Shown in pieces: positions 1 through 64,000 of a stretch of DNA of 64,000 nucleotides. A program made the position numbers and the translations under genes. How positions within the stretch are numbered: position 1 is the stretch's first letter; every line of letters begins with the position of its first letter. Below the pieces are notes generated by a model. That model was not told the DNA's origin, ran no database searches, and worked only from the letters and a program-made list of their open reading frames with translations. Origin of the DNA: Planctomycetota bacterium (GTDB lineage Bacteria; Planctomycetota; UBA1135; UBA2386); the NCBI GenBank assembly GCA_016795295.1, contig JAEUHP010000223.1, positions 1-64,000 of the forward strand, in the 5' to 3' direction.

Positions 1-129
1 AACGTGTAGGCGCGGCGCGGCCCGCGCGGCTGCCCCAAAGTTCGGGAATCCCAGAGTTCTGGCATCCCGCGCCGGTCGCCCTACTCAGCCCGTCACCCGC
101 TCAGTCCGTGACCCTTTCCGCTCACCTGT

Positions 130-573
130 TCAGCTCTTCGAGCGAACGGTCATCACCGGGCAATCGGCCATCCGCACCACCCGTTCGGCGGTGCTGCCGA
201 GCACCATGTGGGCAAGGCCGGTGTGGCCGTGCGTACCCATCACGATCAAGTCGGCTTGGCGCGCTTTGGCGCAGTCGAGCACCTGCTCGTGCGAGATGCC
301 GTCGCGCACTTCGGTGACCACCTTGAGGCTCGGGTCGAAGCGTTTGGCTTCTGCCGCCAGCTCGTCCCGGGACCGCTGGTGCAACTCCTCACGCAGGTGC
401 GGGAACGCCACCGCCATGCCGAAGCTGCGGGTCGGGTAGTTCAGTTCGGGAATCACGTGCAGCAGCACCAGTTCGGCGCCGAACGAGCGCGCCAGTTCGG
501 CGGCGTAGTCACAGGCGTGGCGCGCGGTGGGGGAGAAGTCGGTCGGGCAGACGATGCGGCGGATCTGGACCAT
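130..573 (-). CDS. Universal stress protein (UspA family)
   Basis: A 147-residue single-domain Usp protein, the usual length for the family. It opens with a typical strand-one motif (RRIVCPTDFS) and ends with the ATP-binding signature G-x2-G-x9-G-S/T, seen here as GTHGHTGLAHMVLGST, so it is probably of the nucleotide-binding UspA class. Such proteins are cytoplasmic and associated with stress survival; the exact role here cannot be read from sequence. The Met before VQIRR is chosen because a longer upstream extension lacks any family similarity. It is transcribed away from the TPR-zincin gene, so the 160 bp between them should hold both promoters. Confidence 0.9.
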   Translation of the reverse strand: MVQIRRIVCPTDFSPTARHACDYAAELARSFGAELVLLHVIPELNYPTRSFGMAVAFPHLREELHQRSRDELAAEAKRFDPSLKVVTEVRDGISHEQVLDCAKARQADLIVMGTHGHTGLAHMVLGSTAERVVRMADCPVMTVRSKS

Positions 574-732
574 GGCTCGGTTCTGGCGGCCGGACTGGCA
601 GCCTGGGGCAGAGGAACCCATGGAGCCGCGCCCTGCAAGTGGTCGTTGGGCGGTAGTCACGAGAATCCTCGAGCCGCGGTCCGGCCTTGGCTGGCCGAAC
701 CAGCCAGGTTGTCGCTAGGCTGCCAGGACATC

Positions 733-1605
733 ATGGATCTCGAGCCCGAAGGCATCGTGCCGCCCGACACCGACCAGCAGGCCGGCCGCGACCCGGTGGC
801 GCTCGCCGTCGAGGCGCTGCTGGACGAAGATCGTCCCGAGGAAGCTCTGGCGGCGATCGAGGCGGCCTTGGCCGAAGGGCGGGGCAACGCCATCGATCTC
901 GAGTTCCTGGCCGGGGACGCATGCCTGGGCATGGGCCGCGCCCGGGACGCCGAGGAGCGCTTTCGCCGGGTGCTCGAACAAGATCCCGACTGTCCGTCGT
1001 CGCGCTGCTGGCTGGCGATGGCGCTGTTCCTGCAGTGGCGCTTCGACGAGGCCGAGGTGGCGTGCCGGGCGGCGCGCGCCCTGCCGGACGCGATCCCGGA
1101 CAGCCACGTGGTCGAAGGGCTCCTGCTCGAGCACCGCGGTCAGTTCGAGGCCGCCGACGCGTGCTTCGAGTTGGGTGCGGCGCTGGCACCCGAGAAGTAC
1201 CAGAAGCCGACCCGGCTGTCGCGGGCGGCCTTCGACCGCGAAGTGCGCCAGGCGGCGCGCAAGCTGCCGCGGCAGTTCCGCCAGTACTTTGAGCGGGTGC
1301 CGGTGTCGGTCCACGACCTGCCCCACCGGGAACTGGCGTTCGACGGTGCTGGGGACGAGCTCGTGCACGAACACGTCGCGCCGGACATCCTGGGGCTGTT
1401 CGACGGCGTGCCGCTGCCCGAGACCGCCGAACTCGACGTGGCGCAGCTGCGGCCCAACACCATCTACTTGTTCCAGCGCAACCTCGAGCGTGCGGCGCGC
1501 GATCCCGAGGACCTGATCGAGCAGATCCGCATCACGCTGTGGCACGAACTCGGCCACTACCTCGGCTTCGAGGAAGAGGACATGGACGATCTCGGGTTGG
1601 CGTAG
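733..1605 (+). CDS. TPR-containing zincin-like metallopeptidase
   Basis: A 290-residue protein with two parts. Residues about 20-165 are alanine-rich helical repeats resembling tetratricopeptides (for example the segment around RAAR and LAEGRGNAID). The last 120 residues resemble the small zincin_1 (PF06262) metallopeptidase family: NTIYLFQRNLER, then the zinc motif HELGH at 271-275, followed by an acidic FEEEDMDDLG end typical of that family. No signal peptide is visible, so it is probably cytoplasmic. Stand-alone zincin_1 proteins are usually about 120 residues, so the TPR fusion is unusual. The substrate is unknown. The start is the first Met after the divergent region; longer upstream reading is antisense to the stress-protein gene. 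Confidence 0.8.
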   Translation: MDLEPEGIVPPDTDQQAGRDPVALAVEALLDEDRPEEALAAIEAALAEGRGNAIDLEFLAGDACLGMGRARDAEERFRRVLEQDPDCPSSRCWLAMALFLQWRFDEAEVACRAARALPDAIPDSHVVEGLLLEHRGQFEAADACFELGAALAPEKYQKPTRLSRAAFDREVRQAARKLPRQFRQYFERVPVSVHDLPHRELAFDGAGDELVHEHVAPDILGLFDGVPLPETAELDVAQLRPNTIYLFQRNLERAARDPEDLIEQIRITLWHELGHYLGFEEEDMDDLGLA

Positions 1606-1676
1606 CCGCGCGCGGCGGCGCGGCCAGGGCGCGGTTCGCTTCAGTTTGCCGGCCCGCCGTGGCCGATGTCGTGGTC

Positions 1677-2165
1677 ATGCGCGACACGTTCTGGTGGTGG
1701 GGCCTGCCACTGGCTTGCGGAGTGATGCTGGCCGTACTGCTCGGGGCGGAGCCCAGCGCCGCGGTGCCGGAGGTTGGCGCGGGTCGCGGCGCGCCGGTGT
1801 CCGCCCTCGCGGCAGAGGCGGGGCCTGTGCTGGTGCAGGACGCCGCGGGGCGGCGCAGCGGTCCGGTGCGCCTGCCGACCGCGGCGGCCGAAGCGATCGT
1901 CGTGCGCTTGCCGGCGGCTTGTGCCGCGCAGCGCTGCCGAGTGGCGCTCTGGCGGCACGAGCCGGGCAGCGCTGCCGTGCTGCAGTGGCGTGCCGAGCCC
2001 CGCGTGCGCGCCGATGGCTGCCTGCCGATCGGCGGGCTCGCGGCGGGCGGCTGCTACGACTTGGAAGTGCAACACGGAGCGCTCGGCGAGGCTGGCGTCC
2101 GGCGCGCGGTGCAGGTGGGTGCAGGTTCGGTGGTCGACTGGGCCGAGCCGGCCGGATCGCGTTGA
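1677..2165 (+). CDS. Small membrane-anchored or secreted hypothetical protein
   Basis: A 162-residue protein that I do not recognise. It begins MRDTFWWWGLPLACGVMLAVLL, a signal peptide or N-terminal anchor, and continues with an alanine/valine/arginine-rich domain containing four cysteines (CAAQRC, GC and GGC contexts) that could form disulfides outside the cytoplasm. The start is set at the Met before the hydrophobic segment. It ends 26 bp before the DPP IV-like peptidase gene on the same strand and may be co-transcribed with it. Confidence 0.6.
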   Translation: MRDTFWWWGLPLACGVMLAVLLGAEPSAAVPEVGAGRGAPVSALAAEAGPVLVQDAAGRRSGPVRLPTAAAEAIVVRLPAACAAQRCRVALWRHEPGSAAVLQWRAEPRVRADGCLPIGGLAAGGCYDLEVQHGALGEAGVRRAVQVGAGSVVDWAEPAGSR

Positions 2166-2191
2166 CCCCCGGCGGCGAGTAACCTCTCGCC

Positions 2192-4477
2192 GTGCAACGC
2201 TTCTCCGCTGCGGTCCTGTTCTGGTTCGCCGCTTCGTGCGGCATCGCGCAGACCGATGCCCGGCTCGACGCCCGGCGCATCACTTCCGGCGAGTTCACGG
2301 CGCAGCGCTTCGGCCCGGCGCGCTGGCTCGACGGTGGCCACTACGCCACGCTGGAACCCGCTGCGGACCGCGGCGCGCTCGAGCTGATCCGCTACGACGC
2401 CACCACGGGTGCCCGCGAAGTGCTGGTCGGCAAAGCGCGGCTCGCGCTGCCCGGCCGCGCCGCGCCGCTGCAGATCGAGGACTACGAGTTCTCGCCGGAC
2501 CGCACCCGCCTCTTGTTGTTCACCGAGAGCGAACGGGTCTGGCGGCAGAACACTCGCGGGGAGTACTACGTGCTGGAGCTGGGCGGCACGGCTGCGCCGC
2601 GGCGGCTCGGCGGCACGTTGCCGAAGTCGACCCTGATGTTCGCCAAGTGGTCGCCCGACGGCAGCCGGGTCGCCTACGTCAGCCAGAACGACCTCTACGT
2701 CGAAGCGCTGGCCGCCGACGCGCCCACGCGGGTCACCACCGGTGGCTCGCCGACCCTGATCCACGGCACGTTCGACTGGGTCTACGAGGAGGAGTTCGAC
2801 TGCCGCGACGGCTTCCGCTGGAGCCCGGACGGGCAGCGCCTCGCCTTCTGGCAGCTCGACTGCAGCGGCGTCGGCGAGTTCCTGATGATCGACAACCTGT
2901 CGGACCGCTACAGCAAGGTCGTGCCGGTGCAGTTCCCCAAAGCCGGCACCACCAACTCGGCCTGCCGGATCGGCGTGGTGCCGGTGGCCGGCGGTGACGT
3001 GGTCTGGATGCAGACGCCGGGCGATCCGCGCGAGACCTACCTGCCGCGCATGGAGTGGCACCCGAAGGGCGAAGAGCTGATGGTGCAGTGGCTGCCCCGC
3101 CAGCAGAACCACCTGGTGGTCTACGGCGCCGACGCCAAGACCGGGGCGGTGCGCGTGGTGCACGAAGAGCGCGATCCGGCCTATGTCGACGTGCGCGAGG
3201 ACTTCCGCTGGGTGGAGCAGGGCGAACGCTTCTTCTGGACCAGCGACGTGGCGTTCACTGCCGACGGAGTGCCGAAGTCCCGGCAGTGCGGCACCATCGT
3301 CTGGGACACCCGCGGCAAGCAGGTGCTGGTCACGCACCTCGCGTACACGCGTGGCTTCGACGTGATCGACGTGGTGCACGCCGACCTCGAACGCGGGCAG
3401 CTCTACGTGTCTGGCAGCCCCGACAACGCCACGCAGAAGCACCTCGCCCAGGTTTCGCTGGAGGGCGGCAAGACCACGTGGCTGCGCGAGCCGGCGGCCG
3501 ACCCGGCGCGGCCAGCACCCGGCTGGGAGGAGTTCTCGGTGTCGCCCGACGGCGCACTGGCGATCCGCACCGCCTCGTCGTTCGGCGTGCCGCCGGTGGT
3601 GTCGATCGTGCGTCTGCCGAGCCTCGCGCCGGTGCGCACGCTGGTCGACAACCGGGCTCTGTCGGCGCGCTGGGAGCGGGTCGAGAAGGGGCGGGCCGAG
3701 TTCTTCCAGGTGCCCGGCGCCGACGGCCTCACGCTCGACGGCTGGGTGCTCTACCCACCCGGGTTCGACGCCCAGAAGCGCTGGCCGGTGCTGTTCCACG
3801 TCTATGGCGAGCCGGCGTCGCAGACGGTCAAGGACACCTGGCTGCTCGGGCACCATCTGTTCCATCGCTGGGTCGCCCAACTCGGCTACGTGGTGGTGTC
3901 GATCGACGCGCGCGGCACGCCCGCCCCGAAGGGGCGCGACTGGCGCAAAGCGCTCTACCAGCAGATCGGCGTGCTGAGCACTGCGGATTGGCAGCACGCG
4001 GTGGCCGCCCTGCAGCAGCGCCACACCTGGATCGACCCGACCCGGCAGGCGGTGTGGGGCTGGTCGGGCGGCGGCGCGATGACCTTGAACCTGCTGTTCC
4101 GCTGCCCGGACTTGTTCGCCGCTGGCATGAGTGTGGCGCCGGTCACCGACATCGGCCTCTACGACACGATCTACCAGGAGCGCTACTGCGGCGATCCGCG
4201 GCAGGTGCCGGAGGTCTACCGGCGCTGCTCGCCAGTCACCTATGCCGCTGATTTGAAGGCGCATCTGCTGCTGGTGCACGGCACCGGCGACGACAACGTG
4301 CACTTCCAACACAGCGAGCGGTTGTTCGATGCGCTGGTCGCCGCAGGCAAGCTGTTCGAGTACCTGGCTTATCCGAACCGCACCCATTCGATCCACGAAG
4401 GCAAGGGCACGCGCCAGCACCTCTACGCGGCCCTGGCCGATTTCCTGCAGCGCCGGGTGCCCGCAGGGCCGCGCTGA
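2192..4477 (+). CDS. Secreted S9 family peptidase, DPP IV-like
   Basis: A 761-residue prolyl-oligopeptidase-family serine peptidase. Residues 1-20 are a signal peptide; about 40-490 form the beta-propeller domain, which includes the DPP IV-type double-Glu motif YEEE (199-201) that clamps the substrate N terminus; about 500-761 form the alpha/beta hydrolase domain. The catalytic triad is Ser625 (GWSGGG), Asp700 (HGTGDDNVHFQ) and His732 (NRTHSI), with almost the same spacing as human DPP IV. The nucleophile elbow is GWSGGG rather than the common GWSYGG. Expected activity is release of Xaa-Pro or similar dipeptides outside the cytoplasm. The start is GTG directly before the signal peptide. Confidence 0.92.
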   Translation: MQRFSAAVLFWFAASCGIAQTDARLDARRITSGEFTAQRFGPARWLDGGHYATLEPAADRGALELIRYDATTGAREVLVGKARLALPGRAAPLQIEDYEFSPDRTRLLLFTESERVWRQNTRGEYYVLELGGTAAPRRLGGTLPKSTLMFAKWSPDGSRVAYVSQNDLYVEALAADAPTRVTTGGSPTLIHGTFDWVYEEEFDCRDGFRWSPDGQRLAFWQLDCSGVGEFLMIDNLSDRYSKVVPVQFPKAGTTNSACRIGVVPVAGGDVVWMQTPGDPRETYLPRMEWHPKGEELMVQWLPRQQNHLVVYGADAKTGAVRVVHEERDPAYVDVREDFRWVEQGERFFWTSDVAFTADGVPKSRQCGTIVWDTRGKQVLVTHLAYTRGFDVIDVVHADLERGQLYVSGSPDNATQKHLAQVSLEGGKTTWLREPAADPARPAPGWEEFSVSPDGALAIRTASSFGVPPVVSIVRLPSLAPVRTLVDNRALSARWERVEKGRAEFFQVPGADGLTLDGWVLYPPGFDAQKRWPVLFHVYGEPASQTVKDTWLLGHHLFHRWVAQLGYVVVSIDARGTPAPKGRDWRKALYQQIGVLSTADWQHAVAALQQRHTWIDPTRQAVWGWSGGGAMTLNLLFRCPDLFAAGMSVAPVTDIGLYDTIYQERYCGDPRQVPEVYRRCSPVTYAADLKAHLLLVHGTGDDNVHFQHSERLFDALVAAGKLFEYLAYPNRTHSIHEGKGTRQHLYAALADFLQRRVPAGPR

Positions 4478-4516
4478 CCCGCCGGCGGACTCTGCGGCGC
4501 CGGGGCGGGTGCGGCG

Positions 4517-4522
<6 letters not shown>
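4472..4522. terminator. GC-rich inverted repeat between convergent genes
   Basis: The 3' ends of the DPP IV-like gene and the metalloprotease gene face each other across 39 bp. A 12-base arm (CGCTGACCCGCC) finds its complement on the far side, interrupted by a six-base bulge (GGCGGGT, then TCAGCG). There is no T-run on either strand, so this could aid termination in both directions but is not a canonical intrinsic terminator. Confidence 0.3.
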
Positions 4523-7438
<2,916 letters not shown>

Positions 7439-7469
7439 GGTGGGCGGTGGGGTTTGGGTGGGAACTCGC

Positions 7470-8426
7470 TCACCGGCCGAGCAGGCGCAGCTGGGCTGCA
7501 TCCAGGGTGGGAGCCGCGGCCTTGCCATGGTCGCGCAGCCGCAGGTCGAACTCGAGGACCTGCTTGCCTTCGGCTGCCCGCACCGGCAAGCCGTCGGTGT
7601 ACTCGAGCGGGGCGCCCTCGGCCGGCTCGGGCTGCGGCTCGGCCTTCGGCTCGGGTTCGTTGGCCTTTGGCGGCGCCACCGGCCGCGCGGCCATGCCGCC
7701 GACGAGCACGGCAGCGCCCCCGCTCGCCTTCGAGTAGCACATCGACCGGATCCGGAGCACCAGTTTGGTCGCCGGATCGAACGCGATGGCGACGTCGAGC
7801 ACGGCGTCGGGCACGGTCGCCGGCGCGCGGCCCCCTGGGCCAACGGCCACCTGCCGGGTGGCGGAGAAGGGCCGCGGATGGGCGCCGGCGAACAGCAGCT
7901 CGCCGATCTGCTCACGGGTGAGCGTGGTCGAGACGATCTCGACTTCCCGATCGTCCAGCCGCCCGAAGGAGCGGTGCGTGGGCACCAGTTCGAGGTTGGC
8001 CAAGAGCCGCACCAGCAGCTCCGGGTCGGGCAGGAACTCGAAGTGGTTGCCGTCGGCGAACGAGTTGCGCCGGACGCACCATGCGCCGCCGCGGCTGCGG
8101 GCCAGGGTGTGGCGACCCTGCTGCAGCAGTTCGTCCTGTTCGCCGTTGTCGAAGGCCATCAGGGCAGCACCCTCGTGCCAGGAGCCGGAGACCTTGCCGC
8201 TCAAACGCTCGACCAGGACGGACGGCATGCCGACCGCGCCACCGCCCGGTGCCATCGGCCGCCATTGCGCCACGAATGCGGTGTCGCGGATCCCGGCGGT
8301 CTTGCGCAGGACCTCCTGGAGCCGCTTGGCGGTGGCTGGCGCATCGAAGCCGTCGGGCGCGGTGGGGTTTTGCGCCGGCAGCAGGACGCCGAGGAGGACG
8401 ACACAGAATCGCATGGTGGAACGCAT
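7470..8426 (-). CDS. Secreted hypothetical protein
   Basis: A 318-residue protein of unknown function. It starts MRSTMRFCVVLLGVLLPAQ, a clear signal peptide; the second Met, four codons in, is an equally possible start. The mature part has about 250 residues of mixed alpha/beta composition without catalytic motifs I recognise, then a Pro/Glu-rich linker (EPEPKAEPQPEP) and a beta-like end. It sits directly upstream of, and in line with, the M36-like protease gene, so it could be an accessory or unrelated envelope protein. It is divergent from the large secreted protein gene on the other side. Confidence 0.7.
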   Translation of the reverse strand: MRSTMRFCVVLLGVLLPAQNPTAPDGFDAPATAKRLQEVLRKTAGIRDTAFVAQWRPMAPGGGAVGMPSVLVERLSGKVSGSWHEGAALMAFDNGEQDELLQQGRHTLARSRGGAWCVRRNSFADGNHFEFLPDPELLVRLLANLELVPTHRSFGRLDDREVEIVSTTLTREQIGELLFAGAHPRPFSATRQVAVGPGGRAPATVPDAVLDVAIAFDPATKLVLRIRSMCYSKASGGAAVLVGGMAARPVAPPKANEPEPKAEPQPEPAEGAPLEYTDGLPVRAAEGKQVLEFDLRLRDHGKAAAPTLDAAQLRLLGR

Positions 8427-8596
8427 GGACCTCGGGTGGGTGCGGGAAGTGGGCGGCTGCGGAACCAGCCAGCCACCTTGGATGCTCGGCGCCCACTGGC
8501 ACGGGGTCAATTCCCCGGTGGAGGGATCCAGGCCATGGGCGGTGGTTTGCGGCCAGATTCCTGCGACATCGCGCCGCGGATTCGGATGACTGGGGC

Positions 8597-10951
8597 ATGC
8601 ACCCCGCTTGTGTTCCTCTGTGTCTCCTCTCCGGCTTGCTCGCCCAGCAAGAGCCGAAGCTTCCCCGCCCCATGGTCGTCGAGCCGATCCTGAAGCCGAT
8701 GGCACCGAACGATCCCGCTCCGACGCGGCCAACGGCCGATCTGCCGGCGCCATCGGCCGCAGGGGCGTTCACGGGCGCGGCCGGCGGCGCTGCCACGGTC
8801 GCGGGCCACGCCGTGGCCGGGGGCGCCTTCGCGATCACCGGTCCCGTCTACGACGAGCCGCAGCCGGGCCAGATCTGGGTGCTGGCGCCGCAGTGGAAGG
8901 CTGGGTTCACCAAGGCGGGCGCCACCTTCGTGCCGTTCTTCGGCAGTGACGCGCCGCACAACCATGCCGCGGACTTCCAGGTGGTCGCCGCGCACGTCGG
9001 CGGGGTGCCGCTGACGGTGGCAACCACCCAGGTGGCCCGCCACGGCGATCGCGTCGCGATCCAGCGCGCCGGCTTCGTGGAACAGTATCTGGTGTCACCG
9101 CAGGGCATCGAGCAGCAGTTCGTGTTCGCGGACTTGCCGGTGCGCGGCAGCCTGAGCGTCGAGATCGCGGTCGGCGGCGGTTACCAAGTGACCGCCGAAG
9201 GCCGAGAACTGCGCTTCCAGGGCGAACTCGGCTCGTTCCGCTATGGCGCGCCGATGGCGTTCGACGCAGCGGGTGACAGTGTGCCGATGGAAACGCAGTA
9301 CCAGGCGGGTGTGCTGCGCCTGCAGGTGCCGGCGGCGTTCGTGGCGCGGGCCCAGCTGCCGCTGGTGATCGACCCGTTGATCGGCAACGTCGTGACGGTG
9401 GCGAATTCGATCGTGCGCTTGGGCGCCACCGACCTGGCCTACGACAGCTCCCTCGAACAGTACGTCGTCTGCTGCGAGCGCGTGTTCAGCCAGACCGACA
9501 GCGATGTGTTCGCCCTGCGGTTGGATGCCAACCTGCAAGCGGTCGGCACTTCGTTCACGATCGACAACAGCAGTGCGTCCTGGCGGCGTTGCCGGATCGC
9601 CAATCTGAATGCCTACGACAAGTTCCTGGTGGTGGCCGAGAGCGAAGCTCCGGCCAGCCTGATCGCCATTGCGGGCCGGGTCTACCACGCCGGCAACAAC
9701 CTCCTCGGCAGCCAGTTCGACATCGAGCGGGGTACCCGATCCTGTCTGAATCCCGATGTCGGCGGGGATCCTTCGGGAATCGTGCCGACCTATTGGACGG
9801 TGGTCTTCGAGCGGCAGTGGTCCAGCAGCGATGGGGACATCATGATGCGGCAGGTCACGGAGAATGGCGCGCTGCGGGGCACGGGCATGACTGCGGTCGA
9901 TGCCAGCTCCTGGGACGACGAAGCGCCGGTGATCTCGCGGTCCAACGGCACGGGCACGGCCAGCCAGCAGGCCTGGATGGTGTGTTTCCTGCGGGACTCC
10001 GGGGGCAATCAGGTGCAGGCGCTGTCGCGGGCGGTGTCGTGGGACGGTCAGTTCCGCGGCGCTGCGGTGGCGCAGCAATGGGAGTACTGCGGGTCGCGCC
10101 GCTTCGTGGCGGTGTCGTCGCCGACGACCGTCGGCCATGGACAGATCTTCGCCACCCTGATCGGCTGCCAGGATCTGAACACGGGGCGGATGCGGTTGGG
10201 GGTGCGTGCCCTGGACGTCCAGGGAGTGTCGGCGAGCTTCTGGCTCCAGCTCGCAGACGGCAGCGTGGACTGCTCCGAGCCGGCCGTCGAAACCGATGGG
10301 TATCGCTACGTGACCAGCTATGCGCAGCAGGTCGGGGCCACCGGGCGAACGGTCGTCGCCAAGACCTTCGACCTGAAGTACCAGTCCGGCTCCGGTGTAC
10401 AGCCGCTCGTCCTGCGCGACACCGCCCAGTTCGGCAGCTCGGCAGCCGACTCGATCGGCCTTGCCCTGTGCTCGCGTTACACCGGCGGGCTCGGCGGCAC
10501 CGCCGTCCGCGACACCGAGTACGCGTTGCTCTGGGGCCAGAACGGCGGCGGCAGCAGCGACACCCTGGCGACCACGCGCTACCTCGGGCACGCCACGCAG
10601 GGTGGTTTGGCCGCCCGCACCACGGGTTGTGGCCTCGGTGCGGCCCAGGCGGCGACGTCGAGCCACTTCGGCGTGCTCGGCTCGCAGAACACGTTCACGC
10701 TGCCGAACGCGAACGGTCTGGTCGGCTGGGTGGTGGGCCTGCCGGTCTCCCAGCCGATCGCGGGCTGCGTGGGCTGCACGCAGGGCTCCACGGCGTTCGT
10801 CTCGACGCTCGGCCCGCAGACGCAGCTGAACGTGCCCTATGACCCGACCTATGTCGGGGTCACGTTCGCGCTGCAGGCGTTCGCCTTCGGGCCGGGTACC
10901 TGCCTTGGCTCGTTGGCCTTCAGCGACACGTTCGATCTGACGATCCGGTGA
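8597..10951 (+). CDS. Large secreted hypothetical protein
   Basis: A 784-residue exported protein. A short signal peptide (MHPACVPLCLLSGLLAQQ) is followed by an Ala/Pro linker; residues about 90-270 form a beta-rich domain; and a long region contains repeats with a beta-propeller flavour, such as VIAxR and DTEYALLW contexts. The last 110 residues begin TTGCGLGAAQA and end LTIR, resembling the terminal modules of the neighbouring secreted proteins. It has many cysteines, consistent with export. No enzyme motif is recognised; adhesion or surface decoration is plausible but is inference. The start is the Met immediately before the signal sequence. Confidence 0.75.
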   Translation: MHPACVPLCLLSGLLAQQEPKLPRPMVVEPILKPMAPNDPAPTRPTADLPAPSAAGAFTGAAGGAATVAGHAVAGGAFAITGPVYDEPQPGQIWVLAPQWKAGFTKAGATFVPFFGSDAPHNHAADFQVVAAHVGGVPLTVATTQVARHGDRVAIQRAGFVEQYLVSPQGIEQQFVFADLPVRGSLSVEIAVGGGYQVTAEGRELRFQGELGSFRYGAPMAFDAAGDSVPMETQYQAGVLRLQVPAAFVARAQLPLVIDPLIGNVVTVANSIVRLGATDLAYDSSLEQYVVCCERVFSQTDSDVFALRLDANLQAVGTSFTIDNSSASWRRCRIANLNAYDKFLVVAESEAPASLIAIAGRVYHAGNNLLGSQFDIERGTRSCLNPDVGGDPSGIVPTYWTVVFERQWSSSDGDIMMRQVTENGALRGTGMTAVDASSWDDEAPVISRSNGTGTASQQAWMVCFLRDSGGNQVQALSRAVSWDGQFRGAAVAQQWEYCGSRRFVAVSSPTTVGHGQIFATLIGCQDLNTGRMRLGVRALDVQGVSASFWLQLADGSVDCSEPAVETDGYRYVTSYAQQVGATGRTVVAKTFDLKYQSGSGVQPLVLRDTAQFGSSAADSIGLALCSRYTGGLGGTAVRDTEYALLWGQNGGGSSDTLATTRYLGHATQGGLAARTTGCGLGAAQAATSSHFGVLGSQNTFTLPNANGLVGWVVGLPVSQPIAGCVGCTQGSTAFVSTLGPQTQLNVPYDPTYVGVTFALQAFAFGPGTCLGSLAFSDTFDLTIR

Positions 10952-11131
10952 GGGAGGGCTCGGGCGTGCCGACCGGGCCGGCCGCTGGGCGCGCCTGGGC
11001 CCACCCCTTGACGGCGATCGGTTGGCCGTCGATGCTCCACCCCAGCGCCCTGGACCGCCAGGGCTGTCCCTGAGCCACCCGCAGCCGCTCCGCACCACCT
11101 GCCGTCGTGCAGTTCACGACCGTGGTTCTGC

Positions 11132-11311
11132 ATGGACATGGCATCCCTTCACCATCAGGTGCTGAGTCGGCGCCGTCCCGGCGACTTCCTGCTGCGCTCC
11201 CTGCTGCCGCTGGCGGCCCTGCTGCTGTTGCTGAGCACGCTTTGGGTCGGCTCGTGGGGCTTCCTGATCGGCTGCATCGCCTGGTGGAACATCGTGCGGA
11301 GGATCCGCTGA
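11132..11311 (+). CDS. Two-helix membrane microprotein
   Basis: A 59-residue reading frame starting MDMASLHHQV and ending WWNIVRRIR. It has a basic N-terminal segment (LSRRRPGD), a leucine-rich transmembrane helix (LLPLAALLLLLSTLW) and a second hydrophobic helix (GFLIGCIAWW), closed by a basic C terminus. Both ends would face the cytoplasm by the positive-inside rule. Its stop codon is separated by a single base from the ATG of the fatty acid desaturase gene, so translational coupling is likely. It could be a small partner or stabiliser of the desaturase; this is inference. An alternative start is the Met at codon 3. Confidence 0.6.
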   Translation: MDMASLHHQVLSRRRPGDFLLRSLLPLAALLLLLSTLWVGSWGFLIGCIAWWNIVRRIR

Positions 11312-11312
11312 G

Positions 11313-12185
11313 ATGGACACCGAAGAACCGCGAGCGGCGCGGAGTGCCCTGCTCAGCCACCCCGACGACATCCACTGCGTCGTCTACCACTTGGTCACCG
11401 TGGCCGCGTACTGCCTTGCGTTCTGGCTGTGGTTGCACCCGGAGGCCTCGGGACTGCAGGGCTTCTGGCCCTGCGCAGCGTTCACCCTGGCCGCCGCGCC
11501 ATTGCTCGGCTGGATCGGCGGTATCGACGTCGGCGTGAACTTCCACAACCACACCCACCGCCGCATCTTCACCAGTCCGTCCTGGAATCGCTGGTTTGCG
11601 CGCCTCTGGACGCCGACCGGCGGTTGGCCCGCTGCCTACTGGCGCCATCTGCACGTCACCGTGCACCATGCGCACCTGCTCGAGCCCCGCGACTGGACCG
11701 TGCCGGCGACGCTGGCCGACGGCCGCTTCGAGAGCAGCTTGCGCTACCAGCTGCGTCACTGGCCATGGCGCACCTGCCGCCACTTCTACCTCGAGATCCG
11801 AAGCGGCCGTTTCCAACGCCACCGCGCCGCTGTCGAACTCGCTTGGTTTCTCGCGATCTGGTCGATCCCGTTCTGGATCGATCCCCTGATGGCAGTGTGC
11901 CTCTGGGTGCTGCCACACTGGTGCGCCAATTGCTTGACGCTGGGCCGCGGCATGTATGTGCAGCACGCCGGCTGCGAAGGTCACCGCGACAACCCTGCCC
12001 ACCCGCACTCGAACAACTTCGTGCTGCCGTTCTACAACAGGACGATGTTCAACATCGGCTATCACGCGGAACACCATGACCATCCGGAGGTGCACTGGTC
12101 GGAATTGCCGGACTTGCACCATCGGTTGGCGGCCAAGCCGCCGGTGCCACCATCCGAGGCCGCAGCCACCGCCCGGAGTGCCTGA
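11313..12185 (+). CDS. Membrane fatty acid desaturase family protein
   Basis: A 290-residue integral membrane di-iron enzyme. The three histidine boxes are visible: HNHTH (78-82), HVTVHH (114-119) and HAEHH (251-255). These eight-or-more histidines coordinate the non-haem di-iron centre that introduces double bonds or hydroxyl groups into lipid chains using oxygen. Hydrophobic helices lie at about 25-70 and 175-215. The substrate (acyl-CoA, phospholipid acyl chain or carotenoid-like) cannot be determined. It lies one base after a two-helix microprotein. The last 20 residues are Pro/Ala-rich and probably disordered. Confidence 0.85.
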   Translation: MDTEEPRAARSALLSHPDDIHCVVYHLVTVAAYCLAFWLWLHPEASGLQGFWPCAAFTLAAAPLLGWIGGIDVGVNFHNHTHRRIFTSPSWNRWFARLWTPTGGWPAAYWRHLHVTVHHAHLLEPRDWTVPATLADGRFESSLRYQLRHWPWRTCRHFYLEIRSGRFQRHRAAVELAWFLAIWSIPFWIDPLMAVCLWVLPHWCANCLTLGRGMYVQHAGCEGHRDNPAHPHSNNFVLPFYNRTMFNIGYHAEHHDHPEVHWSELPDLHHRLAAKPPVPPSEAAATARSA

Positions 12186-12230
12186 ACAGCGTTCCGCGCG
12201 CGCCGGCCCACGCGAGCCGGCGGTCCGCGC

Positions 12231-12236
12231 TAAGAT
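12231..12236 (+). promoter_or_regulatory. Possible -10 element before the beta-helix protein gene
   Basis: TAAGAT in the context GCTAAGATG, 35 bp before the GTG start. It resembles similarly placed TAxxxT hexamers upstream of other genes in this window. No good -35 box is seen, so support is weak. Confidence 0.3.
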
Positions 12237-12270
12237 GCCAGCTTCTTCCATTGCCAACCCAAGGAATCCC

Positions 12271-13407
12271 GTGAAGGCCTCTGCACTCTTGCTGCTGCTC
12301 CCGATGCCCGTTCTGGCTCAAGCGACCTTGCTGGTGGGGCCGGGTCAGCCCTATGCCGACATCCAGTCGGCGATCGACGCCGCGTCGCCCGGGGATCGCG
12401 TGCTGGTGACGGCCGGCACCTACGCGCCGTTCCAGTTGCAGAAGGGCATCACGCTGCGCGCGGAGCCGGTTGGCGCGGTCGTCGTGGTGGCGGGACCCCC
12501 GCAGTCCGTGCACTGCGCGATCCCCCAGGGGGCCGCCGCCACGATCGAAGGGCTCACCGTGCAGACGCGCATGCTGGTGCAAGGTACCGGTACGAGTGCG
12601 TCGGGGCCTCTGGCGCTGAACGGGGTGCGCACGACCGCCTCGATCGTGGTCGATGGCGCCAACCTGGCGCTGGGCCGGTGTGAGGTTCGGGGACTGGGAC
12701 CGTGCCTCGACCTGATCGGCAGCTGCACGGTCAGTGTCACGCAGACGACGCTGGTCGGCGCGCTCGGCGGGTTCGTCACCGCCAACGAGGCCATCCGCAG
12801 TGCCGGACAAGCCCAGATCTTGGTCAGCAACAGCACGCTGACCGGAGGCATGGTCGGTTTGCACTTCTGGCAGGCCGCGAGTCCCGCCGTCCGGCTCACC
12901 GGCAACGACCGCGCTTGGTTCGTCGATTGTGCGCTCAGCGCCTTCCAGCAAGCGCAGTTCGCCTGCCTCGCGGTCGTCAACCAGTCGACGGTGCCGCTGG
13001 TCCACGAGCGCTGCACGTTCACGGACCATGTCGGGCAGCCCCAGGCGCACAGCGGGTCGCTGCAGAACGGTCTGGTGCTCGCGTTGGCGATGCAGGCGCC
13101 GCTGGTGCGGGGTGACACCGCCCAGCTCGAGTTCCGCAGCCGGCCGGGGCGGCTGATCGTCGCCCATGGAGCGTTCGGCTTGGCGACGCCGGTGCAGTAT
13201 CCGTTCGCGGCGCAGCCGGATTGGGGCTTCGTCGGCAATTCACTGCAACTGGTGTTGCTGGTCGCGGACGGGCAGGGATTCGGGCGAGTGCCGGTGACGC
13301 TGCCGAACGCGCCTTGGGTGCAGGATTTGCCGCTGTGGTTCAGTGGCTGGAGCGAGTCCGGGTTGCCGGTGCAGCTGGCGCCGGTGTGCGGCGGGCTGGT
13401 GCGCTGA
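12271..13407 (+). CDS. Secreted right-handed beta-helix protein
   Basis: A 378-residue exported protein starting with a classic signal peptide (MKASALLLLLPMPVLAQ). The mature N terminus, PYADIQSAIDAASPGDRVLV, is the typical opening of pectate-lyase-like parallel beta-helix proteins of planctomycetes, and the following 200 residues have the alternating small/hydrophobic pattern of such helices. The end (residues about 270-378, closing GGLVR) resembles the C-terminal module of nearby secreted proteins. No catalytic residues were identified, so binding or structural roles are as likely as polysaccharide cleavage. The GTG start is supported by the AAGGA ribosome-binding site five bases upstream. 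Confidence 0.8.
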   Translation: MKASALLLLLPMPVLAQATLLVGPGQPYADIQSAIDAASPGDRVLVTAGTYAPFQLQKGITLRAEPVGAVVVVAGPPQSVHCAIPQGAAATIEGLTVQTRMLVQGTGTSASGPLALNGVRTTASIVVDGANLALGRCEVRGLGPCLDLIGSCTVSVTQTTLVGALGGFVTANEAIRSAGQAQILVSNSTLTGGMVGLHFWQAASPAVRLTGNDRAWFVDCALSAFQQAQFACLAVVNQSTVPLVHERCTFTDHVGQPQAHSGSLQNGLVLALAMQAPLVRGDTAQLEFRSRPGRLIVAHGAFGLATPVQYPFAAQPDWGFVGNSLQLVLLVADGQGFGRVPVTLPNAPWVQDLPLWFSGWSESGLPVQLAPVCGGLVR

Positions 13408-13511
13408 GCGTTTGGGGTGGGCGGCGAGGCAATGCCGCAGCGTCGCAGGGGCGCATTGGTTCTCCATAAAGCATAGCTAGGAAACAACTTCCGTACGAAC
13501 ATTGGAATTGG

Positions 13512-14678
13512 GTGGCGCGAACTCCTTTTTCTGGCGAAAAAGGAGTTGTGTTCCCCCGATCCCTGCAGGCACCCGACTCGAGCTTCTTCCTGTTCGGCCC
13601 TCGTGGCACAGGCAAGTCGAGCTGGATCAAGGCTGTACTGCCGTCCGCTGTGGTCATCGACCTGCTGAAGGCAGACGTGCACAACCGCCTGCAAGCGGAT
13701 CCCACCCGGCTCGAGGGAATGGTGCCGGCCGGGCATCGCGACTTCGTCGTCATCGACGAAGTGCAGAAGCTGCCGGCGTTGCTGGACGAGGTGCACCGTC
13801 TGATCGAGAGCCGGCAGTGGCGGTTCGCGCTCACCGGCTCCAGCGCGCGCAAGATCGTGCGGGCGGGCGGTAACCTGCTGGCCGGTAGGGCGCGCACATT
13901 GGATATGTTCCCGCTGAGTTCCACGGAACTGGGGGCGGCCTTCGATCTGCAGCATGCGCTCCGGTACGGAGGCCTGCCGACCGTGTGGGTCGACAAGGAT
14001 CCGGCCAACTACTTGGCGAGCTACGTGCGCACCTACCTGCAGGAGGAGGTGCAGCAGGAAGGCATCACGCGCAACCTCGGGGCCTTCACGCGTTTCCTGG
14101 AGGCCGCGTCCTTCAGCCAGGCCAGCGTGTTGAGCATGGCTGCGATCGCCCGCGATTGCGGTGTGGAACGCAAGCAGGCAGAGCAGTGGTTCAAGGCTCT
14201 CGAGGACTTGCTGCTGGCGGTTCGCCTGCCGGTGTTCAAGCGGCGCGCAAACCGCGAGGTCGCGGCGCATCCCAAGTTCTTCCTGTTCGACGTCGGCGTC
14301 TATCGCACGCTGCGGCCGCGGGGGCCGCTCGACATCGAGGCGGAGATCGAGGGTGCCGCACTCGAGACCTTCGTGCTGCACGCACTGCGGGCCGCCAACG
14401 GCAGCCGCCGACTCGGGTACGGATTGCACACGTGGCGAACGGCGCAGCAGCAGGAGGTGGACTTCGTGCTGTACGGCGCGCGCGGCCTGCACGCGATCGA
14501 GGTGAAACGGAGCCCCGTCGTGCGGGACGGCGACCTGAAGGGCCTGAAGTTGTTCGGCGCGGACTACCCGGAAGCGCGGCGCTGGCTCGTGTACGGCGGC
14601 GACCAGCGGGAGCTACGCGATGGGGTGGAATTGCTGCCGATCGTGAAGGCGTTCGACGAGCTGCTGCAAGCCCTCTGA
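13512..14678 (+). CDS. AAA family ATPase with DUF4143
   Basis: A 388-residue protein of the AAA_14/DUF4143 type. The Walker A motif is GPRGTGKSS; the Walker B is DFVVIDE followed by QKLP; a sensor-like LTGSSARK follows; and the C-terminal DUF4143 part carries a nuclease-like DFVLYG ... IEVKRS pattern resembling PD-(D/E)XK enzymes. Such genes are common, patchily distributed and often transferred; their role is unsettled. The nearby upstream DNA is visibly more AT-rich than the surroundings. The GTG start used has GGAA six bases before it. A second GTG at 13548 would begin at MFPRSLQ, where family members normally start, but its AGGAG lies in a perfect hairpin. Confidence 0.8.
   Translation: MARTPFSGEKGVVFPRSLQAPDSSFFLFGPRGTGKSSWIKAVLPSAVVIDLLKADVHNRLQADPTRLEGMVPAGHRDFVVIDEVQKLPALLDEVHRLIESRQWRFALTGSSARKIVRAGGNLLAGRARTLDMFPLSSTELGAAFDLQHALRYGGLPTVWVDKDPANYLASYVRTYLQEEVQQEGITRNLGAFTRFLEAASFSQASVLSMAAIARDCGVERKQAEQWFKALEDLLLAVRLPVFKRRANREVAAHPKFFLFDVGVYRTLRPRGPLDIEAEIEGAALETFVLHALRAANGSRRLGYGLHTWRTAQQQEVDFVLYGARGLHAIEVKRSPVVRDGDLKGLKLFGADYPEARRWLVYGGDQRELRDGVELLPIVKAFDELLQAL
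13520..13547 (+). promoter_or_regulatory. Perfect 12-bp hairpin over a possible ribosome-binding site
   Basis: The arms AACTCCTTTTTC and GAAAAAGGAGTT are exactly complementary around a four-base TGGC loop. The 3' arm contains AGGAG, two bases before the alternative GTG start of the ATPase gene. It could mask a ribosome-binding site or simply encode residues TPFSGEKGV if the earlier start is used. No T-run follows it, so it is not a terminator. Confidence 0.45.
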
Positions 14679-14821
14679 CGGCCAAAGGCGGCTGGCTGCG
14701 ATGGCCTGCCACACCGTCCGCAGGCCCCAGAGGCAGTCGCCGTGATCCCGCGATGAGCCCATCAGGGCATTGACTGCGGCGCGCTTCGTGGCACCATCAC
14801 CCCCGGTCGCAACGGCACGAA

Positions 14822-14853
14822 CCGGGTTGCCGATCCACGAACCCGGACAGGAG
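14822..14853 (+). promoter_or_regulatory. Hairpin and ribosome-binding site fixing a TTG start
   Basis: AGGAG (14849-14853) stands seven bases before a TTG codon and is the best Shine-Dalgarno match in the area, so the TTG is taken as the start of the ELW-repeat protein. Just ahead, CCGGGTT and AACCCGG form a 7-bp stem with an 11-base loop whose 3' arm stops two bases short of the Shine-Dalgarno site. It may influence access to the site. Confidence 0.5.
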
Positions 14854-14860
14854 CAATCGC

Positions 14861-17800
14861 TTGTCGCACCTACGTGTGTTGTGGCCACTCGCTCTCGTCG
14901 GTTTCGTCGCCCGGGAGGGACGAGCCCAGACCCTGATCCACGACCTCGTCGCAGGCACCAGCCAGACCGAGCGCGTGTGCGCGGTTCGGGGCATCGCTGC
15001 CCTTGGCAACCAGTTGATGTTGACGGTCGAACAGGAAGGCAGCGGCAGCGAGCCATGGTGGAGCGATGGCACCGCGAATGGGACCCGGATGCTGATCGAC
15101 CTCGCCGCTGGCTGGGCCAGTTCGTCGCCAGGGCCGGCCTTCGTGCTCGGCAATCGGCTGCTGTTCTTCGCCACGGACACGGCGCGGTGCCTGTGGAGCA
15201 CCGATGGGACCATCGCGGGAACGGTGCGCCTCGGCGGGCCTTCTGGAGTCCCGCGGACGGCGTCCCCGGTGCTGCTCGGCAATTTCGCCTACTTCCTCGC
15301 CCTCAACCAAGGTGCGCCGGCGCAGCTGTGGCGTACGGATGGGACGCCGGGGGGCACGCAGCAGGTTGCGACGGTTCCCGAGGGCAGCGATCGCCTGTGT
15401 CGCGTCGGCTCGAGGCTGTTCTTCCGCGGCGGACCGGGGGCCCTTTGGACTTCGGATGGTACGGCAGCCGGAACCGTGTTGATCCAGTCGTTCCTACGAC
15501 CGTGGTTCCCGCAGCCTGTTCCAGGGGAGATCGGGAACATCGTCGACGTCAATGGCCGTGCGCTGTTCGTCGCCGACGATGGCCTCGGGGGCCGTCCACT
15601 CTGGAGTTCGGATGGCACGACGGCAGGCACCTACCAGTTGTTGACGCCGGGTGTGCTCGTCGGAGTTGGCGATGAGATCGTCGCGTTGCAGGGGCGAGCT
15701 TGGTTCAGCGCTGACGATGGCATCCATGGTTACGAGCTGTGGTCCACCGACGGAACTGCGACCGGCACGAGCATGCTGGTCGATCTCACGCCTGGGCCGG
15801 CGAGCAGTCTGCCATCCGGCCTGTTTGCTGCGCCCACGATGGGCCGCCTGTTCTTTTCGGCGGGGGACTGGCAGCCCCCCTCGACTCGTGAACTCCACGT
15901 CTGCGACGGCACGGTGAACGGGACCCACCTGGTTGACCTCGGGCCCGGCGGCAATGTTCCAGACCCGCTACTGCTCGGTGAAGGTTGCGGTGGCGTGTTC
16001 TTCGCCCACTCCACGCCAGCGACCGGCAGGGAGCCGTGGTTCACCGCGGGCACCACGGCATTGACCTGGCCGCTCGGCGATCTGGCGACCGGTTCTGCCA
16101 GCAGCATGGTGGTGACGACCGTGTTGGTGCCATTCGGCAATGAGGTTGCGATCTTGGGTCAGGACGCCAGCGGCGCGCGGGTGTTCGGCAGTGACGGTAC
16201 CGCAGCCAACACCCGCGCATTGCCGCCGTCGGCGCCGGCCCAGCTTTCCAGTCGGCCGGGGCTGCTGACCCATGTCGAGGGACGGCTGTGGTTCCAGGTC
16301 CGTGCGACGTCGGGTTACGGCGGCGAGATCTGGGCGTCGGACGGCACGGCAGCGACCACGCGGATGCTGTCTTCGTTCGCCGGCAACCAAGCGGGGACGT
16401 TCGTGCACGAGCTGTTGCCATGGAACGGCACTGTGATCGGCTCGGCCAGCAGCAACCAGTCATCGTTCCGGCCTCTGTTGCGCTTCGACGCGACGGGGAG
16501 TCCGACCATACTGCGCAACTTCCAGCAGCAGTTTGAATCGAGTCCCCGTCTTCTGCGCGGCACTCGGGATCTCGTGTTTTTCCTTGGCCAAACGGCGGCT
16601 GGACGCGAGCCCTGGTGTACAGACGGCACGGTGGCCGGCACGCGGATGATCCGCGACATCAATCCCACCGGCAGCAGTTGCTCGAACACGTGGGACGATC
16701 AGTTCGTGACCTTCGGTGATCGCGTCGTCTTCGTCGCCGACGACGGGGTGCACGGGGAAGAGCTCTGGATCACCGACGGAACCTTCACTGGTACGTTCCT
16801 GCTTGCAGACATCCGTCCGGGGGCCTCCTCGTCCAGTCCCCGTTCATTCTGTGACATGGGCAGCTATCTGCTGTTCCGTGCCGATGACGGCACGCACGGC
16901 TCGGAACTGTGGCGCACCGACGGCTCCGCAGCCGGCACGGTGATGGTCGCCGACCTCCAGCCGACGGTGTTTCTGTGGAGGGGTTCGAGCCCGGCCAGCA
17001 TCACCCGCCTCGGCGATGTGGCGATGTTCACGGCCTATTCGTTCAACGACGTGGATCTGTGGCGCTCGGACGGCACGACGGCAGGCACGGCGCGCGTCCT
17101 CGATCTGCCGCCCGGAGTGCTGCCACCGGACCAGTTCGTCAGTGTTCGCGACAAGGTGATCTTCCGCGCGTTCATGCCGAACCAGGACAGGGAATTGTGG
17201 TGTAGCGACGGTACAGCCGCGGGGACGTACCAGTTGGCCGACATCCGGCCTGGCTTCGGCGATGGCGTCGACGTTCTCATGGCCGCTGGAACGTCCCACG
17301 CCGTGTTCGAAGGGAGCAGTCCGGATCGTGGCAGCGAGGTCTGGATCAGCGATGGCACCCCTGCGGGCACGAGGTTGCTGGCGGACATCGTGCCTGGGCC
17401 AGCCTCGTCGATGCCATGGGGCTTCACGCAGGCCGGCGGCGTCCTGTACTGGAGTGCGTTCCACCCGGACAGTGGCTGGGAACTGCACGGCCTGCCGCTC
17501 GCGGCATTCGGCGGAGCCATGTGGGAGTCCCATGGAACCGGCTGTGGCACGGCCCAACGCCCACCAACTGCCGCGATTGTGGGCGCGCCGATCCTCGGCA
17601 GCGCCGACTTCGCATGGCAGCTGCGACATGCTGCTCCCAGTGCGCTCTGTGTGCTGTTGCTCGGTCTCGAACGCAGCGGCATGGCACTCGGCAACTCGTG
17701 TCGCCTCCTCGTCGGCGGTACGAGCGTGTCCCTCTTCGGCCTGACCGACGGCGCTGGCGCGGCTACGTTTCCGATGCCGGTGGCCAACACTGTGCAACTC

Positions 17801-17905
17801 CTCGGGCTGCACCTCTGGGGGCAGTTCGGAGTGCTCGAGCTGGGGGGGCCGCTGCTGGGTGTCGGCGCCGCATCCGCAGGTCTGCACGTGTTGCTCGGTC
17901 GCTGA
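14861..17905 (+). CDS. Secreted ELWxxDGTxxGT-repeat protein
   Basis: A 1014-residue exported protein. The signal peptide (MSHLRVLWPLALVGFV ... RAQ) is followed by 16 recognisable copies of the ELWxxDGTxxGT motif, such as ELWSTDGTATGT, PLWSSDGTTAGT and ELWRTDGSAAGT, spaced about 50 residues apart. Many are followed by DIxPGxxSS. A few copies are degraded (EPWFTAGTTALT, RVFGSDGTAANT). This repeat is predicted to form beta-propeller or hyalin-like blades in extracellular proteins. Residues about 887-1014 (MWESHGTGCG to LLGR) form a beta-rich end module resembling neighbours. The role is probably surface binding; no catalytic signature is seen. The TTG start is chosen from the Shine-Dalgarno spacing. 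Confidence 0.85.
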   Translation: MSHLRVLWPLALVGFVAREGRAQTLIHDLVAGTSQTERVCAVRGIAALGNQLMLTVEQEGSGSEPWWSDGTANGTRMLIDLAAGWASSSPGPAFVLGNRLLFFATDTARCLWSTDGTIAGTVRLGGPSGVPRTASPVLLGNFAYFLALNQGAPAQLWRTDGTPGGTQQVATVPEGSDRLCRVGSRLFFRGGPGALWTSDGTAAGTVLIQSFLRPWFPQPVPGEIGNIVDVNGRALFVADDGLGGRPLWSSDGTTAGTYQLLTPGVLVGVGDEIVALQGRAWFSADDGIHGYELWSTDGTATGTSMLVDLTPGPASSLPSGLFAAPTMGRLFFSAGDWQPPSTRELHVCDGTVNGTHLVDLGPGGNVPDPLLLGEGCGGVFFAHSTPATGREPWFTAGTTALTWPLGDLATGSASSMVVTTVLVPFGNEVAILGQDASGARVFGSDGTAANTRALPPSAPAQLSSRPGLLTHVEGRLWFQVRATSGYGGEIWASDGTAATTRMLSSFAGNQAGTFVHELLPWNGTVIGSASSNQSSFRPLLRFDATGSPTILRNFQQQFESSPRLLRGTRDLVFFLGQTAAGREPWCTDGTVAGTRMIRDINPTGSSCSNTWDDQFVTFGDRVVFVADDGVHGEELWITDGTFTGTFLLADIRPGASSSSPRSFCDMGSYLLFRADDGTHGSELWRTDGSAAGTVMVADLQPTVFLWRGSSPASITRLGDVAMFTAYSFNDVDLWRSDGTTAGTARVLDLPPGVLPPDQFVSVRDKVIFRAFMPNQDRELWCSDGTAAGTYQLADIRPGFGDGVDVLMAAGTSHAVFEGSSPDRGSEVWISDGTPAGTRLLADIVPGPASSMPWGFTQAGGVLYWSAFHPDSGWELHGLPLAAFGGAMWESHGTGCGTAQRPPTAAIVGAPILGSADFAWQLRHAAPSALCVLLLGLERSGMALGNSCRLLVGGTSVSLFGLTDGAGAATFPMPVANTVQLLGLHLWGQFGVLELGGPLLGVGAASAGLHVLLGR

Positions 17906-18534
17906 CGCCGGAAGTGTTGGTGGCACGCATCTGCGGGCTCGCGCTGCGCGTGGGAAGCTCTGCTTCTGCAGGTTGTTGGTTTGCGATGTCACTTCCATCG
18001 AGTCGCGAGGTTTGCGACGAGTACCATCGCCACCACGACCAGCCTGAACAGGCAGCCTGCGCTCGGGCGGTGGTCCCGCGCCCATTGTGCGTTGGTGTCG
18101 TGGCTTGGCCGAGAAGTTCTGCGCCGTCGGTTCGCCGAGTCGGTCCGGCCCTGGTGCTGCGCCGACCTGGAGGTAGACTGCCCGCGTCTTGAGGCTCTGC
18201 CCTGCGCCTCTCGCGCTGCGCGCGGGCCAAAAAGTTGAACCGATGACCATTCGCCGGGGTCCGACCTCAGGAGCCAGGCGGGAGCCGGAGGCCGGGCCTC
18301 GTGCCCGGCCCGCCAGCACCCAAATGCTCCGGGGGGATCCCACCTGAACCCAAGGGTTCAACCGGCCTCCGCCCACGGTTGCCGTGGGGTGGAGCCTCTC
18401 GATTTCCCGCCCCGAACTGCTACGGTGCCACCAGCGGGCGGCTGCGTGGTGTCGCCGTTCCGCGAGCGTGCGGCGTCCCGGTCAGGGGGTGCCGCGAGGC
18501 GAACGGCGCGCCCTGGCGTGCCCCTGGAGGCGGT
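17906..18534. other. 629-bp intergenic region without a supported gene
   Basis: No reading frame here has a credible start and composition. Visible elements are a perfect GGCCGGGC/GCCCGGCC hairpin with a five-base loop (18290-18310, no T-run), a TGAACCCAAGGGTTCA palindrome (18345-18360), and TAxxxT hexamers at 18174 (TAGACT) and 18420 (TACGGT) that could be -10 boxes for the transpeptidase gene. An unannotated small RNA is possible but unproven. Confidence 0.4.
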
Positions 18535-19794
18535 ATGCGGCAGTTCGTGTTCGGCATCGTGATCGCTGGGTTCCTGTGGTGGGCGTTCGGCGGCGATGTG
18601 TTCGGCCGCATGGCTGGGACGGACGCCTCGGCGCCAGTCCCTGCGCCGGCGGAGGGCGCCCCGGCGGCTGGCTCGAGCGCGGCCTCACACCGAGGGTCTG
18701 TCTCCGAGCCGGGGCCCGTGCCCGAGCAGGCTGCCGTGCATCTGCGCGACCTGATGCCCGGCGCAGCCAGCACCCGGGAGGCCGTGCCGATGCCGCCCTC
18801 GCCCGAGGACTTCGAGACGATGCTGACCGCGATCGGCAAGCGCGACAGCGCGGCCCTGGACCGTGGTTGGGCCTTGTTGGCCGGTCCCGTGCTGGGCCAG
18901 ATGGCGGTCACCGGCGTGGTCCGCCAACGCCTGGCCGCCGCCTGCACCACGCCGGCGGCCAACGACGTCGCGAGCCTGCTCGCCCAGCTCGGCAGCGGCA
19001 ACTCGTTCCTGCATTCCGAAGAAGGGCGCGGCTTCGGCGCCAAACTGCTCGGCGCCCTGGCCGCCTTGGGCGACGCCGACGCCATCGGCCCAGGCTCGCG
19101 GCTGCTCGAACTCGCCACCCGCGGCCGGATCGAGAAGCAGGACCAGGACGCCGCTCTGTTCGTCGACCGCGCCTACCAGCAGCACCGCGGTCCGGTCGAC
19201 CGCTGGCTGTGCAACCCCGACAACGTGCAGGGCGCGCGCAGCTACATCGTGCAGCGCGGTGACGCGTTGGCCAAGATCGCCGGGCGCTGCCGCAAGGACG
19301 GCATCCTGGTCGACGACGGCACGCTGCAGATCCTGAATCGCATTCCCAACCCCGACCGCATCCGGCCCGACCAGCACCTGAAGGCGCCGCTGGACCCGAT
19401 CCTGACCGTGGTCGAGAAGCGCAGCTTCACACTGTGCGTGTACGTGGGCGACCTGCTGCTCCGGCTCTACTGGGTGGGCCACGGCGCCGGCGACAAGACG
19501 CCGTTGGCCGAGTTCACGGTCGGCAACAAGCAGCCGAAGCCGCAGTGGACCTCGCCCGACGGCAACGTCTATCCCTACGGCGACCCGCGCAACATCCTGG
19601 GCGAGTACTTCGTCTCGCTGCAGCACGCTGGGCACCAGGGTTTCGGTGTGCACGGCACCCCGGAGCCGGACACCATCCGCACCATGTCCTCGATGGGTTG
19701 CGTGCGCATGCTCGCGCCGGACATCGCCGAGTTCTTCCGCTTGGTGCCACGCGGCACCAAGTTGGTGGTGCGCGCTTCGACGCCCCAGGCGTGA
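18535..19794 (+). CDS. LysM-L,D-transpeptidase (YkuD)
   Basis: A 419-residue peptidoglycan enzyme. Residues 4-20 are an uncleaved-type membrane anchor, followed by an Ala/Pro-rich linker and an uncharacterised helical segment; about 236-285 is a LysM peptidoglycan-binding domain (SYIVQRGDALAKIAG); and about 296-419 is the YkuD catalytic domain with His373 (VHGTPEP) and nucleophile Cys389 in SSMGCVRM. The canonical motif has SHGC; Met replaces His here, which occurs in some homologues. It would form 3-3 cross-links or attach proteins to peptidoglycan in the periplasm. The start is supported by GGAGG four bases before ATG. It converges with the lipoprotein gene. Confidence 0.9.
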   Translation: MRQFVFGIVIAGFLWWAFGGDVFGRMAGTDASAPVPAPAEGAPAAGSSAASHRGSVSEPGPVPEQAAVHLRDLMPGAASTREAVPMPPSPEDFETMLTAIGKRDSAALDRGWALLAGPVLGQMAVTGVVRQRLAAACTTPAANDVASLLAQLGSGNSFLHSEEGRGFGAKLLGALAALGDADAIGPGSRLLELATRGRIEKQDQDAALFVDRAYQQHRGPVDRWLCNPDNVQGARSYIVQRGDALAKIAGRCRKDGILVDDGTLQILNRIPNPDRIRPDQHLKAPLDPILTVVEKRSFTLCVYVGDLLLRLYWVGHGAGDKTPLAEFTVGNKQPKPQWTSPDGNVYPYGDPRNILGEYFVSLQHAGHQGFGVHGTPEPDTIRTMSSMGCVRMLAPDIAEFFRLVPRGTKLVVRASTPQA

Positions 19795-19817
19795 CGGATC
19801 GCCGCGGCGAACCGCCA

Positions 19818-20459
19818 TCACTGCGGTGGGGTGATCTCGGTGACCTTCCAGCGCTGCTGCAGTCCGGCAGCGCTCACTGAGGCCAGGGACGTGAGGGTGC
19901 TGCCTTCGTGCTCGAACACCATGGGTTGCACGGTGAGGCGCGACAGGTCGCGATCGGGGTCGGGCACGGACTCGAGCTGGGCCACCGCGCCCAGGGTCGG
20001 CAGGGGGCGTGCGGCCCGACCGGGCGAGCCGTCCGCGCGCTGGTAGCGCAGCTCCCAGACCGCTTCGCGGGCCAGCCGGACGCGCAGCAGGCGACCTTCG
20101 ACCTCCAGCGCGAACTCGGCCGTGTCGGGGCCGAGCTGGACGGGCGGTGGCACGGTGGCGTAGCCCGCCAGGTGCAGGCCGGGAACCGCGTCCTTGAGCT
20201 GCCGCCAGGCCACGGCCATCGCGGTGCTGTCGAGGTGCAGCCGTTCGCGGTAGGTGCTGTCGAGGCAGTCGTACACGACGTCGGGGGCGTCGCGGCGGAT
20301 CGCTTCGACCAGGGTCTGCACGGCTGCGGTGGGGGTGGCATGGTCGATCTGCACCCACGGCGTGTGGTCGGGGCCGCAGAACAGCCGGGCCAGGGAGCAG
20401 CACCCCCCCAGGGGCAAGGTGCCGAACAGGGCGGCCGCGGCCAAGGCAGGCATGCGCAT
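19818..20459 (-). CDS. Hypothetical lipoprotein
   Basis: A 213-residue protein with a lipoprotein signal: MRMPALAAAALFGTLPLGGC, where the lipobox LGGC gives a modified Cys at residue 20. The mature part begins CSLARLFCGPDHTPW and has segments (AAVQTLVEAIRRDAPDVVYDCLDSTYRERL) reminiscent of NTF2-like or similar small alpha/beta domains, but no family could be named with confidence. It is divergent from the DUF1573-like gene across 166 bp and convergent with the L,D-transpeptidase gene. Confidence 0.7.
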   Translation of the reverse strand: MRMPALAAAALFGTLPLGGCCSLARLFCGPDHTPWVQIDHATPTAAVQTLVEAIRRDAPDVVYDCLDSTYRERLHLDSTAMAVAWRQLKDAVPGLHLAGYATVPPPVQLGPDTAEFALEVEGRLLRVRLAREAVWELRYQRADGSPGRAARPLPTLGAVAQLESVPDPDRDLSRLTVQPMVFEHEGSTLTSLASVSAAGLQQRWKVTEITPPQ

Positions 20460-20552
20460 GGTGGGATCTTGCGCCGGGCCAGAAGCAATTCCAGTGGGGG
20501 CTCGATGTGGCTGGCCCGGCCACCGGATCGGGAGTTTTCGCCCCGCTCCAGC

Positions 20553-20558
20553 TATAGT
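20553..20558 (+). promoter_or_regulatory. Possible -10 element TATAGT
   Basis: TATAGT in the context GCTATAGTGG lies 67 bp before the DUF1573-like start, within a locally AT-richer patch (GAGTTTTCG just upstream). It is one of the closest matches to the TATAAT box in the window; the -35 region is weak. Confidence 0.4.
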
Positions 20559-20625
20559 GGTCCGTTCGGCCGATGCTCCGGCCGGGCCGGCTGTCGCCGC
20601 CCCACGCATTCCAGCTCCCAGCGCC

Positions 20626-21810
20626 ATGAATTGTATGTCCGTTGCCTGCGGCCTCTTGGCCGCCGTTCTGCCCAGCCTGCTGCCGGCCCAGGATCATCCC
20701 GAGAAGAAGGCCGAGCCGCCGAAGGGGCCGAGCGTGCACGCGCCAGCCCCCGCCGAGCCGCGCCCCAATCCCCAGTCGGGCAACTCCTGGTTCACGGCCA
20801 CGGACTTGGACATGGGCACGTTCTTCGGCCACGAAGAGGCCGTGGGCGTGTTCCGGTTCAAGAACCCCCGCGACAAGGAGGTGGCCTGGACCAACCTGCA
20901 GGGCAGCTGCACCTGCACGCGGGCGGTCATCCGCCTCGGCGACCGTCGCTACGAACTGACCGCCAAGCCCGAGCGCCAGTTGGTGCGCATCACCCGGGCT
21001 GCCGGCGGCAACGAGTCGCGTGAGCCCGTGCAGCAGATCCTGATCGAGGCGGGCGAAGCGGGCGAGGTCGAAGTGCACATGGACATGCACGGCGTCACTG
21101 GGCCGAAGAGCGCCAACCTCGACATCCACACCACCGACGACCTGCTGCAGCAGATCAAGCTGAAGTGGCAGGCGACGGGTGCGCAGATGTTCCTGATCTC
21201 GCCGGCCGACGTGAACCTCAACACGATGGTCTGGAACGATGTCAAGGACTTCACGGTCACGGTGACTTCGGGGCTGGTGAAGGACTTCAACATCCTGCGC
21301 ATGGAGCCCGCCGACACGGCGTTCAAGGTTGCCTACGAGAAGTCCATGAACGGCGAGAACGCCGTGTGGACCATCCGCGGCACCTATGGCCCGTGCGAGG
21401 GCGAGGCGCCGAGCGGCGGCATCCTGAAGTTCTACACGGACATCCAGGGCGATTCGTCGTTCTCGATCCGGGTGGCGGCGACCGTCAAGGGGCCGCTGGA
21501 GCTGTCCCCGGGCGGCTTCCTGATGTTCGGCCGCATCCAGAAGGGGGCGGGCGCCCAGCAGTCCGTGGTGTTCACGCCGAACGACGGCGTGGACCTGCAG
21601 GCCACCAAGCTGACCTTCGAGAAGTTGACCATGGCCCAGGAGTTCCTGACCGCACGCTCGGTGGTGGATGCTGCGACCAAGAAGCTGACCGTCGAAGTGG
21701 TGGTTTCGGACAAGGCGCCGCTCGGGTTGGTCCGCGGCGAGTTGCTGGTCGAGCTGAACCATCCGCGGATCAAGGAAAAGCGCATCCAGTTCAACGGTTT
21801 CGTGCGCTGA
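20626..21810 (+). CDS. DUF1573-like exported protein
   Basis: A 394-residue protein with a signal peptide (MNCMSVACGLLAAVLPSLLPAQ), a Pro/Lys-rich linker, and a domain at about residues 60-150 whose pattern FKNPRDKEVAWTNLQGSCTCT resembles the DUF1573 immunoglobulin-like family: beta strands followed by a Cys-x-Cys. The rest is made of Ig/ASPM-like beta segments. In planctomycetes such proteins are exported and of unknown function. The start is the Met directly before the signal peptide. It stands alone between two intergenic regions. Confidence 0.7.
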   Translation: MNCMSVACGLLAAVLPSLLPAQDHPEKKAEPPKGPSVHAPAPAEPRPNPQSGNSWFTATDLDMGTFFGHEEAVGVFRFKNPRDKEVAWTNLQGSCTCTRAVIRLGDRRYELTAKPERQLVRITRAAGGNESREPVQQILIEAGEAGEVEVHMDMHGVTGPKSANLDIHTTDDLLQQIKLKWQATGAQMFLISPADVNLNTMVWNDVKDFTVTVTSGLVKDFNILRMEPADTAFKVAYEKSMNGENAVWTIRGTYGPCEGEAPSGGILKFYTDIQGDSSFSIRVAATVKGPLELSPGGFLMFGRIQKGAGAQQSVVFTPNDGVDLQATKLTFEKLTMAQEFLTARSVVDAATKKLTVEVVVSDKAPLGLVRGELLVELNHPRIKEKRIQFNGFVR

Positions 21811-22010
21811 GTCGGTGTTTGCGTCGAGTTGGGCGGGCGCTGAGCCGAGGTTTGGCTGGCCCCGTTCCTGCTCAGGGGCGGTGACGGGGACCGTCGCGAC
21901 GGAGTGAGGGGCCCGCCGGCCGGGTTGCCGGCGGCGCCGGACGGCCGAATCGAGCTTTGCGAGCCCCGCCCTGGTAAGGTTCCGCGCACTTCCGACTGCC
22001 GAGAACGAGC

Positions 22011-23935
<1,925 letters not shown>

Positions 23936-23939
<4 letters not shown>

Positions 23940-25126
23940 CCGGGGCTGCGGTGGCGGCCCTGGAGGTGCGGCGGGAACTCGGCGTCTACGACTGTGGGCA
24001 GCCCGGCCCCACGCTCCTGGTGCTCGCCGGCATCCACGGCAACGAGCCGGCTGGCGTGCACGCGGTGCGCGCCGTGCTGCGGCGTCTGCAAGAACTCGAA
24101 CTGCCGCTGCGCGGCCGGCTGGTCGCGCTCGCCGGCAACCTGCCGGCGTTGGCGTCCGGCAAGCGCTTCCTGGCGCGCGACCTGAACCGCGGCTGGTCGG
24201 AGCCGGCGCTGGCGGCGCTGGCGGCCAGGGATCCGGAAGCTCCTGGCGCAGATCCCGAAGACCGCGAGCAACGGCAGTTGTTGCACCGCTTCGAACAGGT
24301 GCTGCGCACTGCCAGCGGCCCGGTCGCGTTCGTCGATCTGCACACGAGTTCGGCGGATGGGCCGCCGTTCTTGTGCCTCGCCGACACCATCGACAACCGG
24401 CGCCTGGGCCTCTCGACCGGCGTGCCGATCCTGCTCGGCATCGAGGAGACCATCGATGGCGCCTCGCTCGAGTGGTTCGCCAAGTGCGGCGTCCTGGCGA
24501 TGGCCGTCGAAGGTGGGCGGCACGAGCATCCTGCCACCGTCGGCAACCATGAGGCGGTGTTGTGGCTGGTGCTGGAGCACCTGCGCATGCTGCCCTCCGG
24601 TAGTGTCGACAGCGAAGCGCAGCGGCGCCATCTGGCTGCCGCCGTGGGCGCGACCCCGCCGATCGTCGAGATCGTGCGGCGGCACGCGATCACCGAGGCG
24701 GATGCGTTCCGCATGCGGCCTGGCTTCACGAACTTCGCGCCGGTGGTGAAGGGTGCGGTGCTGGCCGAGGATCGCAACGGGCCGATCCGGGCCCCGCACG
24801 ATTGCCTGGTGATGCTGCCGCTCTACCAGCGTCTCGGCGACGACGGCTTCTTCCTGGCGCGGCCGGTGCGGCGCTTCTGGCTGCACGTGGCGAGTGGCCT
24901 GCGCCGGCTCGGCCTGCCGGCGCTCGTGTCGTGGCTGCCGGGCGTGCGTCGCGATCCGGACGATCCACTGACCATCCTGGTCGACCCGCGGGTGGCGCGC
25001 TGGTTCGTGACCGAAGTGTTCCACCTGCTGGGCTTCCGCAAAGAGCGCCGTCGCGGCGCCTTGTTGGCGTTCTCGCGCCGCTGGTCGCGGCCCGAGAATG
25101 CGCGCCTGGGGCGCGGCGGATGGTGA
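23936..25126 (+). CDS. AstE/AspA-type zinc deacylase
   Basis: A 396-residue member of the succinylglutamate desuccinylase/aspartoacylase family (M14-like carboxypeptidase fold). Zinc and substrate motifs are visible: GIHGNEPAG (His and Glu ligands), FLARDLNRGW (the Arg-Asp-x-Asn substrate motif) and VDLHTSS (third ligand). Enzymes of this family remove acyl groups from amino acids. The last 130 residues, rich in Arg, Leu and Trp, are a beta-containing C-terminal domain. It starts within the stop codon of the GCS2-CBS gene (ATGA), so the pair probably makes and removes the same type of amide bond or processes one metabolite. It is convergent with the tryptophan dioxygenase gene. Confidence 0.87.
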
Positions 25127-25172
25127 CGCCGCGGCGGATGGTGCGGTCGCGGGTGGGCCGGGTCGACCGAGA

Positions 25173-26297
<1,125 letters not shown>

Positions 26298-26382
26298 CCC
26301 GCCACTCTAACGGGTCGGCCGCGCCGCGCAGTGGGCCTTCGGGCGCAGGCTGCTGGGCCCAACGCCGTGCCGGCAGCCGGGA

Positions 26383-28440
26383 TCAGCGCTTGCTCAGGTT
26401 GAAGTTGACCCGCAGCAGATCCTGGCCGGGAGGCACCGTGAGCGTCTGCTCGGTCTCCTTCATGTCGAACAGCTTCTCGAAGATGTTGTTCTCGCCGGTC
26501 TGGCGGCTGGCGTGGATCTTGTAGGTGCCGGGCGGCACGCGCTTCAGCAGCCGGTAGCGCCCGTCGTTGTCGCTGACCACGCTGGCGCTGAACGTGGGTT
26601 TCGGCGGCTGGCTCGGATTGGCCGTCGGCGGCGTTTCGGGCTGCGGCACCGTGATGGTGACCTTGACCTGCCCAGCCGCCAGGCCGTCCATGGTGGTGAA
26701 TCCCTCGACGATCGCGCCGCGCGAGAGCACCACGGTGCCCACGTCGACTTCCTGCCCTTCGTTCTCCAGGCGGATGTCGAGTGCCGTGCCTTCGCAGAAA
26801 TCTGGGTGGCTGACGCGGATCATGTATTCCGCGAACGCCAGTTTGCCGAGGCGGAAGCGGCCCCGCGCGTCGGTCTTCGTCTGCGCCTTGCTGTGCTTCT
26901 CGGGGATGAAGCTCTTGAAGATGTCGAAGAAGCCGCCGTCCCCGGAGAACGCGTTGTTCATGTCCGTGGAGACGGTGGCGCCTGCCACCGGCTGGCCGTG
27001 GTCGTCGACCACCATGCCGGTGACCGCTGCGCCGAGGGTCAGCACTGCCTGTACTTCCGGCGCCCCCTCCCCTTCGACCACGCGGAACGCCGCGGACAGC
27101 GACTTGGCGTGGTTCTGGTCCTGGATCTGGAACACGAACTCACCGGTCGGCAGGCCGCGGATCGCCGCAAACTCGCCGCCGAACTCGGCCGGATAGTCGG
27201 CCGGGGTCACGCGCCGGTCCGCGAACTCGGGCACGTTGCCGATGCCGAGGGGATTGTTCGGGAAGTGCCGCTTCAGGCTCAGGCTGTAGACCTTGACCGG
27301 TTGGCCGTTCGCGCCCACCACGCGCAGCTTGGCGAACGCCTTCTGCGTCACCACGACCTTCACGTCGACCTCTCCGGTCATCACCGGCGGGGTGCGGGTT
27401 TCGTTGAAGTGCGTCGAATTGGTCACCAGCTGGTAGGGCCCCTCACGCAGGGCTTCGAAGGCGAACACTCCGTCGGGCCCCGACACCACTTCGGCCGTCT
27501 GCGGGGTCTTGGCCGACATGCCGGCGGCGGTGATGCGCACGTTGCCGGCCGGTTTGCCGCTCTGGTCGACGACCACGCCGGCGATCGGCTGACCACGGGC
27601 GATCTCGATCACGAAGTCGTTGCCTTCGGCCTTGAGCGGCTGGTTCTGCAGGCTCGTGGTGGCATAGCCGCGGGCCTCGACGGTCAGGTTGACGATGCCC
27701 TGGGTGGGGGCGTTGGTGATGCGGAAGGAGCCATCGCTCCCGGCCGTGGCCATGAGGCCGCGTTCGCGTCCTGGCGTGGGCACCAGGGTGTAGGCTTGGT
27801 TGGCCGACACCAGGAAAACCGCCGCATCGGGCACGGGTGCTTTGGACAGATCGTCGACCACGCGGCCGCTGACGAGGTTGCCGACGTCGAGGGTCAGGTC
27901 GCCGGTGTCGTACCAGTCGTCTTCGCTGATCTTGAGCTGCTGCTGGGTCTTCTCCGGGTAGGTCTCGCTGACCACCCGCAAGTCGTAGAGCTTGTCGGCG
28001 ACGCGGGCGCCCAAGGCGAACGTGCCGTCTTCGGCGGTCTCCCCGGAAGCCACCGGCGGCGGCACCTGGCCACTCTTGGCGGCGAGGTAGACACCGAGTG
28101 GGTTGTTCATGGAGTTCTCCATGAGGTAGATCGGCACGCCCGCGGCGGGTTGCCCCGTCGGCAGCAGGATGCGCCCCTTCACACCCTGCGGAGCGTCGGA
28201 GTTGGTGTTGTTGCGGCTCGGCTTGGCGGCAACGCGCTCGGGTTCCGCGGTCGGCGGGGCCACCACGGGGGCCGGTTCGGTCACCGGACCTGAGTCGGCT
28301 GGAGGTACCACCGGGGCGGGCACGACCGGCTTGGGCGTGGGCGCGACGTCGGGGCTGGAACCCTGCAGGAAATAGAATGCGCTGGCCGCTGCAGCGATCA
28401 GCAGCAGGGCCGGAACGGCGAGCTTCGTGACGTTGGACAC
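26383..28440 (-). CDS. Anchored protein with carboxypeptidase-regulatory-like domains
   Basis: A 685-residue exported protein. Residues 5-24 are a transmembrane anchor (VTKLAVPALLLIAAAASAFYF), followed by a Pro/Val-rich linker to about residue 70. The rest is a string of beta-sandwich units with the hallmarks of carboxypeptidase-regulatory-like (CarboxypepD_reg) domains: GxVxDxxGxPVAGATV, then TxxDGxFxxxxLxxGxYxLxV. Examples are VVDDHGQPVAGATVSTD and VVSGPDGVFAFEALREGPYQL. These act as carbohydrate- or protein-contact modules in the periplasm. The sequence PGRERGL is shared with the upstream paralogue. The gap to that gene is 21 bp, so both form one operon. Confidence 0.8.
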   Translation of the reverse strand: MSNVTKLAVPALLLIAAAASAFYFLQGSSPDVAPTPKPVVPAPVVPPADSGPVTEPAPVVAPPTAEPERVAAKPSRNNTNSDAPQGVKGRILLPTGQPAAGVPIYLMENSMNNPLGVYLAAKSGQVPPPVASGETAEDGTFALGARVADKLYDLRVVSETYPEKTQQQLKISEDDWYDTGDLTLDVGNLVSGRVVDDLSKAPVPDAAVFLVSANQAYTLVPTPGRERGLMATAGSDGSFRITNAPTQGIVNLTVEARGYATTSLQNQPLKAEGNDFVIEIARGQPIAGVVVDQSGKPAGNVRITAAGMSAKTPQTAEVVSGPDGVFAFEALREGPYQLVTNSTHFNETRTPPVMTGEVDVKVVVTQKAFAKLRVVGANGQPVKVYSLSLKRHFPNNPLGIGNVPEFADRRVTPADYPAEFGGEFAAIRGLPTGEFVFQIQDQNHAKSLSAAFRVVEGEGAPEVQAVLTLGAAVTGMVVDDHGQPVAGATVSTDMNNAFSGDGGFFDIFKSFIPEKHSKAQTKTDARGRFRLGKLAFAEYMIRVSHPDFCEGTALDIRLENEGQEVDVGTVVLSRGAIVEGFTTMDGLAAGQVKVTITVPQPETPPTANPSQPPKPTFSASVVSDNDGRYRLLKRVPPGTYKIHASRQTGENNIFEKLFDMKETEQTLTVPPGQDLLRVNFNLSKR

Positions 28441-28461
28441 GGCAGTGTTTCGGTGGACCGC

Positions 28462-30498
28462 TCAGCGGTCGGTTGGAATGTCGATATCGACCGCAGCGGA
28501 GCGTTGCAGAGGGGCGATGGTGAAGATCGTCGCGGAGCGTTGCAACTGCCGCAGCATCTCGAACACCTGCGCCTCCGGGTTGGCTTGGTGCACCGCGGCT
28601 GCCTGCAGCTCGTAGCTGCCCGGGGGCAGCCGCCGCGGCAACCGGAAGGCCCCGGTGGCATCGGTCACGGTCTCGAGGCGCTGCGGCCGAACGGCTGCCG
28701 CCGGGCCTTCGACGCGCGACGTGGCGAGGACTTGCAGCTGGGATGCAACTTTTCCGCCCAGGGTGGCTCGACCTGAGACTTCGGCGCCGATCGGCAGTCG
28801 AATCGGGGGCAGGCTGTACTCGGGTTCGGCGTCGAGGCGCAACCCGGTGAGCACTTCCTGGCAGGCTTCCGGGTGGTCGATGCGCAGCTGGTAGATGCCA
28901 CGCGCGAGGCTTGGCAGGGCGAACCAGCCCGCGGCGTCTGCGGTGGCCTTGGCCTTGGTGCGCCGATCGGGCACGGCCTGGGCCAGCATGCGCCAGACCG
29001 GATTGTCCGGGGCCGCGCCATCTGGCTCGGCCTGCACGATGGCTCCCGGCAGGGGCGCGCCGAGTTCGTCGAGAACCTGGCCGCGCACGGTGGTACCACG
29101 GTCCAAGACCACCTCCAGGGCCAGGTCGGGAGTCGTCGGCTGGATGTCGAACGGGGCCGACAGCGTCTTGGCGAAGCCCGGGGCCTCGATTTCGAGCACG
29201 AACCGTCCCGGCGGCACGCCCTGCACCGTGGCCACGGCGTCGAGGGGGGCCAGCCGCACGCGCTGTTCCGGCAGCTCCGCGACCAGCCCGACCTGGCCCT
29301 GCAGTGGGTCGCTGTCGTGGGGGAACCAGCGCCGCACGCCGAGTTCGTAGCGCAGCACTGGCTCGCCCGTGGGGGTGACCACCCGCACGGCGAGAGTAGC
29401 GCGGGGGCGCAGTTCGCAGCGCAAGTCGTCGCGGCCGGCCGGCACTTCGGCCAGTTCGAGGTCCTGGTAGCCGCGGGCCAGCACTTTGAGGCGATAGCCG
29501 ATCGCCCAGAGACCGACCAAGTCGAAGCTGCCGTCGCGTCGGCTGCGGGCCGTGATCGGGGGAGCGCTGGGGCCGATCGGCCACGCTTCCAGGCGGGCGT
29601 CCTGGATCGCTCGTCCCTCGGCATCCACCACCGTGCCGCGCAGCAGCAAGCCCGGTGGCAACGCGAAGTCGACCACCACCGGCGCATCGCCGCGCAGGTC
29701 CAGGTCGGCGCGGAGCACGCGGGCGAAGCCCGGGGCGACCGCCGCCAGCTGGCAGCGGCCATGGCGGGGCACATGGCGCAGTTCGTAGTTGCCGGAGGCA
29801 TCGACCGGCGCCGTCAGGCCTCGCTCGCGACCCGGCAAGCCTTGGCTGGCCACGTCTTCGAACACCGTGCCGGTGCTCAGCGTCACCGTGGCACCCGGCA
29901 CCGGGGTGGTGCTGCCGCGGATCGTGACCCGGCCGCGGATCGTGGTGCCCGGCTCCAGGATCAGTTCGCCGACGTCGTGCCAGGTGTCCGGCAGGATGCG
30001 CAGATCGCCGAGCTGCACGTCGGCATGGGCGTTGGACAGGCAGCGCAGCTCGAACAGCCGGTCGGTTGGCACTGGCAGGCCGATGGCGAACGACCCGTCC
30101 GCGGCGCTCTTGGTCGCCGCCACCGGTCCGGTGCCCACCCCGCGTTGCAGCATCGCCGGGATCGCCAGGGGGTCGTTGCGCACACTCTCCAGGAGGAACA
30201 CTTCGACGCCGGGGAGCGGGCGGTGCAGCCAATCGACCACCGTGCCGCGCAGCCCCTGTGCGCTGGCGGTCGTGGGCGCCGCTCCCTGGCCTGCAAGTTC
30301 CCGCTGGTCCTGGGGTTCGGGCTCCTGGGCCCCGGTGGGCGGGGCGGGCTGGACGGCGGGTTCCGCCGCCGGGGGGGCCTCGGGGGTGGCTCCCGCTGGC
30401 CGGTCGGTGGGCGTGGCCTCGCCCGAACCGAGCCAGATGGCGGCGGCCAGGAGGAGCAGGAGCCCCGACAGCAGCGTGAACGCGGTCCGTGCGGACAT
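28462..30498 (-). CDS. Anchored protein with carboxypeptidase-regulatory-like domains (paralogue)
   Basis: A 678-residue paralogue of the following gene, with the same layout: N-terminal membrane anchor (MSARTAFTLLSGLLLLLAAAIWLGSG), Pro/Ala-rich linker, then repeated beta-sandwich segments such as VRDxxGxPLPGVxV and DGSFAIG, with the shared PGRERGL motif. The start chosen is the Met before SARTAFTLL. A few extra upstream residues are possible. It is the promoter-proximal gene of the pair and lies divergent from the GT-C-like gene across a 277-bp region that should hold both promoters. Confidence 0.78.
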   Translation of the reverse strand: MSARTAFTLLSGLLLLLAAAIWLGSGEATPTDRPAGATPEAPPAAEPAVQPAPPTGAQEPEPQDQRELAGQGAAPTTASAQGLRGTVVDWLHRPLPGVEVFLLESVRNDPLAIPAMLQRGVGTGPVAATKSAADGSFAIGLPVPTDRLFELRCLSNAHADVQLGDLRILPDTWHDVGELILEPGTTIRGRVTIRGSTTPVPGATVTLSTGTVFEDVASQGLPGRERGLTAPVDASGNYELRHVPRHGRCQLAAVAPGFARVLRADLDLRGDAPVVVDFALPPGLLLRGTVVDAEGRAIQDARLEAWPIGPSAPPITARSRRDGSFDLVGLWAIGYRLKVLARGYQDLELAEVPAGRDDLRCELRPRATLAVRVVTPTGEPVLRYELGVRRWFPHDSDPLQGQVGLVAELPEQRVRLAPLDAVATVQGVPPGRFVLEIEAPGFAKTLSAPFDIQPTTPDLALEVVLDRGTTVRGQVLDELGAPLPGAIVQAEPDGAAPDNPVWRMLAQAVPDRRTKAKATADAAGWFALPSLARGIYQLRIDHPEACQEVLTGLRLDAEPEYSLPPIRLPIGAEVSGRATLGGKVASQLQVLATSRVEGPAAAVRPQRLETVTDATGAFRLPRRLPPGSYELQAAAVHQANPEAQVFEMLRQLQRSATIFTIAPLQRSAAVDIDIPTDR

Positions 30499-30775
30499 GA
30501 CGACGAACGACCCAAGCGGCACGGCAGCGCCGGGATCCGCGTTGGACTCGACCCGGCCAGTCTACGCGCTCGGCCGAGCCGTGCCTACGACGTCCGGCCG
30601 CCCGCCTGGCCTCCCGGAACACCGGAGGTCCCTAGCGCCGCAGGCGGATCCTCGACCCTTCGGCCCAGGGGCAGGACTCGGTATGGTCCGCAGCCGTGGC
30701 CCCCGCTTTCGATCCGCGCCCACGCACCCGCTGCCGGTTCTGCGCCGCCCGCGTCCGGGTGCTTCGGGTGACTTG

Positions 30776-32629
30776 ATGCCTTGGCGATTCGGGTGGCTCG
30801 GGTGGTGCGCCGTAGGACTCGCCGGCCTCGCCGCGGTCCTGGGGTTGGCCACGGGGCTGGTGCTCGAGCCCGGGCCAGTCGATCGGCTGCGCGACGATGC
30901 CTATTACGAGTTCGCTTTCGCCGCGAACGTCGCGGCGGGCCTCGGCCCCACGGTCAGCGATGGCGTCACCACCAGTGGTGTGCAGTGGCTGTGGAGCCTG
31001 CTGCTGGTGCCGTTGGCGTGGGCCTGCGGTCCGGCACTCCTGCCGACGCTCGCGCCGTGGCTCGGTTGCGCTTGCCATGTGGCCGCCGGTTGGTTGTGGT
31101 GGCGCAGCACCACCGACCGCCGTCTCGGTGCCTGCCTCGCGCTGCTCTGGCTCGGCAATCCCCTGTTGGTGCGCGAATGCCAGAACGGCCAGGAAACTGC
31201 CCTTGCGAGTCTGTGCCTGACCTGGCTGTGGCGGGAACGAGCGGCGCGCGAAGGGCGGTTCCTGCTCGCCGCCGCGCTCTGCGTCGCGGCCCGCGCCGAC
31301 CTGTTCGGTGCCGTGTTGTGCCTGTCGGGGGCGCGCCACTGGCAGGCCCTGGTGCGCGGGCTCGTCACGCCCGCCCTGGTGCTCTCGGCCTGGGCGGTGG
31401 CGAACTGCGCGTGCGGCGGCGGCTTGCTGCCCGATTCGGCTGCGCCGATGCCGTGGCTCTGGCACACCAACTTCGCCGCGACGGCGCCCGACTGGCGCGC
31501 CGAACTGCGGCAGTGGTGGTGGTTCTTCCGGCCCGCGCTGGCCGGCGGCCCGTTCGCCCTGGCTTCCCTCGGCGGTTTCGCCGTGGCGGGGTTCGCGCTG
31601 GTGCGGCCCTGGTGGCCGCGGGGCTTGCGCGCGCTGCCCGCGTTCGCGGTCGGTTGTGCGCACTGGTTGGGGGCGCGGGACCTGGGCGTGCCCGGCACCG
31701 CGGCCCTGCTGTTGGCGCTCTGGCCGGCGCGGCGTCGCACGCGTTTGGATCGGCCGCTGCTGTGGTTCGTGCTCGGCACCAGCGCCTTGGTCTTGCTGCA
31801 CTGGGCACTGCGTTGGTATCCGCGCGACTACTATGCCGCTGCGTTGGTGCCGGCGGCGATGGCCGCAGTGGCTTCGTTCGGGCGCGCGCGCTGGCTGCTG
31901 GTGGTGGTGGCGGCGGCCCAGTTGCTGAGTCTGGCCTGGCTCGTGCCCGAGCCGCTCGCCGGGCAGCGTGCCTTGCAGCTCGCAGGCGAACGGCTCGCCG
32001 CGTTCGTGCCGGCCGGGGATCGCGTCGGCAGCTTCAACTCCGGCCTGCTCACCATGCACGCTGCCGTGCTGCGCCGCGGCACCGCCGAGCAGCGTGGGGT
32101 GGTGAACCTCGACGGAGTGGTCGATGCCCGCAGTTTCGCCGCGCTGCGCCGCGGGCAGCTCGACGTGTGGCTCGACGCCGAGGGCATTCGGTTCCTGCTC
32201 GACGCGCCGCGGCAGTTCGCCGCGGACCCGCGCTTGGCGCACGCCAACGGCCAGCATTTCGGCGCTGGTTTCCAGGCCGAGCGCGATCTGGTCGAGTGCG
32301 CGCGCTTCGTGGTGTTCGGCGACGATCTGGCGACGGGTCCGTTCCCTGATTGTCGGCTCTACTGGCGGCGCGGCCGCGGGGTGCCGCCGGGCCCGGCGCT
32401 GGGCGCGCAGGATCTCGGGCCCGCGCCCCGCGGGCGCCGGGCGCTGCTGTGGCCGGCCCGGGCGGGGGCGACGCTCCTGGTCGAACGGGCCGCGGGAGTG
32501 TTGGAGCCGCTGCTGGCCGTCGACGCGGACACGGCGGTGGTGCTCGAACTCCAGGAGACGGCCCTTGGCACGGGCCGGTTGTTCGAGCTCGGCCAGGCCG
32601 AGCCGGTGTTGGTGCTGCCGCGGTTGTGA
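30776..32629 (+). CDS. GT-C-type membrane glycosyltransferase-like protein
   Basis: A 617-residue polytopic protein with roughly ten hydrophobic helices in the first 420 residues. After the first helix it has RLRDDAYYEFAFAANVAAGLGPTVSDG, resembling the RDDAFYY ... dG(V/T)xTNG first outer loop of GT-C glycosyltransferases that use polyprenyl-phosphate sugars; the paired acidic residues would be catalytic. The last 200 residues are a soluble outer domain. Sugar and acceptor are unknown. It is 47 bp upstream of the fructose-bisphosphatase gene. Confidence 0.7.
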   Translation: MPWRFGWLGWCAVGLAGLAAVLGLATGLVLEPGPVDRLRDDAYYEFAFAANVAAGLGPTVSDGVTTSGVQWLWSLLLVPLAWACGPALLPTLAPWLGCACHVAAGWLWWRSTTDRRLGACLALLWLGNPLLVRECQNGQETALASLCLTWLWRERAAREGRFLLAAALCVAARADLFGAVLCLSGARHWQALVRGLVTPALVLSAWAVANCACGGGLLPDSAAPMPWLWHTNFAATAPDWRAELRQWWWFFRPALAGGPFALASLGGFAVAGFALVRPWWPRGLRALPAFAVGCAHWLGARDLGVPGTAALLLALWPARRRTRLDRPLLWFVLGTSALVLLHWALRWYPRDYYAAALVPAAMAAVASFGRARWLLVVVAAAQLLSLAWLVPEPLAGQRALQLAGERLAAFVPAGDRVGSFNSGLLTMHAAVLRRGTAEQRGVVNLDGVVDARSFAALRRGQLDVWLDAEGIRFLLDAPRQFAADPRLAHANGQHFGAGFQAERDLVECARFVVFGDDLATGPFPDCRLYWRRGRGVPPGPALGAQDLGPAPRGRRALLWPARAGATLLVERAAGVLEPLLAVDADTAVVLELQETALGTGRLFELGQAEPVLVLPRL

Positions 32630-32676
32630 GCCGAGCGTGGCTGCGCTCTGATGCACGCCCCCTCGCGCTCCGACCC

Positions 32677-33663
32677 ATGACCACCAACCGCATCACTCTC
32701 AGCGAACAGTTCTTCCGCGACCAGGCCAGCGCCAGTGCCAGTGGTGGCCTGTCCACCGTGCTCAATCGGTTCTCCCTGATCGCGCGCATGCTCGCCAGCG
32801 AGATCATGCGCGCCGGCTTCGTCGGCAAGCTCGGCTACACGGGTTCCACCAACGTGCAGGACGAGCACGTGCGCGCGCTCGACGTGATCAGCAACGAGAC
32901 GGTGATCCAGGTGTTCGAGAACGTGCCGATGGTCGCCGGCATCGCCAGCGAGGAGATGGACGACATGCACCTGCTGCCCGGCGGCGAAGGCGGCAAGTAC
33001 ATCGTCACCGTCGATCCGCTCGACGGTTCGGGCAACGTGGACGTCGCCGGGCAGATGGGCACGATCTTCGGCGTCTACCGGCGCAAGACCTCCGGCGGAG
33101 CCCTGCAGCCGGAGGACTTCCTGCAGCCGGCGCGCGATCTGGTCGCGGCCGGCTACGTGCTCTACGGGCCCTGCACGATGCTGGTCTACACGGCGGGCGG
33201 CCCGGTGAACGGCTTCACGCTCGACCGTTCGATCGGCACGTTCTTCCTCACGCACCCGAACCTGCGCATCCCGGAAGGCGAAGGCAATTATTCGGTGAAC
33301 GAGGCCAACGAATCCAAGTGGCCCGAAGCGACCCGGGCGATGGTGCGCGCGTTCCGGCAGCAGGAGACGCAGTGCGGCAAACGTTCGGCGCGGTATGCCG
33401 GCGCGCTGGTCGGCGACTTCCACCGCACCCTGCTCAAGGGCGGCATCTACATGTATCCAGGGGAGGCGAAGAAGCCCGAAGGCAAGCTGCGGTTGCTCTA
33501 CGAGAACGGCCCGTTGGCGTTCGTGTGCGAGAAGGCCGGCGGAGCGGCGTCGAACGGGAAACAGCGCATCCTCGATCTGGTGCCGACCAAGCTGCACGAG
33601 CGCACGCCGCTGTATCTGGGCAGTCGCGGGGATGTGGAGGAGGCGGTGCGGCGGTTGGGCTGA
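32677..33663 (+). CDS. fbp: Class 1 fructose-1,6-bisphosphatase
   Basis: A 328-residue gluconeogenic enzyme hydrolysing fructose 1,6-bisphosphate to fructose 6-phosphate with Mg2+. Family motifs include ASEEMDD, the metal site DPLDGSGN (canonically DPLDGSSN), GIYMYPG, GKLRLLYE and LHERTPLYLGS. The length matches class 1 enzymes. The Ser-to-Gly change in the metal-site motif is conservative and probably tolerated. The start is MTTNRITLSEQF. The CBS gene follows after 88 bp. Confidence 0.93.
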   Translation: MTTNRITLSEQFFRDQASASASGGLSTVLNRFSLIARMLASEIMRAGFVGKLGYTGSTNVQDEHVRALDVISNETVIQVFENVPMVAGIASEEMDDMHLLPGGEGGKYIVTVDPLDGSGNVDVAGQMGTIFGVYRRKTSGGALQPEDFLQPARDLVAAGYVLYGPCTMLVYTAGGPVNGFTLDRSIGTFFLTHPNLRIPEGEGNYSVNEANESKWPEATRAMVRAFRQQETQCGKRSARYAGALVGDFHRTLLKGGIYMYPGEAKKPEGKLRLLYENGPLAFVCEKAGGAASNGKQRILDLVPTKLHERTPLYLGSRGDVEEAVRRLG

Positions 33664-33751
33664 GGCGTCGCTGCGGGCCGCCTGTGGGCCGGGTGGGCGA
33701 GGGGCCGGAAATCCCTCGCCGGCCGAGGCCGGCCCGGGCAGGATCCAAGGC

Positions 33752-34468
33752 ATGCAGGCCAAGGATCTGATGTCCAAGCAGCCCCGCGCCGTGCGCAACA
33801 CCGAGCGCCTCGACGCAGCGGCCCGGGTGATGTGGGAGAACGACTGCGGCTTCTGTCCGGTGGTGGATGCCGAAGGTGTGGTGGTCGGTGTGCTGACCGA
33901 CCGCGACCTGTGCATGGCCGTCTACACCCAGGGGCGGCCGCTGGCGGAGCTGCCGGCGGTGGCGGCGATGGCGCGCCACGTGCGGGCGTGCCGCGCCGAG
34001 GACCCGCTGGCCGCGGTGCTGCAGGCCATGGAGCAGATCCAGGTCCATCGCCTGCCCGTGGTCGACGCACGGGGCCACCTGGTGGGCGTGATCGGCACCA
34101 ACGACTTGCTGCGCGCGGCGGTTGCCTGGCCGCTGGCCGTCGATCCGGGGGCGGTGCTGCGGGCCATGGCGGCGATCGGTGCGCCGCGCCGCGGCGCGGC
34201 GCTGGCTGCGGCCCCTGCGGTGGCGGCGCCGGCCGAAGCTGTGGCGGCGGCGGCAGTACCTGCTGCGGTCCCCGGAGTCGGGGCGGCGGTGGCTGCGCCG
34301 AGGGCCGAGGCCGGCGCGCCGAGTACTGCGAGCGCTGCTGGTGCTACGAGCAAAGTGAGCGCGCCGCGGCCCACGAGCACCACGAGCACCACGAGCATCC
34401 CGAGCGCGCCGAAGCGGGCCGCCAAGCCCGCCGCCAAGCCCAAACCACGCGCCAAGGGCAGAGGCTGA
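33752..34468 (+). CDS. CBS-pair protein with basic low-complexity tail
   Basis: A 238-residue protein. Residues 1-135 are two CBS motifs (MQAKDLMSKQPRAV ... VVDAEGVVVGVLTDRDL and VVDARGHLVGVIGTNDLL) that form one Bateman module for nucleotide binding. The remaining 100 residues are Ala/Val-rich and end in a Ser/Thr stretch followed by PKRAAKPAAKPKPRAKGRG, a histone-H1-like basic tail that could contact nucleic acid or acidic lipid. It ends 12 bp before the Mla permease gene, suggesting that it belongs to the same transcription unit. The short DNA repeats (CGAGCACCA) in the tail coding part are likely slippage products. Confidence 0.75.
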   Translation: MQAKDLMSKQPRAVRNTERLDAAARVMWENDCGFCPVVDAEGVVVGVLTDRDLCMAVYTQGRPLAELPAVAAMARHVRACRAEDPLAAVLQAMEQIQVHRLPVVDARGHLVGVIGTNDLLRAAVAWPLAVDPGAVLRAMAAIGAPRRGAALAAAPAVAAPAEAVAAAAVPAAVPGVGAAVAAPRAEAGAPSTASAAGATSKVSAPRPTSTTSTTSIPSAPKRAAKPAAKPKPRAKGRG

Positions 34469-34480
34469 TCGCCGAAGGCG

Positions 34481-35626
34481 ATGGGCTCCGGAGCCTTCAC
34501 CCTGGCCAGTGAGCCACCGCCGTCCGGCGTCCAAGTGCCGGACGGGGGGGAGTGGCGGCATCTGCGCGGTCGCGTCACGCTGGCCGAAGGGGCGCGGCTG
34601 TGGGCCGAGCTGCGCCTCGAACTGCGCCGCCATCCGCGCCTGCACCTGGAGCTCGCCGGGGTCGATCGCATGGACGGTGGTGCCGCGGCGTTGTTGCAGG
34701 CTCTGCGCGCCCAGCAGGCGGCCAGTGGTGGTTGCCTCGAGTTCCACGGTGCGCCCGCCGACGTCGCAGCGCTGCTCGAACGCTACGCCTGCGATGGCGT
34801 GGACCACTGCACCCGAACGGCGCCGCGCGAGCCCGGGCTCTTGACCGACGTCGGCAACTTCGCAGCGCAGGCGGTGGCGAACACGCGCAGCATTCTCGGC
34901 TTCCTGGGCGATTTGGTGCACGGCTTGTGGCGGGCGGCGTTGGCGCCGCGCACCGTGCACTTCGGCGATTTCGGCCGGTTGCTCGAACGCGCCGGCGCCG
35001 ATGGTGTGCCGATCATCGCCCTGATCCTGTTCCTGGTCGGCGCGGTGCTCGGCCTGCAGGGCGCGATGCAGCTGCACCGGTTCGGCGGCGACGCGTTCCT
35101 GGCCAGCTTGGTGGGGCTGTCGGTGGTGCGCGAGTTCGGGCCGCTGCTCACGGCGATCCTGATCACCGGCCGCTCGGGGGCCGGCTACGCGGCCGAGCTG
35201 GGCACCATGGCGGTGAACGAGGAGATCGACGCGCTGCGCACGCTCGGCCAGGATCCGCAGCGCTTCCTGGTGTTCCCGCGCGTGCTGGCGCTGGTGGCGG
35301 TGGTGCCGCTGTTGACCTTGCTGGCCGACCTGGCGGGCATCGTGGGGGGCTGGCTGGTGGCGTTGTGGTATCTGGAGCAGCCGAGTGTGGTCTACGTGCA
35401 GACGCTGAAGGCCGCGGTGCGGGTCGGCGACGTGGGCACGGGGCTGCTGAAGAGCGTCGCGTTCGCCGCGGCGATCGGGCTGGTGGCGTGCCAGCGCGGC
35501 TTGGCCACCCGCGGCGGTGCCGAGGGCGTGGGCAATGCCACGACTTCGGCGGTGGTGACCTCGTTGTTCACCCTGGTGGTGATCGACGCGGTGTTGACCA
35601 ACGTGTTCTCGCTGCTGGGGTGGTGA
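34481..35626 (+). CDS. MlaE-type ABC permease with N-terminal STAS-like domain
   Basis: A 381-residue inner membrane permease of the Mla/Mce lipid transport family. Residues about 1-115 form a STAS-like domain (FTLASEPPPSGVQV ... LAGVDRMDGGAAALLQ), here fused in cis, where other species use a separate MlaB. Residues about 130-381 are the MlaE core with the family segments VGLSVVREFGPLLTAIL, GRSGAGYAAELGTM and VNEEIDALRTLG. It moves phospholipids between inner and outer membrane with the ATPase and MCE protein encoded next. The genes are packed: the stop is immediately followed by the ATPase ATG. Confidence 0.9.
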   Translation: MGSGAFTLASEPPPSGVQVPDGGEWRHLRGRVTLAEGARLWAELRLELRRHPRLHLELAGVDRMDGGAAALLQALRAQQAASGGCLEFHGAPADVAALLERYACDGVDHCTRTAPREPGLLTDVGNFAAQAVANTRSILGFLGDLVHGLWRAALAPRTVHFGDFGRLLERAGADGVPIIALILFLVGAVLGLQGAMQLHRFGGDAFLASLVGLSVVREFGPLLTAILITGRSGAGYAAELGTMAVNEEIDALRTLGQDPQRFLVFPRVLALVAVVPLLTLLADLAGIVGGWLVALWYLEQPSVVYVQTLKAAVRVGDVGTGLLKSVAFAAAIGLVACQRGLATRGGAEGVGNATTSAVVTSLFTLVVIDAVLTNVFSLLGW

Positions 35627-36382
35627 ATGGCCAGGGTCCTGCAAGTGCGTGACGTGGCGGTTGGATACGGCGCCGAGCCGTTGCTCGAAGAGCTGTCGTT
35701 CGACGTGCAGCGCGGCGAAGTGTTCGCGATCCTCGGTGGTTCCGGTTCGGGCAAGTCGACCTTGCTGCGCACCTTGATCGGCTTGCAGGAGCCGTTGCAC
35801 GGCCGGGTGCACTTCACCGGCATCGGTCCGCCGGCGAAGGCGATGGAGCCGCCGCGCTTCGGGGTGCTGTTCCAGTCGTCGGCGCTGTTCGGCTCGTCGA
35901 CGCTGCTGCAGAACGTGCTGCTGCCGCTGCAGAAGTGGACCGACCTGCCGCCCGACGCCGCCGCTGCGGTGGCGATGGCGCGCTTGCGGCTGGTGGGCCT
36001 CGACCGCTACGCGCACCACCTGCCTGCCGAGGTGTCCGGCGGCATGAAGAAGCGCGCCGGGATCGCCCGGGCGCTGGCCCTCGATCCGCCGCTGCTGTTC
36101 CTCGACGAACCGTCGGCCGGCCTCGACCCGATCACGGCTGCCGAGCTCGACGAACTGATCGTGGCGCTGGCGCAGAAACTCGGTGTTACCATCGTGCTGG
36201 TGACGCACGAACTGCCGAGCCTCATGCGGGTCGCCGACCAGTGCATCCTGCTCGACCGCAGCGCCCGGGGCATCGTGGCCCGTGGCGCGCCCCACGACCT
36301 CGCCGAGCGCAGCGTCGACCTGCGCGTGCAGGCGTTCTTCCGCCGCCAGACGCTGGCCGCCGTGCAGCGGAGGATGCCATGA
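35627..36382 (+). CDS. MlaF-type ABC transporter ATPase
   Basis: A 251-residue ATPase for the lipid transporter. Walker A is GGSGSGKST, signature VSGGMKKRAGIARAL (the Mla/Mce-type GGMKKR form), Walker B LLFLDEPSAGLDP, followed by a switch-like VTHE. It would energise phospholipid movement in the MlaFE complex. Its last codons overlap the start of the MCE protein gene by ATGA. Confidence 0.93.
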   Translation: MARVLQVRDVAVGYGAEPLLEELSFDVQRGEVFAILGGSGSGKSTLLRTLIGLQEPLHGRVHFTGIGPPAKAMEPPRFGVLFQSSALFGSSTLLQNVLLPLQKWTDLPPDAAAAVAMARLRLVGLDRYAHHLPAEVSGGMKKRAGIARALALDPPLLFLDEPSAGLDPITAAELDELIVALAQKLGVTIVLVTHELPSLMRVADQCILLDRSARGIVARGAPHDLAERSVDLRVQAFFRRQTLAAVQRRMP

Positions 36383-37380
36383 GCGCGCCAGCCAACCGCT
36401 GGAAGTTGGGCTTGTTCGTGATCGCCGGGTGTGCGGTGGGCCTCGGCGCCCTGAGCTGGCTCGGCGCTACGGGTCTGCAGCGGCCGAAGCGCCAGGTCTG
36501 GGCCTACTTCGACGAAGCGCTGACCGGGCTCGAAGACGGTTCGCCGGTGCGCTTCCGCGGGGTGCGCATCGGCGCCGTCGAGGCGATTCGCGTCGGTCGC
36601 GACCAGAAGCACTTGGCCGTGCAGATGGGCTTGTTCGCCGAGTACCTGCCCGAGTTGGGCCTGGTGCTCGACCAGCCGACCGGCAGCGAACCACTGCAGA
36701 CCGATCTGCGCGCCCAGGTGGTCATGTCGTGGGTGACCGGCACCGCCTTCGTGCAGGTGGACTTCTTCCGCGACCCGGCCACCGGGCCGCAGAAGCTGCC
36801 GTTCGCCTGTGCGCCGAACACTTTGCGCACCGTGCCCAGCACCGCGAAGAGTTTCGAGGACGCCGGGCGGGAAGTGCTGCGCGATCTGCCGGCTTTGGTC
36901 GGCGAAGTGCGCGAACTGGTGCAGCTGCTGCACCGCGACGTCACGGCAGCTGCGCTCCCGGCGCTGGCCGAGCGGCTGCAGAGCACCCTGACGGCGGCCG
37001 AGCAGCAGCTCGGCGAGCTGCGCAGGCGCGACACCGTGGCCAGCGTCACCGACGCGTTCGCCGAAGTGGGAGCCGCCGCGCGCTCGCTGCGCGCCGACCA
37101 GGGGGCGCTCGGTGCGGCGGTGGCCGAGCTGCAAGGACTTGCCGCGGACCTGCGCGGTGAACTGCGGCGCGCCGACCTGGCGGCCACGTTCGCCACGGGG
37201 CGCGCTGCAGTCGGCGAAGTGCAGGACGTCGCGCGGGGCGCGGCTGCCGAACTCGCCACGCTGCGGGCCGCGGTGGCCGCGGTGGGGCGCCTCGCCGCCC
37301 TGCTCGAACAGGATCCTGCGGCGCTGTTGCGCGGCCGTGCGGCACCGGCGCGTTCGCCGCTCACCGAGAATCCGCGATGA
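36379..37380 (+). CDS. MlaD-type MCE domain protein
   Basis: A 333-residue periplasmic substrate-binding component. An N-terminal transmembrane anchor (WKLGLFVIAGCAVGLGALSWL) is followed by one MCE domain at about residues 38-125 (VWAYFDEALTGLEDGSPVRFRGVRIGAVEAIRV), then a long alpha-helical, probably coiled-coil region of Ala/Leu/Arg (about 160-310). MlaD hexamers form a channel for lipid between the membranes. It overlaps the lipoprotein gene by ATGA. Confidence 0.9.
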   Translation: MSAPANRWKLGLFVIAGCAVGLGALSWLGATGLQRPKRQVWAYFDEALTGLEDGSPVRFRGVRIGAVEAIRVGRDQKHLAVQMGLFAEYLPELGLVLDQPTGSEPLQTDLRAQVVMSWVTGTAFVQVDFFRDPATGPQKLPFACAPNTLRTVPSTAKSFEDAGREVLRDLPALVGEVRELVQLLHRDVTAAALPALAERLQSTLTAAEQQLGELRRRDTVASVTDAFAEVGAAARSLRADQGALGAAVAELQGLAADLRGELRRADLAATFATGRAAVGEVQDVARGAAAELATLRAAVAAVGRLAALLEQDPAALLRGRAAPARSPLTENPR

Positions 37381-37925
37381 ACCGATCGCCGTCTGCGTGT
37401 CGTTCTTGGCTCCTGCGCCACGCCGGCGGGCTGGCGCTCGGCGTGTCGTGTGCCGGCCTCGCCGGGTGCCTCGCCACCAATCCGCCGGCGCCAGCGCCGC
37501 GGTGGTTCGATCCGCGGCCGGCGGCGGCGGCGCTGTCGCCGGCCTGCCGGGTGGCGTTCCGCGTCACCGCGGCGCCGCACCTCGGCCGTGAGTTCGCGGT
37601 GCGCACCGGCGAGCGGGAGCTGGCGTTCGACGGGCTGCATCAGTGGCTCGACACCCCGCGTGACGTGGTCGAGCAGGCGGTGGCGCGTGCGTTCGGGCCG
37701 CCCGAGCCGGGGGCGCCGAGCGTGGAGCTGCACGTGGTGGCGTTCGAGATCGATCGCACGGCCACGCCGCGCGCACGGGTGCGCCTGCTGTGGCGCAAGG
37801 CCGGTGAGTCGGTGCAGGAGCTGCGTGCCGAAGCGGCGGCGGCGAGCCTGCAGCCTGGCGACTGCGCGGCAGCGATGGCGTTGGCCCTGGCGCAGTTGCT
37901 CGGCGAGCTGGCGAAGAAGGTGTGA
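37377..37925 (+). CDS. ABC-type transport auxiliary lipoprotein
   Basis: A 182-residue lipoprotein that completes the Mla operon. The signal ends with the lipobox LAGC (Cys31). The mature domain (FDPRPAAAALSPACRVAFRVTAAPHL ... VARAFG) is similar in layout to the ABC_trans_aux/PqiC-like family, which helps lipid carriers in the periplasm. The start overlaps the MCE gene stop. It converges closely with mutM. Confidence 0.7.
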   Translation: MNRSPSACRSWLLRHAGGLALGVSCAGLAGCLATNPPAPAPRWFDPRPAAAALSPACRVAFRVTAAPHLGREFAVRTGERELAFDGLHQWLDTPRDVVEQAVARAFGPPEPGAPSVELHVVAFEIDRTATPRARVRLLWRKAGESVQELRAEAAAASLQPGDCAAAMALALAQLLGELAKKV

Positions 37926-37935
37926 GGCCGCCGCC

Positions 37936-38775
37936 TCAGCGCTGGCAGCCGCTGCACCAGTAGGTGCTGCGGTTGCCGTGGATCGCGCGGCGGATCGGTG
38001 CGGCGCAGCGCCGGCACGGCGCGCCGGCGCGTTCGTACACGGCGAGTTCGCGGGCGAAGAAGCCGGCGTCTTCGGCCACCCCGACATAGTCGCGGAACGA
38101 AGTGCCGCCGGCCGCGATCGCCGCCTGCAACACGGCGCGGATGGCGTTCGCCAGGGCTGCGCATTCGGCCTTGGTCAGGCTGCCGGCGGCGCGGCCGGGG
38201 CGCACGCCGGCCCGCCAACAAGCTTCGCTCGCGTAGATGTTGCCGACGCCGACCAGCACCTGGCTGTCCATCAGCAGCTGCTTGGTCGCGACCCTGCGGC
38301 CGCGGGTGGCTCGGTGCAGGAAAGCGCCGTCGAAGTCCGCCGCCAGCGGCTCTGGGCCGAGCTTGGCCAGCAGCGGGTGGGTGGCCAACCGAGCCCCTGC
38401 CGCGACGTCGAGGGCACCGAAGCGCCGCGGGTCGACGAAGCGCACCAGCCGGTCGCCGAAGTCGAAGCGCCAGTGTTCGTGGTTGCGATACTCCGGCCGC
38501 GGACCCGGCTCCGCGCACGGTTCGACCAGGAACCGCCCGGTCATGCCGAGGTGCACCAGGGCCACGGGCTGGCCGCTGCCGTCGAAATGCAACAACAGAT
38601 ACTTCGAACGGCGCGCGACTGCCGTGCAGCGGCGACCGACCAGCCCTTGCACGGCGGCGACCGGGATCGGCCACCGGAGGTCCGGCCGCTGCAGGTGCAC
38701 GTGCAGCAGGCGGCGGCCCACCAAGTGCGGTTCGGCGCCGGCGCGCACGGTCTCGACTTCGGGCAGTTCGGGCAC
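37936..38775 (-). CDS. mutM: Formamidopyrimidine-DNA glycosylase
   Basis: A 279-residue base-excision repair enzyme that removes oxidised purines and nicks the strand. The start is a GTG giving (M)PELPEVETVR: after Met removal, Pro2 is the catalytic nucleophile and Glu3 assists. Other family marks are the helix-two-turn-helix Asn/Tyr motif LVGVGNIYASEACW and a C-terminal zinc finger CRRCAAPIRRAIHGNRSTYWC(SGC). It is divergent from the methylmalonyl-CoA epimerase gene. Confidence 0.95.
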   Translation of the reverse strand: MPELPEVETVRAGAEPHLVGRRLLHVHLQRPDLRWPIPVAAVQGLVGRRCTAVARRSKYLLLHFDGSGQPVALVHLGMTGRFLVEPCAEPGPRPEYRNHEHWRFDFGDRLVRFVDPRRFGALDVAAGARLATHPLLAKLGPEPLAADFDGAFLHRATRGRRVATKQLLMDSQVLVGVGNIYASEACWRAGVRPGRAAGSLTKAECAALANAIRAVLQAAIAAGGTSFRDYVGVAEDAGFFARELAVYERAGAPCRRCAAPIRRAIHGNRSTYWCSGCQR

Positions 38776-38850
38776 GGGCGGCAGGATCGCGGGGAAGGTG
38801 CTGCCTTGCAACCGCGGCGTCGCTAGCATCGCCCCGCCTCCACCACCGCC

Positions 38851-39276
38851 ATGGCATCCGTTCCGACCCCGAAGGGCCTGCACCACGTGGGCATCGCCGT
38901 CCGTTCGCTCGCCGAGGCTCTGCCGCACTGGACCGAGGGCTTTGGCCTGGTGCTGCAGAGCATCGAAGCAGTGCCCACCGAGAAGGTGAAGGTGGCCGTG
39001 CTGCGCGCCGGCCCGCTGCGCATCGAACTGCTCGAGCCGACCTCCAGCGACTCGCCGATCGCCAAGTTCCTGGACAAACGTGGTCCCGGTGTGCACCACC
39101 TCGCGTTCGAGGTCGCGGACTGCCAGGCGCAGATCACTGCGCTGCAAGGCGCGGCCGCGCCGTTGCTCGACCAGGCGCCGCGGCCAGGCGCGCACGACTG
39201 CAAGGTTGCGTTCGTGCACCCCAAACATCTGGGCTCGGTGCTCGCCGAGCTCGTCGAGGATCCTCACCATGAATGA
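38851..39276 (+). CDS. mce: Methylmalonyl-CoA epimerase
   Basis: A 141-residue vicinal-oxygen-chelate protein that interconverts (R)- and (S)-methylmalonyl-CoA. It has two beta-alpha-beta-beta-beta repeats, beginning [16 protein letters not shown] and [18 protein letters not shown], with metal-ligand His and Glu in HHVGI, ELLEP and HHLAF. It overlaps the next gene by 8 bp, coupling it to the carboxyltransferase, which is the classical context in propionate and odd-chain metabolism. Confidence 0.92.
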
Positions 39277-40819
39277 CGCCACCAAGAAGCTGCAGGAGCT
39301 GCGCGAGAAGTCGCTGCTCGGCGGCGGCCAGGACCGCATCGATGCCCAGCACCAGAAGGGCAAGTTGACCGCGCGCGAACGCATCGACCTGCTGGTCGAT
39401 GCCGGCACGTTCGTCGAGATCGACCGGTTCGTCACGCATCGCTGCCGAGACTTCGGCATGGATGCCGAGAAGAACCAGATCCTCGGCGACGGCGTGGTCA
39501 CCGGCAGCGCCCGCATCGACGGGCGTCCGGTCTACCTGTACTCGCAGGACTTCACCGTGTTCGGCGGCAGTCTGTCGGAGACCCATGCCGCCAAGATCTG
39601 CAAGATCATGGATCTCGCGGTGAAGATGGGGGTGCCGGTGATCGGCCTCAACGACTCGGGCGGTGCGCGCATCCAGGAGGGTGTGGTGTCCCTCGGTGGT
39701 TACGCCGACATCTTCCTGCGCAACACGCTGGCCAGTGGCGTGGTGCCGCAGATCAGCGCGATCATGGGGCCGTGTGCCGGTGGCGCGGTCTACAGCCCGG
39801 CGATCACGGACTTCATCCTGATGGTCGAGGGCACCAGCTTCATGCACATCACCGGGCCCGACGTGGTGAAGACGGTGACCCACGAAGACACCACCAGCGA
39901 AGAACTCGGTGGGGCACGTGTGCACAGCGAGGTGTCGGGTGTGGCGCATTTCACCGCCCCCGACGACGCCACCTGCCTGCTGCAGGTGCGCGAGCTGCTC
40001 TCCTACCTGCCGCTCAACAACGGCGACGATCCGCCGTTCCGCCCGACGGACGACGATCCCAACCGCATGGACGAAGCGCTCGACTCGATCGTGCCGCCGT
40101 CGAGCGACCAGCCGTACGACATGCGCCAGGTGGTCAAGAAGGTGGTCGACGGCGGCCGCTTCTTCGAAGTGCACGCGCGCTATGCGAAGAACATCGTGGT
40201 CGGCTTCGCGCGCCTCGGTGGCCGTGTGGTCGGCATCGTCGGCAACCAGCCGAACCACTTGGCCGGCGTGCTCGACATCAAGGCCAGCCTGAAGGGCGCG
40301 CGCTTCATCCGCTTCTGCGACGCCTTCAACATCCCGCTGGTCACGTTCGAGGACGTGCCGGGCTTCCTGCCGGGCAAGGACCAGGAGTGGGGCGGCATCA
40401 TCATCCACGGCGCCAAGTTGCTGTATGCGTACTGCGAGGCGACCGTGCCGAAGATCACGGTGATCACGCGCAAGGCGTACGGCGGTGCCTACGACGTGAT
40501 GAACAGCAAGCACATCCGCGCCGACCTGAATCTGGCGTGGCCGACCGCGGAGATCGCGGTGATGGGCGCCGAAGGCGCCGCGAAGATCGTGTTCCGCCGC
40601 GAGATCCAAACCGCCGCGGACCCGAAAGCCGAGGAGAAGCGGCTGGTGGCCGACTACAAGGCGAAGTTCGCCAACCCCTACCAGGCGGCTGCCCGCGGCT
40701 ACATCGACGACGTGATCGAGCCGCGCCGCACCCGACCGATGCTGATCCAGGCGCTCGACCTGCTGTCGAGCAAGCGCGACAGCAACCCGCCGCGCAAGCA
40801 CGGCAACATTCCGCTGTAG
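39269..40819 (+). CDS. Acyl-CoA carboxyltransferase (propionyl-CoA carboxylase beta type)
   Basis: A 516-residue carboxyltransferase with the two-crotonase-fold architecture. Signatures are [73 protein letters not shown]-like segments ([14 protein letters not shown]) and the terminal MLIQALDLL. It transfers CO2 from carboxybiotin to propionyl-CoA or the reverse. It could be the PCC beta subunit or the alpha subunit of a methylmalonyl-CoA decarboxylase; its adjacency to the epimerase favours the methylmalonyl branch but cannot decide between them. No biotin carboxylase gene is in the window. Confidence 0.9.
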
Positions 40820-40943
40820 CGCGGTTCGGCGGCGGCTCGGTTCCGCGGCGGCTGTCCATCCCGGCGCGGGCCACGATCCGCTGTGGGCCCCTCCCTCCCT
40901 CGGCCAGCACCGCGTCCGCTCGGCGGCTGCGGCTGGCCCCTCA

Positions 40944-40972
40944 GCTCACAGCTTCCCGCCGCTCACAGCTTC
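40944..40972 (-). repeat. Short direct repeat duplicating a gene end
   Basis: GCTCACAGCTTC occurs twice, 17 bp apart. One copy covers the last codons (Glu-Lys-Leu-stop) of the secreted gluzincin gene, and the other follows its stop. It looks like a micro-duplication of the gene's end. Confidence 0.6.
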
Positions 40973-42585
40973 TCGACCCAGGCGCGCAGGTCTTTGTCGA
41001 GCTGCTCGAAGTCGACCTGGGCAAACGCCTTGTCGACCGCCTCCGACAGGATCTGTTCGACCTTCTCCTGGTCGGCGAAGTCGATGGTGCGAATGCCGGG
41101 AATGCCCGGGATGCCACCGCCGCCATCGGGACCACCTTCCTTGTCCTTGTTCTTGGCGCGGAAGGCCTGGACGTTGTCGGCCAGGTAGGTGAAGTAAGTG
41201 TCGAGTGCCTGCTTCTGCGACTTGTTGGTCGACACGTTGCGCAGGTAGTAGATCAGCGCCCAGCCTTGGGAGTACTTGAGGCCGGCGTTGGAGTAGTACT
41301 CGCGCTGCGGCATGCGCACGAGCGTGCGGCAGGGAATCAGGTCGCGTTTGCCGCGCAGGTGGTCCTTCAAGTACTCGACACGCCAGTCGAACGTGTTGAA
41401 CTTGATGCTGCCGCCGGCAACCGTCATGCCGGCGTAGTAGTCACCGTGTCCTTCGTTGAACCACGAGTGCGGCGACACGTCCCCGACCGAGTAGTGGATG
41501 TACTGGTGGAACGCTTCGTGGAACATCACCGAGCGGCAGTAGGCGAGACTGTTCTTCTTGGTGACGTCTTCGAACGACGTGAACAGGACCAGCTCGCCGG
41601 TTGCCGGGCTGAAGTAGCCGGCGGATCCCTGCGGGCCGCCGAACTGGTGGTACTCCGACTGCGTGTCGAGCACGCGCACCGGCGACAGCGGCAACTCGGT
41701 GTTGCGGGGCGGGAAGTTCTTGGTGTAGACCTTCTCGCGCACGGTCTCGAGCTCTTTGGCGAGGCTCTCGACGAACTGCCGCTGCTTGCTGTTGCTCAGG
41801 ATCACGTAGTACTTCGTGTCGATCGAGTACCAGCCCGGATTGCCGGCAATGCTGGCCTTGAGCGCTTTGCGCTTCTCCTCGCCCTTCAGCTTGGTCGGGT
41901 CCTTGCTGGCCGCCGCTGCGACGTCGGGGTCGATGTTTTCGGTGACTTCGAACGTGGCGATGCTCTTCAGGAAGATCTCGCGCCAGTTGCGCTTGTAGTG
42001 CTCCTCGAAGGACTCGTAGGTCACGGCCCACTCGACGCCATACTGGCGGAAGTAGCCGATGGTGATGGCGCTGGAGCCGGAGCCGAACTCGATCAGCTCA
42101 CCTTGCATCTTGGCGCCCTTGAGGGGTTCGCGGGTCCAGCGCTTGTCGGCCCCTTCCCACTGGCCATCGATCCAGTCTTCGACCGACTTGGGGCTCTTGA
42201 TCTTCTCCAGACGTTCACCGAACTTGCCGAGGTCGGCCTTGGGCGGTGCCGAGGCATCGGCCGGAGCGCCGGAGGGCGTTTCGACCTTGGGCTGGATGCG
42301 GACCACCTTGAGCTCGCACAAGCTCCCGGCGGACCATTCCTCCATGAGGCCGCGCCGCCTGAGATCGTCGACGTTCATCTTCCAGCGGCCGACCGCCAGC
42401 CGATCTTCGGCGTCGAGCGCCATGGAGTTCCAGCCCTTGATGGTCCGGATCTGGTAGCCCCAGGTCTTGATCTTCTGCACGGCGTCGAGCTCGGGCGCCT
42501 TTTGTGCCAGCGACGGCGCAGTGAGGCAGGCGAAGGCGAACAGGGCCGACGTCATGCGTCGGTTGGCAAGGAAACTCAGGACCAT
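40963..42585 (-). CDS. Secreted gluzincin-like metallopeptidase
   Basis: A 540-residue exported protein with a signal peptide (SALFAFACLTAPSLAQ). A zinc motif HEAFH (356-360) is followed 14 residues on by WFNEGHGDYYAG, giving the HExxH ... E arrangement of gluzincin peptidases similar to DUF1570/basic secretory types. The N-terminal half (about 30-300) is unassigned. The C-terminal end is a helical tail, with a glycine-rich stretch (EGGPDGGGGIPGIPG) before it. Its target is unknown. Two possible starts lie before the signal; the first is used. Confidence 0.75.
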   Translation of the reverse strand: MVLSFLANRRMTSALFAFACLTAPSLAQKAPELDAVQKIKTWGYQIRTIKGWNSMALDAEDRLAVGRWKMNVDDLRRRGLMEEWSAGSLCELKVVRIQPKVETPSGAPADASAPPKADLGKFGERLEKIKSPKSVEDWIDGQWEGADKRWTREPLKGAKMQGELIEFGSGSSAITIGYFRQYGVEWAVTYESFEEHYKRNWREIFLKSIATFEVTENIDPDVAAAASKDPTKLKGEEKRKALKASIAGNPGWYSIDTKYYVILSNSKQRQFVESLAKELETVREKVYTKNFPPRNTELPLSPVRVLDTQSEYHQFGGPQGSAGYFSPATGELVLFTSFEDVTKKNSLAYCRSVMFHEAFHQYIHYSVGDVSPHSWFNEGHGDYYAGMTVAGGSIKFNTFDWRVEYLKDHLRGKRDLIPCRTLVRMPQREYYSNAGLKYSQGWALIYYLRNVSTNKSQKQALDTYFTYLADNVQAFRAKNKDKEGGPDGGGGIPGIPGIRTIDFADQEKVEQILSEAVDKAFAQVDFEQLDKDLRAWVEKL

Positions 42586-42790
42586 GGCAATCTCGTGTGG
42601 GGCACCCTACGGGACGAAACGGCGAGCGTAACCGGAACCTCGCGCGGCAGCGGCTAGTGGACGCTGCCAACGGCACATTGTTCCGAGAGGGTCACCAAGA
42701 GACATTTTCGATACAAATGGCGACCTCGCATCGAGTGCCAGATGCACCACTCTGCCAAGTTCTTGGCAAGACCAAGTGAGGGCGGCCGAT

Positions 42791-43531
42791 CTACCGCGCG
42801 GCTTGCCCGAACCGCGCCGGGGTCGCTTCCGCCGTCCGCCCGGCGGACACGGCCAGCCGGCTTCCGGCCGGCTGGGCCGAACCGGCGGTGCGGGGACTCG
42901 CGGCCACCTTCGCCACCATGCGCGCCGCGCGTGCGGTGATCGCGTCGAAGCGGCGCAGGCGCAGGTCGTCGGCATCGAACAGCGAGGCCACGAAGCCGAC
43001 GCCGAATGCGCCCGCTGCCAGCCACTGCTCGACGTTCTCCTCGGTCACCCCGCTGGTCGGGAAGATGCGCAAGAACGGCAAGGGCCCGCGCACGGCCTTC
43101 ACGAAGTCGGGGCCGTTGGCCGGGCCCGGGAACAGCTTCACCAGGTCGGCGCCGGCCCGGTGCGCTTGCATCATCTCGGTCGGGGTCAGGGTGCCCGGCA
43201 CCGACACCAGATCGTGCTGCCGGCAGAAGGTGATGACCTGTGGATCGGTGACCGGCGACACCAGGAACTTGGCGCCGGCGGCCATCGCCGCCTTGGCGTC
43301 GTCGACGGTCAGCACGGTGCCTGCGCCGACCAGCAAGCCGTGGCGCTCGCTCAGTGCCTGGATGTGTTCCAGGCAATCCGGCGTGGTCATCGTCACCTCG
43401 ACGATGCGGAAGCCGCCGGCGATCGCGGCTTCGAGGGCGGGGCGCACGACTTCGCGGTCGTCGGTGCGCAGGATCGCAGAACAACGGTGCTGGGCGAAGG
43501 CGGCCAACACGGCAGTGCGGATCGGAGCCAT
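42791..43531 (-). CDS. eda: KDPG/KHG aldolase
   Basis: A 246-residue class I aldolase of the Entner-Doudoroff pathway, cleaving 2-keto-3-deoxy-6-phosphogluconate to pyruvate and glyceraldehyde 3-phosphate. Signatures are EVTMTTPDCLEHI, GAGTVLT, FLVSPVTDP and the Schiff-base Lys in ADLVKLFPGP, then FPTSGVTEEN. It is about 30 residues longer than usual because of an Ala/Arg-rich tail after about residue 215. The ATG is preceded by GGAGG at 8 bases. A hairpin (TGCCAAG/CTTGGCA, 42753-42768) follows its stop but lacks a T-run. Confidence 0.93.
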   Translation of the reverse strand: MAPIRTAVLAAFAQHRCSAILRTDDREVVRPALEAAIAGGFRIVEVTMTTPDCLEHIQALSERHGLLVGAGTVLTVDDAKAAMAAGAKFLVSPVTDPQVITFCRQHDLVSVPGTLTPTEMMQAHRAGADLVKLFPGPANGPDFVKAVRGPLPFLRIFPTSGVTEENVEQWLAAGAFGVGFVASLFDADDLRLRRFDAITARAARMVAKVAASPRTAGSAQPAGSRLAVSAGRTAEATPARFGQAAR

Positions 43532-43670
43532 GGGGAGAACCTCCGGGCGGCGTGGACGCCTCGGCATGGGCGATGCGCCCGACCGAGACGGTCCGAGCAT
43601 AGGCGGGGCCCCGCAGGGTGCCAGGACAAAGATCGTGGGTGGCTCGACGCGGTCTGGTGGTGCGGTTCGG

Positions 43671-44615
43671 TCAGAGCGCAGGGGCGGTGCCGTCCATGCC
43701 CCGCTCGGTCCCCGCAACCCGCTTCTGGCCCATGGGATGCGCCCGGTCGTAGACCTGCTGCAGCCGGCCGATCGACACGTGGGTGTAGATCTCGGTGGTC
43801 ACCAAGCGTGCGTGGCCGAGCAGTTCTTGCACGGTGCGCAAGTCGGCGCCGCGGTCGAGCAGGTGGGTGGCGAACGAGTGGCGCAGGCCGTGCGGCGTCA
43901 GGTTGGTGGCGAGACCGGCGGCGCGCGCGCGGTCGACCACGGTCTGGAACACCCAGCGCGTCGACAGTGGCCGGCCGAAGCGGTTGAGCCACAGCGCGCC
44001 GGGGTCGGTGCGGTGGGCGCTGGCCAGCAGGCGGCGGCGTTCGGGCAGCCACGCGCGCACGGCCGCCGTCGCCGGACCGCCGAGCAACGCGAGGCGCTCC
44101 TTGCTGCCCTTGCCGAGCACGCGCGCGAAACCCTCGTCGAGGTCGAGCGTGTCGAGGCGCATGCCGGCGCACTCGCTGACGCGGCAGCCGGTCGAGTAGA
44201 GCACTTCGAGAATGGCGCGGTCGCGGCGCCCCTGCGGCGTGTCGTCGAACGGCTGCCCCAGCAGTTGGTCGACCTCGGAGCTGGTCAAGAACACCGGCAT
44301 GCGCCGTTGCGCCTTCGGGCCCTTCAGCAGCTTGGCCGGATCCTTGGCGATGCGGCCGCGTTCCTGCAGGAAGGCGAACAGACCGCGCAGTGCCGCCAGC
44401 TTGCGCTGCACCGAGGCCGCGACCAGACCCTGCTGTTCGAGTTCGACCAGATAGCGACGCAGTTCGAAGCGGGTCGTCTGTTCGACGTGGCGCTGCTGGC
44501 TGGCGAGCCAGGTGGCGAACGCGCGCAGGTCGCTGCCGTAGGCGCGCAGCGTCGCCGGGCTCTTCTTGCCCTGCTGCTGAAGGTGCGCGAGGAACTCTTC
44601 GACCACCGCCGCCAT
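43671..44615 (-). CDS. Xer-type tyrosine recombinase
   Basis: A 314-residue site-specific recombinase with an N-terminal SAM-like core-binding domain and a catalytic domain with the complete residue set: Arg145 (GCRVSE), Lys172 (GKGSKER), His242 and Arg245 (HGLRH), His268 (LGHA) and Tyr277 (EIYTHV). Length and motifs fit chromosomal XerC/XerD, which resolve chromosome dimers at dif, rather than a phage integrase. Which of the two it is cannot be decided. It lies divergent from the EamA transporter gene across 76 bp. Confidence 0.9.
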   Translation of the reverse strand: MAAVVEEFLAHLQQQGKKSPATLRAYGSDLRAFATWLASQQRHVEQTTRFELRRYLVELEQQGLVAASVQRKLAALRGLFAFLQERGRIAKDPAKLLKGPKAQRRMPVFLTSSEVDQLLGQPFDDTPQGRRDRAILEVLYSTGCRVSECAGMRLDTLDLDEGFARVLGKGSKERLALLGGPATAAVRAWLPERRRLLASAHRTDPGALWLNRFGRPLSTRWVFQTVVDRARAAGLATNLTPHGLRHSFATHLLDRGADLRTVQELLGHARLVTTEIYTHVSIGRLQQVYDRAHPMGQKRVAGTERGMDGTAPAL

Positions 44616-44646
44616 GCCAGCTACAAACTAGCGCGCCGCCGCAGTC

Positions 44647-44684
44647 GCAGCACGCCAAAGAGCCCGCAGCACGCCAACGAGCCC
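44647..44684. repeat. Two tandem 19-bp repeats
   Basis: GCAGCACGCCAAAGAGCCC is followed directly by a copy differing at one base (CGAGCCC for AGAGCCC). They occupy the short spacer between the divergent recombinase and EamA genes, so they could be operator sites or simple slippage. Confidence 0.55.
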
Positions 44685-44691
44685 TCCTTCG

Positions 44692-45615
44692 ATGCCCCAC
44701 TCTGGCGAATTGTGTGCCCTGCTGACGGCGCTGTGCTTCACCGCCAGCAGCACGTCGTTCGCGTTGAGCAGCCGCGCGGTCGGTGGCATCGCCACCAACC
44801 AGTTCCGCCTGTGGCTCGCGGTGCCGGTGTTGGGCGCGCTCGCGTGGCTCGCCAGTGGCTCGGCTTGGCTCGACGCGGGCGCCGAACGGCTGCTCTGGCT
44901 GTGCGCCTCGGGTCTCGCCGGACTGGTGCTCGGCGACATCGGCTACTTCCACGCGCTGGCCACCATCGGGCCGCGCATCAGCGCGGTGTTGATGGCGACT
45001 TGGCCGGCGCTGGCCGTGGCCATGGCGCTGCCGCTCGGCGAACGGCCCGATCTGCAGCTGTTCGTCGGCGTGCTGCTGATGCTGGCCGGGGTGGTGCTGG
45101 TGTTGCTGCGCAGCCGTGAAGGTTCGGCCTGGGCACCGGGCCTCACGACCCGCGCGTTCACGCTTGGCGTCTTGGGCGCGCTGCTCGGGGCGTTCGGCCA
45201 AGCGCTCGGCGTGGTGTTGGCCAAACGCGGCATGGCGCCCGCGGCCGATCTGCCGGACGGTGTCGATCCACTCGCCGCGACGTTCGTGCGCATGCTGGCC
45301 GGGGCGCTCGGCGTGCAGGTGGTGGCGACGCTGCAGCGGCAGCCGTTCGCCGGCCGCGCCGTGCTCGGCAACCGCACCGCGCTGCTCGGCGCGTCGTTCG
45401 GCATGGTGTTCGGGCCGGTGCTCGGCGTGTGGCTGTCGATGGTCGCGACCAAGAACGTGGCGAGCACTGGCGTCGCCGCGGCGCTGATGGCCACCATGCC
45501 GCTGTTCATGATGCCGGTGGCGCGGCTCGTCTACGGGGCCCGCATCGGTGGGTTCGGTGTGTTCGGCACGCTGCTGGCGGTCGGCGGGGCGGTGGTGCTG
45601 TTGCTGCGGCCGTGA
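44692..45615 (+). CDS. EamA/DMT family transporter
   Basis: A 307-residue membrane protein with about ten hydrophobic helices in two homologous halves, the EamA layout. Examples are GELCALLTALCFTASSTSFAL, VLGDIGYFHALATIGPRISAVLMATWP and LSMVATKNVASTGVAAALMATMPLF. Substrates of this family range over amino acids, sugars and metabolites and cannot be named here. It converges with the aminotransferase gene across 60 bp. Confidence 0.85.
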   Translation: MPHSGELCALLTALCFTASSTSFALSSRAVGGIATNQFRLWLAVPVLGALAWLASGSAWLDAGAERLLWLCASGLAGLVLGDIGYFHALATIGPRISAVLMATWPALAVAMALPLGERPDLQLFVGVLLMLAGVVLVLLRSREGSAWAPGLTTRAFTLGVLGALLGAFGQALGVVLAKRGMAPAADLPDGVDPLAATFVRMLAGALGVQVVATLQRQPFAGRAVLGNRTALLGASFGMVFGPVLGVWLSMVATKNVASTGVAAALMATMPLFMMPVARLVYGARIGGFGVFGTLLAVGGAVVLLLRP

Positions 45616-45675
45616 GCACCGTGATCGCCAAGCCCCTGGCCGGCAGATCTCGCGGCGTGAGGTTGCCAGCCGCCG

Positions 45676-46755
45676 TCACAGCGCCGCGAGCAACTGCTGC
45701 ACCGTCTCCGGACGGTGGTCGCCCATGTGGCCGATGCGGAACGCTTTGCCCTTGAGGGTGCCGTAACCAGGGTCGATGGCGAAGCCGGCTGCCGCAGCGC
45801 GCGCCACCAGCGCCGCCACGTCCTGGCCGCGTGCGTCGAGGCAGCTCACGGTGGGGGAACGGTGCGTCGGCTCCGCCACGAACGGCGCCATGCCGCGCGC
45901 CGCCGCCCACGCCAGCACCGAGCTGCGCATCGCCGCGTGCCGCGCCCAGCGCGCGGGCAGGCCTTCGGCCGCCACGCGCTCGAGCTGCCGCCGCAAGGCC
46001 CACACCAGCGGCACGCACGGCGTCGCCAGCGTGCGGCCGGCTTCGGTCTCGGGCACCGCACTCGGCAGATCGAGCAGGAAACCGCGGTCGGGAGTCGTCG
46101 CGGCGCGCAGCAGCGCCCGCTTCGACACGGCGTAGGTGCACAGACCGGGCGGCAGCGCCAGGCACTTCTGCGTGCCGGCGAAGGCGAAGTCGAGGCCCCA
46201 GTCGTCGAAGCGCAGTTCGGCGCCACCGACGCTGGTCACGGCGTCGACCAACAGCAGCGCGCCGGGTGCGTTCTGGTGCACCACGGCCGCCAGTTCGCGC
46301 AGGGGCTCCAGGACGCCGGTGGACGTTTCGTTGTGCGTGATCGCCACCGCGGCCACTGGCGGACCGGCCAAGAGGCGCGTGCGCAGCGCTTCGGGGGCAT
46401 GGGCCTGGCCCATCGGCACCGCCAGCAGCTCGGCTTGGCGGCCGCACGACGCGGCGATCTTCTGCCAGCGTTCGCCGAACGCGCCCGCGGCCAGGTGCAG
46501 GGTGCGCGCCGCGGGCGCGGTGAAGTTGCGGATCGCCGCCTCCATCAGAGCCGTCGCCGGGCCGGTCTCGAACGCGGCATGCTGGTTGGTCAGGTAGAGC
46601 CTGCGCAGACCCTGGCAGACCTCCTGGACGGCCGCGACGAACTTCGTTTCGCGGTGCCCGCACAGCGGCTCGGCCAGGATCGCGCGCAGTTCGGCGTCGA
46701 CTTCGGTAGGGCCGGGCAGGAACAGCACGGGGTGGTCGGCCATGCCGGGCAGCAT
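45676..46755 (-). CDS. Class V PLP-dependent aminotransferase
   Basis: A 359-residue PLP enzyme of the alanine-glyoxylate/serine-pyruvate type. It opens VLFLPGPTEVD, with PLP-site residues Asp171 (LLVDAVTSVGG) and the Schiff-base Lys197 (FAFAGTQKCLALPPG). Its start overlaps the stop of the phosphoserine phosphatase gene as TGATG, so the two are probably translated together. That context suggests it acts as the phosphoserine transaminase of serine synthesis, as seen in some organisms using class V enzymes, but an alanine-glyoxylate role is equally allowed by sequence. An alternative start is the Met four codons in (MADHP). Confidence 0.82.
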   Translation of the reverse strand: MLPGMADHPVLFLPGPTEVDAELRAILAEPLCGHRETKFVAAVQEVCQGLRRLYLTNQHAAFETGPATALMEAAIRNFTAPAARTLHLAAGAFGERWQKIAASCGRQAELLAVPMGQAHAPEALRTRLLAGPPVAAVAITHNETSTGVLEPLRELAAVVHQNAPGALLLVDAVTSVGGAELRFDDWGLDFAFAGTQKCLALPPGLCTYAVSKRALLRAATTPDRGFLLDLPSAVPETEAGRTLATPCVPLVWALRRQLERVAAEGLPARWARHAAMRSSVLAWAAARGMAPFVAEPTHRSPTVSCLDARGQDVAALVARAAAAGFAIDPGYGTLKGKAFRIGHMGDHRPETVQQLLAAL

Positions 46756-47477
46756 CAGCGCCCGGCGGCCGAAAGCAAGGCGGCGAAGCGCGGGTCGGCG
46801 GCGAGGGCGCGCTGTTCGGCCTCGGTCAGGACCGCCGGCAGTACGCCAGCCAGCGACCGCGTGGCGACGAACACTTCTGCCTTCTGCTGCACGATGGGGC
46901 GGGCGACCACGCCGCCGAAGCCGACGAACCGTTCGGCGGTGCCCTGGGTCTCCAGGTCGGTGGCGCCGTCGCCGACGAACGCCAGCGGCCGGTGCCCCTG
47001 GGGCAGGGCGCGCAGCACTTCGACCTTGCCGCCGTTGCGCCACAGGGGGCTTTGGCGGTCGAAGTCGAGGTAGCTGCCGTCCGCGGCGAATGCGATCGGC
47101 ACGGCGTGCACGTTCGCGGCCGGGATGCCGAGAGCCTGCGCCACGTGCTGCACGGGCGGCAGCAGGCCGCCCGAGACGATGCCGGTGTGTTTGCCCAAGT
47201 GCTGCAGCGCGGCGATCGTGGCCAGGGCGTCGGGCACCAGACGCGCCACGTAGAGCGCACCGATCGCGTCGAGCTGCGCCCGGCGCGGGGCCAGCCGTTG
47301 CAGGCGGGTGGCATAGACCTCGGCGAGCGGCAGGTCGCCATTCATGGCGCGTTCGGTGAGCGCCTGGATCTCGGCGCGCAACACCGGGTCGATGCCCTGC
47401 AGCAGTTCGTCCACGCCTTCGATGGTCGAGAGCGTCGAATCGCAGTCGAAGTAGACGGCGGCGAACGGTGGCGGCAT
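46755..47477 (-). CDS. serB: Phosphoserine phosphatase-like HAD enzyme
   Basis: A 240-residue HAD-superfamily phosphatase. Catalytic residues are Asp11 and Asp13 in YFDCDSTLSTIEG, then GIVSGGLLPPV (motif II Ser), a GGK Lys and GDGATDLET (motif III). The arrangement matches SerB, which makes serine from phosphoserine, with a class Ib-type cap. It is linked downstream to a class V aminotransferase by TGATG overlap, consistent with the two final steps of serine synthesis. SerA is not in the window. Confidence 0.85.
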   Translation of the reverse strand: MPPPFAAVYFDCDSTLSTIEGVDELLQGIDPVLRAEIQALTERAMNGDLPLAEVYATRLQRLAPRRAQLDAIGALYVARLVPDALATIAALQHLGKHTGIVSGGLLPPVQHVAQALGIPAANVHAVPIAFAADGSYLDFDRQSPLWRNGGKVEVLRALPQGHRPLAFVGDGATDLETQGTAERFVGFGGVVARPIVQQKAEVFVATRSLAGVLPAVLTEAEQRALAADPRFAALLSAAGR

Positions 47478-47572
47478 GGCGGGACGATAGCGGTGGCCGC
47501 GTCGTTGCGCGGCGGAAACGCGTGCCGCGGCTGGGCGGGTCGGCGCCCGCGCGGCAGGTGCACGTTCGCGTG

Positions 47573-49969
47573 TCAGTGCTTCAGGGTGACGGCGGTCGGG
47601 GTGCGCGTGGTGGCGGTGAACCGCTCGAAGCGCACCGGCCCGTCCCCCTCGCGCCAGGCCACGGCGTAGTCGCCGGGCGGCAGGGCCAGCTCGGCCTGCG
47701 GCGGCAGTTCGCCGCAGCCGATGCGCACATCGAGGTCGCGGCGCACCTGGTAGATCTCCACGGTCGTGGGCAACGCGGTGTCGGAGCGCGCGCGCAGGTC
47801 GAGCGCCACCAGGCCCGGCTCGTTGGGCTTCAGGGTGCCGATTTCGCTGCTGCCCTTGCCGTCGACCCAGACTTGGTCGACCGCCTGCCAGCCGCCCGAA
47901 GCCGTGTGCACTTCGACGCGGTAGAAGCCGGCGGGCAGGTTCGCCAGCCGCCAGGGCTGGTCCGCCTCGGGGGTCGGCACGATGGCGCCGAGGCCGGTTT
48001 CGAGCTGCCAGACGCGCACTTCGGCGCTTGGCCGCACTCCCTGCGCGTCGCTGGCGAGCGCCAGCTGCACGACGCCATCGGCCGGGGGCAGGGTCCATGC
48101 CAGTTCGCCGCTGTCGTTGGGCACCGCGCGGGTGACCAACACCTGCAGCGCGCCGGCACCCTTGGGCCAGACCAACACCGTGCCTCCGGACGCCGGCAGG
48201 TTGGCGAGTGCGAATTGCCCGTGGGCGTCGGTGGTGGTGCTGTCCCACCCGCTGCCGTCGGCGGCCTGCCAGGACACCGTGGCGCCGGCCGCCGGCTGCC
48301 GTGCGGCATCGTACACGGTGCCGCGCACGCAGGAGCCGCGCTGCAGGTTCAGAGTCGCGGAGGTGGTACCGGTGGTGATCGCCACCGGCACGCTCGCGAG
48401 GCCGGTGCTCTCTCCTCCGGCGCGCACCGTGAAGGTGCCTGGGACCAGGTTCTCGAAGCGGAAGTTGCCCTGGGCGTCGGTGGCCGTGGTTTCCAGTGGC
48501 TGTGGCCCCGTGCTGAACAGCAGGACTGCGACCTTCGCCGCCGGCTTGCCGTCGTCGCCGAACACGGCGCCGGCGAGGCTGGCCAGCGGCCGTTCAGGGG
48601 TGGTCGTGGTCACCACTTGGCCCAGGGTCAGACCGCTCAGCTGGATGTCTACTTCTTTGAAGGCGATCACGAGCTCTGGGCCCTCCGAGGCCACCCCGTT
48701 GCGCTGCGGCCGTGGCCCCAGCGTGCCGAAGCGGGCGAACGGATGCAGGCCAGCGCGCATGCCGAGGCCTGGTTCGCCATAGACGAACAGGGCTTCGCTC
48801 GAGGGGGCGAAGGGAAGGGTGATCGGTTTGCGGTCGGGTTGCGCCCCCATCTCGTGATACACCACCCTGCCGAGGACGACGTTGGTAGTGCGCCGCCCGG
48901 TCCCGCCGACCACCAGGAAGGTGCGTCCGCCATGGCGCACTGGAATCCGGCGCAGCGTGCCGCGTTCGTCCTCGAGCACCACTTCGCCCGAGAGCTGGCG
49001 CGCCGGCCACGCCAACACCACGCGGCCATGTTCGTCGGTCGCTGTCTCGACTTCGGCCAGCGAGCACTCCGGCGGTGCCAAGCGCAGCTTGCGGCCGGGC
49101 ACCGGCAAGCCGAGGGCATCGACGACCAGCACTTCGAGTTCGTGCAGGTAGGGGTGGTCGAGCCAAGCCTGGCTCGTCGCCGGAGTGTCGGCGGGGGCCT
49201 CGCGCTGGGTGGTCTCGGCGTGGCCCGGAGTGGCCAGTTCGGCGGTGGCTGCGGTGCCCGGTGTGCTCGAGGCGGTCGGCGCCTGCGCTGCCGGCGGCGG
49301 TTCCTCTGCCAGCGAATGCAACAGCAGGGCGCCAGCGCCGACCAGGCAGATGGCGGCAGTGGTCTTGGCTGCGGTACTCATGATCCAGGCTCCGGTGCTG
49401 AGGGTGAGGCCCGCGGTGGCCACGCCAAGTGGCATGCCGAACGCGGCGGCCAGGGCGAGACGCCATTGGCCGCGGTCGCCGCAGCGACGGTCGAGGCGTT
49501 CGCGCAAGAGGTCGAGGCCGCGGTGCAGCCGGCTCTTCACGGTGGCGAGATTCTGGCCAGTGCGCTGCGCGATCGCTCGTGGCGGCAGGTCGGCGAAGTA
49601 GCGCAGGAACACGGCGGTCTGGTACGGCTCCTCGAGTGCCAGCACGGCCTCGGTCACGGCAGCGAGCGTCTCGCGGCGGTCGAGCACTTCGAAGGGCGTC
49701 GGCTCGGCGCTGGGCGCCGGCAGGGCGGCGTGGCGCACGTTGCGACGGCGTTCGCCGCGGCGCCACTGGCGCACGAAGTTCTCGAGCGTGCGCTGCAGCC
49801 AGCCGCCGAGCGGGCCGGGCTGCAGGTTCTCCGCCGCGAGAGCGGCGCGGACCGTGTCCTGGGCCACGTCCTCCGCGGCGTGGGGATCCCGCACCAGATC
49901 GCGCGCGATCCGGCGGAGGGCACCGGCGTGGCGGTGCAACTCGTCGTGCAGGTCGTGTGGCTCGGGCAT
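47573..49969 (-). CDS. ECF sigma factor fused to membrane anchor and large outer domain
   Basis: A 798-residue fusion. Residues about 10-75 are sigma region 2 (ARDLVRDPHAAEDVAQDTV) and 105-158 sigma region 4 (LALEEPYQTAVFLRYFADLP, then an HTH with QNLATVKSRLHRGL). A transmembrane segment follows at about 203-220 (TAAICLVGAGALLLHSL), then about 570 residues with carboxypeptidase-regulatory-like beta units (TDAQGNFRFENLVPGTFTV, TDAHGQFALANLP) that should lie outside the cytoplasm. This could let an outer signal control the sigma part directly; no anti-sigma gene is adjacent. Extended ECF proteins are known in planctomycetes. The start MPEPHDLHDE is the usual ECF beginning. Confidence 0.88.
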   Translation of the reverse strand: MPEPHDLHDELHRHAGALRRIARDLVRDPHAAEDVAQDTVRAALAAENLQPGPLGGWLQRTLENFVRQWRRGERRRNVRHAALPAPSAEPTPFEVLDRRETLAAVTEAVLALEEPYQTAVFLRYFADLPPRAIAQRTGQNLATVKSRLHRGLDLLRERLDRRCGDRGQWRLALAAAFGMPLGVATAGLTLSTGAWIMSTAAKTTAAICLVGAGALLLHSLAEEPPPAAQAPTASSTPGTAATAELATPGHAETTQREAPADTPATSQAWLDHPYLHELEVLVVDALGLPVPGRKLRLAPPECSLAEVETATDEHGRVVLAWPARQLSGEVVLEDERGTLRRIPVRHGGRTFLVVGGTGRRTTNVVLGRVVYHEMGAQPDRKPITLPFAPSSEALFVYGEPGLGMRAGLHPFARFGTLGPRPQRNGVASEGPELVIAFKEVDIQLSGLTLGQVVTTTTPERPLASLAGAVFGDDGKPAAKVAVLLFSTGPQPLETTATDAQGNFRFENLVPGTFTVRAGGESTGLASVPVAITTGTTSATLNLQRGSCVRGTVYDAARQPAAGATVSWQAADGSGWDSTTTDAHGQFALANLPASGGTVLVWPKGAGALQVLVTRAVPNDSGELAWTLPPADGVVQLALASDAQGVRPSAEVRVWQLETGLGAIVPTPEADQPWRLANLPAGFYRVEVHTASGGWQAVDQVWVDGKGSSEIGTLKPNEPGLVALDLRARSDTALPTTVEIYQVRRDLDVRIGCGELPPQAELALPPGDYAVAWREGDGPVRFERFTATTRTPTAVTLKH

Positions 49970-50094
49970 CGGCGGCACGGGGCTGGCAGCGTATCCATGC
50001 CGCGGCCGCCGGATCGGTGGCGACCGGCTGCAGAATTGCCGCGCCAACGCCCCGGTCGTCGGCCTTGCCCTCGCCCTGAGGGGCGGGCGGCAGT

Positions 50095-51534
50095 TCAGCG
50101 CGCGCCGCTGCCGCGCAGAATCACCTTCACCGTGCGCAGGACGATGTTGAGGTCGAACAGCAGGTTCAGGTTCTTGATGTAGTAGAGGTCGTAGCGCAGC
50201 TTCTCACGCGCATCCTCGACTGAGGCCCCGTACGGATGCCGGACCTGGGCCCAGCCCGTCAGTCCTGGCTTCACCGTGTGCCGCAGCCCGTAGAACGGAA
50301 TCTCGTGCTGGAGCTGGGCGACGAAGTGCGGCCGTTCGGGCCGCGGCCCGACGAACGACATCTCGCCGCGCAGGATGTTCAGGAATTGCGGAATCTCGTC
50401 GATGCGCGACAGCCGCAGGATGCGGCCGATCGGCGTCACCCGATGGTCGTTCTTCTGCGCCCACACCGGTCCGGTCGCCGACTCCGCGTCGGGGCGCATG
50501 GTGCGGAACTTGACCAGCTCGAACGGAACGCCGTCCTGGCCGACTCGTTCCTGGCGGAAGAACACCGGCCCCTTGCTGGTCAACTTGATCAGCAGGATGG
50601 TCACGAGGCAGATCGGCAAGGACAGCAGGAGGCCGAGCAGCGACAGCGCGATGTCGAGCAGGCGCTTGGTGACCAGCGTCAGCGGGTCCTTGGCGAAACC
50701 GCGCCCGTAGATCAGGTAGCTGGGCCGCATGCTCTCGACGGCCAACTTTCCGCTGAGGCGCTCGTACATCGCCTCGCGTTCTTCGATCTGCACGCCGTCC
50801 ATGCGGCAGGCGAGCAGCGTGTCCACCGGCACCTTGCCGCGCCGTTCGCGCAGGGCCACCACCACCCGGCTGATGCCCTCGTCGCGGCAGAGCTGGCGCA
50901 GGCTCTCCAGGCTGCCGAGGATCGGCGGATCGCCTTGCGCGGGCACCAGAGGCGGTTGGCCCGGCTCTTCGATGATGCCGAGCAGTTCGAACCCGGCCAT
51001 CGGGTGGTCCAGCACCAAGCGCGACAGTTGTTGTGCCTCGGTCGACGAGCCGAGCACGACGATGCGTTCGCCGAAGCGCCACTTGTAGAAGAACCAGTGG
51101 AAGGCGATGCGGAACCCGTAGATCGCGACGAACGCGAGGCCGAGCAGCAGGATCAGCTTCCAGGTGCCCCGGCGCACGTCGGCGATGCCGGGGAACACGA
51201 ACAGCGAAGGCATCACCAGCACCAGGAACGCCAGCATCATCAGCGCATAACCCCAGGCGTGCACCAGGCGGTTCGGCAGTTCGGCGCGGTTCTGGGCGGT
51301 TTTCCAGTCGTAGAGCTCGTTGTAGCTCAGCGACGCCTGGCAGATCACGGCGATGGTGAAGCAGCTCAGGATGCCGTGCAGCAGGTCGAGCGAGGGCTGC
51401 AGCAGCAGGAAATGCCGGTCGCTGAGCGGGGGCGCGCTGGTGCCGACCAACAGCACGATCGTGAAGATCGCGGTTTCGCAGAGCATCAGCAGCAGCTTGC
51501 GCCGCGGGATGATCTGTTCAGCGAGGGTCGGCAT
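50095..51534 (-). CDS. Polyprenyl-phosphate sugar transferase (EpsB/WcaJ-like)
   Basis: A 479-residue integral enzyme that starts exopolysaccharide or glycan synthesis by putting a hexose 1-phosphate on undecaprenyl phosphate. Four hydrophobic helices lie in residues 1-150, then a CoA-binding-like domain (RIVVLGSSTEAQQL ... GIIEEPG). The catalytic part has a hydrophobic hairpin followed by VTKRLLDIALSLLG, FFRQERVGQDGVPFELVKFRTM and GPRPERPHFV, which are the family signatures. It resembles the EpsB type often found with exosortase/PEP-CTERM loci, but no exosortase is in this window. The start overlaps the YraN stop (TGATG). Confidence 0.9.
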   Translation of the reverse strand: MPTLAEQIIPRRKLLLMLCETAIFTIVLLVGTSAPPLSDRHFLLLQPSLDLLHGILSCFTIAVICQASLSYNELYDWKTAQNRAELPNRLVHAWGYALMMLAFLVLVMPSLFVFPGIADVRRGTWKLILLLGLAFVAIYGFRIAFHWFFYKWRFGERIVVLGSSTEAQQLSRLVLDHPMAGFELLGIIEEPGQPPLVPAQGDPPILGSLESLRQLCRDEGISRVVVALRERRGKVPVDTLLACRMDGVQIEEREAMYERLSGKLAVESMRPSYLIYGRGFAKDPLTLVTKRLLDIALSLLGLLLSLPICLVTILLIKLTSKGPVFFRQERVGQDGVPFELVKFRTMRPDAESATGPVWAQKNDHRVTPIGRILRLSRIDEIPQFLNILRGEMSFVGPRPERPHFVAQLQHEIPFYGLRHTVKPGLTGWAQVRHPYGASVEDAREKLRYDLYYIKNLNLLFDLNIVLRTVKVILRGSGAR

Positions 51535-52082
51535 CAGGGAAAGCCCAGAAGGGAGCGGAGGCGGTGCAGCAGATTCGACCAGCGGTTGCGGCCGGCTGGA
51601 GTCGTGCGGGTGGGGGCCACGCCATGGTTCGGTCCAGCAACGCGGCGGAGTCCCGGGAGATGCAACAAATCCGGGTGGCCCGCCGACCAGCGGATGGCGA
51701 TGGCGTCGATGCGTAGTTCGCGCGGGCGCGGGCGGAGCCCCGGGGCGAGACTGGCCAGCGCGCGCGCCAGCCGTTCGAGCTGGTCGGGTGCGATGCAGCG
51801 CTCGGGGGCCGGATGGTCGGCGCGGGCTTTGACCTCCACGGCGATCCAGGTGCGGCCGGCGCGCGCCAGCACGTCGATCTCGGCGTGCCGGGTGCGCAAG
51901 TTGCGAGCCGCGATCTGGTAACCATGGGCCATGAGCCATGCCACGGCGAGGTCTTCGCCCGCCTGACCCGAGTGTCGCGCTGCGGGGCGGCCGTGGGGCG
52001 CCACGGCTGCGCTGCGCGGAGCGCTGGGCTCGAGTTGGGACGGATCCTCAGGCGGACTTGGCGTCGGCGCGGGCGTCGTCAC
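51534..52082 (-). CDS. YraN/UPF0102 family protein
   Basis: A 182-residue protein whose residues about 38-120 carry the UPF0102 pattern GxxGEDLAVAWLxxxGY, ARNLRTRHAEIDVLA and WIAVEVKAR, a predicted Holliday-junction-like nuclease fold with an unestablished role. The first 38 residues (Pro/Ser/Ala-rich) are unusual and may be a false extension: a GTG before APHGRP would give a normal length. Its coding region overlaps the YajC gene end by 35 bp if the Met start is used. The C terminus has a basic tail. Confidence 0.75.
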   Translation of the reverse strand: MTTPAPTPSPPEDPSQLEPSAPRSAAVAPHGRPAARHSGQAGEDLAVAWLMAHGYQIAARNLRTRHAEIDVLARAGRTWIAVEVKARADHPAPERCIAPDQLERLARALASLAPGLRPRPRELRIDAIAIRWSAGHPDLLHLPGLRRVAGPNHGVAPTRTTPAGRNRWSNLLHRLRSLLGFP

Positions 52083-52494
52083 GGACCACCCGTGCGATCG
52101 CGGCGCGCTCGAAGGTGACCTGTGCCGTGTCCAGCAACAGGGTCACGGTCTTCTCTTCCAGCCGGTGCACCACACCGTGGATGCCGGCATGGGTCACCAC
52201 ACGATCCCCCTGCTTGATCGAGGCGAGCAGTTCGGCCTGCTGCTTGCGTGCCTTGCTGTCCTTGCGCGAGGTGATGAACAGCATCACCACCAGGAACAGA
52301 CCGATCAGCAGCATCGGCGAAAAGCCGTCTGGCGCGGCCTGCGGCGCGCCGCCGCCACCGGGAGTGCTGGGAGCGCCGGTGCTGGGGGAGCCCTGGGGCG
52401 CCGGCGGGGTGGCGTAGTTGTTCTGGGGGTCTTGGATGGCGATCCAGCTGGAGGTCTGGGTGTTGGCGGGGGAGAACGAGAGCAGCTGCAGCAT
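52048..52494 (-). CDS. yajC: YajC-like preprotein translocase subunit
   Basis: A 148-residue protein. After a Gln/Pro/Gly-rich N terminus (about 1-60) comes a transmembrane helix (MLLIGLFLVVMLFI) and the YajC-type cytoplasmic domain with KQQAELLASIKQGDRVVTHAGIHGVV and EEKTVTLLLDTAQVTFERAAI. YajC is an accessory part of the SecDF-YajC complex that assists protein export. The long Pro/Gly N-terminal stretch is not in the family norm. It heads an operon with YraN and the sugar transferase and is divergent from mnmA. Confidence 0.85.
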   Translation of the reverse strand: MLQLLSFSPANTQTSSWIAIQDPQNNYATPPAPQGSPSTGAPSTPGGGGAPQAAPDGFSPMLLIGLFLVVMLFITSRKDSKARKQQAELLASIKQGDRVVTHAGIHGVVHRLEEKTVTLLLDTAQVTFERAAIARVVRDDARADAKSA

Positions 52495-52530
52495 CGGCGG
52501 ATTCGTGGGCCCGGAAAACGGGGGGGGAGG

Positions 52531-52559
52531 AGTATACGGCGCTGCCCCGTTGCGTTGCA
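52531..52559 (-). promoter_or_regulatory. Candidate promoter for the yajC operon
   Basis: On the minus strand TATACT (52536 down to 52531) is the best -10 match in the window. A weak -35, TGCAAC, lies exactly 17 bp upstream. It stands about 40 bp ahead of the YajC start, in the spacer shared with divergent mnmA. Confidence 0.5.
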
Positions 52560-52610
52560 CGCAAAGCCGGGCATCCTGTGCGGCCCCCCTCGAGCGCGGG
52601 GATCACAACC

Positions 52611-53648
52611 ATGCGGGTTCTGGCAGCTTTGTCCGGTGGAGTCGACAGCAGTGTCGCGGCCCTGCTGCTGCGCGAGCAGGGCCACGAAGTGGTGGGGGTG
52701 TTCATGCGCAACGGCGTCGCCGGCAAATCGGCCCAGGAGAAGTCCTGTTGCTCGGCGTCGGATGCGCGGGATGCGGCAGTGGTGGCAGATCGTTTGGGCA
52801 TACCGTTCTACGCTGTGGATTACGCTGCGGAGTTCGGCGCGTTGATGGACCACTTCGCGGCGGAATACCGCCGCGGTCGCACACCGAACCCCTGTGTGTT
52901 GTGCAACACGCAGCTCAAATTCGGACAGCTTTTTGCCCTGGCGGCCGACGTGGGGGCCGAGGCGGTGGCGACCGGGCATTACGCCCGAGTTGAAGACGGG
53001 GTGATGCGCACCGCGGTCGATCTCGACAAGGACCAGACCTACTACTTGTTCGGCATCGACCGGGCCGCGCTGCAGCGCACCCGCTTCCCGCTCGGCGGCA
53101 TGAAGAAGGCCGAAGTGCGCGAGCGGGCCGCGGCGGCTGGTTTGCCGACCGCGGCGAAGGCGGAATCGATGGAGATCTGCTTCGTCACCTCGGGCGACTA
53201 CCGCGACGTGGTGCGTTCGCGCGGCGGCGGCGGCCAGCCCGGTCGGTTCGTGGACGCCGCGGGGCGCGAACTGGGCCGGCACGACGGTGTCGATGGGTTC
53301 ACGATCGGCCAGCGGCGCGGTCTGCCAGCCCTTGGCACGCCGCACTATGTGGCGGCCATCGACGCCGCCAGCGGGGACGTGTTGCTGGCCACTCGGGACC
53401 ATCTCGCCCGTGCGGTGGCGGTGGTCCGGGGAGCCAGTTGGTTGGCGCCGGAGCCGCCCCCTGGCTCGGTGCTGGCCGCTTCGGTCAAGGTTCGGGCCCG
53501 ACAGACGCCGGTGGCGGCGGAGTTGCGCGTGGCTGCCGGCGGCCTGGTGGAGGTTGGGTTCGCGGTGCCGGTGCAGGCGATCACCCCAGGGCAGGCGGCG
53601 GTGTTCTACGACGGCGATAGGGTGCTGGGAGGTGGCTGGTTGGACTGA
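52611..53648 (+). CDS. mnmA: tRNA 2-thiouridine synthase MnmA
   Basis: A 345-residue enzyme that thiolates U34 of Lys, Glu and Gln tRNAs. It has the PP-loop SGGVDSSV (8-15), NPCVLCN with the catalytic Cys98, and EICFV with Cys190 that forms the persulfide pair, plus FTIGQRRGL and the C-terminal beta domain. It also carries the KSCCSASDARDA insert seen in many bacterial MnmA proteins. A Met upstream would extend the protein, but the chosen start matches the family N terminus (MRVLAALSGG). Confidence 0.95.
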   Translation: MRVLAALSGGVDSSVAALLLREQGHEVVGVFMRNGVAGKSAQEKSCCSASDARDAAVVADRLGIPFYAVDYAAEFGALMDHFAAEYRRGRTPNPCVLCNTQLKFGQLFALAADVGAEAVATGHYARVEDGVMRTAVDLDKDQTYYLFGIDRAALQRTRFPLGGMKKAEVRERAAAAGLPTAAKAESMEICFVTSGDYRDVVRSRGGGGQPGRFVDAAGRELGRHDGVDGFTIGQRRGLPALGTPHYVAAIDAASGDVLLATRDHLARAVAVVRGASWLAPEPPPGSVLAASVKVRARQTPVAAELRVAAGGLVEVGFAVPVQAITPGQAAVFYDGDRVLGGGWLD

Positions 53649-53708
53649 GCGGGCTGCCGCTGCAGTGCGGCTCGCGGCGTGCGTCGACAAATCGGGGCAC
53701 CACCCCCC

Positions 53709-53736
53709 TTGCGGTGCCTCCGCCGGTTGCTATCCT
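53709..53736 (+). promoter_or_regulatory. Candidate promoter for rpmB
   Basis: TTGCGG (53709-53714) and TATCCT (53731-53736) are separated by 16 bp and lie 33-60 bp before the bL28 start. Together they make a plausible sigma-70 promoter. Confidence 0.5.
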
Positions 53737-53768
53737 GTTCGGCCCTTCCTCCTTCCCGAGCTGCTGCC

Positions 53769-54095
53769 ATGTCCCGAGTCTGTGATGTCACCGGTCGTCG
53801 CACCCGAATTGGTCACCAAGTCAAGCGCCGCGGCTTGGCCAAGAAGGACGGCGGTGTCGGCCGTCGCGTGACCGGGCGCAGCAAGCGCACGTTCAAGCCG
53901 AACATCCAGCCGGTTCGGATCCTGACCCCCGAGGGCCAGGTGGTGACCCTGAAGCTGTCGACCAAGGTCATCAAGCGCGGCATCATCACGCTTGCCAAGG
54001 GCGGCAAGACGGTGTCGTTCCCGCTGGTGAAGGCCGTCAGCGGTCGCAACCGGGAATTCACCCGGGCGCAGAAGGGTGCCAAGAGCGCTGGCTGA
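53769..54095 (+). CDS. rpmB: Ribosomal protein bL28
   Basis: A 108-residue large-subunit protein. Residues 1-75 are standard bL28 (MSRVCDVTGRRTRIGHQVKRRG, RTFKPNIQPVRILTPEG). The end (KGGKTVSFPLVKAVSGRNREF ...) extends about 30 residues past the usual 78. Such basic tails would lie on the ribosome surface. It is preceded by a promoter-like sequence and followed by the small membrane protein gene. Confidence 0.93.
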   Translation: MSRVCDVTGRRTRIGHQVKRRGLAKKDGGVGRRVTGRSKRTFKPNIQPVRILTPEGQVVTLKLSTKVIKRGIITLAKGGKTVSFPLVKAVSGRNREFTRAQKGAKSAG

Positions 54096-54106
54096 GTCGC
54101 GGCAGC

Positions 54107-54160
54107 GCGAGTTGCCTCCTCGGAGCGAGTTGGGTCCTCGGGGCAAGTTGCGTCCTCGGG
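54107..54160. repeat. Three tandem 18-bp repeats
   Basis: Imperfect copies of GCGAGTTGCGTCCTCGGG follow one another from 54107, 54125 and 54143. They fill most of the spacer between rpmB and the next gene. No coding frame passes through them. Confidence 0.6.
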
Positions 54161-54185
54161 TGCTCCCGCGCTCGGTGTCCTTGCC

Positions 54186-54689
54186 ATGACTGCGCACCCG
54201 CCCAGTACCCCTGACGCAGGCGGCGCGCCGCTGCCGGACGGGGGCCGGCTGGATCTGGACGACCCCAACGTGGTTGCCGATGCCGTGGCGCAGGTCTCGC
54301 TGCGGCTCCTGGCTGGCGCCGTCGAGCGACCGCTGTTCGCGCAGCTACAGAGGCAGCTCGCTGCCGCTCCGGACAGCTATCCCTGGCAAGAAGCGACCCG
54401 CGCGCTGTTGGCCTCGCCGGTCGACGCGCAGCAGTTGGTACAGCGCGGTCTGCAGGCGCAGCGGGACTGGATTCTGCGCGGGGGGCGTGAGACGCCGAGG
54501 CCGACGCTGGCGCGCCGAGCGAAAGGGCTGCTGGCGTGGTTGTGCGCGCAGTTGCTGTTCGCGGTGCTGTTCGCGGTGGTGCTGTTGGTGGGGCTGCTGG
54601 CTGTGAAGCATCGCTGGCCGGAGTTCGACGTCTACCAGGTGCTGGACTGGCTCTACCGGACGTTCCCGGCGCTGCGTCGGCCGGCCTGA
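54186..54689 (+). CDS. Small hypothetical protein with one membrane segment
   Basis: A 167-residue protein that I do not recognise. The N-terminal 110 residues are soluble and acidic/helical (DLDDPNVVADAVAQVSLRLL), then a strong transmembrane helix (LCAQLLFAVLFAVVLLVGLLAV) and a short C-terminal tail (HRWPEFDVYQVLDWLYRTFP). It would place the N-terminal domain inside the cytoplasm. It is separated from rpmB by the 18-bp repeats. Confidence 0.6.
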   Translation: MTAHPPSTPDAGGAPLPDGGRLDLDDPNVVADAVAQVSLRLLAGAVERPLFAQLQRQLAAAPDSYPWQEATRALLASPVDAQQLVQRGLQAQRDWILRGGRETPRPTLARRAKGLLAWLCAQLLFAVLFAVVLLVGLLAVKHRWPEFDVYQVLDWLYRTFPALRRPA

Positions 54690-54899
54690 GTCTGGGTGCT
54701 CGGCCGTTGCGTGGCCTTGTGCCCGTCTCATTCGGCGGCGCGCCGTTCCCGGGATCGCTCCGGCCTCGGGCGCACGTTCTTGGTTTGGAATCGAACTGAA
54801 GATGCTTCGCGGCAATGGTTTGCAACTTTGTTGGCCGGTGGGGCGGTAGGGTCTGTGGAGAGAAGGTGGAGAGTCGCTCAAAAAACTTTGCCCATCCTG

Positions 54900-54928
54900 T
54901 TGAAAGCTTCCCCCGCACGAGGCATGCT
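54900..54928 (+). promoter_or_regulatory. Candidate promoter for the structured RNA
   Basis: TTGAAA (54900-54905) and CATGCT (54923-54928) are exactly 17 bp apart. An A-tract (CAAAAAAC) lies about 15-20 bp ahead, where an UP element would sit. Predicted start is near 54935. Confidence 0.45.
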
Positions 54929-54934
54929 ACGGGG

Positions 54935-55206
54935 GTTCCGACGCGGGCCGGCTAGCCTGGCTGGGCTGCGGCGGAAACGGCTGAGGCGCAAGCCGAGGCC
55001 GACGAGACGCTCTCTTTAGACCGCTGGTTTCGACTGACCATCGGGACCAGCCGAGGACGGGCAACCGCCCTCGTCAGCAGACACCAGTCGGGTCGTGGCT
55101 GTGTGGTGGAGACCAGTATCCCCCCTCCCTAACCGCCCTCTCCATTGCGTAGCCTGACCCGCATCCACGGGCCTCAGTTCTGACCGGCTGAGGCCCGTAT
55201 TTTTTT
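54935..55206 (+). ncRNA. Candidate structured non-coding RNA, unknown class
   Basis: No reading frame is credible here, but the strand folds well. A long-range helix joins 54940-54954 with 55150-55165. A hairpin at 54978-55001 has a GCAA tetraloop and a tandem G-A/A-G internal pair. A ten-pair hairpin occupies 55024-55050 with a seven-base loop (CTGACCA), and another at 55052-55073 has a second GCAA loop. The unit ends in a strong intrinsic terminator. It has its own promoter-like sequence and a separate -10-like TAGGTT (55258) before the next gene, so a free-standing RNA seems likelier than a leader; an attenuated leader cannot be excluded. Motifs of RNase P, tmRNA, SRP, 5S and the common riboswitches were not found. 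Both ends are estimates. Confidence 0.6.
55167..55206 (+). terminator. Strong intrinsic terminator
   Basis: ACGGGCCTCAG and CTGAGGCCCGT pair perfectly (11 bp) around a ten-base loop, followed by A and seven T residues. It is the clearest terminator in the window. No protein gene ends within 470 bp upstream, which is why an RNA gene is proposed there. Confidence 0.92.
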
Positions 55207-55299
55207 CTGTGGCCGCTTCCCGGCGCCTAAGCGGTGGTGCCATGGCTCGGGGCGCGCTAGGTTGCCTGCGGCGACGCCAAGGTGCGCCGCACCCAAAGC

Positions 55300-55938
55300 A
55301 TGACCAGACCCGGTTTTCGCCAGGGCCGTTCCGGAGGGGCGCGTGGTGGCGCCGAGGGCGGCGATGGCTTCCTGAGCGCAGCGCTGTTCTCGCAAGCGCA
55401 GATCCTGCACCTGATGCGCAACGAGTTCGCGCGGGCGCGGCGCCACGGCATCCCCCTGGGGTGCATCCTGATGCAGGTGGACCGACTGGCCCAGCTGGTG
55501 GACTTGCACGGTGCCGAGTTGCGCGCCGCGGTGCGGCAGGCGCTGGGGCAGTTGGTGCGGGAGAAAACCCGCGGGGCCGACCTGCTCGGCGTGGTCAACG
55601 ACGATCGTTACCTGCTGGTGCTGCCGCACACCAACCTGGAGCAGACGCGGATCGTGGCCCAGCGCCTGCAGGGACTGTTCGGGGGGCTGTCGATTCGCGT
55701 CGGTGGGCGCGAGTTGGTGCTGTCGCTGAGCGTCGGCTTCAGTGCCTGCGTGGACCAGCAGACCATGTTCTTCGACACGCTCATGGGGCAGGCCGAGGCG
55801 GCGCTCGAGTTCGCCGGGCGGCAGGGCGGCAACCGGGTGTTGTCGTTCGGCGAGGCTCAGCTGCACGGCGCTGGTCCCGTGTCGGCAGCGGACGACCGGC
55901 GCGAGCCGCCGGCTGGAGAGCAGCGAGGCGCCTCGTGA
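55300..55938 (+). CDS. Degenerate GGDEF-domain protein
   Basis: A 212-residue protein with a diguanylate-cyclase-like fold from about residue 30 to 180: FARARRHGIPLGCILMQVDRLAQLVD (strand/helix one) and LLGVVNDDRYLLVLPHTNLEQT, where the GG(D/E)EF loop is replaced by NDDRY. The catalytic signature is lost, so it is probably a regulatory or binding domain rather than an enzyme. The start is uncertain: a GTG six codons upstream is also possible. It overlaps the NtrC-type regulator gene (GTGA), so the two are probably translated as a unit. Confidence 0.75.
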   Translation: MTRPGFRQGRSGGARGGAEGGDGFLSAALFSQAQILHLMRNEFARARRHGIPLGCILMQVDRLAQLVDLHGAELRAAVRQALGQLVREKTRGADLLGVVNDDRYLLVLPHTNLEQTRIVAQRLQGLFGGLSIRVGGRELVLSLSVGFSACVDQQTMFFDTLMGQAEAALEFAGRQGGNRVLSFGEAQLHGAGPVSAADDRREPPAGEQRGAS

Positions 55939-57299
55939 GCGACGCGCCGATGCGCATCCTGCTCGTCGAAGACGAGCAAACCATCGCCATCACACTCCGC
56001 GACGACCTCGAAGGCGCTGGTTACGACGTCGAGCACGAGCCGGATGGCAAGGCCGCGATCGGTCGCCTCGGCCAGCGCAGCTACGACGTGGTGATCACGG
56101 ACGTGCGCCTGCCCTCCGCCGATGGCATGCAGGTGTTGGCCGCGGCCAAGCGCGCCCGCCCCGACACCGAGGTGTTGATCATGACTGCGTACGCGACGGT
56201 CGAGCACGCCGTCGAGGCGATGCGGCTCGGAGCCGACGACTACATCCAGAAGCCGTTCCTCAACGAGCACGTGCTCGAACGGCTGCGGCGGATCGGCAAG
56301 TTCCGCAGCCTGTTGTCGGAGAACCAGCGCCTGCGCGAGCAGTTGCAGGGCAGCCATGGCCAGGGCTTGCCGGGGGTGATCGGCTCGAGTCGCGCCATGC
56401 AGTCCGTGGTCAAGACGGTGCGCACGGTGGCCACCACCGATGCGTCGGTGTTGATCGAAGGCGAGAGCGGCACCGGCAAGGAGCGCATCGCGCGGGCGGT
56501 CCACCTGCTGAGTCCGCGCAAGGACAAGCCGTTCGTCGCGTTGTCGTGTGGTGCCCTGCCCGACACCCTGCTCGAGACGGAGCTGTTCGGCCACGAGAAG
56601 GGTGCCTTCACCGACGCGCAGCGGCTGCGCCGCGGCCGTTTCGAAGTCGCCGACGGCGGCACCATCTTCCTCGACGACATCGACGACATGCCGTTGTCGG
56701 TGCAAGTCAAGCTGCTGCGCGTGCTGCAGGAACGTGAGTTCGAGCGCGTCGGCGGCGAGAGCCTGGTGCGGGTCGACATTCGCGTGGTCGCGGCCACCAA
56801 GGTGCCGCTGCTCGAGCACGTGCGCGCCGGCAAGTTCCGCGAGGACCTCTACTACCGACTCAACGTGGTGCCGATCCGACTGCCACCGCTGCGCGAGCGC
56901 GAGGGCGACCTGCCGCTGCTGGTCCAGCACTTCGTGGAGAAGCTGGGCGGTGGTCGCGCCTATGCGGTGAAGACGGACGTGCTCGAGGCCATGAGTGAAT
57001 ACTCCTGGCCCGGCAACGTGCGCGAACTGGAGAACCGTTGCGCCCAGGCGATCGCCATGTCCGGCGGTGCCACGGTTCTCAAGAAGGAGCACCTGCTGCC
57101 CATCGACAAGAGCCGGCGCGCGGCGCTCGAGCCGCCGACGGCGCTGCAGTCGCTGCGCGAAGTGCTGGTCGAGGCCGAGCGTGAGCACTTGAAGAACGTG
57201 CTGCGCGCGGTCGGCGGCCATCGCACCAAAGCCGCGTCGGTGCTCGGCATCTCGCGCAAGGTGCTGTGGGAGAAACTCAAGGACTACGGGATCGAGTGA
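55935..57299 (+). CDS. NtrC-family sigma-54-type response regulator
   Basis: A 454-residue regulator with three domains. The receiver (1-120) has the phosphorylatable Asp56 (VVITDVRLP) and conserved Lys106 (QKPF). The AAA+ core (about 145-370) has Walker A GESGTGKE (176-183), GAFTDA in place of GAFTGA (223-228), Walker B TIFLDD and R-finger region. The C-terminal Fis-type helix-turn-helix is GHRTKAASVLGISRKVLWEKL. It would activate sigma-54 promoters on phosphorylation, though the altered GAFTGA loop could weaken sigma-54 contact. No sensor kinase gene is adjacent. The GTG start overlaps the preceding stop. Confidence 0.92.
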   Translation: MSDAPMRILLVEDEQTIAITLRDDLEGAGYDVEHEPDGKAAIGRLGQRSYDVVITDVRLPSADGMQVLAAAKRARPDTEVLIMTAYATVEHAVEAMRLGADDYIQKPFLNEHVLERLRRIGKFRSLLSENQRLREQLQGSHGQGLPGVIGSSRAMQSVVKTVRTVATTDASVLIEGESGTGKERIARAVHLLSPRKDKPFVALSCGALPDTLLETELFGHEKGAFTDAQRLRRGRFEVADGGTIFLDDIDDMPLSVQVKLLRVLQEREFERVGGESLVRVDIRVVAATKVPLLEHVRAGKFREDLYYRLNVVPIRLPPLREREGDLPLLVQHFVEKLGGGRAYAVKTDVLEAMSEYSWPGNVRELENRCAQAIAMSGGATVLKKEHLLPIDKSRRAALEPPTALQSLREVLVEAEREHLKNVLRAVGGHRTKAASVLGISRKVLWEKLKDYGIE

Positions 57300-57301
57300 G
57301 C

Positions 57302-59401
57302 ATGCCGCGCGTTCTGGCGAGCTGCTGTCTGCTGGCCGCCACGGCCATGGCCCAGCGCCTGGAGCCGGCTGGGGTGTCGGCAGCGGCGCCGGAGCGCTTC
57401 GAGCGCATTCTGTGGCTGCACGACCAGGCTGCGGCCGGTGTAGCGGCCCGCGCCGGCTTCACTGCCGTGCAGCTGCCGCGCGGGGGCGATCCGGCGCCGT
57501 TGCGCGCGCTCGGCCTCGGCTTCTACTTGGACCAGCCGGTGGGCAAGGGCCTGCTCGAACTGCGCGATGCGGAATGGCGGCCCGTCGCGGCGGCCTACGA
57601 ACGCACCCGCGATCCAGACGTGCTGGTGCGCCCGGGTTGTTGGCAGGCGCCTGGACGCTTGGCGGCGGCGGCGCAGGCCATGACTGCGGAAGTGGCGCGC
57701 GTTGCTGGCCCTGGACTGTGCTTCGTGGCCCTGGCCGACGAAGCCTCGGCAACCCGTCACGACGCCCCACTCGACACGTGCCGCTGTGCCGACTGCCTGC
57801 AGGCGTTCCGCACCTTCGCCCTGGCCCGCTACGGCAGTGTGGCGGCGCTCGACGCGGCCCTCGGCACGGCGTTCGAGGACCCGGCTGCGGTGGTGCCGTT
57901 GACCACCGACCAGGTGCGCCGCCGCGAACTGGGCGACGTGTCGTTGCCGCAGAACCTCGCGCCGTTCGCGTTGCACCGCGAATTCGTCGCCGGCCAGTTC
58001 GCGGCGGCCGTGGGCGAGTTGGCCGCCGCTGCGCAGCGTGCGGCCGGCAGCGCCCCGGTTGGCCTGACCGGCATGCCGGCGCCGGCCGCGTTCGGCGGCA
58101 ACGACTACGCGGCGCTGGCGCCGTTCCTCGGCATGGTGGAGGCCTACCGGGGCGGGGGTGCACCCGAGCTCGCGGCCGGCCTGCTCGCGCCGGCCACGCA
58201 GCGCTATGCCACGCTGTTTCCATCCGGCGACGGGGGTGGGCTCGCGGTCGAAGCGCGTATGCGGGCCGAGGTCGCAGCACTCGCCGCCCACGGCTACGCC
58301 GGCGCGGTGGTGTGGAGCGATCGTGAGATGCTCGGCGCCGACGGTGCTCTCACGGCCCTGGGCATCGCCGTGCGGCAGGCGTTCGCGGCTTTCGGTGCCG
58401 CTCTCGACGCCTGCGCCGGCGCCGCCATCGAGCCGGCATCCTGCTGGGTGGTCGAATCGGCAGCCTCGGTGCGGCTGTGGTGGATGCTCGACTCCGCGCG
58501 CGACGGCATGACCTGGGTGCGGCGGCTGGCTTCCTACGAAGCCGAGCACAGCACCAGCCAGGCCGCGCGGCTCGGCTGGAGCCGGTTGTTGCAAGACCTC
58601 GGCCTGCAGCCCTACTTCGTCGCCGCCGAGGGGCTGCCGGAGCGCCTGCTGCGCGAACGGCCCCGCTGCCTCGTGTTGCCTGCCGTCGTGGCGCTCGACG
58701 ACCGCAGCCTGCAGGCCATCACCAGCTATGTGCAGGCTGGCGGCACGGTGCTCGCCGACCACAGCACGGCGCTCTACGACGCCGACTTGCGGCGCCGCAC
58801 GAGCGGTGGGCTCGATGCCCTGTTCGGCATCCAGGAGCGCAGCCTGCGTTGGGCCGACCAGCGGGTGCACGAGGGCTCGGCGGGCACCGCCGCGGCCGGC
58901 GAGGTGCCACTGGCCGAGACCGGTTTGCGCGGCCGCATCGCCGAGCGGCGCGCTCAGGGGGACACCAGCATCGAACAGCGCGTTGGCCGCGGCCGGGCGC
59001 ACTACCTCAATGCGCCGGTGGTCGACTACGCGCGCCTGCGGCTGGATCCGGCCCAGGCCGAAAAGGCCCGCGAGCTGCGCCGCCGCGTTCGCGCGGTGTT
59101 GCAACTCGCTGGGGTGGAGCCGCCGTGCGATGTGCGCGGCGCGGGCCTGCCGACCTGCATCGAACGCGTGCCGCTGCGCCTCCGCGATGGCCGTTCGGTG
59201 TTGGCCATCCGGTTGCACGCCCTGGAAGCGCCGAGCTTGTTGCGCACGCTGGCTGCGGGTGGTCCGCGGGCGATCACGGTCGAGTTTCCGGCGCCGCGCG
59301 CCCTGCGCTTGCTGGGCGGGGAGCCGCTGCCGGTGCAGACCAAGTTCGAACTGATGCTCGATCCCTGCGGCGCCCTGTTCCTGGAAGGCGTCGGGCGATG
59401 A
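57302..59401 (+). CDS. Exported GH42-like protein
   Basis: A 699-residue protein with an N-terminal signal peptide (MPRVLASCCLLAATAMAQ). The middle shows glycoside hydrolase 42 traits: LADEASATRHDA followed by a CRCADC zinc-type cysteine cluster, then FRTFALARYGSVAALDAALGTAF, and a beta-galactosidase trimerisation-like domain (about 380-600, GLQPYFVAAEGLPERLL ... YVQAGGTVLADHS). Classical nucleophile and acid/base residues are not obvious, so enzymatic activity is uncertain. It starts two bases after the regulator stop and overlaps lpxH by ATGA, so it is probably in the same operon. Confidence 0.7.
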   Translation: MPRVLASCCLLAATAMAQRLEPAGVSAAAPERFERILWLHDQAAAGVAARAGFTAVQLPRGGDPAPLRALGLGFYLDQPVGKGLLELRDAEWRPVAAAYERTRDPDVLVRPGCWQAPGRLAAAAQAMTAEVARVAGPGLCFVALADEASATRHDAPLDTCRCADCLQAFRTFALARYGSVAALDAALGTAFEDPAAVVPLTTDQVRRRELGDVSLPQNLAPFALHREFVAGQFAAAVGELAAAAQRAAGSAPVGLTGMPAPAAFGGNDYAALAPFLGMVEAYRGGGAPELAAGLLAPATQRYATLFPSGDGGGLAVEARMRAEVAALAAHGYAGAVVWSDREMLGADGALTALGIAVRQAFAAFGAALDACAGAAIEPASCWVVESAASVRLWWMLDSARDGMTWVRRLASYEAEHSTSQAARLGWSRLLQDLGLQPYFVAAEGLPERLLRERPRCLVLPAVVALDDRSLQAITSYVQAGGTVLADHSTALYDADLRRRTSGGLDALFGIQERSLRWADQRVHEGSAGTAAAGEVPLAETGLRGRIAERRAQGDTSIEQRVGRGRAHYLNAPVVDYARLRLDPAQAEKARELRRRVRAVLQLAGVEPPCDVRGAGLPTCIERVPLRLRDGRSVLAIRLHALEAPSLLRTLAAGGPRAITVEFPAPRALRLLGGEPLPVQTKFELMLDPCGALFLEGVGR

Positions 59402-60249
59402 CGGGGGGCGGCACGCTGCTCGGCACGCCGCTGCTCGCACTGCCGGACCGCCAGACCCCGGCGCTACTGGCTTCCGACCTGCACGTGCCCGCAGGCGGTG
59501 GGCCGGTGGTCGCGGCCTTGGCAGCGCTGTTGGCGCGCGCTGCCGAGCAGAAGGCGCGGGTGTTCCTGCTCGGGGATCTGTTCGATTCCTACGTGGTTCC
59601 GGCGCAATTGCGCATAGGCGTATACAAGGAGGTCGCGGCGCTACTCGCCCACGCCGTCGCGTCCGGCGTGGCGGTGTTCGTGCTGCGCGGCAACCGGGAC
59701 TTCTTGCTCGGCCCCGAGCTGGCGGCGCAGACCGGGGTGGTGCTGGCACCCGGTGGGTTTCGGGTCCGTCTGGGCGGCTTCGACACCGCGCTGGTGCACG
59801 GCGACGAGTTGTGCACACGCGACCTGCCCTACCAGCGTGCCAAGCGCTGGCTGCGCCGGCCCTGGCTCGGTGCCTGTCTGCGCCGTCTGCCGCTGCGTTT
59901 GGCCCTGGCGGCGGCGGCACGCGCCCGCGCCAAGAGTCGGAAAGTGGTCCAGCAGGGCGATCCCGAGCGCTTCTTGCCGCCGGCTGAGGCGCTGTGCGCC
60001 GCCTTGGCCGACGGGCTGCAACAAGTGGTGTTCGGCCACATCCATCGGGCGGCTGCCGGGTCGGTGGCGGCGGGTCGGTACCGCGTGCTGCCGGCGTTCG
60101 ATGCCACCGGAGGCGCCTTGTGGGCCGGTCCGGACGGCTGGCGCCCGGTGCGGATCGATCCGGCTGGCGGCCTCGCCCAGGCACCTGAGCCGCCACCGTT
60201 GCCGCTACCCGAGGCCTTGGACCGGCGTCCATGGGCTGCGCCCGGATGA
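59398..60249 (+). CDS. lpxH: UDP-2,3-diacylglucosamine diphosphatase (LpxH-like)
   Basis: A 283-residue calcineurin-like phosphoesterase acting in lipid A synthesis by cleaving UDP-2,3-diacylglucosamine to lipid X and UMP. Metal-site motifs are SDLHV (Asp27, His29), GDLFD (Asp60), GNRDFLL (Asn99) and VHGDELC, then GHIH. The C terminus adds a Pro/Leu-rich stretch of about 35 residues. It implies an LPS-type outer membrane. A related phosphoesterase cannot be fully excluded. Confidence 0.85.
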   Translation: MTGGGTLLGTPLLALPDRQTPALLASDLHVPAGGGPVVAALAALLARAAEQKARVFLLGDLFDSYVVPAQLRIGVYKEVAALLAHAVASGVAVFVLRGNRDFLLGPELAAQTGVVLAPGGFRVRLGGFDTALVHGDELCTRDLPYQRAKRWLRRPWLGACLRRLPLRLALAAAARARAKSRKVVQQGDPERFLPPAEALCAALADGLQQVVFGHIHRAAAGSVAAGRYRVLPAFDATGGALWAGPDGWRPVRIDPAGGLAQAPEPPPLPLPEALDRRPWAAPG

Positions 60250-60284
60250 CGCCCCGCCGGACCGATTCCTGTTGCGGAAGTTGT

Positions 60285-60329
60285 GGCGGGGTCGGTAACC
60301 TACCCCGCCTTCCTGGGAGCGCAGCTCCC
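60285..60329 (+). promoter_or_regulatory. Two hairpins in the rpsO leader
   Basis: GGCGGGGT/ACCCCGCC (8 bp, nine-base loop, 60285-60309) is followed by GGGAGC/GCTCCC (6 bp, 60315-60329). They lie 84-128 bp before the S15 start, where an autoregulatory leader is known in other bacteria. No T-run follows. Confidence 0.4.
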
Positions 60330-60412
60330 GATTCGCCCCTCGTGGGCCGACCTCGTCGCTGGAATGCCCTGTTCTGGCACGCTGGTTCTGAACTTCGACC
60401 GAGGATCCAGGG

Positions 60413-60682
60413 ATGACCATCGCCGTAGAGACCAAGAAGCAGATCGTTGCCGACAACCAGCGGCACCAGAAGGACAGCGGTTCGCCAGAAGTGCAGATCG
60501 CGATCCTGACCGCGGAGATCCGCGACCTCACCGAACACATGAAGCGGCACCCGAAGGACTACCACAGCCGGCACGGCCTGCTGCTGAAGGTCAACCGCCG
60601 CAACAAGCTGGTCGCGTACCTGAAGCGCGTCGACGGCGCCAAGTACTCCCAACTCACAGCGAAGCTCGGCCTGCGCCAGTGA
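60413..60682 (+). CDS. rpsO: Ribosomal protein uS15
   Basis: An 89-residue small-subunit protein of normal length. It has the family patterns DSGSPEVQIAILTAEI-like (KDSGSPEVQIAILTAEI), LTEHMKRHPKDYHSRHGLL and VNRRNKLVAYLKR. It binds 16S rRNA early in assembly. The gene order rpsO-pnp is conserved in many bacteria and is kept here, with a 430-bp spacer. Confidence 0.97.
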   Translation: MTIAVETKKQIVADNQRHQKDSGSPEVQIAILTAEIRDLTEHMKRHPKDYHSRHGLLLKVNRRNKLVAYLKRVDGAKYSQLTAKLGLRQ

Positions 60683-61112
60683 CCCTGCGTTCGTCGAGCG
60701 CGATCCCCGGTTTGGCAGGCTTGCGGGCCTGCATGGGGGGCGTCGACGGCTGGAGTGCGCTGAAGCAGGTTGCACGGCAGCAGGCTGCGCAGGAGCAGCC
60801 AACCCAATCTTGCGGAGCTCCGGCCGATGCCGGTGGCCCCGCACCGCGCCGGCTCGTGGCCGACGCTCCTCCGCTCGCGCCGTCTCGGCCCGGGCGAATC
60901 CTCCGTGCCGTTTGGCCGGAGTCGGCATCGAGGTCTGCGGTGCGAGCCCGGAGGAGCCGGGTGGCCGCAGCCTCGCCATTCGCGGTCCGAAGGACCGCTG
61001 CCACCGCCGGGCGTTCGCCCGCAACGCTTCGCTGGCTCGAGCCCCATGTGGGGGCGGCCAGCACGAAGCGCCGCTACGACACGAAGTGACAAGAACCCGA
61101 TCGAGAATCGTC
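60683..61112. other. 430-bp spacer between rpsO and pnp
   Basis: No supported gene. It contains perfect hairpins GCAGGC/GCCTGC (60715-60732) and GCGGTCC-GAA-GGACCGC (60982-60998) and a weaker CCCGG/CCGGG, but no T-run. It is probably a structured pnp leader; PNPase is autoregulated through its leader in some bacteria. Confidence 0.45.
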
Positions 61113-64000
61113 ATGGCCAGCAAGAAGAAGGCAGAAGAACCGAAGAGCAGTCCGAGTCCGCGCGCCCGCGCGCCGCGCAAGCCCGCCACCCGCACCAAGG
61201 CGGGCGCTGGGGAAACCGCCAACGCCGCCGCCAGCGCCGGTGTTGCGGGTGTGCCGGCTCCGTCCGGCAAGGTGGTCGTCGAACGCGAGATCGGCGGTCG
61301 CACGCTGACCCTCGAAACCGGCCGGATGGCCAAGCTGTCGGACGGCGCCTGCGTCGCTCGCTACGGCGACACCGTGGTGTTCGCTGCCGTCAACAGCGCC
61401 AAGGCGCCGGACGGCATCGACTTCTTCCCGCTCACCGTCGACTACCGGGAGAAGACCTCGGCCGCCGGCGTGATTCCGGGTGGCTTCTTCAAGCGTGAAG
61501 GCCGGCCGACCACGAAGGAGATCCTGGCGTCGCGCCTGATCGATCGCTCGATCCGTCCGATGTTCCCGGATGGCTTCAAGCGCGAAGTGCAGGTGCTGTC
61601 GCAGGTGTTGGCCACCGACCGGGAAAACGACCCCGACGTGGTCACCGCGATTGCTTGCTTCGCGGCGCTGGCCCTGAGCTCGCTGCCCCACGGCCGTTCG
61701 CTCGGCATGGTGCGCATCGGTTTGATCGACGCCAAGCTCACGGTGAATCCGCTGTGGAGCGCGCTGCAGAGCGAGGCCAACCAGCTCAACCTGACCGTCG
61801 CTGGCCACGACGAAGCGATCATGATGGTCGAGGCCGGTGCCGAGCAGGTCTCCGAAGCGACCATGATCGCCGCACTCGAGCTGGCGCACGGCGTGATCCG
61901 CACCATCTGCGGCATGATCGACGAGCTGGTCGCCAAGGCTGGCAAGCCGAAGATGTCGTACACGCCGCCGAAGCGCGACGCGGCCCTGGTCGAGGCGATC
62001 GAGGAGCAGTTCGGCGCGGAGCTCCGGTCGGCGCCGCTGATGCCCGGCAGCAAGCAAGCGCGCAGCGCCGCCATCAAGGTGGCCAAGGAGCGGGCGATGG
62101 CTGCGTTCCACGCGCCGTCGGGAGCCAGCGAAGCCGACAAGAAGGCCTGGACCGCGAACGTCGCCGAGATCATCGGCGAGATCGTGAAGGACGGTGAGCG
62201 TCAGTCGGTGCTGCGCGGCAAGCGCGCCGATGGCCGCGATCACACCACGGTGCGCCCGATCACCATCGAAGTCGGCGTGTTGCCGCGCGTGCACGGCTCG
62301 GTGCTGTTCACGCGCGGCGAGACGCAGGCGCTCGGCGTGGTGACGCTGGGTGGCACCGACGACCAGCAGATCATCGACGGCCTGATGCCGGAGCCGCGCA
62401 AGCGCTTCTTGCTGCACTACAACTTCCCGCCGTTCTCGGTCGGTGAAGTGAAGCGCGTTGGCTCGCCCGGCCGGCGCGAGATCGGCCACGGCGCGCTCGC
62501 CGAGCGCGGCCTCGAGGCCGTGTTGCCGGCGAAGGAAGAGTTCCCCTACACGATCCGCATCACCAGCGAGATCCTGGAGTCGAACGGCAGCTCGTCGATG
62601 GCGACTGCGTGCGCCGGCACGTTGGCGATGATGGATGCCGGTGTGCCGATCGAGGCGCCGGTGGCCGGCATCGCGATGGGCTTGGTGATGGAGGGCAAGA
62701 AGTACGCGATCTTGACCGACATCCTGGGCAGCGAGGACGCGTGTGGCGACATGGACTTCAAGGTCGTCGGCACCGAGCGTGGCATCACGGCGCTGCAGAT
62801 GGACATCAAGTGCGAAGGCCTGACTCGCGAGATCATGGCCGAGGCGCTCGAGCAGGCTCGCCAAGGCCGCCTGCACGTTCTGAGCGAGATGAAGAAGGCG
62901 ATGCGCGCGCCGCGCACCGAGCTGAGCCCCAACGCGCCGCGACTCGAGTCCCTGCAGGTGCCGAACGAGAAGATCGGCCTGATCATCGGCCCGGGTGGCA
63001 AGAACATCCGCGCCATGCAGGAGCATTTCGAGTGCAAGATCTCGATCGAGGACGGCGGCATGTGCACCGTCACTGGCGCCAATTCGGCCAAGGTCAAGGC
63101 GTGCGTCGAGCACCTGAAGGCCATGACCGCCGAGATCGAGCTCGGTGGTGTCTACGAGGGCCGAGTCACGGCGATCAAGGAGTTCGGCGCGTTCGTCGAG
63201 ATCCTGCCGGGTCAGGAGGGCTTGGTGCACGTCTCCGAGCTGTCCGACACGTTCATCCGTGCCGTCACCGACGTGGTGCGCATCGGGGACACGCTGAAGG
63301 TCAAGGTCATCGCGATCGACGACTTCGGCAAGGTCAAGCTGAGCCGCAAGGCGCTGTTGCTCGCCGAGGGTGGTGGAGCGGCAGCTCCGGCGCCCGCTGG
63401 TGCGCCGCCGGAACGCGCGCCCCGGGAAGATCGGGCGCCGCGTGAGGAACGTGCCCCCCGTGAGGAACGTGCTCCTCGTGAGGAACGTGCTCCTCGTGAG
63501 GAGCGGGCTCCCCGTGAAGATCGGGCTCCCCGTGAAGAGCGGGCTCCCCGTGAAGATCGGGGGCCGCGCATCGAGCGTGCGCCCCGCGAGGAGCGAGCGC
63601 CGAACGACGAAGGTGGGCCCCGTGAAGAACGGCCTGGCCACACCCGGTTCGAGCGCGGTCCGCGTCCGGAGCGCAGCGACCGCGGTCCGCGTGAGGATCG
63701 CCCGCAGCGTCCCGCCTTCGACGAGCGCGGCGGCCGTCCGGAGCGCGACGAGCGCATGGAGCGCGGTCCGCGCCACGAGCCCCGCGAAGAGCGCGCGGAT
63801 CGCACCGAGCGCCGGGAGCCCGCGCCGGAGCGGCCCTTCCGTGGCGATCGCGAGCGGCCACCGGTCGATCGCGCGCCCCTGGATCGTCCGCTGAGCCGTC
63901 CGGTTCGCGAGGACGCCCCTCGGCGCGAGCGCGGTGACGAGCTCGGCGAACGCGCCGAGCGTTCCGAGCGCATGGATCGGCCCGAGCGGTTCGAGCGCCG
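61113..64000 (+). CDS. pnp: Polyribonucleotide nucleotidyltransferase, C terminus beyond the window
   Basis: At least 962 residues, open to the window edge; E. coli PNPase has 711. Residues 1-50 are a Lys/Ala/Pro-rich extension. Two RNase PH-like domains follow, with FFKREGRPTTKEILASRLIDRSIRP, NGSSSMATACAG and the catalytic DILGSEDACGDMDFKV. A KH domain starts near 620 (IGLIIGPGGKNI), and S1 spans about 678-745 (YEGRVTAIKEFGAFVEI). From about 752 comes an Arg/Glu/Pro-rich disordered tail with RAPREE-type repeats. The enzyme degrades RNA phosphorolytically from the 3' end. The tail may bind RNA or partners. Confidence 0.95.
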   Translation, partial: MASKKKAEEPKSSPSPRARAPRKPATRTKAGAGETANAAASAGVAGVPAPSGKVVVEREIGGRTLTLETGRMAKLSDGACVARYGDTVVFAAVNSAKAPDGIDFFPLTVDYREKTSAAGVIPGGFFKREGRPTTKEILASRLIDRSIRPMFPDGFKREVQVLSQVLATDRENDPDVVTAIACFAALALSSLPHGRSLGMVRIGLIDAKLTVNPLWSALQSEANQLNLTVAGHDEAIMMVEAGAEQVSEATMIAALELAHGVIRTICGMIDELVAKAGKPKMSYTPPKRDAALVEAIEEQFGAELRSAPLMPGSKQARSAAIKVAKERAMAAFHAPSGASEADKKAWTANVAEIIGEIVKDGERQSVLRGKRADGRDHTTVRPITIEVGVLPRVHGSVLFTRGETQALGVVTLGGTDDQQIIDGLMPEPRKRFLLHYNFPPFSVGEVKRVGSPGRREIGHGALAERGLEAVLPAKEEFPYTIRITSEILESNGSSSMATACAGTLAMMDAGVPIEAPVAGIAMGLVMEGKKYAILTDILGSEDACGDMDFKVVGTERGITALQMDIKCEGLTREIMAEALEQARQGRLHVLSEMKKAMRAPRTELSPNAPRLESLQVPNEKIGLIIGPGGKNIRAMQEHFECKISIEDGGMCTVTGANSAKVKACVEHLKAMTAEIELGGVYEGRVTAIKEFGAFVEILPGQEGLVHVSELSDTFIRAVTDVVRIGDTLKVKVIAIDDFGKVKLSRKALLLAEGGGAAAPAPAGAPPERAPREDRAPREERAPREERAPREERAPREERAPREDRAPREERAPREDRGPRIERAPREERAPNDEGGPREERPGHTRFERGPRPERSDRGPREDRPQRPAFDERGGRPERDERMERGPRHEPREERADRTERREPAPERPFRGDRERPPVDRAPLDRPLSRPVREDAPRRERGDELGERAERSERMDRPERFER
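63414..63593 (+). repeat. Ten 18-bp coding repeats (RAPREE)
   Basis: Eight hexapeptides RAPRE(E/D) in a row, then RGPRIE and one more RAPREE, each encoded by 18 bp. Units 3 and 4 are identical in DNA; others differ by synonymous codons. It is coding sequence of pnp, not a CRISPR. Confidence 0.9.

Follow-up and report, generated by a model that had tools for sequence, protein, structure and literature searches.

A predicted structured RNA with an invariant C-rich loop, distributed across Planctomycetota

We describe a predicted RNA of about 272 nt, encoded near 55 kb of the window (the whole 64,000-nt stretch of planctomycete DNA that was analysed), in which a covarying 16-bp stem closes a C-rich loop that stays invariant even in remote families of the phylum. 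That this is a real structured RNA is very likely; the boundaries of its gene, its structure, the invariance of the loop, its distribution and its independence from the downstream gene are shown. A first-pass annotation of this DNA had proposed a structured RNA outside Rfam, and this held, with a conserved promoter and terminator, compensatory changes and recovery by covariance model across the phylum; the invariant C-rich loop, which is the most important feature, had been missed. The RNA (window 54935-55206) consists of five hairpins and an intrinsic terminator:

54880-54928, forward strand: promoter, with an A-tract (54880-54885), a -35 box TTGAAA (54900-54905), a 17-nt spacer and a -10-like box CATGCT (54923-54928)
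54935-55206, forward strand: predicted RNA, about 272 nt, supported by its fold and by the alignment of 23 full-length homologues
54946-54966, forward strand: hairpin P1, loop AGCCU, in the RNAalifold consensus, with double-sided changes at 6 of 8 pairs
54978-55001, forward strand: hairpin P2, from fold and consensus, with a GCAA loop in the window genome and a variable loop elsewhere
55023-55051, forward strand: hairpin P3, loop CTGACCA (55034-55040), TGACCA being invariant in 23 family genomes on a covarying stem
55052-55073, forward strand: hairpin P4, from fold and consensus, with a GCAA loop in the window genome that is not conserved
55090-55160, forward strand: core hairpin, with an outer helix (55090-55094/55156-55160), a 16-bp stem (55097-55112/55139-55154) and the C-rich loop (55113-55138, 26 nt)
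55122-55143, forward strand: 22-mer CCCCTCCCTAACCGCCCTCTCC spanning part of the loop, identical in almost all carriers of the window's order; its phylum-wide form is CCCTCCCYAACCGCC(C/A)TC
55167-55206, forward strand: intrinsic terminator, with perfect 11-bp arms (55167-55177/55188-55198) and TTTTTTT at 55200-55206

The signals that delimit the gene are conserved. A sigma-70-like promoter with an upstream A-tract had been claimed, and it held although a consensus promoter scan did not call the window's boxes TTGAAA/CATGCT, which are poor by consensus: the box pair of the family (TGTTGAAA, 16-18 nt, then a CATGAT/CATACT-type box) occurs in 31 of the 32 homologous loci with readable upstream sequence, the sole exception (L028) having only the -35 box in register. 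The claim of a perfect 11-bp terminator with seven T residues held as well. Its loop, TTCTGACCGG, is invariant across 23 family genomes, and in the family alignment the CUGACC of this loop is closed by two U-G pairs. Because a C run inside the otherwise invariant core varies in length between 5 and 6 among homologous loci, a coding explanation is disfavoured. With its own promoter, an intrinsic terminator, no conserved open reading frame and a structure under selection, the gene has the sequence features expected of a trans-acting sRNA gene, its expression being inferred. Upstream of it (54186-54689) lies the gene of a small protein of unknown function without a Pfam match, adjoined by genes for ribosomal protein L28 and an MnmA-type tRNA-modification enzyme.

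The predicted fold of 54930-55206 has an energy of -138.9 kcal/mol, compared with -116.6 ± 4.8 for shuffled sequences (z -4.64; none of 200 shuffles was as low). The molecule as a whole is not closed by any helix; the long closing helix of the first-pass annotation is best understood as the 16-bp stem around the 26-nt C-rich loop. The two GCAA tetraloops reported there are present in the window and are not conserved, the homologues carrying UUCG, GAAA, CUCG or other loops at these positions. The annotation had also called for an Rfam search and for a covariation analysis of homologous loci, and both were run. The former gave no match to a known family; the latter, on the full-length alignment of 23 family members, found compensatory double changes that kept pairing at 33 of 73 consensus pairs. 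Within the core stem, 8 of the 16 pairs are changed on both sides among near relatives and 95.8% of cells remain paired, as against 39-55% in a control in which the partner strand was slid, and the core hairpin re-forms in these relatives with a loop of 21-26 nt. Across the phylum, in the alignment made with covariance model R2 (see below), 14 of 16 pairs are double-changed, with 123 such cells compared with 36 in shuffles; this alignment was fitted to the structure, and one of its rows is a spurious reverse-strand match.

The loop of the core hairpin is unpaired in the predicted folds, C-rich, and reads CCCUCCCYAACCGCC(C/A)UC out to distant Planctomycetota families. In the window's family it is UAUCCCCC(C)UCCCUAACCGCCC, and in distant families the same loop, with Y=C, sits on stems of unrelated sequence. 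Since the stem has been free to change and the loop has not, we infer, from sequence alone, that the loop is the functional part of the RNA. Within it lies the anti-Shine-Dalgarno core CCUCC. A search of 84,980 species, each represented by one genome, gave 36 exact matches to the 22-mer CCCCTCCCTAACCGCCCTCTCC, almost every one in a metagenome-assembled genome named Planctomycetota. As a separate observation, two hairpin loops, those of P3 (55034-55040) and the terminator (55180-55185), share CUGACC in almost every genome of the family, in the terminator without exception; the main loop carries the similar CUAACC. The CUGACC loops are confined to the window's family and are not found phylum-wide.

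The distribution of the RNA was established by sequence and by covariance searches. In a blastn search with the stretch, 33 of 34 genomes of the same family, the window's own included, showed long matches. In the exception (G002, family f1) the contig breaks off some 125 nt upstream of the ortholog described below, and truncation would therefore explain the missing RNA. Among these loci the 5′ half varies fast, and across genera the 3′ part keeps about 75-98% identity. Covariance model R1 found the RNA in 42 of 154 genomes of the window's order at E 3.2e-11 or better, in families f1, f3, f4 and f6; f5 and f7 gave no match, and f8 a single marginal one. It also matched distant families; two further R1 matches (L122 and L123) were rejected as chance palindromes. 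Model R2, built from the near-relative and distant sets, matched 35 of 392 genomes of the phylum at E ≤ 8.2e-8, the next match reaching only 5.6e-4. Several genomes outside the training set were among those found, for example G217, G289, G267, G345, G341 and G275, and the specificity of the model rests on this score gap and on the f5 and f8 genomes. In all, the RNA is present in 15 families, usually as one copy per genome. The hairpin is itself the T-tailed terminator in f33, f11 and f41, whereas a separate terminator follows it in f47, f15, f27 and f71; f47 also has its own TTGACA/G promoter box. One genome of f33 (G202) carries a second, partial copy (L204:1489-1528) in which the loop is the same and the stem unrelated, possibly a paralogue.

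A copy was also found in a virus. In the 41,965-bp contig of a tailed phage (IMGVR_UViG_3300038548_000477, L067), R2 matched with 39.5 bits (E 1.1e-9), and the RNA hairpin lies at L067:4250-4330, between the head scaffolding and head morphogenesis genes on the opposite strand. An alternative fold of this copy is slightly better than the core hairpin. Downstream of it (L067:4392-4748) is a gene for a small predicted lipoprotein with a lipoprotein-like signal (MKYLALFVALLPSC..). No further viral copy appeared in a second scan, and none was found in phage and plasmid collections.

Two genes follow the RNA in the window, and the earlier identification of a degenerate GGDEF gene and an NtrC-type gene downstream held:

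55300-55938, forward strand: degenerate GGDEF-domain protein, with ..NDDRYLLVLPHT.. at the GGDEF position (GGDEF match E 4e-14), linked to the RNA in eight families
55935-57299, forward strand: NtrC-type response regulator with receiver, sigma-54 activator and Fis-type HTH domains, overlapping the stop of the GGDEF gene

The RNA is followed by an orthologous degenerate-GGDEF gene on the same strand in f1, f3, f4, f6, f24, f27, f47 and f71, the gene usually starting 80-330 nt after the RNA core. Yet the 13 genomes tested from f11, f15, f33, f41, f43, f54 and f75 have no such ortholog at all, their best matches reaching only E 6e-22 to 8e-33, compared with 1e-46 to 5e-78 for the orthologs. Unrelated genes adjoin the RNA in these families where flanks could be read (in f41 and f54 the contig stops shortly past the RNA, and the f75 flanks were left out). 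Conversely, the gene is present without detectable RNA in all f8 genomes tested and in the single f7 genome tested, and a divergent RNA hidden upstream of these orthologs was rejected, as none was seen by motif or by eye. Each thus occurs without the other, so the RNA is independent of the GGDEF gene and the gene of the RNA. The first-pass annotation had left the choice between a free RNA and an attenuating leader; the 13 ortholog-less genomes favour a free, trans-acting RNA, and we regard it as likely that the RNA acts in trans and is not an obligatory leader. In f1 the N-terminus of the degenerate-GGDEF protein is rich in Arg and Gly (MTRPGFRKGRPGG; window 55300-55360) and in f6 it is RG-rich, a feature absent in f47 and f27; by analogy, it is possibly reminiscent of the RGG tails of RNA-binding proteins.

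Searches for partners narrowed the possible modes of action. Neither Hfq (PF17209) nor CsrA (PF02599) was found in any of 28 genomes (18 with and 10 without the RNA), with controls positive. No long conserved antisense target was detected: leaving the RNA gene aside, 15-base complements with at most one mismatch were about as frequent in 33 genomes as those of a reversed control. Between the loop and the start of the linked gene, only weak pairing was seen in f1 (z -0.67 on average, with 3 of 60 permuted loops doing as well or better), and none in f47 and others. In window codons 9-14 of this gene (55323-55339) the complementarity to the RNA loop has 3 mismatches, and in this part of the gene f1 over-uses GGA/GGG among its glycine codons (33 of 55, compared with 115 of 491, without correction for phylogeny). 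In three Planctomycetota genomes the 16S tail was read, and it ends GGATCACCTCC. That the loop pairs with the 3′ end of 16S was considered and rejected: an 8-base complement exists in E. coli 16S, but the three planctomycete ends (CGGCTGGATCACC) mismatch.

The model that we favour is one of short-seed pairing with mRNAs. Transcription would run from the RNA's own sigma-70-type promoter to its own terminator (expression being inferred), and the stem would hold the long C-rich loop open. Short stretches of the loop, with its CCUCC, would then pair with purine-rich ribosome-binding sites such as GGAGG or GGGAGG in a number of mRNAs, and the RNA would so block or tune translation of these without Hfq, as a chaperone-independent antisense RNA. 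We favour this reading because the loop is open, C-rich and contains CCUCC, because Hfq and CsrA were not found, and because 6C/B11 and LhrC offer precedents. The C-to-U change at the Y position of the loop is compatible with pairing to G and supports RNA pairing; further support comes from the compensatory stem with its invariant loop, the conserved promoter and terminator, the usual single copy in each genome over 15 families, the lack of the downstream ortholog in seven of them, and the phage copy. Pairing with the ribosome-binding regions of mRNAs nonetheless remains an inference, without transcript or interaction data, and we would put it no higher than an even chance. The anti-Shine-Dalgarno argument is partly a consequence of C-richness alone, and the roughly 15 invariant bases exceed the 6-7 that a Shine-Dalgarno seed needs, an excess that protein binding could possibly explain.

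Indeed, the RNA may instead be recognised by a protein through one or more of the loops AGCCU, CUGACCA, CUAACCG and CUGACC and serve as a sponge or scaffold, like CsrB titrating CsrA. This alternative is possible. It would account for an invariance longer than a pairing seed requires, for the failure to find a long RNA partner, and for the CURACC sequences of three hairpin loops, which vary little or not at all within the window's family, together with AGCCU in P1. Against it, CsrA is absent and there is no other known partner protein, the CUGACC loops are restricted to the window's family, and a single invariant loop per molecule, as in most families, would make a poor sponge. A more specific version, that the partner is the linked degenerate-GGDEF protein, acting for example as a decay or activity factor as CsrD does with CsrB/CsrC, draws on the linkage conserved in eight families, the loss of the active-site motif and the Arg/Gly-rich or RG-rich N-termini in f1 and f6. 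We consider it unlikely, since the protein is absent from every genome tested of seven RNA-bearing families, f7 and f8 have the protein without detectable RNA, and the RG tail is not seen in f47 or f27.

It is equally doubtful that the RNA is a cis-acting leader controlling the degenerate-GGDEF/NtrC operon through termination. RNA, terminator and GGDEF gene do lie on the same strand in eight families, but the expectation that a leader always stands upstream of the same gene is not met: seven RNA-bearing families lack the ortholog (13 genomes tested) and, where flanks were readable, have unrelated genes next to the RNA, the gene persists without detectable RNA in f7 and f8, and RNAalifold shows no conserved antiterminator. 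Least probable is a Planctomycetota counterpart of 6S RNA acting as an RNA polymerase decoy. The window genome has no match to RF00013 and the RNA does have a long hairpin with an open region; that region, though, is a large apical C-rich loop rather than a central promoter-like bubble, and there is no Rfam match. With the RF00013 model unmatched and such a bubble absent, 6S identity was rejected.

The RNA also could not be assigned to a known family. Rfam 15 gave no match at gathering score anywhere in the 64-kb window (tmRNA, RNase P, SRP and every other family), so the reported lack of RNase P, tmRNA, SRP, 6S and riboswitch motifs held for Rfam families, and a search of the RNA stretch up to E 10 returned nothing credible. 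Matches to MIR918, ylbH and ncS011 at homologous loci were below gathering scores, did not cover the core hairpin and were rejected. The closest likeness is to 6C/B11 of Actinobacteria (RF01066). In mycobacteria, which lack identified chaperones of the Hfq/ProQ type, 6C/B11 binds ribosome-binding sites through C-rich loops (PMC10470900). Shared are a C-rich unstructured loop, a single short RNA and hosts without Hfq, binding to ribosome-binding sites being only inferred for the present RNA. However, it belongs to another phylum, has extra hairpins in the window's family, and carries one long mixed loop, CCCUCCCYAACCGCC, where 6C has two hairpins with plain C strings; the 6C model gave no cmscan match to the window stretch (to E 10) or to 20 homologous loci (to E 0.5). 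LhrC of Listeria, which acts on the Shine-Dalgarno region through CU-rich loops including that of its terminator (PMC4132741), belongs with RsaE, FsrA and RNAIII to the UCCC-motif sRNAs, and resembles our RNA in having UCCC motifs in its loops; unlike it, LhrC is a multicopy Firmicutes RNA of other structure, without homology. CsrD acts through CsrA, CsrB and CsrC (PMC5876332), and the CsrB/CsrC system likewise combines a recurring loop motif (here in the window's family) with a degenerate GGDEF-type protein (here encoded beside the RNA in some families), but the invariant loop has no GGA motif, CsrA is missing from the 28 genomes, and the protein is missing from seven RNA-bearing families. 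Finally, the Rhodopirellula-1 motif is a candidate structured RNA of Planctomycetes and Proteobacteria (Weinberg 2010, PMC2864571), for which the published table prints no Rfam accession; no proteobacterial record is among the exact-core matches of the RNA described here. No described Planctomycetota small RNA turned up in the literature searched, and nothing there matches this one. Regulatory RNAs with a C-rich loop are known as a kind; this family, judged by its loop, structure, host phylum and linkage, appears to be new, identity with the Rhodopirellula-1 motif not being excluded.

With about 15 invariant loop bases carried by covarying stems in 15 families, this RNA is a strong candidate core regulator of a phylum without Hfq or CsrA in the genomes tested. 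A bolder reading, which we offer only as a possibility, is that a single RNA with an anti-Shine-Dalgarno-like loop may act as a widespread global regulator of translation in Planctomycetota without Hfq or CsrA, old enough for a phage to have acquired it and for about half of the RNA-bearing families to have tied it to a degenerate-GGDEF partner. The covariance model and the invariant core make the RNA searchable in existing planctomycete RNA-seq data, and the family offers a handle on post-transcriptional control in Planctomycetota.
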